Shown in pieces: positions 1 through 64,000 of a stretch of 64,000 bases of DNA (position 1 is its first letter; each line of letters starts with the position of its first letter). Location: positions 806,001-870,000 of the forward strand of contig JAECYW010000018.1 of assembly GCA_023014335.1 (NCBI GenBank). The letters are read 5' to 3'. The translations under genes and the position numbers were made by a program. This stretch comes from Galerina marginata (lineage: Eukaryota; Basidiomycota; Agaricomycetes; Agaricales; Galerinaceae). The notes below the pieces were generated by a model, which was not told the origin of the DNA, searched no databases, and saw only the letters and a program-made list of their open reading frames with translations.

Positions 1-255
1 TTCTTAACGAACATTCTGCTATTATATGGCGACCTGTCACAGGTTGGAAGTACAAAGTGTTCGACTTGGACCTGCACAGCAACTCGGCACAGCATTGATG
101 GAATTGGTCAAATAAACCACTTACCTACATTGTGTGAGTATCGCTCCTGAAAATAGAAGGATAGAAGGATATAAAGCTAACCAGACCGCTGTTCGAATTC
201 CCAGACCAATAACCGTGCCTATATCCTAACTGTCACCAACGACTGTCCACCAACG

Positions 256-2332
256 ATGACCACTTCTACATTAACCGACGCGGCTCCTCCACCTGCCGAG
301 CCAGTAAATATTATCGAGCTTGTGTCAGTCAGGGATAGCAAGATCACTGGTGTGAGCGTGTACTCCAACCGCGCAGAAATCACGCGCTTGTTCACCGTGT
401 CAGTCAATACTGGCCAGAACCAGTTGGGCATCGTCGGCCTGCCAGTTGGGCTGGACCATGAGTCCTTGAGGTACGGATTCTCCTTCTGTCACTCTCGAAG
501 ATTCCTAATTTCTGTGCACTGCTACAGAGTGGAGGGACGCGGCGCAGCTACCATCCATGACGTATCCATCTCAACGTTCACGCCTCCACCCAACCCAACG
601 ACCTCGCCCACATTAGTATCTTTGCTCTCCAAAGAGAAGCGCACGGACAAGGCTCTAGCCCGAGCTCAGGCGTGCCTCGTATCACTTCGGGCATACCTCT
701 CGTCTCTCAAGGCTGACCAGCTCGAGGTGTCGAAACTTCGAGAGGTCGTGCAAGAGTACGATACAACCGCTGGCGAGCTGGACGAGAAAGTCACTGTACT
801 CGAGGACGAGTTGGATGAAATTAAGAAGGCTATCGTGGAGGAGAAAAGCAAGCTTGCGGGTCCGACAGGGAATGCGAAGCTAAACTTGAAAGCATCAATT
901 GGTGTATTCGCAGACTCCGAAGATGAAATCCAAATTACCCTCATTTACGGTACCCATTTTCCATCATCACAATCATAGCCTCCTCTCTTACAAAGCCCCT
1001 TTTTTTTCTTTGTCAAACCAGCTGTCAACAACGCAACATGGTCCGCAGGGTACGATATCCGCGTCGACATGCACTCAAAAAGGACCCCCGTCGCCCTCGT
1101 CTACAAAGCCGCAATCACACAGCACACGGGCGAGGACTGGGCTGACGTGCCCCTCACCCTCGAAACAGCGACGCCGACTTTCGGGCTTGGACTGCCCAGT
1201 CTCACACCCTGGGCGCTCTCCATCTACCGCCCTCCTGTATACATGCCAGCGCCCGTGCCTCCCCCAGAACCGAGCGATGCGCTGCGGAGCGTGTCAGGGT
1301 TCGACGAGGAGCTGCCAGTGAAGCGGGCGCGGGGACGGCCCGGTTCGAGGCCGATTGCTCATCGTGCGATGGAGGTATCCCCGAAGTCGGGAGGCGGGGT
1401 GAGCGCGACGTTCGGCGTGCCAGGGCTGATGAACGTCCCGAGCGACGGGGTTCCGCATAGCGTGACGATCGCGAGGCTTGCGCTGGAGGCGGATCTGAGC
1501 TGGGTTTGTGTGCCCAAGAAGGACTGTCGCGTGAATTTGAAGGTGCGTGGTGTTTGGTGACTGTCTCGTGCTGCGGGATTGATGTTAGACTGTACATGCA
1601 GGCGAAGATCAAGAATGCGTCGGAGTACACGCTCCTCGCTGGCACGGCGAGCATCTATGTAGACGGGAGCTTCATCTCGAAATCAGCGGTACCGCACGTT
1701 AGCCCAGACGAGAGCTTCGATTGTCCACTCGGGTGTGTCCCTCTCTTCGTCCGTTCCTCGTGTTTGAGTCTCAGTCTGATAACTTTCCTATTCCGGAAAA
1801 CAGATTGGACCCCTCCATCCGAGTAACCTACCACCCTATCACCAAAAAGGTCTCCCAGTCCGGATTCTACTCCAAGTCGTCCAACTATACCTTCAGCCAG
1901 CGCGTGACGGTGCACAACACAAAGTCATCGTCTTCCTCGACGTCAGGTGTGAAGGTCAAGATCGTCGATCAGGTTCCCGTCTCTGAGGACGCGAGCATCA
2001 CCGTCAAACTCGTGCAGCCAGCTTTGACTCTGCCCAACACAGAAGGAACTGGCCCGAGCACGGTCAGTGGTACCAGCAAAGAACCCAAAGCACCGCCGCC
2101 TGTGAAAGTGGCGCCTGGGGTGCACGCGATGTGGGATGGGGCCGATGGTGTCGGTGTCGGTCATAGCTTGGGAGAAGAAAAAGGACTTGGGGCTGCGGAC
2201 GTGGACGTGGCAAGCCTAGGCAAGGAGGGCCGGTTCTGCTGGGTCTGCGAGGTGCCGCCGCAGGGCAAGGTCGGGCTGGTGGCGCAGTGGGAGGTGGCTA
2301 CGCCTGTTGGGAGTGTGGTTGTTGGGATTTGA
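256..2332 (+). CDS. DUF4140/DUF4139 (mucoidy inhibitor A-like) family protein
   Basis: Five-exon model: 256-470, 528-949, 1022-1542, 1602-1732, 1804-2332. All introns are GT-AG, 57-72 nt, and the exons sum to exactly 605 codons plus stop. The N-terminal ~100 residues have the DUF4140 pattern (a short Pro-rich leader, then a beta-rich stretch with YSNRAEITR). Residues ~115-215 form a charged coiled coil. The rest is the DUF4139 beta domain, with WSAGYDIRVD and the typical VYKAAITQHTGEDW segment. Fungal and bacterial members share this N-terminal domain, coiled coil and DUF4139 order; their biochemical role is not established. The start is the first ATG of the frame. No lesion is seen. The family assignment is from recognised motifs and function is left open. 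Confidence 0.85.
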
Positions 2333-2781
2333 GGTGCACAATGATGCTCACGATTGGGTGTGCTTTTTTTTTGCCATGTATTTTGAGGCCGTGGACGTCG
2401 AATGGTTGACCCGATGGTGGATAGGTCTCTACCATGAGCTACCGTCGTATTGTTCTCTGGTCTTTTTACGCAGTATGCTGGTTTTTTCTCTCAGTCGACA
2501 GCCTTGACAGGTTGAGCTCCGGAAAGCAACTACAAAATACGACCGCCTACTCTATCAAGCTCTTTCGATGAAGCACCCTGAGTCTTCCTTGGTTCCACTA
2601 AATTTAGGAAACCTTATTTGGATTGGATATTTGGCAGCGCACTGGCAAGGCAGTGTTCTGCCAAGCACCGCCTGTGAACAGACGCGGAAAGCACAGCCCT
2701 CGACCAGTGAGAACTCTACTCGATGAGAACGCTACTACTTATATACGAGTAACATGGCTCTGAAAAGTTCTTGATGCTTCA
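2333..2781. other. intergenic, DUF4139 gene to NLR gene
   Basis: No coding frame beyond short shadows. It holds the 3' region of the DUF4139 gene and presumably the promoter of the NACHT gene. I see no repeat or RNA gene here. Confidence 0.5.
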
Positions 2782-3495
2782 ATGTATCACAACAGCAGCG
2801 TTCTTGTCACTGGAGGCTCTTCGACCTATGTCGCTGGAGATTTGAACATCCACACCTTGAAACCAGGTGCGTCTTTGGTCCTGCTAGTAGCCGAGACATG
2901 GATCTGGGCTCATTCTTCCTCTTTAACTAGATACCCCATTCCAACGACTTGAGAACCATGTCACTGCAGGTGCACTGCACAACTCTAGTGAAGTATCGGC
3001 CCAACCGAAATGCCACCCAGGCACTCGCATTGCGATCCGCGAACACATCGAAACTTGGGCAAAATCGCCGACCTACGCCTACCCCATCATGTGGGTTCAC
3101 GGGCCTGCGGGATCGGGTAAATCTTCCATCTTGCGGACGCTTGCTCGAATTCTCTTCGCACAAAACCTTCTCCTTGCCAGTTTCTTCTTCCTCCGATCAG
3201 CCCCTGGTCGAAATAGCTCCGAACACTTTATCGCCACTATCGCAATTCAGCTCGCCATTTCTGTTCCCCCAAGTCGTCCATACATCGAGGAGGCAATCGA
3301 GAGAAACCCTTTGATTTTTTCCCTTTCACTTTGGGATCAGGCAAACACATTGATTATAGCCCCATTGCTTGCCTTGTGTCGCGGCAATCCAACCCTTGAC
3401 TTTCGCCAAAAATTTCCTCACGTCATCATTGTCGACGGACTCGATGAATGTCAAGATCCTGATAAGCAATGCGAAATTCTTCAAATATTCTGTTG

Positions 3496-3511
3496 CATCT
3501 TGAAGAACCTT
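3496..3511 (+). repeat. target-site duplication, left copy, of the SINE
   Basis: The 16 bases CATCTTGAAGAACCTT at 3496-3511 recur at 4360-4375. They belong to the NACHT coding sequence and bracket the inserted element. The leading C/AT overlaps the element's CAT-repeat tail, so the true duplication may be 14-16 bp. Confidence 0.9.
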
Positions 3512-4375
3512 GGGGGGCTGGGATGGCTCAGGTGGCACCATCGCTGTAAAGCCCTAGGCAGGTAAGGACGAGAGTTCGAACCCGGCCGGTTACATGGTTA
3601 AAACACTTTAGACACCATGTGATTTATTCAACGCCCCCGGGAGTCACTGTATGAGCTGTCGTAATGGGAAGGTAGACTACGTCTCTGCCGAAAAGCCGGC
3701 CCAAGGGCTTGGATAACACTACCCCTGCGCTCTCACATGATGAAGTTATGGTCACGTTGCTCTCCTTGGCGTCTGAAAAGGGCGTCATGCCAGGATGGGA
3801 TCTGGGAGACCTGGGACAAGCCGCGTAAGTCCGCATGCCAGGCAGCTGGCTGGCAATAATGCCGAGTCGGCTAGAGCCGCCCCTGGGTTGTTTGACCAGT
3901 ACCGGAGGGTGGGGTATAAGAGATCTGCGAAGACGGCTAGAGCCGACCCAATGGATATAAGGTTGCCGAAGAACCGTGTGGCCATGTCCGGACAAGTCAT
4001 CTCAGGAACGTTTCGTGCTTACATTTGCGGAAGTGCGGCGAACTGGACATATGTGCCGGGTGCCTGGGAAGGACTGCAGGGCTAAAGGGGGTGAAATTCC
4101 CCCGAGCTCTGGGAGCGACGGTGTTTAGCTAAGTGGAAGCACGAGCCGGTGTATGGATAATGAAGCCGGGGATCAGCCATGACTAGTGTAAAAATACAAG
4201 GATGACACGTTATCGGGTATAACAAATGGACACTTAAAGTAGTACTTAGGTCACGCCAAATGTATAACCCAGACCGCCAACCTTCCCTAACGGGTAAAAA
4301 AGCGTAATTGCAAAAAGGCTGGTCTATAAATATAATAGGAATTTCATCATCATCATCATCATCTTGAAGAACCTT
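3512..4375 (+). mobile_element. tRNA-derived SINE-like retroposon
   Basis: The insertion sits inside the NACHT exon and is flanked by a 16-bp target duplication; these coordinates include the right copy. The head has a Pol III type-2 promoter layout: an A-box-like TGGCTCAGGTGG at 3524-3535 and a strong B-box GAGTTCGAACCC at 3572-3583, about 37 nt apart, as in a tRNA gene. The 3' end is a short (CAT/TCA)n microsatellite at about 4344-4360, which stands in for poly(A). There is no coding capacity. At about 850 bp it is long for a SINE, so the body may hold extra modules or be a tRNA-headed chimera. Retroposition presumably depends on a LINE reverse transcriptase. The 3' end does not obviously match the LINE at 56-59 kb, which ends in a TTCC repeat. 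Confidence 0.85.
4360..4375 (+). repeat. target-site duplication, right copy, of the SINE
   Basis: Second copy of CATCTTGAAGAACCTT, directly after the CAT-repeat tail. The NACHT frame continues at 4376 (PIPLALLLASRPE). Confidence 0.9.
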
Positions 4376-5107
4376 CCAATTCCACTTGCTCTACTCCTCG
4401 CAAGTCGCCCCGAAAACCACATTCGCAGCGCATTTGACCTCGGTAACCTAAACGGATCTTCAACTCGACTTTCTCTTGATGACTCCTACAACCCAGACGC
4501 AGATATCGAAAAATATCTCATTGACAAGTTCAGCGAAATTGAACGACATCACCGAGAATACCTTCCTATATCGCCTTGGCCGTCACCAAATGTTGTCGAT
4601 AGACTGGTTGTAAAGGCTTCTGGTCAATTTATCTATGCTTCAACAATTGTCAAATTTGTCGGTTCCCAAAGACACAATCCTGTGAAGCGCCTGGAGATAA
4701 TACTCGGGATAATTGACACTGGAGAGCTGAAGCCGTTTGAAGAATTGGACTCGTTATACTCTGCAATCTTCCTCAATATCGACGAGAATGACCGAGCTGG
4801 AGTTCTCCGTATTTTGGGAGTTTTGTTGATTCCTTTCAAAGTGGAGCGGGCCTACTATCGCAGCCCGTCTTTTCTTGAATTCGTCCTTAACCTCGACACT
4901 GGTGACATGCGGCGCATGCTATTTGATTTAGAAAGTCTTCTTACCTTTAACGGTAACCAGGTCCGCTTTTTACATGCCTCACTCGGAGATTACCTTTTCG
5001 ATAGGTCTCGGTCTGGTCAATTCTGGATCGACGCTGGCTCGGTTTATGCCAACCTTGCACAGCACTGTACCATTCCAATTGTGCGACTCCGAAGACCCTC
5101 CAGGTGA

Positions 5108-6093
5108 TGTACCTCGTTTATAGAAATCCTGAATTCAGCGCGTCTAACCCATTGAAACATAATTAGGCTATAGAAATTTTTTCTATCGCAACGCTCTCTT
5201 TTTTCTTTGCAAATGCAACTCCGACTCTCAGACTACGAGAAGCCATCGAACATTGTGATCTTGAAATAGCTGCGACTTTTTCCTGGCGATCGACCTATCG
5301 GAGCTTCCTTCCCGGATACCATCCCGACATTTTTGCAGGCTGTCCGGCTGTTCAGTAAGATACTCTGGTTTTCATGCAAAGCTCTTCACTCACAAATACA
5401 CTCTATAGGCGTTCTCGGATGCGACCCAATTATATATCTACAAATCGGCATCATACGCAAAAGCCATCCGACCAAGAATCCAAGTTTATTTCCAAGATAT
5501 GGCTCTGAAGACCCTTCTCATTGCAGTCGCAGTCGCAGCAGAGGTGATATTCCGTGACGGCCTTCAAAAATCATACTATGGCTGCCTGCAGGATATATTT
5601 ACGATTTCAGACGGAGCACGGGAGGCAGAAACAAATGAGGGGTTTAATCTCTCCTACTGTGATCTCGCAATAGCGCAGGTGATAAAGACCTTACTAGATG
5701 ACCAGCTCAACAAAGATCTCGGATACTTCATCGACAACAACCAGTATGCGGACATCGCGTTGAACCTCGTGACTTTCATGACCCAGCCTCCCTTATCCAG
5801 AAATCATCCGAGTTTACTTCACGAGCGCCGCATGTATATCATGTTCCTTGTTGACAAGAATCAGCACTCACATAAAATTTATACCTAGAACCAATCAGAA
5901 ATGCATCTCCGCGATCTTTCCAGTCATCTTATCAAAATCGTCCATTCGACAAGACCTTCTTCACCAAATCAAGAACAGCTGGCCACTTCAGATAGATCGG
6001 TCGTACTTAGAATTTGGCCAAATTCGGGATGCTTTAAGGACCTACGTTGCGGTACGGAATATGTCCCCCCGTAAAACTGGAATCTCATTCTGA
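5108..6093 (+). other. possible degenerate 3' part of the NLR locus
   Basis: Short open stretches on the plus strand (around 5228-5335, 5499-5888 and 5848-6093) have coding-like composition. The first resembles the segment after the NACHT helical region in other Agaricomycete NLRs. I could not join them with convincing splice sites, and frames are interrupted. They may be additional exons, or decayed sequence no longer under selection after the SINE insertion. Confidence 0.3.
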
Positions 6094-9000
6094 CGGACTT
6101 TATACGTTGACTATCAGAGGTCGGAGGCTCATTTCAAAACTGTGAGGGATTGTGTTTCACAAGATCAGGGATCCGAGGTGGGTTGTTTTAATTCCTGTTG
6201 GTTTTGAGGCCTTGACGAGAATTCGTTCCAGACTCAGTTTTCGGGCGACAATCTTCCAACCGAAGTTGCCAGTACCCCCGGAGGTTCAAAACGTCGTCGA
6301 TATCTTTCCCAGCTTTTTTCGAAGCTCAGCCCTCGTCAGTCACCCTCTTGAACCTTGACCTAATCACGCGGAACGGGCAGTTCCAGACGACACCAGTGTA
6401 CGCTGGTTGAAGGCTCGAAAAAGTTGGCAGAGTCCAATTCCTCGAATTCAGCCCAAAAACATTGACTGGGAGACAGCATCGAGATCCTAGATCTTTTAGC
6501 TGCCAACCGAGGGCATACAAGGGTTCATTTGTGCTAAGATTATATTCAGGGACTCCTACAAAGCTCTTATATACTTTATCAACACTGTTCTCCGGGTTGT
6601 CTACTGGTCATTTTAGATAAAATATTCAGGTGCAATGTTACATTCCAGTGTTCTACGTTTCCGACATTTTAAAAGAAAACTATGTTGCCTAGACTATGGT
6701 TGTGATCATGAACGACCAGTCTGATAACCAGCAAGTACTGGTACTGGACATCAACAGCCTGACTTCTGTTAATTTGACCTCAACCATTCTTCGAGTTTTC
6801 CAATCAGCTTGAAATTTAGATGCTTTCTAGGATCCTCAAAGACAGACATTGGCACGTTATACTTAAAAAAGCCAAGAACAGAAAAAATATCCAGCAATAT
6901 TACGCCTTCAACGTCCAAATCCCCAAGGTCGAATAGTAAATAGAGTCATTAAGAAAGTCGTCTTCGACAAAATCACCGATCTTAAAGCTTTACTAGTAAA
7001 GCCTAGAGCAAACCCCACGGAAAATGGCCAATCGCGCCTAGCGTAGTTCTCCTCCTCTTGCTTCAGGTTTAAGATCGGAACGGGAAGGAATGCATCCCTC
7101 TATAATATGATACTACGGAACTTGAACGTAAGAGAAGTTCACACATTTACGGCATTGCCGCAGCGTTGAATACGAACGGACTGGGTCCTTCTTCAGCTGG
7201 TACTGCACCCTGGTCAGTCTCGTTGTTCTTGAAGGGTCGATGTTGAACGTTTGAACGTCGGTTGCAGCGGGTTTTTTTGACATGGACGTTCCAACATCCA
7301 AACCTCCGCCTGCGGGGTGTTGCTACCTATTGAGGATTCATTCGCCATATCTTTCAGCTATTCCCCTTTGCCCCATAGTTCTCCCTCGCGCTATCAAGTT
7401 CCTCCAGCGCCTTGACAACCTCACAGCCAGATAATCCCAGTACATATTCAAGCACTGTATGCGTTTAAGCAGACACCTATAATTCCCTCTTGGAATGTCC
7501 GCATGGCCACCTGGCAATACAGACAAACTTCAGGTTTTCAACAGAAATTTTCGGATGGAAACGAGCTCAAGTTCTGGCAGGTCACCAAAGCCGAAGTCGG
7601 GGTCGACTAGTTGTCACAAAAGGATAAGAATGCATCACGAAAAAGGACATTGACGGATTCGAGCTCAACTGGCAGTCAAAAAAACTGGCTGTAGTAAAGC
7701 AGGAGAAGTTTCTTCCTCGAACCGAACACAGGCAGGAGCTGGAACGGAGTTCGAAACCAACTTACCGAGGAGCGGCCCGGATACCGCTCCTCTAAAACTA
7801 ACCACCACTCCCTTGCCAGTGTCCAACTTCGCATTGTTCGCCCTTGGCCTTTCTTTATCACTGCCTCCGGGTTTTTTGACATCCTAAACCTGTTTTTTGT
7901 CCTCATGAACGTGTACCTACGGCGTCTTCAACCTAAACTACGGCCCTCTAAGAAGCAGCACCATAGTACCTATTAGCACTGAACCATCGTCACAACTGCA
8001 AGTTCAATTGGAACTTTGGCGACATCATCTTCGTCGTCGATGATACTAAAAACACAAAGCGGTGCTACCGATGGTAACAGCGTACCAGCCCGCGCATCAG
8101 ACTATCAATATCGCGAGTCGCGCTTTGGTCGACGTAACGATCGGTGGGCATTTTCTTTGATTTTGTAAGCCTACAGCGGGACATCGACGAACCCAACTCG
8201 ATTATTACATCACTGGGTCTTAAGAACGAACCGACTCACAATACTCATGTAAGTTCGGTATAGCTTTCCACCGATATCACAAAAGTGCGTCATCGGAGTG
8301 CCTGCCGCGTTTAAAATTTTTACGTTCCTTTTTTTATTACTTAGAAGTGGTGCGCAAATCCAGAGCCCGTACCATTCCCGAGGCTCAAATTGCCCTTGCT
8401 CCACATTCTTTTAGGTTTTACCTTATCTTGCACTAATAGGTCCTGGTTTTCAGACTCCTCCATTAATTAAGCTGTTTTGACGCTCGGTATTCGGGACATA
8501 TAGTCGTGGCGTCCATGTCATTTGTTTAGGTGAGTTCATTTCATGTTATCAAAAAGGCCATGAACGCGTCGACCAGGCACGACTGCCCTGCTGAGGATAT
8601 GATATGATATGACTAGGATTAACCGAACGGCGGCGTGGAATGACAGTCCTTCACTCCTCCACGCTCATCAACCTCGACCAAGTCCAGAACTCGCTCTTTC
8701 CATGAATATTGCATGAATACTTACTCTTGGTGTGAGAGGCTTCCTTTACGAGTCAAAATCAAGAGACTTGCCTGCTAACTATCCGTAAAGTTGCCGAATT
8801 TGGCCGGATTATGGGTCCCCACGTACAACTGATCCAGGCAAAACGCGTTAAGCACTCCTTGACTATTCCACTTCAAGGTTGTGACGCAGAAAGTGAGCCA
8901 ATAAAGCTGCATAAAAGCGTCAAGGCAGGTCGAAGCATGGCCGGGTTCACTGGGATATTCTTCATAGGATTTGAAAAAATACATGTCCTGCTATCGAAAG

Positions 9001-10079
9001 TCGACGCGTTTAAAGCCGCGTTCAACAAAGCGTCCGTGCTGCAGTGGCGCAATACCCGTACATACCAGAAATTCGATATTCTTCTATCAAGGAATCGACA
9101 AAGTCGAGTGAGACATTTTTTAAATTTGTTCTTATTTCCAATGTTGACCGCCCTTTGCATCGCTTTTTAGCATGGCTGAGCCCCTGGCAGCTTGTCTTCC
9201 TTTCCGAGGTTTGTTATTGTGCATCATTTGGGCTGAACCGCGAGGATCTACCGCAAGGCCGGCAAAATGTATTCACTACTCATTTCTTGCCCGCGGCTTC
9301 TGGTATTGTCGGTATTATTCGGCCCTCACTTCAGGGACTCGGATAAAATTCGCAGAAGGATGTCCATATAGAATTGTACAAGCTCAACATATACGGTAAA
9401 GTTATATTGCTTCGTTGTTTCACTTGTTCTTATTCACAATTTATCTGAACCCCTAACGCCCTGGGTCATTCTTCAAGACTCACGTCGATAGTGCCCCTCG
9501 AAGGGACGCCATGTTTGACTCTTTGGTAGCTATCCTGCACCAATGCCCAAGGGTGATTCCTTGATTTTTCTGTCACAACGGACAAGGGAACGCGTCTCAG
9601 CGTCTGACACCGTCAGTGCCTTGTCCTTCCAAGAGTCACCTCATGCCGCATTTGTCCCTTCTTCACCGATATAGAGCACGAAGTATCAGTCGTCACCTCG
9701 GGCTTCCCGGTTCCTTCTCACATACAACCTCTATTTCGTGGAGCCGTCCCCTTTGTCAGCCCCGCTCGGCGTTCTCATATAAGTGGCCGCATATCCGCAA
9801 CGCGTTGTTACACCAAAAGCCCAAAGGTCGATGCTTGCGGCTTGCCTTACGCGCGCGACACGTTATGAACACATTGGTTACCCAATAACGGCACGTGGAC
9901 GTGACAGCACGTGTAATACCGTTTTTTCCTGTTTCTGTCATTGACGGTCATTTGGTCTCAGAGTCAGACTCAGAGGTTGGACTTTAACAACCAACACGTC
10001 AATGGGATCAACGTAGATATCCTAGTCTCTCGATTTTCTCCAAGACTTGAATTGACAGCCGCACTCAAATTTGTTGGTT
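6094..10079. other. 4-kb region without a recognisable gene
   Basis: Only short scattered frames without recognisable motifs on either strand. There is a small GATAT microsatellite near 8598-8620. I saw no terminal repeats, no transposase or RT motifs and no RNA gene. It may be decayed mobile-element sequence, but nothing shows this directly. Confidence 0.5.
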
Positions 10080-11186
10080 ATGTCTTGCTCTAATTGTCAA
10101 GAAGGTTTCGTCTTACCTGGCGAACCTACTGGGACTATCAGTCAAGATTTTCAAGGAGCGTACCATGCTGCTACGCCAAATAGAGAGACGTCGAAGTACG
10201 CAATAATTCTCTTCACAGACGGCTTCGGTTTGCCCCTCAAGAATTGCAAAATTATTGCGGACAACCTTGCAAAGAGTCTAGAATGCGATGTATGGGTTCC
10301 AGACTATTTTGATGGTGAGTTTAAATTCGTGTCTATCGACTGAATCTCGTCCAGGCTCACCGATCCTGTAGGGAGACCTCTCGTAGCTGTCGATAACTTG
10401 AGTACTCCTGACCGCGCTGGAAAGAAGATGACCAATCTGGACTGGATTAAACTCGTTTTCTCTTCAGTTCCCAGCCTGCCTGCGTACATCCACAGTCGGC
10501 CTTCAGCGGTGGACAAGCGGGTAACCGCGGTGGGCTCAGACTTCATCTTATGCACTGCTCCCTCTCACCAACGGGCTTCTACCTTTTAGTTTATCTCTTT
10601 GCTTAAAGATAAAAAACATTTTGAGAAATTCGGCGCAGTTGGGTATGTTTACCAACTGGAGATTCATGTGGAAATCCGCCCTAATAACTCTATTAACAGA
10701 TACTGCTTTGGAGGCTCGACAGTTGTTCGTCTTGCAGGAACAGACCTTTTGCACAGTGCTGTCATATGTCACCCAGGGCCTTTCTCAGTCAGCGAAGCTC
10801 GAGCCATTCGAATTCCGACGGCTTGGGCATGCGCAGAAGGTACGATTCTCGCTCTATTCGATTGAATTATTTATGACGGAAATTATGTGCGCTATAGAGG
10901 ACGTCTTTTGGGCCCATTCAAAGCGTCTCGAGGTCGAAGCTATTCTCGCTGGGAAGAAAGACAAAGAAGAGTTCGTTGAATACGAATTCAAGGACTACAA
11001 AGGTCCGTCCATTATAGTTCATGTACTATCTGCGTCATCCTTGACGGCATGTTAAAAACATACATCTCAGGGACAGCTCACGGATTCGCAGCACGACCAA
11101 ATCTAAACCTGCCGGAAATCAAGGAAGCTTATGAACAGGCATTCGAACAGACCGTCGAATGGTTTAAGAAAACGCTCTTGGCGTAA
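10080..11186 (+). CDS. dienelactone hydrolase family protein
   Basis: Six exons: 10080-10314, 10372-10520, 10590-10642, 10700-10839, 10898-11002, 11071-11186, giving 265 aa in a continuous frame. It is an alpha/beta hydrolase of the dienelactone hydrolase type. The N-terminal MSCSNCQEGF with GEPTG is typical of fungal members. The nucleophile elbow is G-Y-C-F-G-G, spanning the exon 3/4 junction, so Cys is the nucleophile. The catalytic His is in GTAHGF at the start of exon 6, and an acidic residue is expected between them. Family members hydrolyse dienelactones or other small esters in the cytosol; the substrate is unknown. The start at 10080 is preferred over 10071 because fungal homologues begin MSC. 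No lesion is seen. Confidence 0.9.
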
Positions 11187-11270
11187 ATATGCATGTGACA
11201 AATTCGTATCAAGTATAATTCATTCAACTAGTTAGCTGCCCGTTCCAGACCACGGCTTTCCATGGCATGC

Positions 11271-11415
11271 TGGAACAGTGGGATCAGGCCCGGAGCGGAT
11301 CAGCACGTGACCGCCTAGTTTAGTGTAGACAGCCGTAGCCAGACGAGATCCTCACCACAATACCACGCCATTCCCTTGAGCTAGCGACGTGCTCGGGACA
11401 GATCCTACCTTTCCA
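11271..11415 (+). repeat. 5' LTR (145 bp)
   Basis: Identical by eye to 13593-13737. Starts TG and ends CA, and contains a CACGTG E-box-like site. Normally the LTR would supply the promoter for the internal ORF and the RNA. Confidence 0.93.
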
Positions 11416-11417
11416 TC

Positions 11418-11441
11418 TGGTGATGAGAGTGTGATTCGACC
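11418..11441 (+). other. predicted primer binding site
   Basis: Two bases after the 5' LTR the sequence begins TGG, as expected for pairing with tRNA 3' CCA. The complement reads as a whole tRNA 3' half: CCA end, discriminator A, a 7-nt acceptor strand, a 5-nt T-stem strand and a T-loop with TCGAAT. The pairing could thus span ~24 nt. I cannot name the tRNA species. Confidence 0.7.
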
Positions 11442-11549
11442 TTTAACACACTCTGTTGCTTCTTTCCAGTTCATTTTCGTGCCAGCTCATCAACTGCTTT
11501 TCACTGCCGCGCCCGGACTATTTTGCCGGGGATGCAAAATGCAAAGCAG

Positions 11550-11624
11550 GTTGTTTGGATTTTGCCAAGTCATGTGTCCCCACCATAGGATTGGCAAAAT
11601 AGGGACTGGCAAAATTCAAACAAC
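11550..11624 (+). other. inverted repeat (leader hairpin) in the LTR element
   Basis: The arms 11550-11567 (GTTGTTTGGATTTTGCCA) and 11607-11624 pair at 17 of 18 positions, and the odd pair can be G-U in RNA. Further copies of the arm end (TTGGCAAAAT, GGATTTTGCC) lie in the loop and just downstream. It sits between the primer binding site and the ORF, where retroelements keep packaging or dimerisation signals. Confidence 0.65.
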
Positions 11625-11826
11625 GTACCGTCGGATTTTGCCTACCCGTCAAAATAATTGGGCCGCAGCAGTGTTTGTTCCTACCGAGTTTTCTGTGTCC
11701 GAGTCTTGTGTCTTGCGAGTCTTTGCGCCCGTGTGGTTGCGTTTTGCGCGTCTTTGAGCCCCCGGTTAACCCCACTAGTGCCTACTACGAGCCCAGCAGC
11801 TACTTCCTCACCCCGCATAGTAATAC

Positions 11827-13416
11827 ATGGCGCCATCCAACAAGAAATCAGGCAAAGCAAAACCGAAAAAGCCAACTGCGAGCTCGAGTAATATGCCCCA
11901 GCCAACCCCAGCCATAGCACCACTACCCACAATCAATCTACAGCCATCTTTACCAGACACGACAACGGTACCGCCAATGCACTCCTCAAGCAATTTAATC
12001 GATTTTGAAACATTCCTCGAACTCGCCGATGTAGAAGACATTATTCGGTTTTGCGACGGCGTAGCCTCTCCGCAAGAAGGGCGAAATTTGAAACTTTTCT
12101 GGGATCGCGCATTCGAAGAAGGTCGTGACAAAGGGCGAATTGAAGAGCATATACGTGGCGATGAGGACCGAAAGGAAATGTATTTCAAAGGGAAGGCCAA
12201 GGGTATCGAGGAAGCTGAAGAAGCTGCTAAGCATGCCGAAATTGACTTTTACTGTCACGGAATGGAGAAAGGAAGGGCCGAAGAGCGATCGGAATGGACC
12301 TCTCTTGGTCACGGACCCCACTGCCTTGCGCTAACCATGAATCTCTCCGACGAAAACATCCAAAATGAAACCAAGTCGCAACCGCTTGCTATCCAAACCC
12401 CATCCCCTACTTCTCACACCCCTGCTCATATCGACTTTGCGATCCAAACCGAATCTGTTAATGCTGTTGACCTCGAATCACCTATGAGCACTGACGATAT
12501 CGACAATCTATGCTCTCGCGCCACTGCTGCCTCATCCAACACTGCCCTCGGAGCCATTTGGAGTCGTGCGTTCAAAAAAGGACAAGATGAAGGTTCCCGA
12601 ATTGTCGACGGGTTGCAGCTTTCTGACGTACTGAAGACCGGATTTGAAAAGGGTCAAATTCATGGGATTATTCAAGAACGCGAGCAATGGGAAGCTGCCG
12701 GCCATACCAAAAGCTGCGTTATCTCCAGTTCCTCGATCCCTACTCAAACCGATGTCGCTGCCGAAGTTCAAACTGTTCAGACATTGACTACTGATACCTC
12801 TGTCCAAACATCAGCTGATTTCGACCCTCTCAATAACTCTGAGTCCGTTGATTTATTATGTGCTCTCTCCTCTGTTGCTCCCTCTAGCACGCCTCTGGGT
12901 CTTGTGTGGCAGCGTGCGTACGAAGCCGGAACACAATGCAAGCCACGTAATAATCATCACGCAGACACTTCAACGCAGACGATCACCACTTCTCATACTG
13001 ATGTTCTGATTCAAACCGCCACACCCCCTCTGCCTTTAAATCAATATGAGGACATACACCCGAGCTCAACACGTCTTGATTGGGCAGAAGATGCAGAATC
13101 ACTACCTATTTTGTTATCTTCACCACCTCCATCTTATCAACCGCGCAATCTCTCCATTCTTCGCTCATCATCACCTAATCCATTCTCTTCACTTCAACAG
13201 CGCATTAAGCGTTCAAATAATCATCGTCCTCATCAATCTCGCCGTCGTCGCAATGCTTTCCATGCTGATTTTCCTCACCCACCTTGTCGTAAACCTTTAG
13301 ACTCAGCCTTGGAGCCTGCTCAGGAGAAGACACCACATCTCAACTGGGAATCTGATCCTCGGCTCTCAAACCTCAGTCAGGCCCTCAAAGCCTTGGGATG
13401 GATTCTTCCTTCATAA
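11827..13416 (+). CDS. orphan repeat protein encoded by the LTR element (529 aa)
   Basis: A single intronless ORF, not recognised as Gag or any enzyme. It has a Lys-rich N-terminus. Three related modules start near residues 62, 218 and 335, each with a helical stretch and a W-x-R-A-[FY] core (FWDRAF, IWSRAF, VWQRAY). Modules 1 and 2 also carry an ER-x2-W-x3-GH-x3-C motif near residues 151 and 284. Disordered Ser/Thr/Pro linkers between modules contain repeated [TIV]QT triplets. An Arg-rich patch (near residue 475) and a C-terminal LNWESDPRL...ALGW motif close the protein. It lacks a CCHC zinc knuckle. It could be a Gag-like or RNA-binding structural protein; that is inference. The intact frame between identical LTRs shows it is recent and probably functional. 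Confidence 0.85.
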   Translation: MAPSNKKSGKAKPKKPTASSSNMPQPTPAIAPLPTINLQPSLPDTTTVPPMHSSSNLIDFETFLELADVEDIIRFCDGVASPQEGRNLKLFWDRAFEEGRDKGRIEEHIRGDEDRKEMYFKGKAKGIEEAEEAAKHAEIDFYCHGMEKGRAEERSEWTSLGHGPHCLALTMNLSDENIQNETKSQPLAIQTPSPTSHTPAHIDFAIQTESVNAVDLESPMSTDDIDNLCSRATAASSNTALGAIWSRAFKKGQDEGSRIVDGLQLSDVLKTGFEKGQIHGIIQEREQWEAAGHTKSCVISSSSIPTQTDVAAEVQTVQTLTTDTSVQTSADFDPLNNSESVDLLCALSSVAPSSTPLGLVWQRAYEAGTQCKPRNNHHADTSTQTITTSHTDVLIQTATPPLPLNQYEDIHPSSTRLDWAEDAESLPILLSSPPPSYQPRNLSILRSSSPNPFSSLQQRIKRSNNHRPHQSRRRRNAFHADFPHPPCRKPLDSALEPAQEKTPHLNWESDPRLSNLSQALKALGWILPS

Positions 13417-13575
13417 TTTTTGGTTGCTACTGCTTTTATTTTCCTTCTTGCATCATTATCTCAAGACTCATTGCTGCGCTCGAAAACAGTTACATTTTCA
13501 TGCTTTTTGCTTTCGTTTTTCGTACTCGTTTTTCTTAGACTACTCATTTCGTGTACTGACGACGAGGACGTCGTC

Positions 13576-13592
13576 AAAAGGAAGGGGCCGGA
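13576..13592 (+). other. polypurine tract
   Basis: The run AAAAGGAAGGGG then CCGGA lies immediately before the 3' LTR, where plus-strand priming starts in LTR retrotransposons. Confidence 0.7.
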
Positions 13593-13737
13593 TGGAACAG
13601 TGGGATCAGGCCCGGAGCGGATCAGCACGTGACCGCCTAGTTTAGTGTAGACAGCCGTAGCCAGACGAGATCCTCACCACAATACCACGCCATTCCCTTG
13701 AGCTAGCGACGTGCTCGGGACAGATCCTACCTTTCCA
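13593..13737 (+). repeat. 3' LTR (145 bp)
   Basis: Identical by eye to the 5' LTR at 11271-11415. Followed by ATGC, which matches the 4 bases before the 5' LTR. Confidence 0.93.
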
Positions 13738-13741
13738 ATGC

Positions 13742-14466
13742 CATTTTTCCTTCCGCTTGGGTTTAAATTCGGTGACCTTCGAGTTCCTCGTGGACGTTTG
13801 TGTAGGTCTTGCTGTGGCAGCCCAGAGCCATGCGTGTCCACCCCATTACAACTCGTTTGATATCCAACACGCATTAACAGAATGCAAAATTTTGCAACAG
13901 AATTCCCATGAAAATTGCCCGGGCATCGCATAAGAACGGATCATTACGTGCAATTAAATCAGTCAACATGAAACTCCTTTTATATGCGTCAAAGAAGAGG
14001 CAGGTGGTGCAGGTACTTAGGCGCAACCTTTCAAGCGAAATCCCCAATCATCGAAGGAGGTTACTTCACCGCTTATCGTAATGGTCACTTGAATTATAGG
14101 TGAATTAGCTACCTCGGAAAACCGTGACTGTGAATGGTGGTAAGTGTTTGGCTGGCCGGACGACACCCGACACATTGAGGCAACCTGGTGTAGTCTCTTA
14201 AGCTCACCGATGCCCCTCCGGTTCTGATAACAGGTGTTGTGAAAGACCCGGAGTCGAGATCTACCGGAGCCCACCGGACTCAGCAGAGCTTAAAATGCCA
14301 AAAAGGTGCGGTGAGGATATTTAAAGATTTAAGGCACCGACTGCCATTGACAAGAGAGCGCTCTACATTTTGGGATTAGTGTTTGACCCACGTCCCGTCC
14401 TAATCCTCTTGCGTCACTCCACCAGTCGATATCGTACCTAGCATCTTGCCAAACATCGCACACTAC
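13742..14466. other. spacer between the LTR element and the DNA transposon
   Basis: About 725 bp without a supported gene. It is the left flank of the 16.5-kb transposon. I see no continuation of a split gene across to 30942 and beyond. Confidence 0.5.
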
Positions 14467-14469
14467 ATA

Positions 14470-14919
14470 CACTGCTGGAAGGGGAATATTCTGCGGAGCG
14501 CAGAATCTAGGTAGAATGTAATGTGAAATCATTTAGTTCTGATTAAAGCAGAATAATAAATTTTTAATTGTTTCTGCCACGACGCAAAAGACAATAAGAA
14601 TCGAGGGAGATTTTTATGTTTTGCCTAAATTCAGTATCTCGCAGAATTTTTCCTTTTGTGCCGATTCCGAGACAATTAGAATCTAATCAAAACGTAAGGT
14701 TCTATCCAAATTCACCCTAATTCAGAACATATCAATCTGCAATTGCACAAAAGAAGATGAGAACCTTTCATTTTGAGATATTTAGAACGTATCATTCTGA
14801 TCTAATTCCGAATGGATTTAGATTTTTGTAGAATCTTATTATAAATAAAAATTCTGGATTTTGCAGAACGCATCGTCCCAAGTCGGGGGTACGTCATCTG
14901 ACCCGACTTGGGCCCCGAC
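14470..14919 (+). repeat. left terminal inverted repeat of the 16.5-kb transposon
   Basis: Matches the reverse complement of 30490-30938 with scattered substitutions. It starts CACTG. A perfect palindrome (arms ATTCTGCG/CGCAGAAT, 3-nt centre) lies at 14488-14506. The inner end has a second hairpin with arms CCCAAGTCGGG and CCCGACTTGGG (about 14878-14912). AGAAT/ATTCT words are dense throughout and may be transposase contact sites. Confidence 0.92.
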
Positions 14920-14970
14920 AATGAGGTAGTGAAAGAACAATCGACGAGAACAAGTGCAATAGAATTCACA

Positions 14971-17900
14971 TCACATAACAAATACAAGGCTATCGAGAGA
15001 ATAAGTACAAACTGAATAATTAATGGCTAGTATTCCTGTCGTATAAATGATTGTTAGCACTGGTCCAAAGTAAGGGATAGAGGTAGTTACCCGACATAAA
15101 GATATAACAGCCAAACAATCTGCACCACACCATGGAAAGAACAAGCCAGCAAAGTGTGATTCAACATCTTGAGGCTTGATAATTACAAGTTGTCCAAGTT
15201 GTTGAGACCAGAGAGATGAATGGAGGAAGGGATATTTTCGAAATGGGTCTTCGGACATGGTCTTGAGGAAAAAACGAACAACAAAATAAATCTCGCCTGT
15301 GGATATTTGGAGGATGCTTTCGATCTGGGCAGGAATAGAGGGAAGCCGAAGGTGGCGGACAAGAATGAAGCTGTTGCCTCTATGGCGAGTGACTGTGGTG
15401 AACGTCAAACGGTTTAGGGTATAGCAAGTCAGAATTTTAGCTTCGCGTGGAATTTCCTTCGTGCAGGAGAAGTATGTTTGCAATGCTCGGTAGGGTCCTT
15501 CCGCAATGGCAGTCATCCTTCCTGTTATACCGATGGGCTCATCTGCTTCTTCCTCGAGTGACAGAAATCGCGCGATGTCCGTAAGCAGCGTGTTGCGCAC
15601 CTGCAGATCAATCAATTTAGAGAAATGACCGCTGCAATTTTTGATTGCTTGAGGACACCCCTCTTTTAACATGAACGCTCGAAGGTTGGCAGACTTCGTA
15701 AACGAGGAAGATATTGTCTCTTCAAGTTTACCTTAAGAGACAGTGAGTCAAACTCAAAAATGAAAAAAAAGGCTTACCATTTTGAAAGTTATTTGGAATA
15801 CGTTGGAGCATTCCAATCAATCGTTCAAAAGGAAAGGTCCACCAAGAATGTACTGGACCATAGATTCGTAAATATTCTGCAAGATGAAGAGCCATATGTT
15901 GATTCGGAAGGAATCTATACCGCGGAAACAGTCCTCGAATTCCCTTGAGATAGTTTTGCATGTGGTAGAGATAGAGGTCGGCATTCTCCTGTGAAGTAGT
16001 CCGAGAAGATGCGATGATGACTGCCGAAACCAGAGACAGCGTGACCTCTAAGAGCTTCTTGCACTGGTTTGAGCGCTGGTCAGTATCATCTTCTACTTGC
16101 TCCCACAGGCGAATGAGTGAAATCGGGAGGTAGGCCGTACTCAGTGTACGCCATTGATCTGCCTTGAGTTTTCCATGACTCGGTTCCCCCAGGTTGGTAG
16201 GAACTGATGTGAGCCAGGAAGGGGTGATCATGTTTTCGATGTCAGACCGAAGCTCAGCAACTTCCATAGCAGTAAGAATAGAGCCATTGGTAAAGTTTTG
16301 TGGGGTTTCAGTTTGCGTTATCCGCTATACAAATAAAATTAGCCTACAAGTTGATCTTTAAAGAGGAGATAAGACTGACCCAGGCGAGAATTGAGTGGAT
16401 GAAATCGGGTTTATTGAGCCTTTTTTTGTTGAGATGCTCGGTGTTCACCTTCAAGGAGGCACCAACAGAAGTAAAGATTAAGTTGAGTGCTTCTCGATGC
16501 AGGGGAAACAATCGCTTGTAATATTTATCGTAGCCGGCCGATGACTTGAGTTCCTTCTTTATAGGGGCTTCAAGGATATTTATTAAGCGGAGGATGCTCT
16601 TGCGTTCATGAACTGTTAGCTGAGCCATTTCCCTGTTGGAAACATGAACCTCGATAGACCTTGTTGGTTTGCTGTTGGTATTATTAAGTCTAATGCCCAG
16701 GATGTCGAAATGTTCCTGGACCAAGCCAAGAAACAGGTTATGCATAGCGTCGATGACAATGAAACACGAGGTGTCGAAATATGGGAGACGAAATAGTTCG
16801 GACCACCGGATCCCAGTGTCACGAACAGTTTCAGTCCTCTCCTTCTCATTCTCAGCATCCAGATAGGCCTGTGCCGAATTGCGAATTTCTTCATTTGTCC
16901 GTCGCGTCCCTAATGTTGCAAATGAGTCGTTGAAGGTATCATCTGGTCGTCTTGTACAATGACACATCGCGCACATTTGTGTGTGGTGAATCGATGCAAA
17001 GCCGCTGGTTTTGCGAGCTGCAGGAAGATCAGAAACAAGACAAACGAGGGCACATAGGACCACCCTCCCATAATAATAAGCAGCAGTGCGGGAAAAGCGA
17101 ATGCCATTGTACCAAAATTCCAACAACATGTCAACAAGTAGTCGAAGGTAATGATTAAGGCAGGTTAATGGAGGTTCGTTGGGTCCAGGAATAATCCCAA
17201 ATAAGAACATGTTTTCCGGTTTATAGCGCATTTCTGGAGGAAGGTTGAGACAAACGAGCGATATCAAGCCAATCGACTTCTTCTTCCCTGCCTGTTTGTT
17301 GCCCAGCGGGTTGAAGTAGTCGACGCAGAGGGAAAAGACATACCGGCCTTCATCGCCGCCAGCACTGAAATGCTGTCCGTCAGGACCTTTGAAGTTTCGC
17401 AAGACTTCGGCATCAAAGATGTCCTTCATCTCCTTTGGAGGGGTTGATCCATCTTCACATGGTGCCCAAGCTTTGTCCATTTTTTCCTCGAACCCAGAAC
17501 GCGACAACAGGCCCCCCAACCAGTCCTTAAAGCTGAAAGCAACAAAGGGCTTGATTGGTAGGTAAACTGTTTGGCCATTCACACGTCGTGGCTTGAGAAG
17601 TGGTGTACTACATTTCTTTCCGCCAGGAAAGTCACGGTGGTTGCACATGTCAGGGTAGATGGGGATAGGCGAACCCGCATGGAAAGTCGGCTCATATGTA
17701 AAATGACAGTCGGGATTGGGACAGACGGCAAGGATTGTTGTTTTGTTGTCGAGTGAAAACTCCTTTTCAGTTGCGCGAGGATCGGAAGGGATATCGCCCA
17801 AAAGTTTTTCGTCTGCTTGAGTAAGGCTGCCAGTCCGAAGAAGGGTTAGATGGATGATGTACTGGACCATTCTCAGCATGAAAGTGCAGCCGCGGCGGCT

Positions 17901-18863
17901 CACACCCAGCAAGACGTGGCACACAGTAACCATGAAAAAAGCAACTTGGAGCACAGGGTTGACGTTTTGGAGGATCGGTTTAAAATGGTGGTCTAACAAA
18001 GGACGGAATGGTCAGTACAAGTTTATGTAGTAATATTAAGGTATGACATTACCTGTTTCAAAACGAAGACCATATGCGGGTGTTTTTGCGCACTTGATGT
18101 TGAGCAGTTCCTCCTTCCAATCTTTCTTCGCGATCGTCAGCTTGCTCTCGATGAGCTGTAACTTGCGTAAAGTCGTGTCCTTGAGTTCGAGAACAGCTGG
18201 GGTTTTTAATGTTACTGCGTCCAATCGAGATTTGAGCTCTTTCGAGGAAAGCAATAAATCTATATGGGGAAAAGGAGTTGGTGGACCAGAGGACGACGGT
18301 TGGCCAAGCTGGGCAAGGCAATTGGAAACTTCACGCTTTAGAGCGTCTACCTCAACCTCAAGATCAGCCAAACATGCAAGGACCTCAGCCTCACGCGAAC
18401 GCCGTGAGCCAGCCTGGCGAGGTGGGGAGTGTAGAGAGGTAGGCCTACAGCCTTGAGCGTTTGTATTGTGACTATGGACTTCCGAAACAGTAGGTGGTGT
18501 CTGGGGAGTCAGAGGAACTGATGTCTGATGAACTGCCTTGGGCGCAGTAATGGGGTTATCGTGAGGTGGGTACTCTGCAGAGCCGTCGAGCCTCGACCAA
18601 AGCGAGCCGCCAGGGTTCTGCGATGGACCCGAAACTTCATCTGCAAGTGTACTTGCTGAAAGATATGTCGTGATTTCTTCTATCTGGCTGTCGAGGGTGA
18701 GTTCGGTATTCTGCTGTGCGGCATTGAAAGCCGCCTGTCTGTCGGCGTTTGCGTGGGCCCTCAGCGTTCGACGATCGACATCTCTCCCAAGCGGTTTATT
18801 GGAGACAGGATCAGTACCTCCAGCAATGTAACAGCCGGATGAGACGCAGAAGCAGAGTGGCAT
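14971..18863 (-). CDS. Tnp2-type transposase (Plavaka/CACTA-like), 1243 aa
   Basis: Four exons on the minus strand: 18863-18053, 17992-16380, 16324-15778, 15731-14971. The introns are GT-AG and the frame closes at 1243 aa. The N-terminus (MPLCFC..., then PLGRDVDRRTLRAHANAD) resembles other Agaricomycete Tnp2 proteins. Residues ~100-190 are disordered, followed by a coiled coil. The second exon holds the Tnp2 catalytic region: IHHTQMCAMCHCTRRPDD, RWSELFRLPYFD and the diagnostic VIDAMHNLFLGLV around 16.7-17.0 kb. A C-terminal part with YGPVHSWWTFPFERLIG is conserved too. It should act in the nucleus on the element's TIRs and subterminal sites. The gene ends 51 bp inside the left TIR. It looks intact. 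Confidence 0.88.
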
Positions 18864-19166
18864 GGTAAGGACGAAGGAATAAGGTTAAGTGCAGTGGTAA
18901 ACCAGAACACTTAGGACGAGCAATAAAGCCTGTGGTTATTGGTTAATATATCATCCATAAAGTCTTTATAGAATAAGAAAACAACACACCTTAGAGAACA
19001 AGGACGTAAAAGACCTGAAAGACCTGGTTGCTGGGTGAAAACAAAGTCGTCGAATCAACGTTGACCGAAAAGATCGCAATCTTGAACAAGAACAAAGGCC
19101 CAGATTCGAAAAAAGGAGGGCTCGAGGAACTGGACAAAGGATACGCGCAAAGCGCGTGAAGAAAAG
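18864..19166. promoter_or_regulatory. upstream region of the transposase gene
   Basis: About 300 bp between the transposase ATG and the palindrome array. Presumably the promoter and 5'UTR; a possible 5'UTR intron is not excluded. No specific element recognised. Confidence 0.4.
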
Positions 19167-19702
19167 AATACACTGGACGATCCAATGAATTCATCTGCCC
19201 TCCGAATAGATACGCTGGATTATCCAGCGTATCTAGTGCCTTCTAAACGGAGGACAAAGAGAGTACAAGAGAAAAAAAAGAATACTCTGGACGATCCAGA
19301 GTATTCATTAGACATTGGAGTAGATACGTTGGATGATCCAACGTATCTAGGAGACCTAGGTTATTGTGTATGTGAATTCACATACACAAAGACTTCCGGA
19401 CGTGATGATGTGACTGTGTGAATATATGACATAAGCGCCACCAGAGTCGTCCCCGACTTCGACGGGCCTTGTTGGACTTCACTATGATGCACTGGATCAT
19501 CCAGTGTATCTTCTCAGAATTACATTGGATCATCCAAAGTAATTCTGTTTTTCTTTCCTCCCACGTACTTTTGCTGAATCCTCGGGATGAGACCATGGAC
19601 GACCACAACGACCATACGCTATCAACGACGCCTTCAAACGACGCCTTCACCATCATCATCCGGCGTACTGTATGAATTACTTTGGATCATCCAAAGTAAT
19701 TC
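19167..19702. repeat. palindrome array A (seven dyads, core TGGATnATCCA)
   Basis: Seven dyad-symmetric sites: 19167-19192, 19209-19233, 19280-19306, 19323-19347, 19486-19510, 19515-19547 and 19674-19702. Four are perfect palindromes with 12-14-nt arms and a 1-3 nt centre (sites 2, 3, 4 and 7). All share the TGGA...TCCA core, but outer arm bases differ between sites while staying paired (CGCTGGAT, CTCTGGA, CGTTGGAT, CTTTGGAT). The array lies between the transposase start and the end of the 819-aa gene. Subterminal repeats bound by a dimeric transposase subunit would fit; RNA hairpins in a long 5'UTR are another possibility. Confidence 0.85.
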
Positions 19703-19843
19703 TTGCTGCCTTTCCTGCTATGGACTTCCGCTGAACTCGACGAGACCATGGACATGGTCATATATTCAATATTGGTATTCGCCTTGGGTCGACCAGCAAC
19801 CCAGCCGCCTATACCTCGATAACGTCTACTCGATAACAACTAC

Positions 19844-22550
19844 TTAAGCTTGTACGTTACCCAGATCCTTCCTTTCCTTCATTGCTAATGCCTTAATCAT
19901 TCGTTCGCTACTTAGACTTGTCACCCACTCCCTGGAATAATAGTTTTTCGGACACCCAACTTTCGGCCCGCGTTTGCTGATCGTTGCGGTCGTGGATCGT
20001 ATCCTGTCTCTTGGTTGCTTTCCGGGACGGGCCCCACCAAAGGCATTCGTGATGTTGCGATCGTTGTCGACGACCAACAAGCGTTCCTTACACGCTTTAG
20101 CTCGCCAAAGACGCCTCCTTATTTTGTATGTCGTTTTCTTGGTTTCTTCGTCGACCTCACTCTCATCAGAACTCATTCCCGCAGGTCCCAGTTCCTCTAT
20201 CATCTCAGCCGTTGCTTTCCAGCCTGGGTCTATGGAGCCGTCGCGTTTCTTCAAGTTCCCGTAGCTAATCTCCAGGCGGTTGTTGTATAGCTAAACAATA
20301 CGTTAACGCTGAATCCCAAAAAATTGGAAATTGACTTACGTCGAGTCTTCGGGTGTTCCTTCGTGCGCGTTGATGTACCGCCTTCTCCCTTTCTAATATC
20401 TCCGAACCGTTAAATTTCCGAGATTCTCTCCATACCCGAGTAAGGCGGTCAAGACGATCAATAAACATATCTTCCACTGTCATTTTTTCTTCCGACGTGA
20501 ATACGGTACCCTGCTCCTGTTCAAAATATGTGGTAAACAAGTCACAGAGGGCATCGTTCCAGGAATTGGGTTTGGTGTTTTCGAGAAACGGACGCATGGG
20601 ATCAAGGCTTGGGACCATTGTGGTGCCCTCGTTAAACTCTTCGACTTCATCCTCTGTCGCAGCGTCAATGTCAATCACATCTTTGTCGTGCTCGATCCCC
20701 AAGAGGGTATTCATTGACTTCCGGACGGCCGCCTAGAGTGTCATTAGTGGCTTGTAAATTCCCGGACACTGCACACATACCAACTGGGATTTCCTCAGTG
20801 TTGTATACCCGCGAAGTTTTGACTGACGGAAGATCTTCCGATCGGATCGCCTGTTGCTGCGACATTCCTGTGCGTTCACCCCAAAAACTGCCGGATCAGT
20901 CTGAGAGTCTTTCCTATGGCCGCGTTGTTGCAATCGTGGAGGAACTTGGGGCGTGGATGCTGTGGTCACACCTGGGGAGGCGGAAGGTTGGTCTGGATAG
21001 TCAAGTGATGATGATGGGCCAGGCGATGGACTAGTTGGGGAAGCATTAGGCTGGTCAGCGAAACGAACATGTCTCGCGTTCATCTCGATCTCAACGGGTC
21101 TTGCACCACCTCTGCTTCGAGGAAATACCATGGGTGGAGGAACCTTCAAGGAAACCTTAGGTGACGAGTTAACAGGATGAAAGAATCTCGTACCGTCGTC
21201 TCCCTCTGCTTGCCTTTCTGTGCTGCAGTTATTTCCTCTCGCTCATCCCAAGATGAAGATGCGCCCATCTCGTCGTCTTCGGAACTGTTCGGCACAGTAT
21301 TTCCTTCCGAATGTTCAGCAACTGAGTGTTCTTCATCGTCGTTCCTGACGGCTGTGTTCGAAGGTCCTGCGATTTGCTGCCGAGGAAAAAGTAAATCTTG
21401 GACATCGGCCGTTGCTTCGTCCTCGGAGTCGTCTTCTGTCGTCTCCCTCCACGGTTTTGCATTGCTCGTCTTGACGTGCCGACGTGATGGTGCATCCACT
21501 TCCATGGGCTCTGTTTGTCCTGAAGGCCGTGAGGGTTGGATTCAGCTTTTGGATTCAGCTTAAGAGATGATGGTTTACGTACCTATGCTGGCCTCGAGCC
21601 GTTGCATCGCATCCATGAATTTCTTCTCCATTTCCGCCATAGCTCGCTCATATTTTTCCTCCGTCGCTTTTATTTTCGCTTCTGCTTGTCGCTCTGCTTC
21701 TTCCGCACGCCTCACAGCTGCCAGAAGTTTCTCACTAGCACTTCGATTAAGTTCTTCTGCCTGAGCCTTGACCCTCTCTATTTCCTGCTCGCGAACTCGG
21801 CTCGCCTCCGCTTGCTTGGTCGCCTCGTCAGCTTGCTGTTTGGCGGAAGCTAACTGTTGTTGAGCTTGTTTCAGTCGTTCGTCCGTCATTTCTTGGTATT
21901 CCTTCGCCGTTTTCTTAAAGCTATCTTCATAGCGCTGTCCGAGTCGTTGCCCGATTTCTCTCTATTCAGGCGATTAGGAATTTTTTTAATCTTCACAAAC
22001 TGAAGCGTACCATGTTTGACATTTTTGACTTTTGTTCCACTACACGAACTTTATTCACCCCATCGTTGTTTTGTGACCGTTTTCGACCCGTGCCAATGTC
22101 AAACGGCGATAAGAGCGGTATGGCTGGAATGTCTGACGAGGAAGACCCAGCTGGTGGAGCGGACTCAGTGGAGGGGATGGATTCTGAAGGTAATGGGTAG
22201 GCAAAGTTGAAAGAAGTGTTGTTATCTATGGGCATGTCGTCCGGATGGGCAGGGAGGGCAGGCCCGCTGTTGTAAGGTACACAAGGAGCAGACCTGCTGG
22301 CTGGGTTGTGAGGAGCATAAGGATTGGAAGTGTTGTCCGGGTTATTAGGGCCACTGCGGTCGAGAGTGTCTGGGTTAGACGGGGCGATATTGGCGACAGA
22401 CCCGCTGTCTGGGTTGAGAGCATAACTATAGGAGGGTCCACTTTCGGAATCGGTGTAGTGGGTAGACCTGCTACCCGTTTCCATGTCGTCAAGCTCTATG
22501 TCGTCAGAGGCAGGTTGGAAGAAGGGTAACTTATTCACGAAATATTCCAT
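19844..22550 (-). CDS. transposon-encoded 819-aa coiled-coil protein, unknown function
   Basis: Six minus-strand exons: 22550-22011, 21961-21583, 21519-21194, 21155-20781, 20732-20340, 20290-19844. Introns are 38-63 nt and the frame closes at 819 aa. Residues 1-180 are Ser/Pro/Asn-rich and disordered. About 185-305 is a long Ala/Glu/Gln/Lys coiled coil. About 310-560 is acidic and disordered. The C-terminal ~260 residues form a conserved-looking domain with DLFTTYFEQEQG, GWKATAEMIEELG and GPAGMSSDESEVD followed by a basic RRRLWRAKACKERLL stretch. I recall that C-terminal pattern as a greatly expanded family in Agaricomycete proteomes. No enzyme motif seen. By position it could be the second transposition protein, as CACTA elements often need an accessory DNA-binding protein (TnpA-like); that is inference. 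Confidence 0.8.
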
Positions 22551-23110
22551 GTCTTGCCAGATCTTATGACTGGCATCGTCCTTATATCTGATGCATAGTT
22601 CGTCAATCCTTGGGTTGCCAGTGTGTCGCCATGGAATTAATTTCGGTACATTGTGTCAATTGTCCTTTACACAACTCATCGTCTGCCTGTATGACGCGGA
22701 GTTCGTCAATTCATGAGTTGAGCTTGTGCGGTCGCCATGGACTTAATATTGGGATTTTCGTGCCAATTGTTTCTGACGAAAGCTGTTTTCTGTTGCTCAG
22801 CCTTCTGCATATCGTCGTTTCGTCTGGTGGCTTTATTGTTTATATTTAGTGTATTCGGGGGTACCATTTCCATTCTTCGGGGGTACCATTGCCTGCCTTC
22901 CCATTTTGGGAGACTTTGATGCGCCATCCCGTGCGCACTTTTTGTATGGCACCAATTACTGTACATTGATCAGAACCCTCACGACGCAGATTCCTCCGCA
23001 AATTCCTCACGACGAACTTCATTTATTGTTTGTAATGCTTATAAATGCAATAGGTCAAACCAGGTTCAATATAGTGTCCAACACCGAGTCCAATACCCAG
23101 TCTTCGCGGA
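22551..23110. promoter_or_regulatory. divergent promoter region with short direct repeats
   Basis: It separates the divergent 819-aa (-) and 140-aa (+) genes. Two related ~70-bp blocks start AGTTCGTCAAT at 22597 and 22700 and share GTCGCCATGGA and a CAATTGT end. A perfect 15-bp repeat TTCGGGGGTACCATT occurs at 22854-22868 and 22876-22890. These look like duplicated regulatory blocks. Confidence 0.5.
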
Positions 23111-23583
23111 ATGCCTTCGTCTCGTGGCCTGCCACCTCCACCATCTCAGAGTGTATGCTCACAACTTCTTAAATTTCAACCGATTCTGATAGTTTCATCT
23201 AGGATAAAGTCATCTATACACGCGCGCGATTTTACGGACAACGCAACCGCCCGCTATGGAAACTCGTACCGACTCAAATAACGTCCAGGCGTCGCCGTGC
23301 TGCTATCCATGCCTCTCGTCGATACCCCTGGGTTGAGGGTATTTTTGAACATCGTAATACTCAGCCCTTCGTCCACGACACCTCTATCACTGTTCGGCAC
23401 AACGGCAGGGAACACATTTTCTTTGTATTCTGCCAAAATCACTGCCGTCTACCATTCAACAATGCTGTTGTTGGACCTTGGAGGGGCAACATTGTCGTCA
23501 TGAAGGCTGGAAGTGAGGTCAATGGGGTTGTCGACATGCGTCCACAAGACGCTGGACTGGTTGACCAGGTTATTAACGAGTAG
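23111..23583 (+). CDS. 140-aa transposon-encoded protein, unknown function
   Basis: Two exons, 23111-23152 and 23203-23583, with a 50-nt GT-AG intron that has a CTGAT branch site; 140 aa in frame. It is basic in the first half (RRRRAAIHASRR). The second half has the motif PWRGNIVVMKAG followed by GVVDM, which I recognise from many small Agaricomycete hypothetical proteins. No catalytic motif and no membrane segment. It is transcribed divergently from the 819-aa gene. The starting Met depends on the splice model; without the intron there is an in-frame stop just upstream. Confidence 0.65.
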
Positions 23584-24274
23584 GTGGATTTGTCTTGATA
23601 ATTTTCAGCACCTAATATTTGCATTAGATTTGTCTTCCGAGTCAAGCAAAAATCGCCCTTCCGCTTTCCTAAGAAACTTGTGTTTGATATCTAGTCCATG
23701 GTATACCCATCCATATACATATCTCATATACCCATCCGTATACATATTTCCTCTTCTCTATTCAAAATATATGTCTTCATTTACACCTTGCGGAATTACT
23801 AAGTTAAAATACTGTCAGACATTTGAGCTTTGGGTGAAACACTACTTAGGACGCGCTGCCTTGCAGTGATGCGGGTGACACGCTGCCTTGGGCTAATCGC
23901 ATGGCGATGGGAACTCCATGCCGTATCTCAATCCAAAGCAGTCCGGCGGTCGTAATTTTTTGTAGATATGATGGTGTACTGCTATACTATGCGTGGGCCA
24001 AGTTTTGTGTAATACTGGTTGACTGGGGATGAGCTACGATATGAATTAGCGGGTAACCTAAAATCAGCGCACTCTCAGCAACGCTTTTGCCACACGTGAT
24101 TTTGTGGCAAAACGATTGCAATTGAACTCAACCATTATTCAAATGCTATATTGTGCACCTTTGATGATTTTTAGGCTCATGCAGTCAATATGAAATTGTA
24201 TGATATAAATTTCGCAAATTGAGGATACATATATTACAAGGCAGGCTCGTCAAGAAACTACCTACACCGGGCCT
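23584..24274. other. spacer between convergent genes inside the transposon
   Basis: About 690 bp between the 3' ends of the 140-aa (+) and WD40 (-) genes. No coding frame or repeat array seen; presumably both 3'UTRs and terminators. Confidence 0.4.
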
Positions 24275-25890
24275 TCAAAGCACTTCTTGGGCTGACCGAT
24301 ACCTAACAGGAGCCCGGACAAATGGACCACCAAGCCACTTGTAACCATCATCCCCAACAACGCCCAGAGCTACAATTGAAGCGATAGAAAGGATGAAGAA
24401 AATATTGAGGAAGACTAGCAAAGTCATAGAACTGCATCCACCGCAAGTGCGCTGTTGACCTTGATGGCCCTTAACCTATGTTGACGCTGTTAATATCACG
24501 AATATTTTTGGAAAAGTGCGGCTTTACCTTCTTTGCCCAGATGTGTATAGTCGGTTTGGTTTCGTCGGTACCACTTGCAATGAGATGTTCGTTCGGAGTT
24601 GAACAGGCCTAAATTGATCAATCAGTAATGGATGTCATGATAAGACTGTAACATACATCAATGATTTGTACCATGGTCTTCGACGAACCATGTCGCAATT
24701 TCTGCAGACATGTCGATGTTCCACGGGAGAAGATATGAATATCTCCGTGATCACTGCCACAGGCTACGGAGGTTTCGTCCTCTAAGAAGACACCTTGTTG
24801 CACGAAGGCCTTCGTGCGCGAGACTTGGAACGAGTCGGTGGGCGATGTGTGAGGGTAATTATAGAGGTCGAATCCCTTGGCCAGGTTGTCGACGAGCAAC
24901 CATTTGCGATCCACACTGAAGCAGACATTTCCGCTACAAGGAGTAAGTAGTGATATTGGCTTGAACTGTGCTCGGTGACGTACATGCTCGATTTGAGGAC
25001 CTTGGACCAGTTATCTACGCCGGAAGCAGCTACTTTCGAAAGCCTGTAATATAGCACGATGTGAGCTTCGTTTGACTATGACAGACAATACGGACACTTA
25101 CATAACACCTGACTCAAGCCCGAATGCCACAATGTTTTCTCCCTTGTCGGTGAATTGAACGGATCGCGGAATGACTCCTTTCGCCTCCAGTATGTCATTC
25201 CAATTCTTGGTCCATAATGCAATTAGTGTTCCTGAAAATGATCAATCGAACTTCCGAAGAGCTAGAGGGAATCGCCCATACCATTTTTCTCGACATGAAA
25301 TACCTTGATCTTGCCAGTGTGACTCGATAGCGCCAGTCTATTCTTTTTCTTATCGTAGTCCATGGCTTCGACAGGTTCGTTGAAGGGCACCACCGCAGTA
25401 CTCGAAAGCTCTTTGAAATGATCCTATTTCATGGTCAGTACTCTCCCCAATATTTGTTAATAAGACCACTTACCCCATCCTTAGTTCGTTGGTATATCAA
25501 GACGAGCCCTCGTCCAGTACCAAAGCAGAGAGCGTCACCATGGTCAGAAAGCCCGATTAGCCAAAGTATACACGTTATCTGGCCCCATCTCTGCAGGTCG
25601 TCTCCGATGACTTGATGGACTTGCTTGCGGGTAACGTCCCAAACTCGAAGTTTTTCGTCGTCGCCTAAACAGCAGGTCAGCAATTTCTTGTTGTTATAGT
25701 GTTACACGCACCACCGCTGGCGAGGTATTTTGCGTCCGGCGCAAATGCCAAGGCGTTGATAGGGCCCTCTGACCCGGATAGTCGCATGCAAACCCTGTAT
25801 TCCTTAGATGACGTCAATATAGGTGACATATGAAAATCAAGCACTTGCAGAACCTACCTCGTCGGCGAGTTGTTGTTGAAAGAACAGCAT
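24275..25890 (-). CDS. WD40-repeat protein with a C-terminal transmembrane anchor
   Basis: About ten small minus-strand exons with clean GT-AG introns run from the ATG at 25890 to the TGA at 24275, giving roughly 440 aa. WD-like blades are visible: INALAFAPDAKYLASGG then LRVWDV near the start, VEAMDYDKKKNRLALSSHTGKIKVFHV in the middle, SVACGSDHGDIHIFSRG, and EHLIASGTDETKPTIHIWAKK at the end. The last exon encodes a short Cys/Gly linker and one hydrophobic segment (MTLLVFLNIFFILSIASIVA), then ~30 polar residues, so it is likely tail-anchored with the propeller in the cytosol. The role is unknown. Lying inside the transposon, it is either captured host cargo or a stable passenger. Confidence 0.78.
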
Positions 25891-26126
25891 TGAGGAGAGA
25901 AGGCGAGGAAGTTAGTGGTGGATGAGTTCTGAAAGTCGGTTTGTTATCGTTCGCATAATGGAGAAACACCTTTTTAAATCCACTCGCCAATTGTTATTGG
26001 CCCATGGCGACCGTTATTATTGATAAGAATGTAACTTGGAATGAATCTTCAGAGCACGTTGAGAAGCTTCAAAACAATAAAAAAAACACATATATAAATA
26101 TAACTCGTACTTCACATTGGGACATC

Positions 26127-26935
26127 ATGTCTCTTCCAATTAAATCTCACCTGCCGCTCATCACAACTCGGATCGAGTTCAAATTTAACCCGCTACCCCC
26201 TCCACCCCAAATTACGACCCGACGTGATTTTGGTGCGAACATTCGGCGACAGAATCGGTACCATTCTGCACCCTACAATCGACCCAAGGCGCGCGCACAA
26301 ACACCTGCCAGAGCTCACTCGGTTGGCTTTGAGGTTCAATCGATATCCTCATTATCCGATCTGTCAGACGACGAGGAATCCGTCGACGGGGATAACGTCC
26401 AATCAACCCGTGGATTGATCCCCAAGCCCGGTGGAGAGGCGGGCAAAACCAACAGTGGTGGGTACAACCTCGAAAAGGCTTTAGGCTGGACCAAGAAGCG
26501 CTATGATGAATTCTTTGTGAGTCTTTATCAAATCCAGTAGATTAACGCTCACCTCCTGTAGGACCATATCAAGACCGAAGTCGCTGACAAGCTAGACGCG
26601 AAGAAGTGCTTCACACATCAGAAAATATCTGAACTCGACAAAATCATCCAATCAGTAAGTTTCGAACGACAAGGTAATGGCATACTGACTTGTATATAGA
26701 CTGCGCATAAGTTCGACATCGAAAACACCTATGTCAACAATTGGCCAATCCGCGAGGCGCTGAAGTCGAGATTGAAGTACACGTCGGACTTGGAGAAAAA
26801 GAAGGAGGTGAGGAAAGCCCAGGCCGAACTGAAGGAGGTGAGACCCATTTAACGAGTGTAGACGAAAAGCCGACTCACTGCGAATAGGCCATTAAGCCAT
26901 TCAAAGGCAAAAGCAGGGCCAAGGAGGATGCTTGA
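26127..26935 (+). CDS. 222-aa transposon-encoded protein, unknown function
   Basis: Four exons: 26127-26516, 26562-26654, 26700-26837, 26888-26935, summing to 222 aa with in-phase GT-AG introns. The first ~120 residues are Pro/Arg/Ser-rich and disordered, including an acidic SDLSDDEESVDGD patch. The C-terminal ~100 residues are helical, starting at YNLEKALGWTKKRYDEFFDH and including YVNNWPIREALKSRLKY, and end in a Lys-rich tail. I do not recognise a family by name. The start at 26127 (MSLPIKSHLP) is preferred to an upstream in-frame ATG at 26004 because the latter region is AT-rich and looks like 5'UTR. Confidence 0.65.
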
Positions 26936-27022
26936 CGAGTTCTGTAGCTAGTAGAATACGTGCGAATTGAGGCGACAATAAAGATATTCGTGAACTTGCA
27001 GTTGAGTGAGGATTGACTGAAA

Positions 27023-27331
27023 GCTGTGGATAATCCACGGTTTTCAACGATTGAGGAAGGAATGTGAGTCGTTGACTAGGATGATCCTAGTCAACGTGAA
27101 GGGAAGAGACTGAAGTTGTGACCGGGTTATTGTCGCGTTTGATCGGTAATTTAGACTCCGATTGAAATCTGATCTAACCGACGGCGCGGACACTTCATCT
27201 CTCTATTCCTCTCTTCCACCTCTCGTGTTGTAGCGGACTATCCGCGGCAACAATTCCTTTCCCGTTTCCTGTCACTGTATGGGATTATCCCTGGCAGTGC
27301 CTCTTCCACCGAACGCGTTTCTAACGCGTTC
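27023..27331. repeat. palindrome array B (GGATnATCC-type dyads)
   Basis: Dyads at 27023-27040, 27070-27096 (perfect, 13-nt arms), 27227-27251, 27273-27299 and 27311-27331 (arms GAACGCGTT/AACGCGTTC). The first, second and fourth share a GGATnATCC core with array A. The array lies upstream of the 920-aa gene, mirroring array A upstream of the transposase. Confidence 0.65.
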
Positions 27332-27544
27332 CTTGATTCTGTTTACACTGTCGAAAATCGCAATCTCATGTGAGGCCCTTCGTTGTACGGTCGCGCTTTC
27401 TGTGCTAACTTTTGTTGTTAGATACAACCCTATTGCCTCATCCTTTGGTCCCTGCCTTTTGGCTGGATAAAACGTCGATATAATTGTAAGTACCTCGTCC
27501 TATATCTCGACGACCGTCATCCGACTAATTGCTACTCTCTAGAC

Positions 27545-30358
27545 ATGTCGCCCCTCACCTTCGACTACTCCAACGGCCGTGTTTCTGTGCAACATGGCAT
27601 GATATTCTACTCGCCAAACTGCTCTCGAGCAGTCGACCTTCCGAAGCAACGTACCTATTCATCCGATCCGTTCGAGCACCCTCGTCTGAATACCTCGATG
27701 TTCAAACAGCCAGTTTGGTGGTCCCAAGGCTGGGCATGGCTGAGCTTCATACCCCTGTCGCCATCCTTTCTCTTCACGCCTTTCGAACCTCTCTGTGAGA
27801 TGCCTCACATTGAAGAGGTCGACTTTTCATTCACAACACCATCTGGGAAATTGCAGTCAGAAATCCGCTTCAGGATGTCTGAAGAAGATATCGCGCGCTG
27901 GACTAAAGAAGAGAGGCGTATCGCAAAGATTGCGCACACTATCAAACTATGTTACGGTATTTCGGCAAATGCTCCTCCCAAACCATCGTCGTTCCATTTC
28001 GATCGCGCCCATAAGTCACATCCCGTAGCCAAGCGCATGATCTGTCTTGCTCGCGAATGGTTTGTAATTTGGATGGGTTATCTTTCCTACATAATAGCCA
28101 AGACGGATATACTTGTACCCAACGGTACACCAGATGATTCAACGCCGGCCCCCGACTGGTACAATCGCATGCTGAAGGATCCCGAATTCGATCAGGGTTG
28201 GCTCGACGGCCTCCTCATGTCTACTGTCTGCTCCTACGAGTCGACAACCCCACGAGCTGGGATTATATTCCAGTGGTCGGAAGAGGACCAACGCCGTGAA
28301 CCGATCGACTTTTTCTACAACAATAATATTCCCGTTCATTTCATCTGGTCCAACAAGGAAGAGCAAGCTATTTTGAGTGACCATACCTTGTCCTACCTTC
28401 GACCACCCGATTCGCTAATCAAGGAGGCTTTGACACGCCTGTTCGCTACTCCAAGTGTTCCTCTGGCTGGCCTTGTACTCCAACAATACTTTGAGCTTGG
28501 AGAGAACTCGGTTTCAAACCAAACTCTCGAATTCCTTCGCCTTCAATATGCGCCAACCTTCGTCTTTGAATTTACAGCACAACAATTCCTCGACGAGGAG
28601 ACCCTCCTTAAGCAAACGGAAGCTACTGCAGATGACGACTTGAAAGCCCTGAGGGTACAACGGGACAATGAACTTTTCGTGGCCGCTCAGACCGCTTCCT
28701 CTCTTCCATACCAAGGTTTAGTCGATAACATTCGACAACCGGGAGAGAAGCTGTTCAACCACTTCGATGACTTTTTCGCTGCACGCATGAAGCGTCAGGA
28801 GGAGCTTTTGCGTGTAGAGTCTCCCCAGAATCGTCAGAGGCGCGAATCACGGGAGTGGCATCCGCTCATTGAAAACTCGAATATGTTTATCTGGGAAATA
28901 ACTCAGTCTTCTGGCGGCTGTCAAATGTATAAGCGGGTTAAGGTTAAGCGCGACTACAACTGGGACACGTATTGCGATTTCAAATCCCACCAGCGGTTGT
29001 ACGATGCCTTCTCCAATGAATGGGATTTATGCGAGGACTTTTGTTTTGGCCCTATCGATGACTCTTGTGATTCCGATGGATACAATTCTGATGAAGGCTA
29101 TGACGATACCTATCCTGAAGATTTTGTTTCTCAGCCAAGACCCTCTTCTCGACGCTCTGCCCCTATGGAAGTTCAGACAGATGACGGTTCATTGGTGCAC
29201 CAATACTGCACTGATCCGCTTGAAGCCATGGCTCTCGTATACGGCTATGTACCGCATCAGGGTTCAAATGATCTTCCTTTGACGCACAACTGGGACTCAA
29301 TCCTTAATTTCTTAGGATTCTCCAAAACTTCGGAATTACCAGAGGCTCCAGAACAAGAGAAGGACATGATGAAAAACCACTTTATGGCTTTGGTCTCCAA
29401 AACCAATTCTAAGCGTGCGGATAAAATCATTGACCAAACTTTCGAAAATCTTGCAGGTCTCTTCCCCTTTGAATCTATCCAGCGCCCATCCGATGACCTC
29501 TTCATATTCTCTTCACCTCGGTCGAATGCATGCCAATGGGTTCTTGGAGTCCATTCTGCAGCTGCTGCTCTGTATGTATGTCGATATATCCTCGAGAATC
29601 CTCATGCCCACACTATTCTTACCATCGCCTATCGCCTTCTTGATCGAGGGATCCGATTCCGTACCTTGCTGCCACTTTCTTGCAGCCCCCGACAACACAC
29701 CATCGCCGAGCCCTACTCGCCAAGAGTTTATAGGCTGGCAACCCATAACTTCACAAAGGCTGACTTTGATGTGGCAATGCGGGCGTGTCAGTCAGTCCTT
29801 TCTTCTCCTCAAGGACGGGCTGCTTTGCTGCGAGGAGGAATTATTGCACGCATCGCAAAGGAATACCTCAGCACAGATGTTTTGAATGGCCCATCTCTTG
29901 AAGTAACTGCACACAGAGTTGGTTATCTCACTGACTCCAGTATCCAAGATGATGTCAAGTACTGCGATGATGAACTAACGGCAAATGATATTGCCATTAT
30001 TTGTGGGACATATTCACTTTATACGGGTAAGCCTTCTCATTAGCTTCTTACATCCAAATCTCTCATACACTTCTTAGGAATTCAAGGACAGGTTGCCGTA
30101 CATTCGTGGTTCCCGCCCCCAACAGCTTGGGAGCATTCTCGCTCTGGTTGCAAATGGCTTGACTGGACGGAGCGGTGTGAAGAACGTTTTAAGAGCATCC
30201 TGCGTGGCATTAATGAAGGTAAGGCACGGCCAAAGGCACATGCTGACTGGATCAGTTTTCTGCGCGGCCAGTCGGTATCTCGCGTCTTGGTCGAAGCAAA
30301 TAATGCACGTTCCGAACAATTTATGAATAGGGTGGTACCGCTTAGGCAGGGGATCTAA
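27545..30358 (+). CDS. 920-aa transposon-encoded protein, unknown function
   Basis: Two exons, 27545-30026 and 30078-30358, closing at 920 aa. A likely 5'UTR intron ends just before the ATG (CTCTAG at about 27542). No named domain is recognised. The N-terminal half is rich in aromatic residues (QPVWWSQGWAWLSFIPL). An acidic stretch (about residues 505-545, DDSCDSDGYNSDEGYDD) separates it from a C-terminal part. The end has IAIICGTYSLYTGIQGQVA, a WFPPPTAWEHS motif and GCKWLDWTERCEERF, a pattern I recall from large Agaricomycete families of hypothetical proteins. It is the right-hand terminal gene of the transposon and reads outward to the right TIR, which begins 131 bp after its stop. No signal peptide. 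Confidence 0.78.
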
Positions 30359-30489
30359 TTATGTCATTTGTACTTTTTCATCCGAGAATCCTGTTGCCTT
30401 CTCCTTGCAGTCATTTTTTGTACATGCCGCATATATGTTTAATAATATCTTTTTGCCTGTTTGTTCGATGATGGACCTGAAATTCTTTA

Positions 30490-30938
30490 TCGGGGCACAA
30501 GTCGGGTCAGATGGCGTACCCCCGACTTGGGACGATGCGTTCTGCAAAATCCAGAATTTTTATTTATGATAAGATTCTGCGATAATCTAAATCTGTTCGG
30601 AATTAGGACAGAATGATACGTTCTAAATAACTCAGATTTAAAGGTTCTCACCTTATTTTGCGCAATTGCAGATTGATATGTTCTGAATTAGGGTGAATTT
30701 GGGTAGAACCTTACGTCTTGATTAGATTCTAATTGTCTCGGAATCGGCACAGAAGGAAAAATTCTGCGAGATACTGAATTTAGGCAAAACATAAAAATCT
30801 CCCTCGATTCTTATTGTCTTTTGCATCGTGGCAGAAACAATTAAAAATTTATTATTCTGCTTTAATCAGAACTAAATGATTTCACGTTACATTCTACCTA
30901 GATTCTGCGCTCCGCAGAATATTCCCCTTCCAGCAGTG
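30490..30938 (-). repeat. right terminal inverted repeat of the 16.5-kb transposon
   Basis: Reverse complement of 14470-14919 with scattered differences. It ends CCAGCAGTG at 30938, followed by the ATA target duplication. The same terminal palindrome and inner hairpin are present. Confidence 0.92.
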
Positions 30939-30941
30939 ATA

Positions 30942-31999
30942 TTAAGGATTTTCCCCCTTGGTCCTCTCTATCTGTGCTCTATTCCGTATACTTATTACGA
31001 ATAAAGGTCTGGATGACGGAATATGGGCACAAGACCATAACCTCGTAAACCAAGGAGGAATGGATTTCCCTCGAGTTCGTGTGCAATCCTGGCCGGCTAG
31101 CAAAGGGGTACCAAGGAAATTCTCTAGCGTGATCACTTACACTGTGGATGGGATATTTTGGTACACGGACTTGACGGAAATGATTAAGTGTCACCGAAGA
31201 CCTGGGACGTTGTGGAATTTAAAGGACTGGCCTCATGTCATTAGTATGCGACCGAAGTTAAAAACGGAGACAATAAAACCACACCATACGGTAATAGACT
31301 GCAAACGGACCGTAAAGCGTTTAGATCTCTCACCAAGCGCGACAATTGGGAACACATGAATAAGAGGCCGCCCTCTCGAAACCCATCAGGTAAAGTCCCA
31401 AGCTCATCGATAAACAGGTTCCTGTTCTGAGGAAGTCAGTGCTTCTGGATTGTTGACGGATCTAGAAAAAAAAGAACGAGAAAAGTAGCGCAACAAACAA
31501 GAAACATCAACGATGTCGATGCTGTAATTTTATGTCATAGAAAGTAACTGTCAGCGGTGCGGAAAACATCCGAAGTTGAGAGGTAAAGCTAAACGCTAAC
31601 CGGTGCTACATGTTGATTGTCAAATAAGTCAGTATCGATGGATTACAATGGGGTGGAGGACCTAGCGCTACAATAGAAACTGGATATTAATACGGTATAA
31701 TTTGAATCGGGTCGGGTTTGGAGGCTACAAGGGGATGTGGTCGTTTCAGGTATTGTTTCGAGTCATGAGCTCAACGTGTGGGTATGGATCTGGTGAATGA
31801 AAAACAAACGGTATTCGAAAAAGCGCAAGGTCGTGCAAAGGTTCGTAAGGTGTCCATCGAGATCTTGATGAAAATAGAAGGTGAAGATAAGTGAGGAGGG
31901 CATCTGAAGGCGGAGGTTCTAGAGTTGTCGATCTGATCGGCAGGGTTTATGTGCGAATGCGAGGCCGTTTGCCATCACGATGAGGTATTTGGAGGCTCC
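30942..31999. other. right flank of the transposon, no gene supported
   Basis: About 1 kb. A plus-strand frame at 30958-31359 has coding-like length but no recognisable motif and no partner on the left flank of the transposon. Nothing else was seen. Confidence 0.4.
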
Positions 32000-33218
32000 C
32001 TACTTCTCTCTCCATAACAGCTCCGTGCTTATCTCTGTGTCGACTCGGCAGATGCCATCCACCGCTGTGACTACACTCCTATCAAAGTCATGGACGAAGA
32101 CCATTCTTAGGACTGAGGGGTTGTACAAACGGAGCTCCCCACCCAAGGCCCTTAGGGCCAGGGGTGACGACGGCGGAGGCTGCCATTCAGAGACCTCGAA
32201 CTCAACGGACTGGATTTTAGGGAAACGCATGAGGAGTCCATAGAACTGGAGTCGCTAAGAATGTCATGGAAAGCCATGATAGTCAGGAAAGCCTAAGGAA
32301 AATAGACGAAAACTCACTTCTCTCCCGTCAATGGGAAGGACAAACGTTCCTAAATGCCGTAGTTCGCTGACTAGTGATCTCGTATTGGCGATAGCTGAGA
32401 GGAGTTGCATAGAAAATTGCTCGGTATACGATGAATCTGCAATGTCGAGAGCTCTGAGAGGCTGAGCAGACAGTCCCACTTTCGATAAGAGGTCGCGCAT
32501 TTCGCCTTGCTTGGCCCTCGTTTCTGTGCGAGAGAAGCATGTCTTGAGATGCGTAATGGGACGGCCTGGAACAAGCGCCATGGCAGCTTCAGAAAAGGTA
32601 CACTTCCAAAGTCGAGAGCTTGGGGATAGAACGATCGTCGAGCCTGAGGGGTTGGGCTGGTGGTACGGCGGTAGTGGAGGTAGTAAGATCCCCTGGATCC
32701 TTGTAGTCTTGGATGTAAAGATCTTCAAGTTCGGTTTGACCCTCGAGGAAATGGACGAGCCTGTGATCCCAATCCAAGTCACAGTGAAAACGACGAAGCT
32801 GGAAGGTGCATTTCTGGAGAATCCACGACACCGCGGTGCTTGTGCCATTGTTTATATGGATGTTGAGATACCGAAGATAAATTGTGTTTTCCAACGCACG
32901 CGCGACCGATACCCAGTCCATGTCAGCCTGTGAAATCTGTTGATCCTCATCTTCGTCTTCGTCCTCGCTGCCACTATATTCATCTGCCTCTGACAAGAGG
33001 ATAGTAAGGGCGTCGACTTTGACGGCCAGACGTGGTGAATTGGCCAACGTGCGGCAAAGGACCCCAGTTTCTTCGTCATTTCGCATGAAAAGTGTGTTAT
33101 ATAACGCACGTTCAGCAACCTGTCGAAACCCTGGGGACACTCCACACAGGGCTGCGATATCGGCGCGACTCCCGACATTTTTCACAATGTTTCGGTAAGC
33201 CTCCAACGTCAGTTCCAT
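32000..33218 (-). CDS. F-box/LRR-like protein with an apparent frameshift
   Basis: Exon from 33218 down to 32318, a GT-AG intron, and a last exon 32254-32000. The N-terminus (LEAYRNIVKNVGSRADIAALCGVS, then RALYNTLF) is the degenerate F-box-like start common in Agaricomycete F-box proteins. An acidic loop (SGSEDEDEDED) and irregular leucine-rich segments follow (IYLRYLNIHINN, LEDLYIQDYKD, IPKLSTLE, PLRALDIADS). Around 32603-32605 the frame must shift by one base to continue from STLE into CTFSEAAMALVPG. Removing one A of an AA pair would repair it. The likely role is substrate choice for an SCF ubiquitin ligase; the substrate is unknown. It may be a pseudogene or an assembly error. Confidence 0.65.
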
Positions 33219-34400
33219 ACAAAATGGAGCATAACCTGGACGCCGGCAGATGAGTGAGACCGATAATTAAAAATTCGAAATGGGAGGAACGTACCGACTC
33301 CCAGCTGGGAGCGACAGAGGCGAGCGGATTTATGAACCGCCTATGCGAAGGGGCCTGAGCGCTCAGATTTAAAGGAGGGTGGATATGTGTGTGCAGGGGA
33401 AACTGAAGTGTGTATGGAAAAGAGACGTGGAGGTCAGAAGGACCTCAGGTCCGGGCTCTAACTTCGAGGCGGTGGCTTTATATACTTCCGCCCACCTATG
33501 ACGGAAAGAGGAGAAATAAGCGATGAAGAGACAAAAAATAAGTCTACAACAGACAAATAGACCGTCGCTTCCGAAGCCCGTATTTATGTAGAGTGATCAT
33601 CGTGGAAAACCGAGCCGGGGGCATTTCGGAATCAGAGGGAGATCTCCGGATTGATTATACCATTCCCAAGACCTTTCGTTTCGTAACGGTTCATTTCGAG
33701 TTTCGATCCTCTGCTCTCCAAAAAAAACTGGAATGGTTGCAGTATTATCCTTGTTAATCGAGGGAAAATGACGGACACGGAAGAAGCCACGTGGAAGCCA
33801 TGCGAAATTTAGAAGTGGTGGCGGCGTCGCCGGGGATGGTAACTGGGTCGTAAAGCTCTTAATGACTGGAACCTGGACGGACCTGGACATTCCGCTGCAG
33901 GGTTCCTCGATGTAACGAAGGAGATGAAGAACGCAATTTCTCGCGTCGGTTCGAGTGTGTGGATGTGACATGTGTCCCCCACCTCTTGATAACCGTGATT
34001 TGGATGACTTTCCGCAGCGAATGGTAGCGAAGTCCTCGATGTCACCCTGGGTGCGTAGGCTATTGATGTTTCAACGTGAGAAGGTTGGGCTTCCCGGAGA
34101 TAACGATGAACGGGACCAACGAGGATGTGGGACTGGAGCGATCCTGGCCTCCGGGTGCCAAAATATGGATGCAGCTGAGCTAAGGACAGACACGTCTGAT
34201 TAATCTGGCCTCGATTTCATGGTTCCTTAATAATAGAGAGCCTGCCCTGAGTGTAGGAGAGGAAGGGTTATTATAACTCACGAGGGGGAATAGAGACTGT
34301 TCGCTTGCGAGAATGACAAGAGCACTCAAACCCCTGGTCGCCACGAAATAAAACAAACTTTAATTTCGTCATCAGTGGTCCATTTTAGTTCCGAAGATTG
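33219..34400. other. intergenic, no gene supported
   Basis: Short frames on both strands without recognisable motifs. Nothing structural was seen. Confidence 0.4.
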
Positions 34401-34423
34401 CCCTTGCCTTAAACAACAGAATT

Positions 34424-34860
34424 TTCACAGCCATCCTAACATAGAACAGAAAACATGAGTATATTTTGCCAAACTGTTCGAAAAGATTGAACGGACTGGA
34501 GACGTTGCTGAGGAAGCAAGATACTGTTCATTGATCATCCTTTTAATGGTAAAAATTTCCACGTTATTCCACGCTATTGAGATTGCATATAGGCCAGACG
34601 GACGGGGATTCGAAACAGTATGCAGCTGCGTGTAAATATGCTCTCGAAGGTCCTTGAGCGCCTTCAAAACCAATGCTTCGTGCTGGCCAACACTTGAGGG
34701 AAAGAAGCATTAATAACAGATCTTCCCATTTCTGAAGATACCTACCTTTGACCAAGACCTTCAGGCCCAGAGAGGAAAGACAGTGAGACTATCTGATTGA
34801 GTTGACGGCTGACCCTCGGTCGAGAAGTATATTGTAGGCCTACCGTGAGGTTAGAGTTCG
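34424..34860 (-). CDS. possible unidentified coding exons
   Basis: On the minus strand two open stretches join across a plausible GT-AG intron (about 34696-34745): one ending FLSGPEGLGQS and one beginning VGQHEALVLKALKDLREHIYT. They read like a conserved protein of two or more exons downstream of AP-2 sigma. I could not find a convincing start or further exons between 34860 and 35156, and I do not recognise the family. Treat it as a pointer, not a gene model. Confidence 0.3.
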
Positions 34861-35156
34861 CCGACACAGTTAAGACACGACGATTTTATCTGCCGATGTC
34901 GGTGTCGAGAAGTGCGAATATGGCAGCATGGGAGCGCAAGTGGATATGTATCGGGAGTTTAACGGATGAATATCTGTTCCACTTTCTACTCCCGACTTCA
35001 TAGGAATAAAGCATTGGAATCGCAAGGCTAATTGAGAAGCCGGGATCGCACCTGAAAAGCCATTTAAATGAACTTGGAAGCTTTGTAGTTGTTTTAGAAG
35101 TACATGTCTAACATTGCATGGGAAACGGTAGAACGAGCTTCTACGCGGCGATATGT

Positions 35157-35848
35157 TCACTCCAACTTTTCAAGTTCCTCTAATCGGGATAGAACTACGT
35201 CTTTGCTAGTCTCTTCTATCTCACCGGCAAGGAATATCTCATCAAGTATTGCGTATACCTGTCGTCAACAATGTTAGAAAGCAAAATAAGGCAAGGAAAG
35301 CAAACGGCCAACCTTATAAAAGTTGAAAACGAGATCAAGTTCGCAAACATTGTCGAAGAACGTATCTGTATTGTTCCCGCTGAGGGCAGGGTTCGAAGGA
35401 CGACGATAGAAAATGGCTGCGCACCCAAAATTTCGACGAAAAGATGTATAGCTTCGAGATAGGCCAGTTCGTTATCGTTGGCATCAACGCACAAGCAAAA
35501 GAATAGACCCGCATAACGCCGATAGACCACTTTATAGTTGCGAAACTAGCTGGAAGTGAGTCTAGGGATCAAAACTGCAGGGTTGCGACATACCTCCACG
35601 AAATTGGACTGGTATTTCTGATCACGGGGAGCGACCAGCCGGTGTACCTCACCACGTAGCCTCACCTATTCAAATATTGGTTAAAAAGCAAGCAGTAAAC
35701 GGTGAATCGAACTTACTTTCTCGTCGTCATCGTACGGAACGTACCACTTGGATAATCTTGTCTTTCCCTGCCGATTCTAGAAGCAGTGAGCTTTATTACT
35801 TGTGTTTACGTAACGAAGCCTCACCTGCACGAGTATAAACCTGATCAT
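35157..35848 (-). CDS. APS2: AP-2 clathrin adaptor complex sigma subunit
   Basis: Six minus-strand exons: 35848-35825, 35776-35717, 35665-35594, 35545-35425, 35365-35313, 35258-35157. They sum to 143 aa, against 142 for the human protein. The longin-like sigma fold is easy to follow: [16 protein letters not shown] at the start, [11 protein letters not shown], then [59 protein letters not shown] and a C-terminal [10 protein letters not shown]. The YAILDE(I/V)FLAGE end separates AP-2 sigma from other adaptor small chains. It works in the AP-2 heterotetramer at the plasma membrane, where sigma helps bind dileucine cargo signals in clathrin-mediated endocytosis. A single-copy conserved gene with no lesion, so it is a good internal control for sequence quality here. 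Confidence 0.95.
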
Positions 35849-36750
35849 GGAGTATTCATACGATAGTAGATACACCAACGTCGTCGTCGTCGTCGTTCAC
35901 AAATCCGACACAATTGTTGGTGACGGTGTTGTTTGGCATGCAGGTCGGAAGTAAATAGAAGTTCGGTGCCTTAACTATCGGCATCGGGCCTAGTGCTTCG
36001 GGAAGGACTGACCGGACTCCTCTCGCTTAAATCGACGACAACGCCCCCGAGTATGGAGCAACATGCTCAGAAGCTCAAAGGCTTATTACTTTAACCAGAA
36101 ACTAGAGGACACAATTGATGAAAAATAAATTCTTCTTCACCATAGTTTGGCACCGATGCATTGGAAGTTAGAACGATGGTACTGTAGGATATCCAGATAT
36201 CCTTAAAGTCTCGCCGAAACTAGAAATGATACTCCTAACACACCCCAGTAAAAGCACGTAGAGATGAGAAACGGACGCTATACGGCACTACTATAAGCTC
36301 CGATCCATTCTTTAGCATCCGCCAGCAGAAGCTCGTCACACAACGCCAATGATCTCTCCCACGACGCTCTTAAACTGTCTTCTGTGGGTCAAATTGTCGC
36401 TGGACCGAAGAAAACCTGGCAAGCAGCTGCGACGAAAGTTTGGTCAGTAAATCCCGGTAAATATGCTTATAACAACAAGACACGAGGGAAAATTAAAAGG
36501 AACGTAACACACCATCGGATCGAGATTCTTTACAGATTGCTGAAGGACGTCCCTGGTAACCTTCGTCCAGTGAGGCCTGGTTGGGAACTGGACACGCGTC
36601 CGAGGACTCTCGTGAGCAATAAACTAGGCTTCTCGGAAGCAAGGCATAGTTACTTCATCGATAATTGTCTTATGCAGCTTCGTGTACCTGGAGATACAGG
36701 TTTTAGTGAGGACTGAAAAAGACTGAAAAAGACGACAATAGTAGGCCACC
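35849..36750. other. intergenic between AP-2 sigma and the FAD oxidoreductase
   Basis: Contains the AP-2 sigma promoter. A 110-codon plus-strand frame (36384-36716) has no recognisable motif and overlaps the probable 3'UTR of the oxidoreductase. No other signal. Confidence 0.4.
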
Positions 36751-38926
36751 CTACCATGCCTCGTTGTAACGACTGTGGTCACCCGTTGTGGGCCGAAAGG
36801 TAGGGAAGTCAAGCATAATTGCGCCCTGGGGATCTCCGTCAATTTCCATAATCCAGACGTCGCAGTTAGCGAACCTTGGACCAATCCGCAGAAGGATCAT
36901 TTTGCAAAGTCGTGGTCTGCCCCAAAAGACTATCGTACGGCTTTCCGAACTACAATGCGGTCGTGGTTGTAAACATTCGGTGCTTCATTGCCTCATTTTT
37001 TGTACATGCCTTGATATTTATTCCACTAGAAGAAAAAGGGCTGTATCAAACCAGAAATTCATGCCCATCGTTAAAACCCACATACCTCCGGTATGTAGAG
37101 GTGACAGCTTTGCCTTCAGCCGCCGCTTCATCAAAAAGCTGCCGTACACGTTTAAGGAGCTTGTTAGCCTGAGTTACTGGGACCGCCACTTCGAAAGTAA
37201 GTCCTCGAAGTCCATAGTCCCACTCGGTTTTCGTGTTCGGGTATAGTCCACCGATGAGTACATCGTAGGCATAACCGTATACTGGCCACGAAAGCAGAGG
37301 TAAATCGGTCTTTTTATCTAAGCGAAAAGATCAGGCATCTTGGACCCAGCGAGAGATAAAGTTCAGGACGCACCGTGGAAATTGGGTGCGCGCCAGAGCG
37401 TGTAAAAGATACCCTCGGTGATAAAATTTTGAAGGCTGGAGTTCTGTCCGGAGTTTAGCAAGGATAGGCCCAAACTTGCTTCGATGTCCGTCATGGAGAA
37501 CGTGGACTAAAAGACAGCAGCGCGTAGTGAGAGACCGCCGATTGGTCGATTACAAAACGCACCTGGAAAGCATTTCCGGCTTTAGTGATGGGTACAACGC
37601 CGTATGTTCTTTTGTGGAATTTCTTTACTCCTGATAAACGTGGTGTATATTAGAATAATAGTGTATACCAGGCAGGCAAGCCTGCGGAGGAAACGGGTCT
37701 AAATACCCGTCAGATCCGAGCTCACCTGGCCACCACTTCAAATCCGGATCAGTCAGACCTTGGAAAGAAGGCAGGATAAATTAGTACTCACCCAGTAGTT
37801 TGCTGTGACGTATGGAGATATTTCCGCAAATATATCTGCATTTAGGACGTAGCTCTCGTCGAAAGTCTCCTGATTAGCGAAGACTTTAAAATCGGCCAAA
37901 ACCTCAATCTTAATACGGGCCAATATCCCAAGGAGCCCAAGAGAGGTTGAAGCAGCGAGCCAAGTATCATTCGATTGATCTCTTTCGAGATGGACAAGCT
38001 CGCCTGCCGGAAAATAATTCCGTCAGTCCCGTAGAAAGAGTATGTGGTAATGAAGTGAGAAGCTTTACCCTTTCCGTTGATAATATCGAACGCCAACGCG
38101 GATGCAGAAACCTGCGAATTTTCACCCAAGGAAGAACGGTGCGCGCCCATTGCCATTGCGCCGCCTAGGAGGATTGGGGCTCAGTAAAGCCAAGAGACGG
38201 ATTAAACCAGAAATACCGAGACTGATATTCCAGTTCACTAAATGAACCGTCAAATGAAAACGGGTTTCTCGGATATTAGGCATCAGACGAACCGAGTGTA
38301 TACCCTAAGGATGCACCGCGCTCGTGTAACCATCCTGCACTGCCAGAAGATTAGTCAGAAGATGAAAGCTGGAGCACAGTGAAACGTACACCTGGCTAAA
38401 GGTTACACCTCCTTCAATCACGACAGTTCCCTTCCCGCCATCCATAACCAGGTCCGTAATCCGGTTCATATTCTCAGTCCTAACAATGATAGTCCTGGCA
38501 TCGTCGGAACACATGGTATCGTCTAGATCCGGGCAGGGTAAATTCGTTTAAAGACCAGGGATGATGAGGGTGGGTGATACCTACACCACATATGACCGTT
38601 CTGTCGCAAAATCCGTCGTTCACACTACACGTTTTAGGCAACAGCAGTAAAAAGTAACGCACCCCACTCGCCCGAACGGGTATTCCATGATCACTAGCGT
38701 TTCTGACGATCGCCATCCGCTTCATCTATCGTAGTGGGGCTATATACCTGTGCTACATCATGGCAGGCAGGAAACCCTGGACCGTCAAAGGTGTTATAAG
38801 GAACTGACGCAACGCCAGATTGAGTAACTTGGGTCGCAAGAAGGTGAAGGATCACTCACCAGCGTATGTACATCGAAGGGACCTGAGCGCAAGAACTGCG
38901 ACCAAAACAAAACTCAGTTTGGGCAT
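36751..38926 (-). CDS. secreted FAD-binding (PCMH-type) oxidoreductase, aldonolactone-oxidase-like; frameshift near the start
   Basis: Many small minus-strand exons run from the ATG at 38926 to the TAG at 36753-36751. Exon 1 encodes a signal peptide (MPKLSFVLVAVLALRSLRCTYA). The FAD domain follows: PYNTFDGPGFPACHDVAQ, HGIPVRASG, TMCSDDARTIIVRTENM, GTVVIEGGVTFSQ and GAMAMGAHRSSLGENSQVSA. The C-terminal half resembles ALO-type lactone oxidases: YWWPG, KFHKRTYGVVPITKAGNAFQ, TFSMTDIEASLG, WPVYGYAYDVLIGGLYP and a final AIMLDFPTFRPTTGD. One splice junction uses a GC-AG intron (before FGKPYDSL). Near 38714-38715 one extra base breaks the frame between TTIDEAD and AIVRNASDHG. It oxidises an unknown alcohol or lactone outside the cell. 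Confidence 0.75.
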
Positions 38927-40263
38927 CAGAAAGAGATAGAGAGCCTTGGTGCTTCAAGCTTGAACGTTGACCCTTTATACAACTCTTCATCGACGCATAA
39001 TGCCTCGACTTGACAGCCATGTGTTTTCGATGAAAAGGCATCCGTAGCCTTTTTGGCGATGGAATGATAGAACAGTGGGGTAAAGACACTGTGCCCTAGC
39101 GATGTGACCAGTTCTTATCTATTTTGTCGATGTATATGCTGAGTATGGCTAGTCGGTACCTCGCTAAACCTTAGAGAGGGCCTTTTAGTCCTTCGTTCGT
39201 CCCAAGAATTGTAGCCAAGAAATTTCTTTTGATCGCTAAAACATAAACATGCGGGTCAGTGTGGGGTATTCGACCTTGGCGGTTATGAATCGTGCCCAGC
39301 TGGTCAGCCTTTGCAAGTGGTACCGATGCCTTCCGTCATTCAGTTTGATGGCCACCTCTACATACATCATAATGGGCCCTTGAATTGGCAAGGCTTGAAA
39401 TTTCACATGACTCTGTAACTAAAAGACAGAATTTGAGCCAACTTGAACTTGCAGTTAAAAGGATTTTGACCAAAATACGATAAGGCGATACTTACCTTGA
39501 ACACTAACTTTCAATATGCAACTTGGTTCAATTTTCCTGCCGGCAACGATGGTTGGCTAGACTTGATGACGAGTTGAAGACGTCCGATGATCCACGATAA
39601 CCAAAGTGCCAACCAACCGCCTTCGGAGAATTCTGCGTTAGAGTCGCTATGCCCATGAGCCTTTTTCATCAATAACGTATATGCCGCCATTTAGATGGGG
39701 CGAAGGTGTCCTGGACACATTAGTACTGGGGCCAGATTCCAAGTTTCCAATTCGAGCTTCGGAGTCGCGATTCCGAGTAGTCTTCTATTCAACCCATTCA
39801 AGGGCGAGTTATTGCTTTAAGCGCTCCTCGTTCCACGTACCCTCGAAAATTGCTATGTCCGCCGTAATTGGTGGAGGCGAACAGAAGGACAAGAGCAAAG
39901 TCGATACAAGGTCCTCAAGTTTTGACTTGGACAGTCACGTGTTTAGAACATTTGAACCAGAGTCTGAGTAACTGCTGTGAACCTCAATTCGTAACTCAAA
40001 CCACGACGTCCCGAGCTCAGTCTTCTTGGTTTCTTTGGCTCAGGGTTGCCTTCTCATATTTTATTCTCTTACAAGAAGGGAAGTCACGCCTCAGTAAAAT
40101 GCGTCAATCTTCAAGACTTTCTGCGGCCGTTAGGTACCAAGACAGGACGTTAGTAAAAATGCTGTGTTGGAAAGGCAGCGTTTGCCAACTCTTATCTGAT
40201 CTCAGGTGACGGTGAGAGGGACTTGGCCTGGATAAGAATCTCAGATGTGGCTTCGAAGCGCCC
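38927..40263. other. intergenic between the oxidoreductase and the second NLR
   Basis: A plus-strand frame at 39681-39971 shows no recognisable motif. No repeats or RNA genes were seen. It holds the divergent promoters of the two neighbours. Confidence 0.4.
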
Positions 40264-43200
40264 ATGATCGCTGTCCTTTCCCATACCACCCCAGTCGACA
40301 TGCCACGAACATTTTACTCACCTGAAGCGTATGCCGACGAGCTTTCCTTCCTAAACTCAGAGCTTGGCTACGCACTATTTCATCCTGGTCTACTAGGCGC
40401 TCACCAGCCTGTCGCGATTGGCGACATTGGGACTATCCAAGGAGGGAGTTTCATTCGATTTTTCAATGCTTTTAGACAGGCTACGGATGAAATAAACCAG
40501 ACTGACACTGGAACACCAGCTGGATTCAAACCTGTCCCCCAAGTTAATCAACGTGTTAATAACAATGATGCTTCCTACTCACCTGGGGTTTTTGGGTCGA
40601 AGGGCGTAACACAAATGAGTCTGGATGCCGGAGCAGGATTGTGAGTTTGCTAAAAAGTCGTTTCCGGATTACAACTGACAAGTATAAAGGCCCATTGTAG
40701 CAGGCGCAGACATTAGGACAAGCTTCCGGATTGCCTTTACCAAGGAATCTGACGTCGCACTGATGACAAAGTGGAAGTCAAAAGCTTCAAACGCGGTGTT
40801 CATCCAGCCCTTAGCAGAGTACTTTCTTCGGAACCACCAGCGTTTTTTAGACCACATTCGCGGTGCGCATGGTTCAGCCACTATTAGGTCTGACGAATTG
40901 GTTTTTGTAACCGCTACGTTGATGACTGGCGATTGGGTCATGGCACGAGCCTCCACGGGGTCTGAGGAATTTAACCTGGGATTCGACTGCAACTATGCTG
41001 GAGTTGGGGGCGGCCATGTGCAGTGGAACTACACTTCAACCCTCACATCCGTTCTGCCCAGTCGGGAGGGACCAGATCGTCCTCCAAGTTTCGACTACTC
41101 TGTTACGCCCCAGTTTGACCAGTGTATATTCCTGAAGCGGCTTCGAATATTTGACAGATCTGTTTTCTCCTGGTTAAAGCAAAAGCTTCTTCTCTCTGCA
41201 GCTGATTCAGTTGAAGGCGATCTTCAGCGACTGCACTTGAAAAAGAAAATATCGGACGACAATGAGCAGTCGATTTTTGGCACTGTGAGCAAGCTGCATT
41301 CCTGATACTATTCGTTTGGTGGATCTGAAAGTGATCTAGAATACTGGGGCAGTGTCTTTCAAAACAAATTTATTGGTGGTATACATTTTCGAGGTACGTA
41401 TCATAATTGAAAAGATTTACGTTTGTTTTCATCACGATATTGCAGAAATCAGATCCAGATCTTGTGCTAATTCATGAAGACGACATTCACCATGCAATTC
41501 CCGTTGAGTCTATTCCTCATCCATTAGCCAGCCATCGTAGCTACATGACTGACGCACCAACAGGAAGGCACGGAAGTCGAGGATGTTGCCGATGCCCTCG
41601 AAACGTCTTTCAGAAACGGGAACGTTTTCATCGAGATATTGTCAGAAATCTCACAAGAAATTGGGAAAAGAGGTCCGTATATCTTGCAACCCTTGTTCTT
41701 CCATCTTAAGTTGTTTCAAACCTAGTGGCGTCAATTTCGACTCGTCCATGGCCTGCATCAAGTCCAGGAGAAGGAGAGACTGTCGTTGTCGATGATATGC
41801 TAAAAGACGTTATACGTAACAATCCTGTAGTTTCCCCAGCTCCATCACCGACATCAGACGTCCTTGTGAAGGTGAAGCAGATTCTACTCGACAGTGGTTT
41901 GCTTGATCCACCTGAAGCAACATCGCCCAAAGTTGCCGCACCGACAGAAATGACAGCACCAGAGATCCCCAATCCTCTCGAAGCGACGCCACCCGTAGAG
42001 TCGGCCCCTCCGACCGAGGCAAACCGAACCCCCAGAGTCTTCCGAATTCAGCGAGGCGGTGTCTGAGCCAGATCCTACCCAAACCGATGGAGCGTCTAGA
42101 TCTCGTCCCACAACATACAGTTACGTCACGGATAATCGCAATATCTTCAACAATCAAGACTGTCGACTCAATGCTAATATTATGATCGTAAACAATCAGC
42201 CAGGTCCGCCTTAATCGTAAAAATTACTAGTCGACGTGTCTGACCTAAATTCTCATAGACCCGCTCCTGGAAAAGACGGCCCAAGGCGCTTTGCACAACT
42301 CGTCCGAACGGTACGACCCTCCGAAGTGTCACCCAGGAACTCGTGTAGCTCTTATTGAGGCCATCATGGCCTGGATCAAAGACGGTCAGAAGACGACCTT
42401 CATTATGTGGCTCTATGGTTGTGCGGGAGCGGGAAAGTCTGCTATTGCACAGACAATTGCGGACATGTGCTATGAGTCCGGCGATCTGGCAGCCAGCTTT
42501 TTCTGGTCACGATATGATCCCACTCGTAACGATGAGAAACGCCTCATCGCCACTTTAGCCTCCCAGTTGTTGATTACTATCCCAGAAATTCGTCCCCACG
42601 TTGAACAGGCGATTCGAGAAAATTCTCTTGTCTTCTCACTGTCTCTCGAGGCTCAAATGGAGTCCTTGATTGTCAAACCGCTAGAAAGGGCTTTCGGTGG
42701 GCAACCCGTACGCAAGGGGGTTAGATTGATTATCCTCGACGGCCTCGACGAATGTGGTACCATGAGCGCCCAGCGCTACACCCAAGTTCTCGAAGTAATA
42801 TCGAAAGCAGTTCGAAGTTTCCCTATCCGGATTGTCTTCCTCATAACCAGTCGACAAGAACAAGGTATCAGTGACGCCTTCAACTCCCACCGGTTACTTC
42901 CTATCACGTCCCGACTTGCTTTGGATGCTACTTATAAGCCAGATGATGATATACGGCACTACCTAGCGGAGGAGTTCGACTCTCTGAAGAGAAGCCATGT
43001 ATTTGGACGGTACCTACCATCCATCTGGCCAACTACAGAGCAAATCGAAGAGCTCGTCCAAAAATCCTCTGGACAATTCATCTACGCAAGCATTGCCGCA
43101 AAATTTATCAGCTCTCCACGTCATCGACCCGACAAACAATTGGATATTGTCCTTAGTGCAGTCTCTTCTGAAAACCAGGTTCCATTTGAGAAGCTTGATA

Positions 43201-43529
43201 ACATGTATCGGAATATTCTTGGCTCCATAGAACAAGAAGATCTCCCCAGAGTCTTGGACGTAATCAGCTGCCTAATTGCGGCCAACGTCGTCCAATTGAC
43301 TGGACGTGCAATCGAGGAAATTTTATCCTACGAACGTGGAGAGCTTCGCCTCTTCCTCAAAGACTTACACTCTCTTATCTATATCCCGGATGACGACGCA
43401 GACCATCTCCATCTCCACCATGCGTCGCTTCGAGATTTCCTCGTAAATCCGGTGCGTGCTGGACCTTTCCATATTGACCAGGATAGAGCTCGGGTTCGTT
43501 TTCAATTAAGAAGAGAAACAAATATCTGA
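40264..43529 (+). CDS. NACHT NLR with Agaricomycete N-terminal domain; one frameshift
   Basis: Seven exons: 40264-40640, 40690-41284, 41340-41393, 41446-41502, 41564-41672, 41726-42203, 42259-43529. The N-terminal ~330 residues have the pattern GYALFHPG...AIGDIGTIQGGSFIRFFN and QCIFLKRLRIF, which I know as the leading part of many Agaricomycete NLR-like proteins. A Pro/Glu linker follows, then SSERYDPPKCHPGTR, Walker A CAGAGKS, Walker B LIILDGLDE, a TSRQEQ sensor and the helical NACHT part ending HHASLRDFLVNP. No C-terminal repeats are evident. In exon 6, a five-C run at 42029-42033 puts the linker one base out of frame; four C would restore it. Start alternatives are 40264 and 40300. Probable non-self sensing or cell-death control. 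Confidence 0.75.
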
Positions 43530-43833
43530 AAGAGTCAAGTACGTTTTGTAGTATCTCAGTCGTATTTTCTACTCTCTGTCTGCTGTACTTGAACAGGGCA
43601 CGAATCACAGGACGTTTATTAATAATTATGTGAATCCAAAATACGTCCACGAGGCTGGATTGCGTTACTCTGACGCAATGCTCTTAGCTTATTCTGCTTA
43701 TTCATTCCATGACTGAGCTTCTATTTCTGCTTACTCCTCCAGATCTGTTCCAGTCGTGCGGTGCTATTTAAACCGAAGTGGTTCCTACCCACCGTGTCTT
43801 ATACAGTCTTCCCCCTTCACAAACAACATAATC

Positions 43834-44747
43834 ATGTCGAAACCAGCTATCACCCTCTATACAACTGCAACTCCTAACGGAGTGTGCGCTTCTATCTTCT
43901 TGGAAGCTCTCAGAGCGGCGTATCCTGATACTGCCGACTTGAAGGCATATGACGTCGTGAAGATGTCTATCCGCGATGCTGACATCGGAAAGGTTCACAA
44001 TCAAGTCAAGTCACCGTGGTTCCTGGAAATCAATCCGAACGGACGCATTCCCGCTGTGAATGTCAACGGATTTAACTGTCTTCGAGACGAGCGCCATCAT
44101 ACTCTACCTAGCTCAACTCTATGATACGAAAAAGTTGTTCTCGTACGATCCCATCACTGAGCCCAAGGAGTACAGTGAGATGTTGCAGTGGATTTTTTTC
44201 GCGGTGGGTGCTTTATGTTATCCAATCGAGATCGCTGCTAAAGTTATTGTCGGGGTATAGCATGGTGGAATTGGTCCGATGCAAGGCCAGGCTAAACCAC
44301 TTTACCTTCGCCGCTCCTGAGAAAATCGAGTACGCGCAGAAACGTGAGGCGTCCTGATCTTCAGTCTTACAAGTCCACATTTTCATGCATTTTGCAGGCT
44401 ACGTCACCGAAACTCGACGATTATATAGTGTATTGGAGTCCCATCTTGCAGCTGGAAACAAGCAGTTCATCCAGGGAGATAAATTTACGCTGGCTGATAT
44501 CAAGACATTCCCATGGTACATCCTCTCGTTCTCTATACAATATGCTTGGATTAATCTTTTCCTCAGGGTTAGACGGGGCAATGTATTATCAATTGATTTC
44601 GCCACAGAATTTCCCAATATCAAGGCATGTATTTATGGCGCCGAGTTTTATCTATTTTAAATTTGTCTTACCTTTTTATCCTAGGCTTGGATAGATCGCA
44701 TCGAAGCCCGTCCTGACGTTCAGGAAGGTCTGAAAATTCCGGCCTAA
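43834..44747 (+). CDS. glutathione S-transferase, Ure2p-type, with two frameshifts
   Basis: ATG at 43834 (MSKPAITLYTTATPNG) and stop at 44745-44747. The thioredoxin-like N-domain shows SPWFLEINPNGRIPAV and, after a frame jump, TVFETSAIILYLAQLYD; the ETSAI motif binds glutathione. The all-helical C-domain shows LQWIFFA, GGIGPMQGQ, EKIEYAQKRY, FTLADIKTFPW and AWIDRIEARPDVQEGLK. This is the fungal Ure2p/GTT2-like class, used in detoxification. One intron is GC-AG (after FPNIK). Two single extra A residues, at 44074-44075 (TTTAACTG) and 44294-44296 (CTAAACC), each break the frame; dropping one A at each site restores homology. Either a young pseudogene or assembly errors. Confidence 0.8.
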
Positions 44748-45436
44748 TATCCTACAACGGACAAAGGAGCAACATGGGAGGTTGTAATTGCATGAAGAAA
44801 TAAAATATTGAAGCCCCTCTGTTTGTGTCATGACATGATGGTACTTAAGTGAACCCAATAAACTGCGGCGGTGGTACCATATTCTTCCCACTTCACATCG
44901 TCATTGGTTTCCAGTGTCGGCACAGTTGTTACCGAATAACCACCCTTCCCACCAGAAAACCTTCCCCAGTCTACATTTCTATTTGGAACCTGTTCAATGT
45001 GTATAGATGATTAACTGGCGTTTTATTCTATTGAGCAGTAGTTCATTCATTGTGTGGTATATGTGACAGTCTTGTTGATGACCTGTCGCTGACGGGGAGG
45101 AGAAGCGCTTGATTCGAACAAAGAATCGCTTTGAGATTCACGACTATCAGACTTTAGGGCTATCGGAGCTAGAGACTAGAGTACGAGGTAGCAATTTTAT
45201 ATAATAAGAACTCAGTACATATCCATCCTTCCTCAACCGAGGTATTGATTAAATTGTCAAGACCCAAACCAGAGATCGTAATTGGAAGCAACAGAATGAG
45301 CGCACCATGCAACTTTCGCGATGTACTATCTTGACGCACGATACATATGATTCAGGAACTTGTGATATTACTGACTACCGACAGAGGAAAAGAGAAGATA
45401 AAGTCATCTGGGCCTAGGTGTCCAGTACCGAGATTG
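44748..45436. other. intergenic between convergent GST and peroxidase genes
   Basis: About 690 bp with no coding frame. Presumed 3'UTRs of both genes. Confidence 0.4.
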
Positions 45437-47441
45437 TCAGGCGGAATATACGACTCCATTAATTGACGCCTCCAAGTCTATGGTCAGAAGACTTCCATTA
45501 TACTTGATAACGGGTGGCTGCCAATATGAATATCCCTCGGCAAGAACTTGACTCGAGTTCTTGGTCAACGGAAACACGGCGTTCAGGATAGGTGGTTGGA
45601 CATCTGGTCCCCCTGTATAATCCAACGCACGTATGACCGGCAGTCGTCGGATGACTCTCGCTTCGCACCTGCATTTATTATATTTAAAGACATGCTCGCG
45701 TAGGTGAGGCAGCGGCACTTACACCGACAACCAGATTAAAAGTCATTTCGGACATTCCAAGCGATGTACTTGTTGGATCTGGCTGTGAAAAAGCTTTGTT
45801 AAAACTTCCCAGCCACGGGACGTGTATGATTTCGTCCTGGAGGATTGGGTAGCCTTTCCCTCCGTTGTTGTGAATGACCCCGTCGACCTCGAACCAGAAC
45901 TTTGAGACAGACCGAGCGGCTGAGATAGGGACCTTGAAATTGTACAGCGTTAATTGGATATTTAAGGAATCAGTTAACGGAGATGTGAGTGATCCGTCCT
46001 GGAATGGGAGTGATGCAACATTGGTGACTCGATTGCAGTTCTTCAGGATGCCCCGCCTATCGCACCAAAACATCCGCACATTCCTGGCGGCCGTAGCATT
46101 AATGTTAGTAGGATGGGCCAACTAAGAAAAGCATTATAAGTCAGTACATTCCTCTGATGACTTTGAACGTACCCTTAGGGTTGTCATGAAAACGAGCTGC
46201 GAATCGATAACTGTAATTTGTGCATCAGTCACCTTCACCGGAAGGAGGGTGACTACATCGCTGAGCTGGACATTTGACGGCACAGTGTCAATCATCCTTG
46301 CTAGTAATGCCTTGCAAGTTTTGAAGAAAGAAGTTTTCGAATTAAGCCTACAGTAGACCATTTAGCGATGTACATAGCCGAGTAACTCTATGGCTCATCG
46401 TACCCTTTCATGGTGGCATTTCGACCGATGCCAAATATTCGCCGATCTGAAGCGAACGTTGTATTCCCAGATGGGACTTGATCAATGGATTTTGTGTCGA
46501 CGAGTTTAAATACTGGCTGACACTAAAATGGTTCTTTTAGCTTCAGCCAAACTACTCAGAAGAATTCGTACATGACATGATCGAAGGCAGGTGTGGTATC
46601 GAACGTCGCGATGCTAAAGTTTGTTGGGTCAGGCACGATGTCTTGAAAGTCAACGCTCCTGACGCCTCCGAGAGTATGTCCGCATGCCACAAGTCCTATC
46701 ATCTCTGTTTCGGTAAATCCTTGAAGACGGAAACTTTCTATGTGACTGATGAGTTCTTGCTGTGGCTCTGGAACTCCAGATCTCCCGGGCTTAGAGGCAT
46801 CTTTTCTTCCGTATCGAAAAGGTATCGCTGGACCCCCACATCCTGCGACGCCCCAGACGACACCCATGGCAATGATATCAGATCCTATGAATCCGACTGT
46901 TCAGTTTCAAGGGCGACTTTGAGACGAGTAATTTGTCACTCACGAGATACGAGTTTGCTTAGTATGGGTTTTGAAATCATTGACCGAGTTAATATTTCCG
47001 GCACCAATGTTCTGGAAGGATCAGAATTAAAAAATATTTTAGAATCAAGTCTTAGTGTTATTACCTCTGGTCTGTCGAGTTCATAGAATATCGAAGCATC
47101 CAAACCACCCGTTCCATCAGTGACATTATGAGTGGCCATATCATGGTAAGCCTAATGCAAAGATTTTGGGCTGCTTTCTTTATGAGTTCAATTGAACTTA
47201 CCAGTCGCACCCATTCAGCAGAGAACGTGGACAATTCGAATGAGCTAGGACCAAATCTTTTGGAGCAAAAGGATGCCAATCCTGCGACGTTCAAGTCACT
47301 CGCGTCGATGCCTTCGTATAGAAATTTCTCGAGGGCATCATGTTGTGGGGACGGCCAAGTATACTGGCAAGAAACGAATAGAGTTGTCGCCGGTATGAAC
47401 AATACCCAGAGAATAAAATTAAAAATAGAGGTGGTGGGCAT
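45437..47441 (-). pseudogene. secreted heme peroxidase with C-terminal extension, disrupted
   Basis: The ATG at 47441 opens a signal peptide (FNFILWVLFIPATTLFVSC). The peroxidase domain follows: distal His in AYHDMATHNVTDGTGGLDAS, ELDRPENIGAG, the CGGPAIPFRYGRKDAS...GVPEPQQELISH segment, and proximal His in GLVACGHTLGG. After FDHVMYEF the model breaks. A stop appears without a good donor, the YLNSSTQNPL segment is out of frame with NTTFASDRRIFG, and a TAG at 46388-46390 interrupts DEP/SYSAMY (CAG to TAG would explain it). The extension then resumes cleanly: RMIDTVPSNVQLSD, VRMFWCDRRGILKNCNRV and KFWFEVDGVIHNNGGKGYP. This type is common in wood- and litter-decay Agaricomycetes and oxidises phenolic or dye substrates. 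The several lesions suggest loss of function. Confidence 0.7.
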
Positions 47442-49254
47442 AGTGAAGGACTTCGCCTGCCCTTCCTTGGTTGGGAGATAATTCCAGCATAAATGTTGCC
47501 CTTTATATGCCTTCAATAGCCGGCCAGGTAAAGCGTTTATCCATTAGAACACGTTATCGTCGTACCGTCGACATCAATAATTTTATGGTTCAGTCATTTT
47601 GATGTCCACCTATTTCCAGAACGAAGCATAGACGCCTTCATTTACAGTAGTCGGAGTTACGGACACTGCTTGGCATTACAGTTACCGTTTCAGCGTACGC
47701 TGCGATACGAGTACGCATCTCAAGCCTTCACAAAGCGGGGACAGCATGCCGATAATATTTGTTGAACTGACCTAAGGTCCACGTAAACGTTGCAACAAAG
47801 ACGAGCTGTGTCTTGGTAAAGACGACATAACGGGACAGGGAGGTGGAGAGGACAAGCCGACAAGGGAAGGACGAGGTGGAAGGAAGCAGGAAAGAATTGG
47901 ATGTTATGTAACGGCAGGCTCCAGTCGTTTCTCATGGGGACCGGCAACAACGGTTCGGAAAGTGTGCTGTTTGTATTTGTTTGCTCCCTGCCAAATCTCA
48001 AATTCTCGTGGTACGCGACTGAAAGCAGGACTCTGAGCATGCCACAGAACATAATAAAATACAATGAACTACTAAAAGATGTTGTAAATTACCTATTGTA
48101 TATTAATATTTAAATTTCAAGCCAGTACCTCTGTCAATGTTCGAATCCGATAGACAAATGCACTCTCACTGTGATTTCTCGGTGCCATCACTTTACACTC
48201 TCACGGCCGACATTGCGCTTATTAGCAGGATTCGTAGCTCACTTATGTCCCCCTTCAGAGTGGCAGCCACCTAGGCCTTAAATTTTTGAGTGGGGTCATT
48301 GTCCTTGTTCTTGGCCTCCAAAAAATGTTATTTTTAACGGTATGGGGTTTGTCTGTTTGGCCATTTACATGACTTTAGCCGGTGTGCTTCACTACACTTT
48401 TTCTCCGTCATTTTATCAGCAACTGGCTGTTTTTTTTATTCAGTTCGAGTTTAAATGTCTTGGCCAATAGAATCTTGTTTTTAAAATTTCGGAATTAAAT
48501 TTTTATGGGACAGAAAACAGGAATTTTATAGGACTTTGAATTGATAGAGAGCCGAAAATTGAAAAATAAAAACAGGAATTTCTTCTACGTGTAATTATCA
48601 ACATTTATGCCCACTAAGATGAGTCCTGATTCGACGAGTGCAAAGAAATAAAGTGTAGTGAATGTGGGGACCGCCGTGGTGTATACATTTACCGTGTGGG
48701 AGAATTCAGGTTGAGTTTGAAATTTGCAGAGTATTGCCTGTCCCCATTTCTCAAATGTGTTGTACCCGTGAGGCACGTGCTGTGCAGCACCTAAAATTTT
48801 GGCGTCCTTCAGGCCGTCCTTCCGGGCTCTAAACCACGTAAAAATACACAGGTCCGGTTCATGCTGAGCGCTGAGCGCTGAGCGCTCGACTCTTGCTCAT
48901 CATAAACCTTGGGCATTCTTGAATACGCGAACAGCCAGAGCGCAGAAACCAAGGCATCATTATTCCACTTGATTTCCACAATTCTGTCTACTGTATTCGT
49001 TGGCAAGAAAGATTAGGAGGCTGAGCACTATCACGAAACACAAAAAATGGCGGTCCAAATAGTTTAAGTATATACGAACTCATTTTATATCCACACCCAG
49101 CGAAGTGACAACAAAAAGTGGCGTAACTGTCCAAGTAACTTTAATAAGTAATAAAAGGTCAGGAATGGCGATGACAATGGTCAATAAGGAGTCGTGATCA
49201 TAAGCAGTCATTAGGGAAAGGATTGATATCGAACGCATCGGATCGCTCGAGAGA
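47442..49254. other. 1.8-kb gene-free spacer
   Basis: No supported gene. A small tandem repeat of GAGCGCT (three units) lies at about 48868-48890, and the region around 48400-48600 is AT-rich. Nothing else recognised. Confidence 0.45.
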
Positions 49255-52200
49255 TTACTCTCCAGCGAACAGACGAACGATCATGTACGTCGACGAGCCC
49301 ACGAAGCGGACGACTAAAAACGGGTTCAGTCAGTCCAACAACGCAACCAACCCTAACACCAGACAGGAAACTCACAAGCAAGCCCAGCGAACGGACGCCA
49401 GCAAGAACGCCATGTACCCATTGACAGCTTTATTAGCACCCCCATTGGCAGCCTTCTCGTTCGTCGACGTGATCGCAGCACCAAGCAGCGAGTTCGTCAA
49501 CACCCAGGCTAGCAAGACACTGAAAACGCAAACGCAGCATCAGCATCGACGGATCTCTCAGCAGGATCAAAGTAAACGCACTTGGTCCTGAAACTCCTAT
49601 AATAATCCTCCTGCTGCGTGCTTGGATCAGGCTTACTCTCCACCTTGGGCGGCTTCGAGTTCAGGACGTGGATGGCGTCTTCATACAGAGCATTGATGTC
49701 CTTCTCGTCCGTCGGCACCTCCGCCTCGACCTCGCCCGACTTGCCCGTGGTGACTGTGCCGAGTGCTTTCGCGACGGTGTTGTCTCCTTTGGTTCCCCAG
49801 GACACGTCGTGCACGTTGGCAAACTGTATTGGGGTTAGGGTTAGTTCGGTCTGGACAGCCGACATGATGCATGCAGGCAACGTACAGCATATACATTGAG
49901 AACGTTGATGTATGAAGGGGCCATGAGGAGGTATTGGATGAAGGAGGTTATCATATGCCAGGGCTCGAACTACAACAGCAAGGCATTAGCATCAGCAAGT
50001 GATCCTAGATCTAAATTCAAGTGAACTCACGAAAATCAAGCTGGCAATGACATACAACCCCAGCGTCGCCAACAACGAAAGCACAATATTCCTAAAGATC
50101 GGATTCGTGAAGATATCACCAAACGTCAGCGGTCCATCCGCATGTGCCAAATTTGTGATGCCCTTGAATGCCAGCAGGAAAGCAGCGACCTATCGCACCC
50201 AGAAAAATTCGTTCAGCACCAGCACAACAAATTCGGTACGAAAAAGAGAGAAAACAACACACCGTCATGTAAACCGTGACAATCGAAAACCCAATCATCG
50301 CAGCCGTATAACCCCACTTGCTGCCCTGTGGACGATTGCCCAGCGAGAGGATAAAGCACATGATGAGCAGTCCGAGGTAGAAGTAGTTGAGGATGATGTT
50401 AACGGTAGCGATGCCCTTGAGATTGAAGCTCTTGTCCTCCATCGATTCGGAGAGGATGGCGAAGGCGATATAATAGTTCGCCTGGTAAAAGCGACCAGGT
50501 CAGTGTGCTTCGAAGGAAAAGTAAGTTAGGAGGAGTAAAACGCACGAGAGCGAACCACGAGAAGATCAAGTTGAACAGCTGATACACCATCTCGACGTGT
50601 ATCCACGCCTTGCGAATGAACGTGTGGCTCGACCTGTACAGATAGTGGAAGTGCACTGTTGAGTGCACAGCGGCGAAGAAGGAACCGTTAAGCCATCGTC
50701 GACGTTGTGAGATCAGCTCAGGAACCTATAGGAAAAACTCATCAGACTCCATGTGATGCAAGAGAGATGGAAGGATGCATACTTGATCTGGCACATCAGT
50801 AACTGCATACGCAGACTTGACGTAGTGCAGGATCCAAGCACCACCTCGCTTCGACACTAATTCCCAGCACAGAATCTGTTGCACACAAAGAAACGAATGT
50901 CAGTTTCCGATTGACCAGCCTGCGATAATGACAGAAAACACGTACTCGATCCTCAGCTAGGTACATGTTCGCAGTAAAGATGTCTGCACCAGCACCATGC
51001 TAGATCAACCAGTTGCAGTCAGCTTAGCAATTTTATAGGATAACCCGAACGACGCACCATAGTCTCGCCCAGGAAATACTTCTGCAGAGGGCCTTCGCCT
51101 GTCGAGTCGTTCTGCAGGGCGATGTACCTATAGGCACTGAAAGCACCAGGCAGCACGGTGATATAACCAAAGACAGATTCCCTAAAACCATGTCTCAGTC
51201 AAAAGAAACTCAAATAACGAAAAGTGAGACGAACAGAGGCTTGTCGAGAATGTTCGACATCTTATACTCGAAATTCTGCGCAGCGACTACAAAGAAAACC
51301 AACATCAGAAAAATCCCTAAAACACCATTCAAGGTCGTCAAAAGAACCAACTCACCCAGTGGATTAATCAAATTCGTCCCATACTTTCCCTTCAGCGCCA
51401 CGATCTCTCCACAAGCACCGCCCACATTCGAGTTGATATCGAAAGCCTTCCACAAGTGGTAGATCGACGTCGGGCCGGGCATCGTGCCCACGTCGAGCAG
51501 GACGCAGACGTTGGGCTGGAGGATGGCGCCGAAGGCGTTGAAGAACCACCGATGGGAGTTGATCTTCTTTTGATTCTTTTCTTTCAGACAAAAGATTAAT
51601 TGTACGGGCACGACACCCTTCTCTGCGCCTTCGATTTTCATGGATGGCGTTACTGATACTGTGGGCGAAGGAGGATAGATTTAGAAGATGAAAATAATTT
51701 TGAGAGACGACAAACGTACTTTGAGTCGTATATTCATAAATATGTGCCGTCACATCCTGTTTGCCAATCTTCGTCTTCGCCACACCCTCCTGATAAGCCC
51801 CCATCGCAGCGATAACGCTCAGCGTCCTCGAATTGATCTTCCCCCTTCCATCGCTAACAATACACACCACAACCTTCTTCCACCCCTCCTTCCCCCACGT
51901 CTTGCTCCTATCGCGCTTGCACAGATGCGCGACGTTCTTGATTACACCGTGCATAGTCCTACAGAAAAGCTCCTCGTCTTCATTGTACATCGTCATCACA
52001 ATGAACAGCTCCGTGCGCCGCGGCGGGTCGTAGTGCACCTGCCGCAGCGTGAACCCCGAGTCCTTGAAGTCGTTCGGGTCGCACGTCGCCGCCGAATACC
52101 GCATATGCGTGAACTCGCGCTCGGTGCGGTTCGCGCACATGTCCAGCAGTTTCTTCGGCACCGCGTTGTCCAGCACGAAGTTCCCATGGAAGAGCCTGCT

Positions 52201-52952
52201 CATCGTCAGGGGAAAGTCGGGATCAGTTAAAAGCCAAAGATCGCTTACTCGACTTTCTTGATAGTCTTGTATCTTCTAGGCACCCTCTGCGGGATCCGCC
52301 CATAGCGAATATTATTCTCCGACCTGTTATCCTCCGTAATGCCGTCCATGTCGTCGTCATAGTTGCCTGGGACCCTGGGCATGGACGACTGCGAGGACGG
52401 GTCACGGCGTAGCAACGGCATATCGCCCGCGTCCAAGTCCCCGTCGTCGTGGAGGTCGTATCCAGAGCGATTGTACAACGACCCTGGAGTCGTCGAAGGC
52501 CCCGGCGGCATGAACCCTAGCTGTGAAGCTGAAGCCATATTGGGGTTGGGGGGTGGGGAGTGGGGGTGCTGCATCGGTGGCGGCGACAGTGGGTGTATCG
52601 GGGCTGTCGGGGGCCGGTATGGGCTGTACCCTGAGTCTAAGGGCGGATAAGTGTTGGATTGGGGAGGCGGTGGTGAAGAATATGGATTGTGCGGCGCTGG
52701 ATTGAAGGGGTCTGAAAGAGGAGTGCCAGCTCCAAACGGCGTTTGCTGCTGCACCGGGCGCTCATACGGGTTTGGCTGGGGGTCATACTGGTCGTATGGA
52801 TTCGGCGTCGTCGTAGCAGGGTACGGCGCGTAGCTGTCATTGTAGTGTCTGCGCTGGGCTTCGTCCGCCTGCAAGAAAAAACGAGACATTTTGTCAGTGG
52901 CATTATTCAGATAAAACAGATTCGAAGCGCAAACCTCTGGGTATCGAGACAT
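49255..52952 (-). CDS. chitin synthase (class I-III type, family GT2)
   Basis: Multi-exon minus-strand gene from the ATG at 52952 (MSRYPE, intron, [13 protein letters not shown]) to the TAA at 49257-49255. The N-terminal ~230 residues are Pro/Ser/Tyr-rich and disordered. RRYKTIKKV and [18 protein letters not shown] mark the Chs N-domain. The catalytic GT2 part shows [16 protein letters not shown], a cluster of [22 protein letters not shown], the EDRILCWELV motif and the processivity motif QRRRW ([14 protein letters not shown]). Several C-terminal membrane segments follow ([36 protein letters not shown]). It polymerises UDP-GlcNAc into chitin at the plasma membrane. The C-terminus ends VRLFAGE. 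I see no lesion. Exon ends were traced by eye and not all are exact. Confidence 0.93.
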
Positions 52953-54228
52953 GATTAGTGGGTGTTTGAAGGACGTCGCTCTCTGCTGCGGGCTTTTGAG
53001 CTGGAGTGAGGAGGCAGTTCACGACGGACAGGACGACAGGTACAGAGGCTGTCCCCACCGCAGACCAACCTAAGATGGGATCATTATGTAATCACGGGCA
53101 ATCTGTCCGCCTGCCAAGCCCATCACTGCCCATGCCGTTCTGTACCTGAAAGTATATCCGAGAGCTCCTGAGCCAAGTTGAGCCGATTGAGGGAAGGTTG
53201 GAGGAAGAAATAGGGAGGTGAAGAATTCAAGGGCTTCCGGCTGCTGCGATTAGCGGGAAACCGTTGATCAGGCCATATTCGATGGAGGTGTACTTGAGTT
53301 TATGCCGTGAAGCTTCGGAGAGTGAGGTCGTGGAAGGGAAGAAAACATGAAAGCATTATTTTTTTCGACGAGAGGTCTTATATACTTTAGGATGCCCAAA
53401 TTTTGGGGATAACTGACCATTTATATTGGGGATGAAGAACTGGACGGATATAGTCGCGTCGATCCCATTTTGGGCATCCAATTTACTATCTGGGCTTTGC
53501 AACATCTGCGCCACACACTTCTACCAGGCGTTCTGAATGACAGGGTTATAAACAATAAACTCAACTTGAAGGTCGGCGCACGGGTTATTAATTTCTTTCT
53601 AAACTTCTGATGAAACTACATCAACGATAGTCCCGAGCTTCAAGTTGAACGACTATTAAATCAGGACTACCCACACTTTCTTTAAATTTATCATATGATC
53701 GGCACTAGTACTCGAGTATCGCTGTGCTGAGACAAGAAAGCAGAATTCTACCTTCCAAAAAGGTTCTTCGCTACCCAGTAGATCAATACCACGTTTCTCC
53801 TTCTTTTCCCTACGCATATATATTCATTCTTGAAACTGAGCCTACTATCTGCCATCCAAAGGCGGGTTATTTTTATTAACTGCCAATGATTTGAATCATC
53901 AAGATTCCGTAACGCTCTGGACTCTTGATAGAAGTTTCTCATAAGTAAAAGCAAGGCAGAACAGAACTGTCGTAAAACTGTCGCCGCCGGGCTGCTGATC
54001 CAGATTGCCATGAGCACGACAGAACTATGATCATCATGATTGAAGCCTTTGAGTCGCCATCCCATAATTTCCTCTACATATCCCACGGCGGCCTAGTGGT
54101 CGCGGTTCGTCTTTGAGTCGAATGTCCTTTACCCACAACCAGATTAGAAACGAGAGTCAATGCGCTATCGATACATGCACGATACCATTAAATCCCTAAA
54201 AACATTACAGAAACCCATCCTCACCAAA
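52953..54228. other. intergenic between chitin synthase and Rce1
   Basis: About 1.3 kb containing the chitin synthase promoter. A 112-codon minus-strand frame at 53748-54086 has no recognisable motif. Nothing else seen. Confidence 0.4.
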
Positions 54229-55533
54229 TCAATACCTCCCAAATTTATACCTCTCATCCCCCTCCACAGTCCAATAAAAATTATCCTCCGTCCTCGTCCA
54301 CCTCGTAAGGGTGTACACAAAGCCCACAATCCCAATTAAATAGATAGAGATAATAGCTATACATCAAACGCACCATTCAGCCACTTTTTAGCAGAACAAA
54401 GATGAAGCGAACATCAACACACCATGCCTATACCGGTGGAACTTCCTCAGCTCATACCCAATCTCCGGGATACCCATGATATTACACACGATATGCGCAG
54501 TAATAGGCGGGAATATCGAGCCTGTGCGTAAGAAGAGGTAGGAGACGTGGAAGCCGAAGAGGGTGGTATACCCCAGCTGGAAGCCTACGCGAAGCATGAG
54601 GAAAGCTCGAATTTTGGGCTGGACAGAAGAGAAGAGAAGAGATAGCGTACAGCTGGTGATAATAGCACGTTTGAGAGCAGCGTAGTGTCTGCCGTGGGTG
54701 TTGTAGGTGTCCCATGCGTGGTGGATGTGTGCTGGAGATGGAAAACGCGTTATTAGAGAGCGAGTTGGGGAGGTTGAGCGTTTGCTTACCCATTCCGAAG
54801 GTGAGAGGTGCGAGGAAGATCATCCGGGCTCTGGACGCGCCTGAGAGATGGTAGATTGCGAGGACACACCCACGGAAGACGATTTCTTCCGTCAATGGCG
54901 CCTTAAAGAGATGTAAGTACTTGAATCATAGGACAACGCAAGGACTTACCACGCAGTAATTCCTAACACCCTGTATCGACAGGAAACGCGCCTTCATATG
55001 GCTCTCCCACAGCCAGTTCCTTTGTCCAGGAAGCTCTCTCCCCAAATACCCACCAAACAAGGGCCCAATGAACAAAATAGGCGTCACCAGATGCGGATAC
55101 ACGTCCTTGAAACCAAACTCGAACGACAGAGGCAACCCCAGCCGAAGAAGAGTGGCATCAGCCGCCAAATCCAAATTCTAAACCCCCAATCAAAAACCAC
55201 GCCAAAACACAAAACACAAAAGCCACACACCCTAAAAGTCCCTCCGACATGCGCCCACAACACGCCAAAAACCCACAAGCAGCACACAAGCGTGGCCACA
55301 CTGACCGCCACCAGCCTAGCGCGTATCACATCCGGATCATCGCGCCACCGCTCATTCTTCTCCTTCCCCCGCGGCTCAGAGCCGTCCCCCTTCGCCGAGC
55401 GAGGCGCTTTCGCGAAGGACAGCCGCGCGTTCTTGGAGAGGTAGAGCGAGCCGACGTAGATGACTGCGAGCCCGAGCGACATGAGGTGCGCGGTGGACGT
55501 GCTGAGGAGCGGTTCCGCGAAGAGGAGCTGCAT
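54229..55533 (-). CDS. RCE1: CAAX prenyl protease 2 (Rce1, CPBP family)
   Basis: Multi-exon minus-strand gene, ATG at 55533 and TGA at 54231-54229. It is polytopic: hydrophobic segments near HLMSLGLAVIYVGSLYL, VAVSVATLVCCLWVFGVLW and TPILFIGPLFGGYLG. The CPBP glutamate motif is clear in APLTEEIVFRGCVLAIYH (E-E-x3-R). Two further conserved histidines are carried by HIHHAWDTYN and by GSIFPPITAHIVCNIMG. The end is VGFVYTLTRWTRTED...KFGRY. It cleaves the last three residues of prenylated CAAX proteins such as Ras and a-factor-type pheromones in the ER membrane. A charged cytosolic loop (KGDGSEPRGKEKNERW) lies between the first two segments. No lesion seen. Confidence 0.9.
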
Positions 55534-56000
55534 TATCGGTATCGTTATTGGTGGGTATCGATAGGTGGGTGGTATAGATCTAGTATGGGATATGTGGGTG
55601 TTGAGGTGAAGGTGTGAGAGAGAAAAGCCGCTCGACGACCTTGGGTTTTATTGAAAGAGAGTCGGCAAGCTAGGCCCTAGCACCTGAAAGAATAAAAGAA
55701 AGGAAAGCTAGTCAAAGGCCACAACAATAGCAGGCGGTCAAAGGCGTCCAAAGGACAATTGCTTTCAACGACGACCACGCTGCCAAACACGATCCCGCTG
55801 TCACGTGATGGAGGCTTCGATTCGAGTCTCGACTGATGCTGCATCTGCAACACGATTTGGACCTCTGGTTGGGGTTGGATGCGGGTCTCTGTGAATGTGC
55901 GGCTATGGTGGAGGACTCGGAGTACAGTGCAAAGTACGCGAAATGAAATTATTTCCCCTGACTACGAGCCACGACTCCATTTTATAACGTGCCAGTGATA
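55534..56000. other. intergenic upstream of Rce1
   Basis: Probable Rce1 promoter, running up to the tail of the LINE. No gene seen. Confidence 0.4.
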
Positions 56001-59000
56001 GGAAGGAAGGAAGGAAGGAAGTATATTATACTGACATGGTCCCTCATTGGAACAATCAGTTCACCGTAAACTAACAAGTAACTAATATACAGGTGGCTAT
56101 CCATATAGTAACTACAAGAAGTAAACGGTACACACATAGCCACAATAGGATTTGGAGAATACAGGCAGATTCAGTCATCCCTGGCCTTGAGCATAGTCCA
56201 GGCAGGATCAGTGGTTAAAACCTGTATCAGGTGGTAGCTTGCAGTCCCCCACACAGCTCCATAAATCCCCACTGTCCAGAATTCATTACACCCTTCTGTA
56301 TTCTGCTTTTCTATCTGCTAAGCATGCATGCCACCCAGTGGCCCCCATCATGTGGGTAGACTCTCCTGGTTGGTGTTGGGAGAACTTGCATAGAGTTCAG
56401 GGTTAATTTTTAGCATGGGCTCTGCATAGAATATTTTCAATACTTCATATGCTAGCTGTGCAAGCAGAGCTGTAATTTTTCTTCTGGCGAGTAGATCACG
56501 GAATAGGGATCCTGGGTCTGCAAATTTCCCTTGTAAGTGGGGCCAGTGTTGGTACACTTTTCGTAGGAAGTCATTGCGCAACAGAGCAAGTGGGGTATGT
56601 GTGCATACAAGTAGAGCATGAACAGCATCTTCCTGGTAGACTTTGCAAAAGCGGCAGAGCCTCCAGATTGCCGGCACGCTTGTAGACCTGTATCGCTCTG
56701 CCCACCGCATCCTCTCCATGGCCAAGGCATGTCCTGACAGGACCAGGTGTGTGAGAGCTACTCTGTGCTCAGAGCATTTAACTCTTAGATAGTGCCGAAA
56801 GGCCAGTGCCTTGGTTACCAGCCTGCCACCTTCTATTTCTTTGCGGCCTTTGAGTATATCCTTGAGCCTTGAGCTTGAATCAATGGTTTGTGTTATCCAC
56901 AATTCCAGTGATCTTTCTACTTGTTTGATCAACCTATTCCCACTGTCCTGCAAGAGCACAGGATCTGAGATGTCCCAGCTGACAGGTATTGGCAATTTAT
57001 TTAAGACAAATCTTAAGTCATTGACCCAAGAAATTTTTCCTGCTCGTGCCAGACTATATGAATCCATTAAAGCATTCCAGGCCAAGCGGTCATTAGGAAG
57101 CGACAGGAGGTGTTCCATGTATTTAAGTGCCAGTATAATCCGACGGTACCTTATAGGCATTATCCCAGTTTCGGAATACAGAACCACTGTGATTGACCGC
57201 TCATTGAGCTTGAGCATTTTCCGAAGGTAGTGCATCTGGACTGCTTCCAAGGACTCTCTGTGCTTGTCCACTACATCAAGGGATATTTCGCACCCTGCAG
57301 TTAGGTATGGATCAACCCTTGACATATATAAGCATCTAGCCTCCCATACTGGCAGGTCATCAACCATACGGTCAACTGCGAGACATTGATTAGCCATTCG
57401 TGTTGCCTTTTCTACATTTCTCCTGTATTGGTCCTGAAACATATCGCGGACATTTGTAGAGAAGTTTACACCCACATATTGAAATTGAAAGACCTCCTCT
57501 ATTGGGGCTGCTGCCATACGAAAAGCAGGTGAGCCCGAGCACAAGGTCCGGTTATGTATGCTATACACACACTTTGAAAGTTGGGGTTCACATCCATTGT
57601 CTGCCATATATATATCAGTATCATTAAGTTTCTGTTGGAAAGCTGATGGCGAGGTTGTGGCAATGGCAATGTCGTCCGCATGTTCCAGCTTTGGCATGGG
57701 AATGCCATTAAGAGAGATGTCATCTGGGTGGACCTCCACTTTGTAGTCAGCAGTGACAAAGTTCCAACATCCCGGAGCACTTGGGTCCCCTGTCAATAAG
57801 CCCAGAAAAGCCTCAAATAAATCTGAATAGCTTTCTTTTATCCTGACCAGGTAGCGCATGTGATCATAGATCATTCTCAAACAGTCCATCATTTTTCCTG
57901 CCAAGCCCATACTGTTAAGTTTCAACCACAGAGTTGCACGATCAGTAGCCGGAAATGCATTTTTAAGGTCAATATAACCAACATATAAAGGCTTTTGCAA
58001 GGCTAGCGCACGGTCAGCCATACATCTCAGTATCATTGGGTTATTATTTGTCCGGTAGCCAGGGCGGAAACCATTTTGAGAGTCAGGAAATATTTTGTTT
58101 TCCTCTGCATATTCTCGCATGCGCTTATCAATTATAAGTGTCAGGAACTTCAGCAAACAGCATTCCAGTGCTATCAGACGATAGCTTGAGGGGTTTTCTG
58201 GTTCCTTTCCCTTTTTTAGTATTCCCACAATTACAGCCACTCGCCAATTTGTTGGTATAGAGTTTTGATCCACACACTCCTGCAGCAAGATTTGCAGATT
58301 CTCATTTGGGACTTTCATTATTTCCTCATAAGAGAAATCATCTAGCCCTTTCGCACTTTTAATGTGTGTGCCAATTTTTCGCTTTCCCCATTGTATCTCT
58401 GCCAAGCTAATTGGCCTTGAAAAGGTTTGGTTTGGGGAGTTGTCTTTGGTGTGCCTTGGGATCTGTTCTGCCAAGCGACTTGTTGTTTGCAGCTGCTGTT
58501 GATTAAAAGTCTTTGGCATTGTGGAATGGAAATTCATTCGAGACTTCATCTCCTCTGTCAGGGTGTCCAATGAGACTCTAACGGGCAGTGGTCGACTATC
58601 TCCCCATTTTTTAATTATTTTCCAAAATTCAGCCACAGTTGCACAGTTTAGCAGTTTTTCTCTAAGCTTGAACTGCAATTCCCTGACTTTTTCCCTTCCT
58701 CTATGCTTTTCCTCTTCAGTCGAGCCTTGTGTCAGGGCCACAGACTGAGCTGTGTCTGGCCTTTTTGTTGTTTTATCAAGTGACGTTGTTACTTTGTCTT
58801 CCAAGCCTAGTGGTGGCAAGCCATCAGTTAATACCTGCCACGGGAGGTCCGTCATGGGAGTGTAATCAGCCAGGCATTCAGGCAATGCAGCACCTTTTTT
58901 TGCAAGTCCGTCTGCTGCATCCCCTCGTATGTTTCCATTATGTGCTTTTATCCAGCCAAAATGAGTAGAAGCTCCCCGAGCTTTTAGCAGTTTAGTGATA

Positions 59001-59095
59001 TCTTGTATAATATCTCCATTTGAACATTCCCAGCCCATCATTGCATTTTTAGGGTATCGCGTGCGCATGAGGATTGACTCCCAACCTTGAACCAG
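56001..59095 (-). mobile_element. 5'-truncated LINE retrotransposon
   Basis: Minus-strand element. Its 3' end is probably the (TTCC)n tract seen on the plus strand as a GGAA run at 56001-56021. Its 5' break is judged to be near 59085-59095, where homology to the RNase H fold stops and the P450 leader begins. The coding part is described separately. I found no convincing target-site duplication, so both edges are approximate. It is distinct from the SINE at 3.5 kb in its tail sequence. Confidence 0.7.
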
Positions 59096-59122
59096 CATCA
59101 TTATGTTCAGTGAAAACAACAT
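56348..59122 (-). CDS. LINE polyprotein: RNase H-like fragment then reverse transcriptase
   Basis: One long open frame of 924 codons. The first ~15 residues come from the flanking P450 leader, not from the element. Residues ~30-85 look like the end of an RNase H fold (HFGWIKAHNGNIRGDAADGLAKKGA). The RT follows at ~230-600: IKSAKGLDDFSYEEI, SIPTNWRVAVIVGILKKGK, SYRLIALECCLLKFLTLII, QNGFRPGYRTNNN, VGYIDLKNAFPATDRATLW and a catalytic LEHADDIAIATTS (H-A-D-D in place of Y-A-D-D). A Cys/His patch near the end (LCRFCKVYQEDAVHALLVCTH) is typical of LINE C-termini. No endonuclease domain is present, as expected for 5' truncation. The unbroken frame suggests a recent insertion. It also codes RNase H before RT, which is unusual. 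Confidence 0.85.
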   Translation of the reverse strand: MLFSLNIMMLVQGWESILMRTRYPKNAMMGWECSNGDIIQDITKLLKARGASTHFGWIKAHNGNIRGDAADGLAKKGAALPECLADYTPMTDLPWQVLTDGLPPLGLEDKVTTSLDKTTKRPDTAQSVALTQGSTEEEKHRGREKVRELQFKLREKLLNCATVAEFWKIIKKWGDSRPLPVRVSLDTLTEEMKSRMNFHSTMPKTFNQQQLQTTSRLAEQIPRHTKDNSPNQTFSRPISLAEIQWGKRKIGTHIKSAKGLDDFSYEEIMKVPNENLQILLQECVDQNSIPTNWRVAVIVGILKKGKEPENPSSYRLIALECCLLKFLTLIIDKRMREYAEENKIFPDSQNGFRPGYRTNNNPMILRCMADRALALQKPLYVGYIDLKNAFPATDRATLWLKLNSMGLAGKMMDCLRMIYDHMRYLVRIKESYSDLFEAFLGLLTGDPSAPGCWNFVTADYKVEVHPDDISLNGIPMPKLEHADDIAIATTSPSAFQQKLNDTDIYMADNGCEPQLSKCVYSIHNRTLCSGSPAFRMAAAPIEEVFQFQYVGVNFSTNVRDMFQDQYRRNVEKATRMANQCLAVDRMVDDLPVWEARCLYMSRVDPYLTAGCEISLDVVDKHRESLEAVQMHYLRKMLKLNERSITVVLYSETGIMPIRYRRIILALKYMEHLLSLPNDRLAWNALMDSYSLARAGKISWVNDLRFVLNKLPIPVSWDISDPVLLQDSGNRLIKQVERSLELWITQTIDSSSRLKDILKGRKEIEGGRLVTKALAFRHYLRVKCSEHRVALTHLVLSGHALAMERMRWAERYRSTSVPAIWRLCRFCKVYQEDAVHALLVCTHTPLALLRNDFLRKVYQHWPHLQGKFADPGSLFRDLLARRKITALLAQLAYEVLKIFYAEPMLKINPELYASSPNTNQESLPT

Positions 59123-61113
59123 CCTTCAGCCAAGTAGCCTCGCTTTCATACTTTCCGTTCTTATTCTCTATTACGGCAGTCTCTGGTACTTTCCAGGCTG
59201 GCGCTTGAGAGCAAGAGGCATCCGGCTTCCTCCTGGACCAAAACCACAATTCTTCACTGGCAACCTCCACCAGGCACCAAAAGCCGCGCCATGGCTGACC
59301 TACGCTTCCTGGTCCAAGCTTTACGGTAAGCCTGAGCGTCGTTATACTTCCGGTTAAGCTATACTGAGACGTCATCATGCACCCAAACGCTGCAGGGCCA
59401 ATCATATACTTCCGAGTCATGAACAAGGAAACTATCGTATTGAATTCCGGAAAAGTTGCCTTAGATCTTCTGGAGTCGCGTTCAGCGATATATTCTGACA
59501 GACCTGTCTCGTGGATGGAAGGAGAGCTCGCCGGACGCAAACGTTCTGTTTTCCGGACGTCATTCCTCGATCCTCGATTCAAAATGTTTCGTCGGCTCCT
59601 CCAAAATGGGCTTAACGCAAGAGCGTCCAAGAGTTACCGTCCGATACAAACCACGGAAACTCAAACCCTGCTCCAGGGCCTCGCTAACTCTCCTGAAGAT
59701 TTTATTGCACACATCAGGCGGTAAAACCACTCGTTCTGTTTTTACAACAACGGCTGATCTGACTATTATGTTCTCAAGAAATGCTGTGTCTGTCATCCTC
59801 AAAGTCGCCTATGGGTATCAGGTCGAATCAACCGACGATCCTTTGGTTCTCCAGCTCGAGCAGGGATTGAAAATGACTGGTACCTTGAGCGTTCCCGGAA
59901 AATTTTGGGTCGAGTTCATTCCGCTCCGTAAGGGATATTTGAATTTTCTCTCCCAGTCCACTGGTGCTGTGCATGGCGCTAAATCTATATTTTAGTACGA
60001 TTCGTACCATCGTGGCTCCCAGGAGCAGGCTTCAAGCGATACGCGTTGGCGACAGGAAAAAAGCGGTCCCGGATTGAAAGGATCCCGTTCGAATGGGCTA
60101 CAAAACAAATTGTGTGGTAATTTCTTGTTCGAACCAGATTTATTCTAATTGGTGTGCTTCAATAGGCCACGGGCAACTTTGTAGAATCATTTACCTCGAA
60201 ACACCTTCTCGAAGAAGGCAAAGCCCTAGATCAAGGTGCAGTAGACGACCTCAAGTGGTGTGCCGCCGCACTGTATGCCGGAGGCGGAGATACCGTTTGT
60301 CAAATCTCCCTTCATTTATTTCCTATTGACTTCAGAATTTAAGACCGTCTCAGCATTGAAAAGTTTCATTTTGCTGATGGCTCTCCACCCAGAAATCCAG
60401 CAGCGGGCGCAGGATGACATCGATTCCATCTCCCCCAACCGCCTTCCTTCCCTGGACGACTTTAAGTCACTGCCGTTCATCAGAGCCATAGTCAAAGAAA
60501 CCTTGCGCTGGGGTCCTGTTTCACCTATGGGGCTCCCGCATCGGGTCATACAAGCTGATATATACGAAAATTATTTCATTCCCAAAGGCGCCACGGTCCT
60601 CGCAAACATATGGTAGATATCCCCATATTTTCTCCCTGGCAATATTGACGATTTACTTACCAAGAAGGTCGCATTTCCTAGGGCTATTACACACGACGTA
60701 GAAATATACCCAGACCCCGAAACTTTCGACCCATCCCGACACATCGGAAGTGCTCCTCAGCCCGACCCATTTAAATTCGTTTTTGGGTACGGGAGGAGAA
60801 TCTGTCCAGGTAGGTCATCCTTCGCTCTGAAATGAGGTTATTTTGACTCGGGGTCGTGGTTAGGCGCGCACTTGGCGGAAATGTCGTTATTCCTAAACAT
60901 GGCTAGTATCTTGGCTGTCTTCAACATTTCGAAACCCGTCGACAGTAATGGGTTGGAGCAAGAGCCCGAAATTGCGTGGACCTCCGGAACCACTAGGTTC
61001 GTTTACCTACTTCTGATCTGCGTGCCATATTGATGTTGCTACCAAGGCATTTGAAAGCGTTCGAGTGTCAAATCGAGCCTCGCTCGCGGGAACATCTTTC
61101 GTTATTGGGTTAA
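59103..61113 (+). CDS. cytochrome P450 monooxygenase
   Basis: Nine exons with eight GT-AG introns close in one frame. The N-terminal anchor is [16 protein letters not shown], followed by the hinge LPPGPKPQF. The I-helix has [14 protein letters not shown] (oxygen activation). The ExxR motif is KETLRWGPV, a PERF-like FDPSRH follows, and the heme loop is [15 protein letters not shown] with the proximal Cys. The style resembles Agaricomycete OrdA/CYP64-like enzymes of secondary metabolism or xenobiotic turnover; the substrate is unknown. All key residues are present. A LINE lies directly upstream and its open frame overlaps the first P450 codons on the other strand, so the promoter has probably been displaced. 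It acts at the ER membrane with a P450 reductase. Confidence 0.9.
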
Positions 61114-64000
61114 TGTAGGAACTGAGACCGCAATCGTTTGATCTACTCTACGAACCATAACTACTTACTATACAGATCCTCCTCGTGATATGCATTCGCT
61201 TTTTTGTTAAATAAAAAAATCAAGCCATTTCGATCTCTCCAATCACCACAGCACGCGCGAATTCTCCCTCTTCCAATCTCGTTTCGTCGACGCCGAAGGA
61301 GATTCCTGATTGGGAGAAGGTAGGAGTATCTTCCAGACGGCTCGTCCGATCCAAGTCCGATCGTACCAAGTCGTGAACACAAAGAGCCAAGAAAAACGAA
61401 TCTCCAACATCATTCAAAGCGTCTTCCATTTGCCAACTGCCATGAGTGATTTATCAAACCCAACAAGCACCACACAGCCCAGAGAAAATGTGACGACGAG
61501 AAGAGATCCCACTATTTTTATCTCCATTGAATCCCTAAACCTTGAAGTCAGAAGGCTGATCACGAATGTGAATTGCGAGTAGTCGAGCCCAAAGCACATA
61601 AGAACCCAATTGCCAATGACAGCTAACCGACGATCGTCGACGTCTGCCCTGCGGCTACCCCGCATTTAAAAATAACGCCCCTGCCCAAACAAGCAGCGCG
61701 AAGGGATGGCGTAATGCGGATGGATCATGGATCCACGACTTCATGTCATGCCCAGTTCCAAAGAGGACAAAAGGAACTCGGAAAGAACATGAACGTGCGT
61801 ACATACACACCGATATGAAATATTAATATCCAAGACGGCGATGCAACTCGACAGTGCTCCGGATAACCAACGGCGTCCACATTTCCATTTGGAGCTGAAA
61901 GCAAATTCGGCAACGCTATGCGGTGTCATAGACCTTAAAAGTTACCTCTTCCTCGTTCCATTGCACAGCTCGTCTATTGTGAGTAGAATTGGCCACGATC
62001 AGCGAAACCTGAAGGGACGGTTGGTCCTGACTCCTTTACCCTGGCTGCATGGCGCAGTAAACCCCTCGATCCATATACAGGCCTACCTGTAGTTCTCTAC
62101 CACAAAGACGAATTCACCGTGACGCAACGAAAGGGCTGGGAAATCTGCACTCTTTCACTCAATGTTCCGTCCGAGGTACGGTTCCCACTCCAAAGCCGCG
62201 ATAACATCAGTGGTGACCGTCGTTTATTTGGGCTGGCGGCCTATTCACCATGCCATACAGAGCGGGGTAGAATATCTGGCACAGGTTCCGCCCGGTTAAA
62301 TAGATCACAGTAGTTGGATCTAATTGGAGAGCGCTAAATCCATGTCGCCGTACTAGTCGTAAATGGAGATGATGGGGTGGGCGTCTCGAAGCGTGCTTTG
62401 TTGTCGAAGATCAAAAATATCTACTCCAAGAAATGTTGCCGAAGCTCCGACTCGGCGAAGTTATATTTACTGGCCCAGTATCGGATTCCTCGGTATGGAA
62501 CAAAGGTATGGACGCCTGCGTATTCAAGAAATCACCCACTCCAAAAGGTCAGATAATTCCATAACGTCATCGCACAAGACCCGTTCACATCGCTTGCAAT
62601 GCCCAGCCGGACCTTGAAGGTCAGAGAAAGCGTCGTGTGATTGCCAATGCCAGTTCGACTGGGAAGATGTAAGCTGTCAAGTTTTTATTCAATTGACTTA
62701 GACGAGTTTTAAAGCGATTGTGGCGGTTGATTCAATGACTTCAAGTACAATCTCGTATTCCAAGGGATATCGAGCCAGGGCAGGAAAGGTAAAATGTGTT
62801 TACCGATGATCACAAACAAAAGGAGAGGTATGTTGGTTCCACTGAAAGGTGCTGAGATGAGTGAAAAAACGTAGTCGTATCTGTACACATGCAGTGCTTT
62901 CCAGGTGGCTGATGACGAGCACCCAGAAGCTTCGGCGATTGGGTGACAATAGGCAGGAAACGAATAGAGCATCTGAGCCTTTCTCTGACAGCGGCGAGAA
63001 AATCAGGCTCATATGGGTCTGAACGGCGAATATGTTTTCAGTGGGTTGAGCACGCCTTCCTTGTTGCAAGTACTTGATCGTGCAAGTCTCGGTCCTCAGG
63101 CACGGGCTTAAGGATAATTGTTACCAAAAGACACGTCAAGACCCAAATTGAAAGCACCAGTAAAGGATATGATTATTCCAGCGTTCACCAGATGACGAGC
63201 ATACGAAGATGAACTATTAGATCGGTAATCTCCAAGGTCATGATAGCAGACGCAAGCCTCAGCAAGGATATTTTTCAAGGCACCAAGGGAAGATAAAGAT
63301 CCGACCAATAGGTCGAAATCGTCAGTCTATTTACTGATGAAGTTTAGAACTAAGACATAGGAGCTTTCCAATAAAAACCCATAGACCTGTCCCGAATAAA
63401 GAGATAACATTTCGATGTGGCTGGTGTTCAGAGATCATTGCGTCCTCGACCTGATTGACCTGTTCAGGACTTTTGGTTAGATGAGCGATAGATGGTGGAC
63501 GGAAGTCCAGGTGACAGACACAGTTTATGGTACACAGAAAGCGCATAGATATCGGGTGCAGTAAGTCGTCTAGCTCAGCAGATTTTAACCAGAAGATTGA
63601 ACCAGACGGATAAGGTGCTGCTAGACTCGAATCCGTATCGGAGAGCTGAAAAGGGCAAAGAAAATGGCAAAGATTAATCACCGGAAGCATAAACTATTTT
63701 AATACCATCATGATAGTCAGCCAACGTCCTATTTATAAGAGAAACTTCACCTCGTTAACGACGAACGATACTCAGCGAAATATGAAGGAGTGACACAAGT
63801 GAATCCAAATCGATGGGTTCAAGTGGTACTATCACGTGCAACGGGATTCAAACGGTCAGGGAGATTCAAAACCGCATCTACAGCTTGCACAACACAGCAT
63901 CTCTGCCAAAATTTTTGCATATTCTAAATTCCTTTTATCTTAGCTTCACGAATATCCAAAAATTTTGAGGAAAAGTTGACTTGAGCATGTTGTGGACGGC
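61114..64000. other. 3-kb end region, no secure gene
   Basis: Several short frames occur on both strands. On the minus strand (63331-63690 and 63108-63308) fragments look coding-like, with a possible splice acceptor near 63355, but stops interrupt them and I do not recognise a family. They may be a decayed gene or the edge of one that continues past the window. No repeats or RNA genes were seen. Confidence 0.4.

Follow-up and report, generated by a model that had tools for sequence, protein, structure and literature searches.

Most descriptions of CACTA elements mention one or two genes, and in the plant elements the TnpA protein binds the subterminal repeats. According to an excerpt of PMC12730594, CAC..GTG ends define the CACTA/EnSpm group, the ends of Plavaka elements are TGT..ACA or CATCA..TGATG, and the target duplication measures 8 bp in Zisupton and 7 bp in Kyakuja. 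Dense subterminal repeats, as well as a full-length CACTA element with two reading frames, are described in an excerpt of PMC8978399, and the binding of such repeats by TnpA in plants is echoed in a portion of PMC1636069. EnSpm and Plavaka transposons carrying a TET/JBP gene have been described in Agaricales (Kojima 2025, PMC12730594, excerpt), and the large Starship elements of fungi are reported for Pezizomycotina (PMC12134995, excerpt) and also in Tremella (PMC13066641, excerpt).

The locus considered here lies in a 64,000-nucleotide stretch of the Galerina marginata genome (the window; C10:806001-870000 of a 69.3-Mb assembly in 43 contigs) and is a real, multi-copy, six-gene CACTA transposon of 16.5 kb; positions given without a contig are those of the window. 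It shares with plant Spm/En and fungal EnSpm the CACTG ends, the 3-bp duplication, a Tnp2 (PF02992) transposase with DUF4218, dense subterminal repeats and the existence of non-autonomous derivatives, but it differs from the element with two reading frames in having six genes, five of which belong to recurrent accessory families. With the TET/JBP-carrying transposons it has in common the supergroup, the fungal group and the carriage of an extra gene, while the recurrent five-gene set is different, and Pfam scans of these genes, which a very remote relative could escape, returned no TET/JBP match. Like Starships it is a large fungal element with several genes, but it has a Tnp2 transposase, 455-bp terminal inverted repeats (TIRs) and a 3-bp duplication. 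No report of a multi-gene CACTA module in Agaricomycetes was recognised in the literature searched, which consisted mostly of sources other than subscription journals. The chassis is known, and the recurrent accessory module (a WD40 protein with a hydrophobic tail and proteins of 815, 920, 211 and 161 aa) appears to be new.

Borders and classification of the element

The strongest repeat in the window, as detected by self-alignment, is a pair of 455-bp inverted repeats, 94.6–94.9% identical, at 14470..14924 (+) and 30484..30938 (–), and inverted repeats arising by chance were rejected. Both TIRs are delimited by genome copies as well; the left one starts with CACTGCTGGAAGG and contains repeated ATTCTGC/GCAGAAT motifs, as shown by a motif count. 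The same 3 bp, ATA, lie outside both ends (14467..14469 and 30939..30941) as the target-site duplication. When CAC...GTG pairs were scanned with the left member before 14972 and the right member after 30358, only 14470/30938 combined 18/18 matching end bases with a 3-bp duplication; one other 18/18 pair is located inside the repeats and is devoid of such a duplication. The inverted repeats of about 450 bp flanked by ATA that had been proposed from the sequence alone are thus recovered at 455 bp with ATA on both sides, and the bounds proposed with them, 14467–30941, are those of the element (14470–30938) plus both ATA copies.

Four features of CACTA/EnSpm were found: short subterminal repeats, treated below; the CAC..GTG ends, here CACTG..CAGTG; the 3-bp target-site duplication, of which each of the 8/8 insertions examined (seven with CACTG ends, one with CACGG ends) has its own matching pair; and the Tnp2 (PF02992) transposase (1.7e-12, 47.4 bits against a cutoff of 28.6). 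Plavaka was rejected on its ends, TGT..ACA or CATCA..TGATG versus CACTG..CAGTG, and its profile, PF18759, reached 14 bits on the main transposase exon, below the cutoff of 26.3. Judged by ends, duplication and transposase, the element is EnSpm/CACTA and not Plavaka, so that of the composite label CACTA/Plavaka given in the sequence-only reading the first half stands and the second is withdrawn. KDZ was also rejected, the duplication being 3 bp and not 7–8 bp, and so was Starship, as no match to a tyrosine recombinase captain was obtained in Pfam scans of tnp, g2, g5, wd, the long g6 exon and the scanned g3 and g6 homologs. From its sequence, the interval 14470–30938 is probably a complete cut-and-paste transposon of the CACTA (EnSpm) type, and probably an autonomous one.

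Gene content

As previously suggested, six genes can be modelled, and the outermost two, tnp (–) and g6 (+), point outward. The models, with 21 introns in total, were built with the help of a diverged copy on contig C29; about half of the introns were compared directly with that copy, and their positions agree, while the remainder were picked by splice consensus and reading frame. Among the protein sizes first proposed, 920 aa is retained (g6) and 819 aa becomes 815 aa (g2), whereas 140 and 222 aa probably correspond to g3 (161 aa) and g5 (211 aa), respectively.

The tnp gene (14971..18863, –; 4 exons) encodes the Tnp2 transposase of 1243 aa, in which a DUF4218 match lies just above its Pfam cutoff. 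In an alignment with 18 homologs, examined for a DDE triad with C(2)C and H, the positions D495, D592, C611xxC614 and D685-A-M-H688 are conserved; a motif L/V/I-D-x-L/M-H is described in a portion of PMC1636069. The g2 gene (19844..22550, –; 6 exons) encodes 815 aa, of which the C-terminal part is best conserved and the middle looks coiled-coil-like by eye, and neither g2 nor g5 has a Pfam match at E 0.01. The g3 gene (23111..23694, +; 161 aa, 3 exons) finds its best database match in a Galerina marginata protein, 94% identical. The wd gene (24275..25890, –; 9 exons) encodes a WD40 protein of 401 aa (PF00400, 3.5e-13) that ends, at the C-terminus, in a stretch that is hydrophobic by eye and is probably a membrane segment. 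It stands head-to-head with g5 (26127..26852, +; 211 aa, 3 exons), which is followed by g6 (27545..30358, +; 920 aa, 2 exons). Most database homologs of g6 bear the precomputed label PF28437, a family that our Pfam scan did not report, and no Pfam match above cutoff was found for the long g6 exon or for the g3 and g6 homologs. Structures predicted for g3 and g6 have a mean pLDDT of about 77, and fold searches with them gave no convincing match, a result that does not imply new folds.

Copies elsewhere in the genome

Two further insertions have the complete six-gene set, arranged as in the window element. The copy at C4:803923-821184 (17.3 kb, duplication CTT) is about 89–93% identical but damaged: its tnp is interrupted by an insertion and by stops, and the frame of its g6 is broken. 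The copy at C29:77117-93505 (16.4 kb, duplication AAG) shows about 67–75% DNA identity in the aligned pieces; 25/26 tested exon peptides were found in it (wd exon 9 is the missing one, and wd exon 1 is too short for testing), 24 of them without a stop, the sole stop being in g5 exon 3. Two larger insertions, at C12:852352-891330 (duplication TCA) and C25:180958-225179 (duplication ATA), hold five genes, without g3, and are enlarged by nested or compound DNA. In the 44-kb unit on C25 the two outer parts are inverted relative to each other, each matching the right-hand end including g6, and one ATA duplication encloses the whole; it is probably a compound element.

The same ends also bound shorter elements, namely a 5-kb derivative with none of the six genes (C10:1019292-1024329, duplication TGG) and a 658-bp MITE (C10:1375231-1375888, duplication ATA), and a remnant at C34 928–931 kb retains one TIR, g6 and g5. 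A related family is represented by a compact 8.3-kb insertion at C1:2180714-2189045 (C1b), with CACGG ends, a TAT duplication and TIRs about 70% identical, which carries g6 along with portions of g2 and tnp. The genome contains 31 exact CACTGCTGGAAGG motifs, 14 of which were worked out. Ten exact motifs and recurring relatives of wd, g5 and g3 are packed into a small region, C22:28-275 kb, and possibly belong to further elements with these ends.

The joined flanks of the MITE match three sites without it, 79–80% identical and spanning its junction; in the one inspected at single-base level, ATA occurs once and the junction is free of indels. These sites are related repeats and not alleles. At the two full-length sites searched, this genome yielded no empty allele, the left flank of the window element being single-copy and the joined flanks of the C25 unit matching only themselves. 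The support demanded in the sequence-only reading was either one empty allele or a minimum of two full copies, and the latter are provided by C4, although damaged, and C29, although diverged, both with the same six-gene order. Each having its own 3-bp duplication, these copies support the earlier idea that the genes travel with the transposase as one unit. A lack of duplications at other copies had been considered as contrary evidence, and duplications are present; the restriction of the TIRs to short elements, likewise considered, is borne out only in that the 5-kb derivative and the MITE exist, yet the six genes do co-occur elsewhere.

Selection and mosaicism

Between the window element and C29, a simple counting method gave dN/dS values of 0.08 for tnp, 0.22 for g2, 0.08 for g3, 0.14 for g5 and 0.10 for g6, with dS above 1.4 for all genes and saturated for wd. 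In the comparison with C4 the values were 0.14 (tnp), 0.22 (g2), 0.15 (g3), 0.28 (g6), 0.61 (wd, whose alignment crosses introns) and 0.94 (g5, from very few changes). The five accessory genes are under purifying selection where it is measurable between diverged copies. In 500-bp bins the window element and C4 are 78–94% identical up to about 21.5 kb and 98–100% identical in most bins past about 24 kb, a mosaic that suggests recombination between copies.

Clustering of the accessory families

Relatives of g2, g3, g5, g6 and wd, and of PF02992, were collected by six-frame genome searches, in which only the best candidates are scored, so that all counts are lower bounds. Exon rows were merged by hand, incompletely for g6, into entries (g2, 68 rows into 39 entries; g3, 32 into 29; g5, 46 into 36; g6, 81 into 57; wd, 120 into 48; Tnp2, 72 into 71; Plavaka, 124 into 59, five Plavaka rows coinciding with Tnp2 genes being left out), and the expected numbers assume uniform placement. 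Counting the window and its close copies, at least 33 clusters bring together three or more families out of the six; among the matches listed, 17 of these 33 hold five or six families and 5 hold all six. Wide clusters may contain several elements, and the clusters are not independent, since those on C12 and C14 are near-identical and several on C22 are repeats. Matches with identical scores at C12:4.16-4.39 Mb and C14:0.62-0.80 Mb mark an array of these gene families that is duplicated or allelic.

Among the matches listed, wd lies within 20 kb of g5 at 32/36 entries (expected 1.0) and Tnp2 within 20 kb of g2 at 19/39 (expected 1.6). When the two transposase classes are compared over the same distance and the same listed matches, Tnp2 is near 19/39 g2, 10/29 g3, 15/36 g5, 19/57 g6 and 18/48 wd entries, and Plavaka near 7/39, 3/29, 3/36, 1/57 and 5/48, respectively; conversely, two or more accessory families are found at 25/71 Tnp2 loci and at 6/59 Plavaka control loci. 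The wd-g5 pair was examined at 34 g5 loci, two short fragments being left out: in 23 of the 24 with wd at most 5 kb away the two genes are divergent, one has another orientation and the other ten are without wd.

Two diverged clusters extend the association, one at C1 270–286 kb (wd, g5, g2, tnp and g3 at 28–48% identity) and the other at C40 3.58–3.59 Mb (tnp, wd, g5, g6 and g2 at 20–35% identity); no TIRs were found in the stretches scanned around them. In other DNA, the homologs of g6 and g3 are on contigs both of 88,330 bases in Hebeloma cylindrosporum and both of 12,374 bases in a metagenome, from which we infer that they share one contig in each case. None of the 18 tnp homologs, obtained by scoring the 7995 candidates sharing most words, is on a contig of matching size.

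Role of the accessory genes

With high confidence, the locus represents a family defined by CACTG-ended TIRs with ATTCTGC repeats, 3-bp duplications and Tnp2, present as full, nested, deleted and MITE copies and furnished with five recurrent genes under purifying selection where it is measurable. Such an arrangement could also be a chance composite, if the same regions accumulate every type of transposon, and indeed several clusters span 40–100 kb, the C12 and C25 insertions are nested or compound, and the families are enriched near Plavaka genes too, although less strongly. A pure nest of this kind is very improbable: the three six-gene copies have common TIRs and gene order, C29 speaking strongly against a composite, C1b is a compact TIR-bounded unit, and the Plavaka control, in which Tnp2 counts exceed Plavaka counts for 5/5 families (g6 and g5 being examples), led to its rejection as the cause of the clustering.

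A different objection is that an ordinary CACTA transposon captured host genes, the five genes being either passengers or of service to the host. Several points fit this reading: among the matches listed, 40/71 Tnp2 loci have no accessory family detected within 20 kb, many g6 relatives are solitary, the other families likewise have some members outside clusters, and the C12 and C25 insertions have no g3. Random capture, however, would not be expected to bring the same families together with Tnp2 at about 20–48% identity in separate clusters, nor to keep the wd-g5 head-to-head pair, and selection is visible between the element copies themselves; captured cargo is, on these grounds, unlikely. 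We therefore lean towards accessory genes that serve the element and are not captured host cargo.

In the mechanism that these genes would serve, Tnp2 would cut at the CACTG ends, the ATTCTGC repeats would be bound by a partner protein, g2 being the likeliest one, in the manner of TnpA of the plant elements, wd and g5 would be transcribed from a shared divergent promoter, and wd, g5, g3 and g6 may act in transposition, in expression or in the escape from silencing. The relatives of the accessory genes being repeatedly found with Tnp2 genes, it is probable that several mushroom gene families, so far unexplained, are components of transposons. The wider proposal of an Agaricales superfamily of multi-gene CACTA elements, in which g2, g3, a membrane-anchored WD40 protein, g5 and g6 form with Tnp2 a self-maintaining set, the orphan families are transposon machinery and g2 is common to Tnp2 and Plavaka elements, has in our estimate slightly better than even odds. 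If true, the recurrence of a six-gene form would account for how several large, unnamed gene families of mushrooms have spread, would caution against including them among host genes, and would offer material for testing why a WD40 protein and other helpers are needed by a DNA transposon.

Subterminal repeats and g2

In five TIRs from the window, C4 and C29, TTCTGC occurs 6–10 times per TIR, compared with about 0.2 in mononucleotide shuffles. The C1b TIR is without ATTCTGC repeats, which weakens a general role of this motif as a binding site. Among the matches listed, a Plavaka gene lies within 10 kb of g2 at 6/39 entries (expected 0.7), consistent with a helper that works with more than one transposase. 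Since g2 recurs with Tnp2 and also adjoins Plavaka genes, it is a candidate accessory DNA-binding protein, and we tentatively regard it as a possible TnpA-like factor, an assignment with somewhat less than an even chance.

At C7:19300-24745, C9:39754-45199, C9:215292-220476 and C21:614838-620612, a relative of g2 lies on the same strand as a Plavaka transposase gene, about 5 kb from it.

Other repeats in the window

Upstream of the transposase gene, at 19159–19753, near self-complementary stretches of about 26–30 bp lie inside direct repeats of 78–84 bp. Beside the transposon, identical 145-bp direct repeats (TGGAAC...TTTCCA) at 11271–11415 and 13593–13737 surround a 530-aa open frame, and the whole is probably a young, small LTR element.
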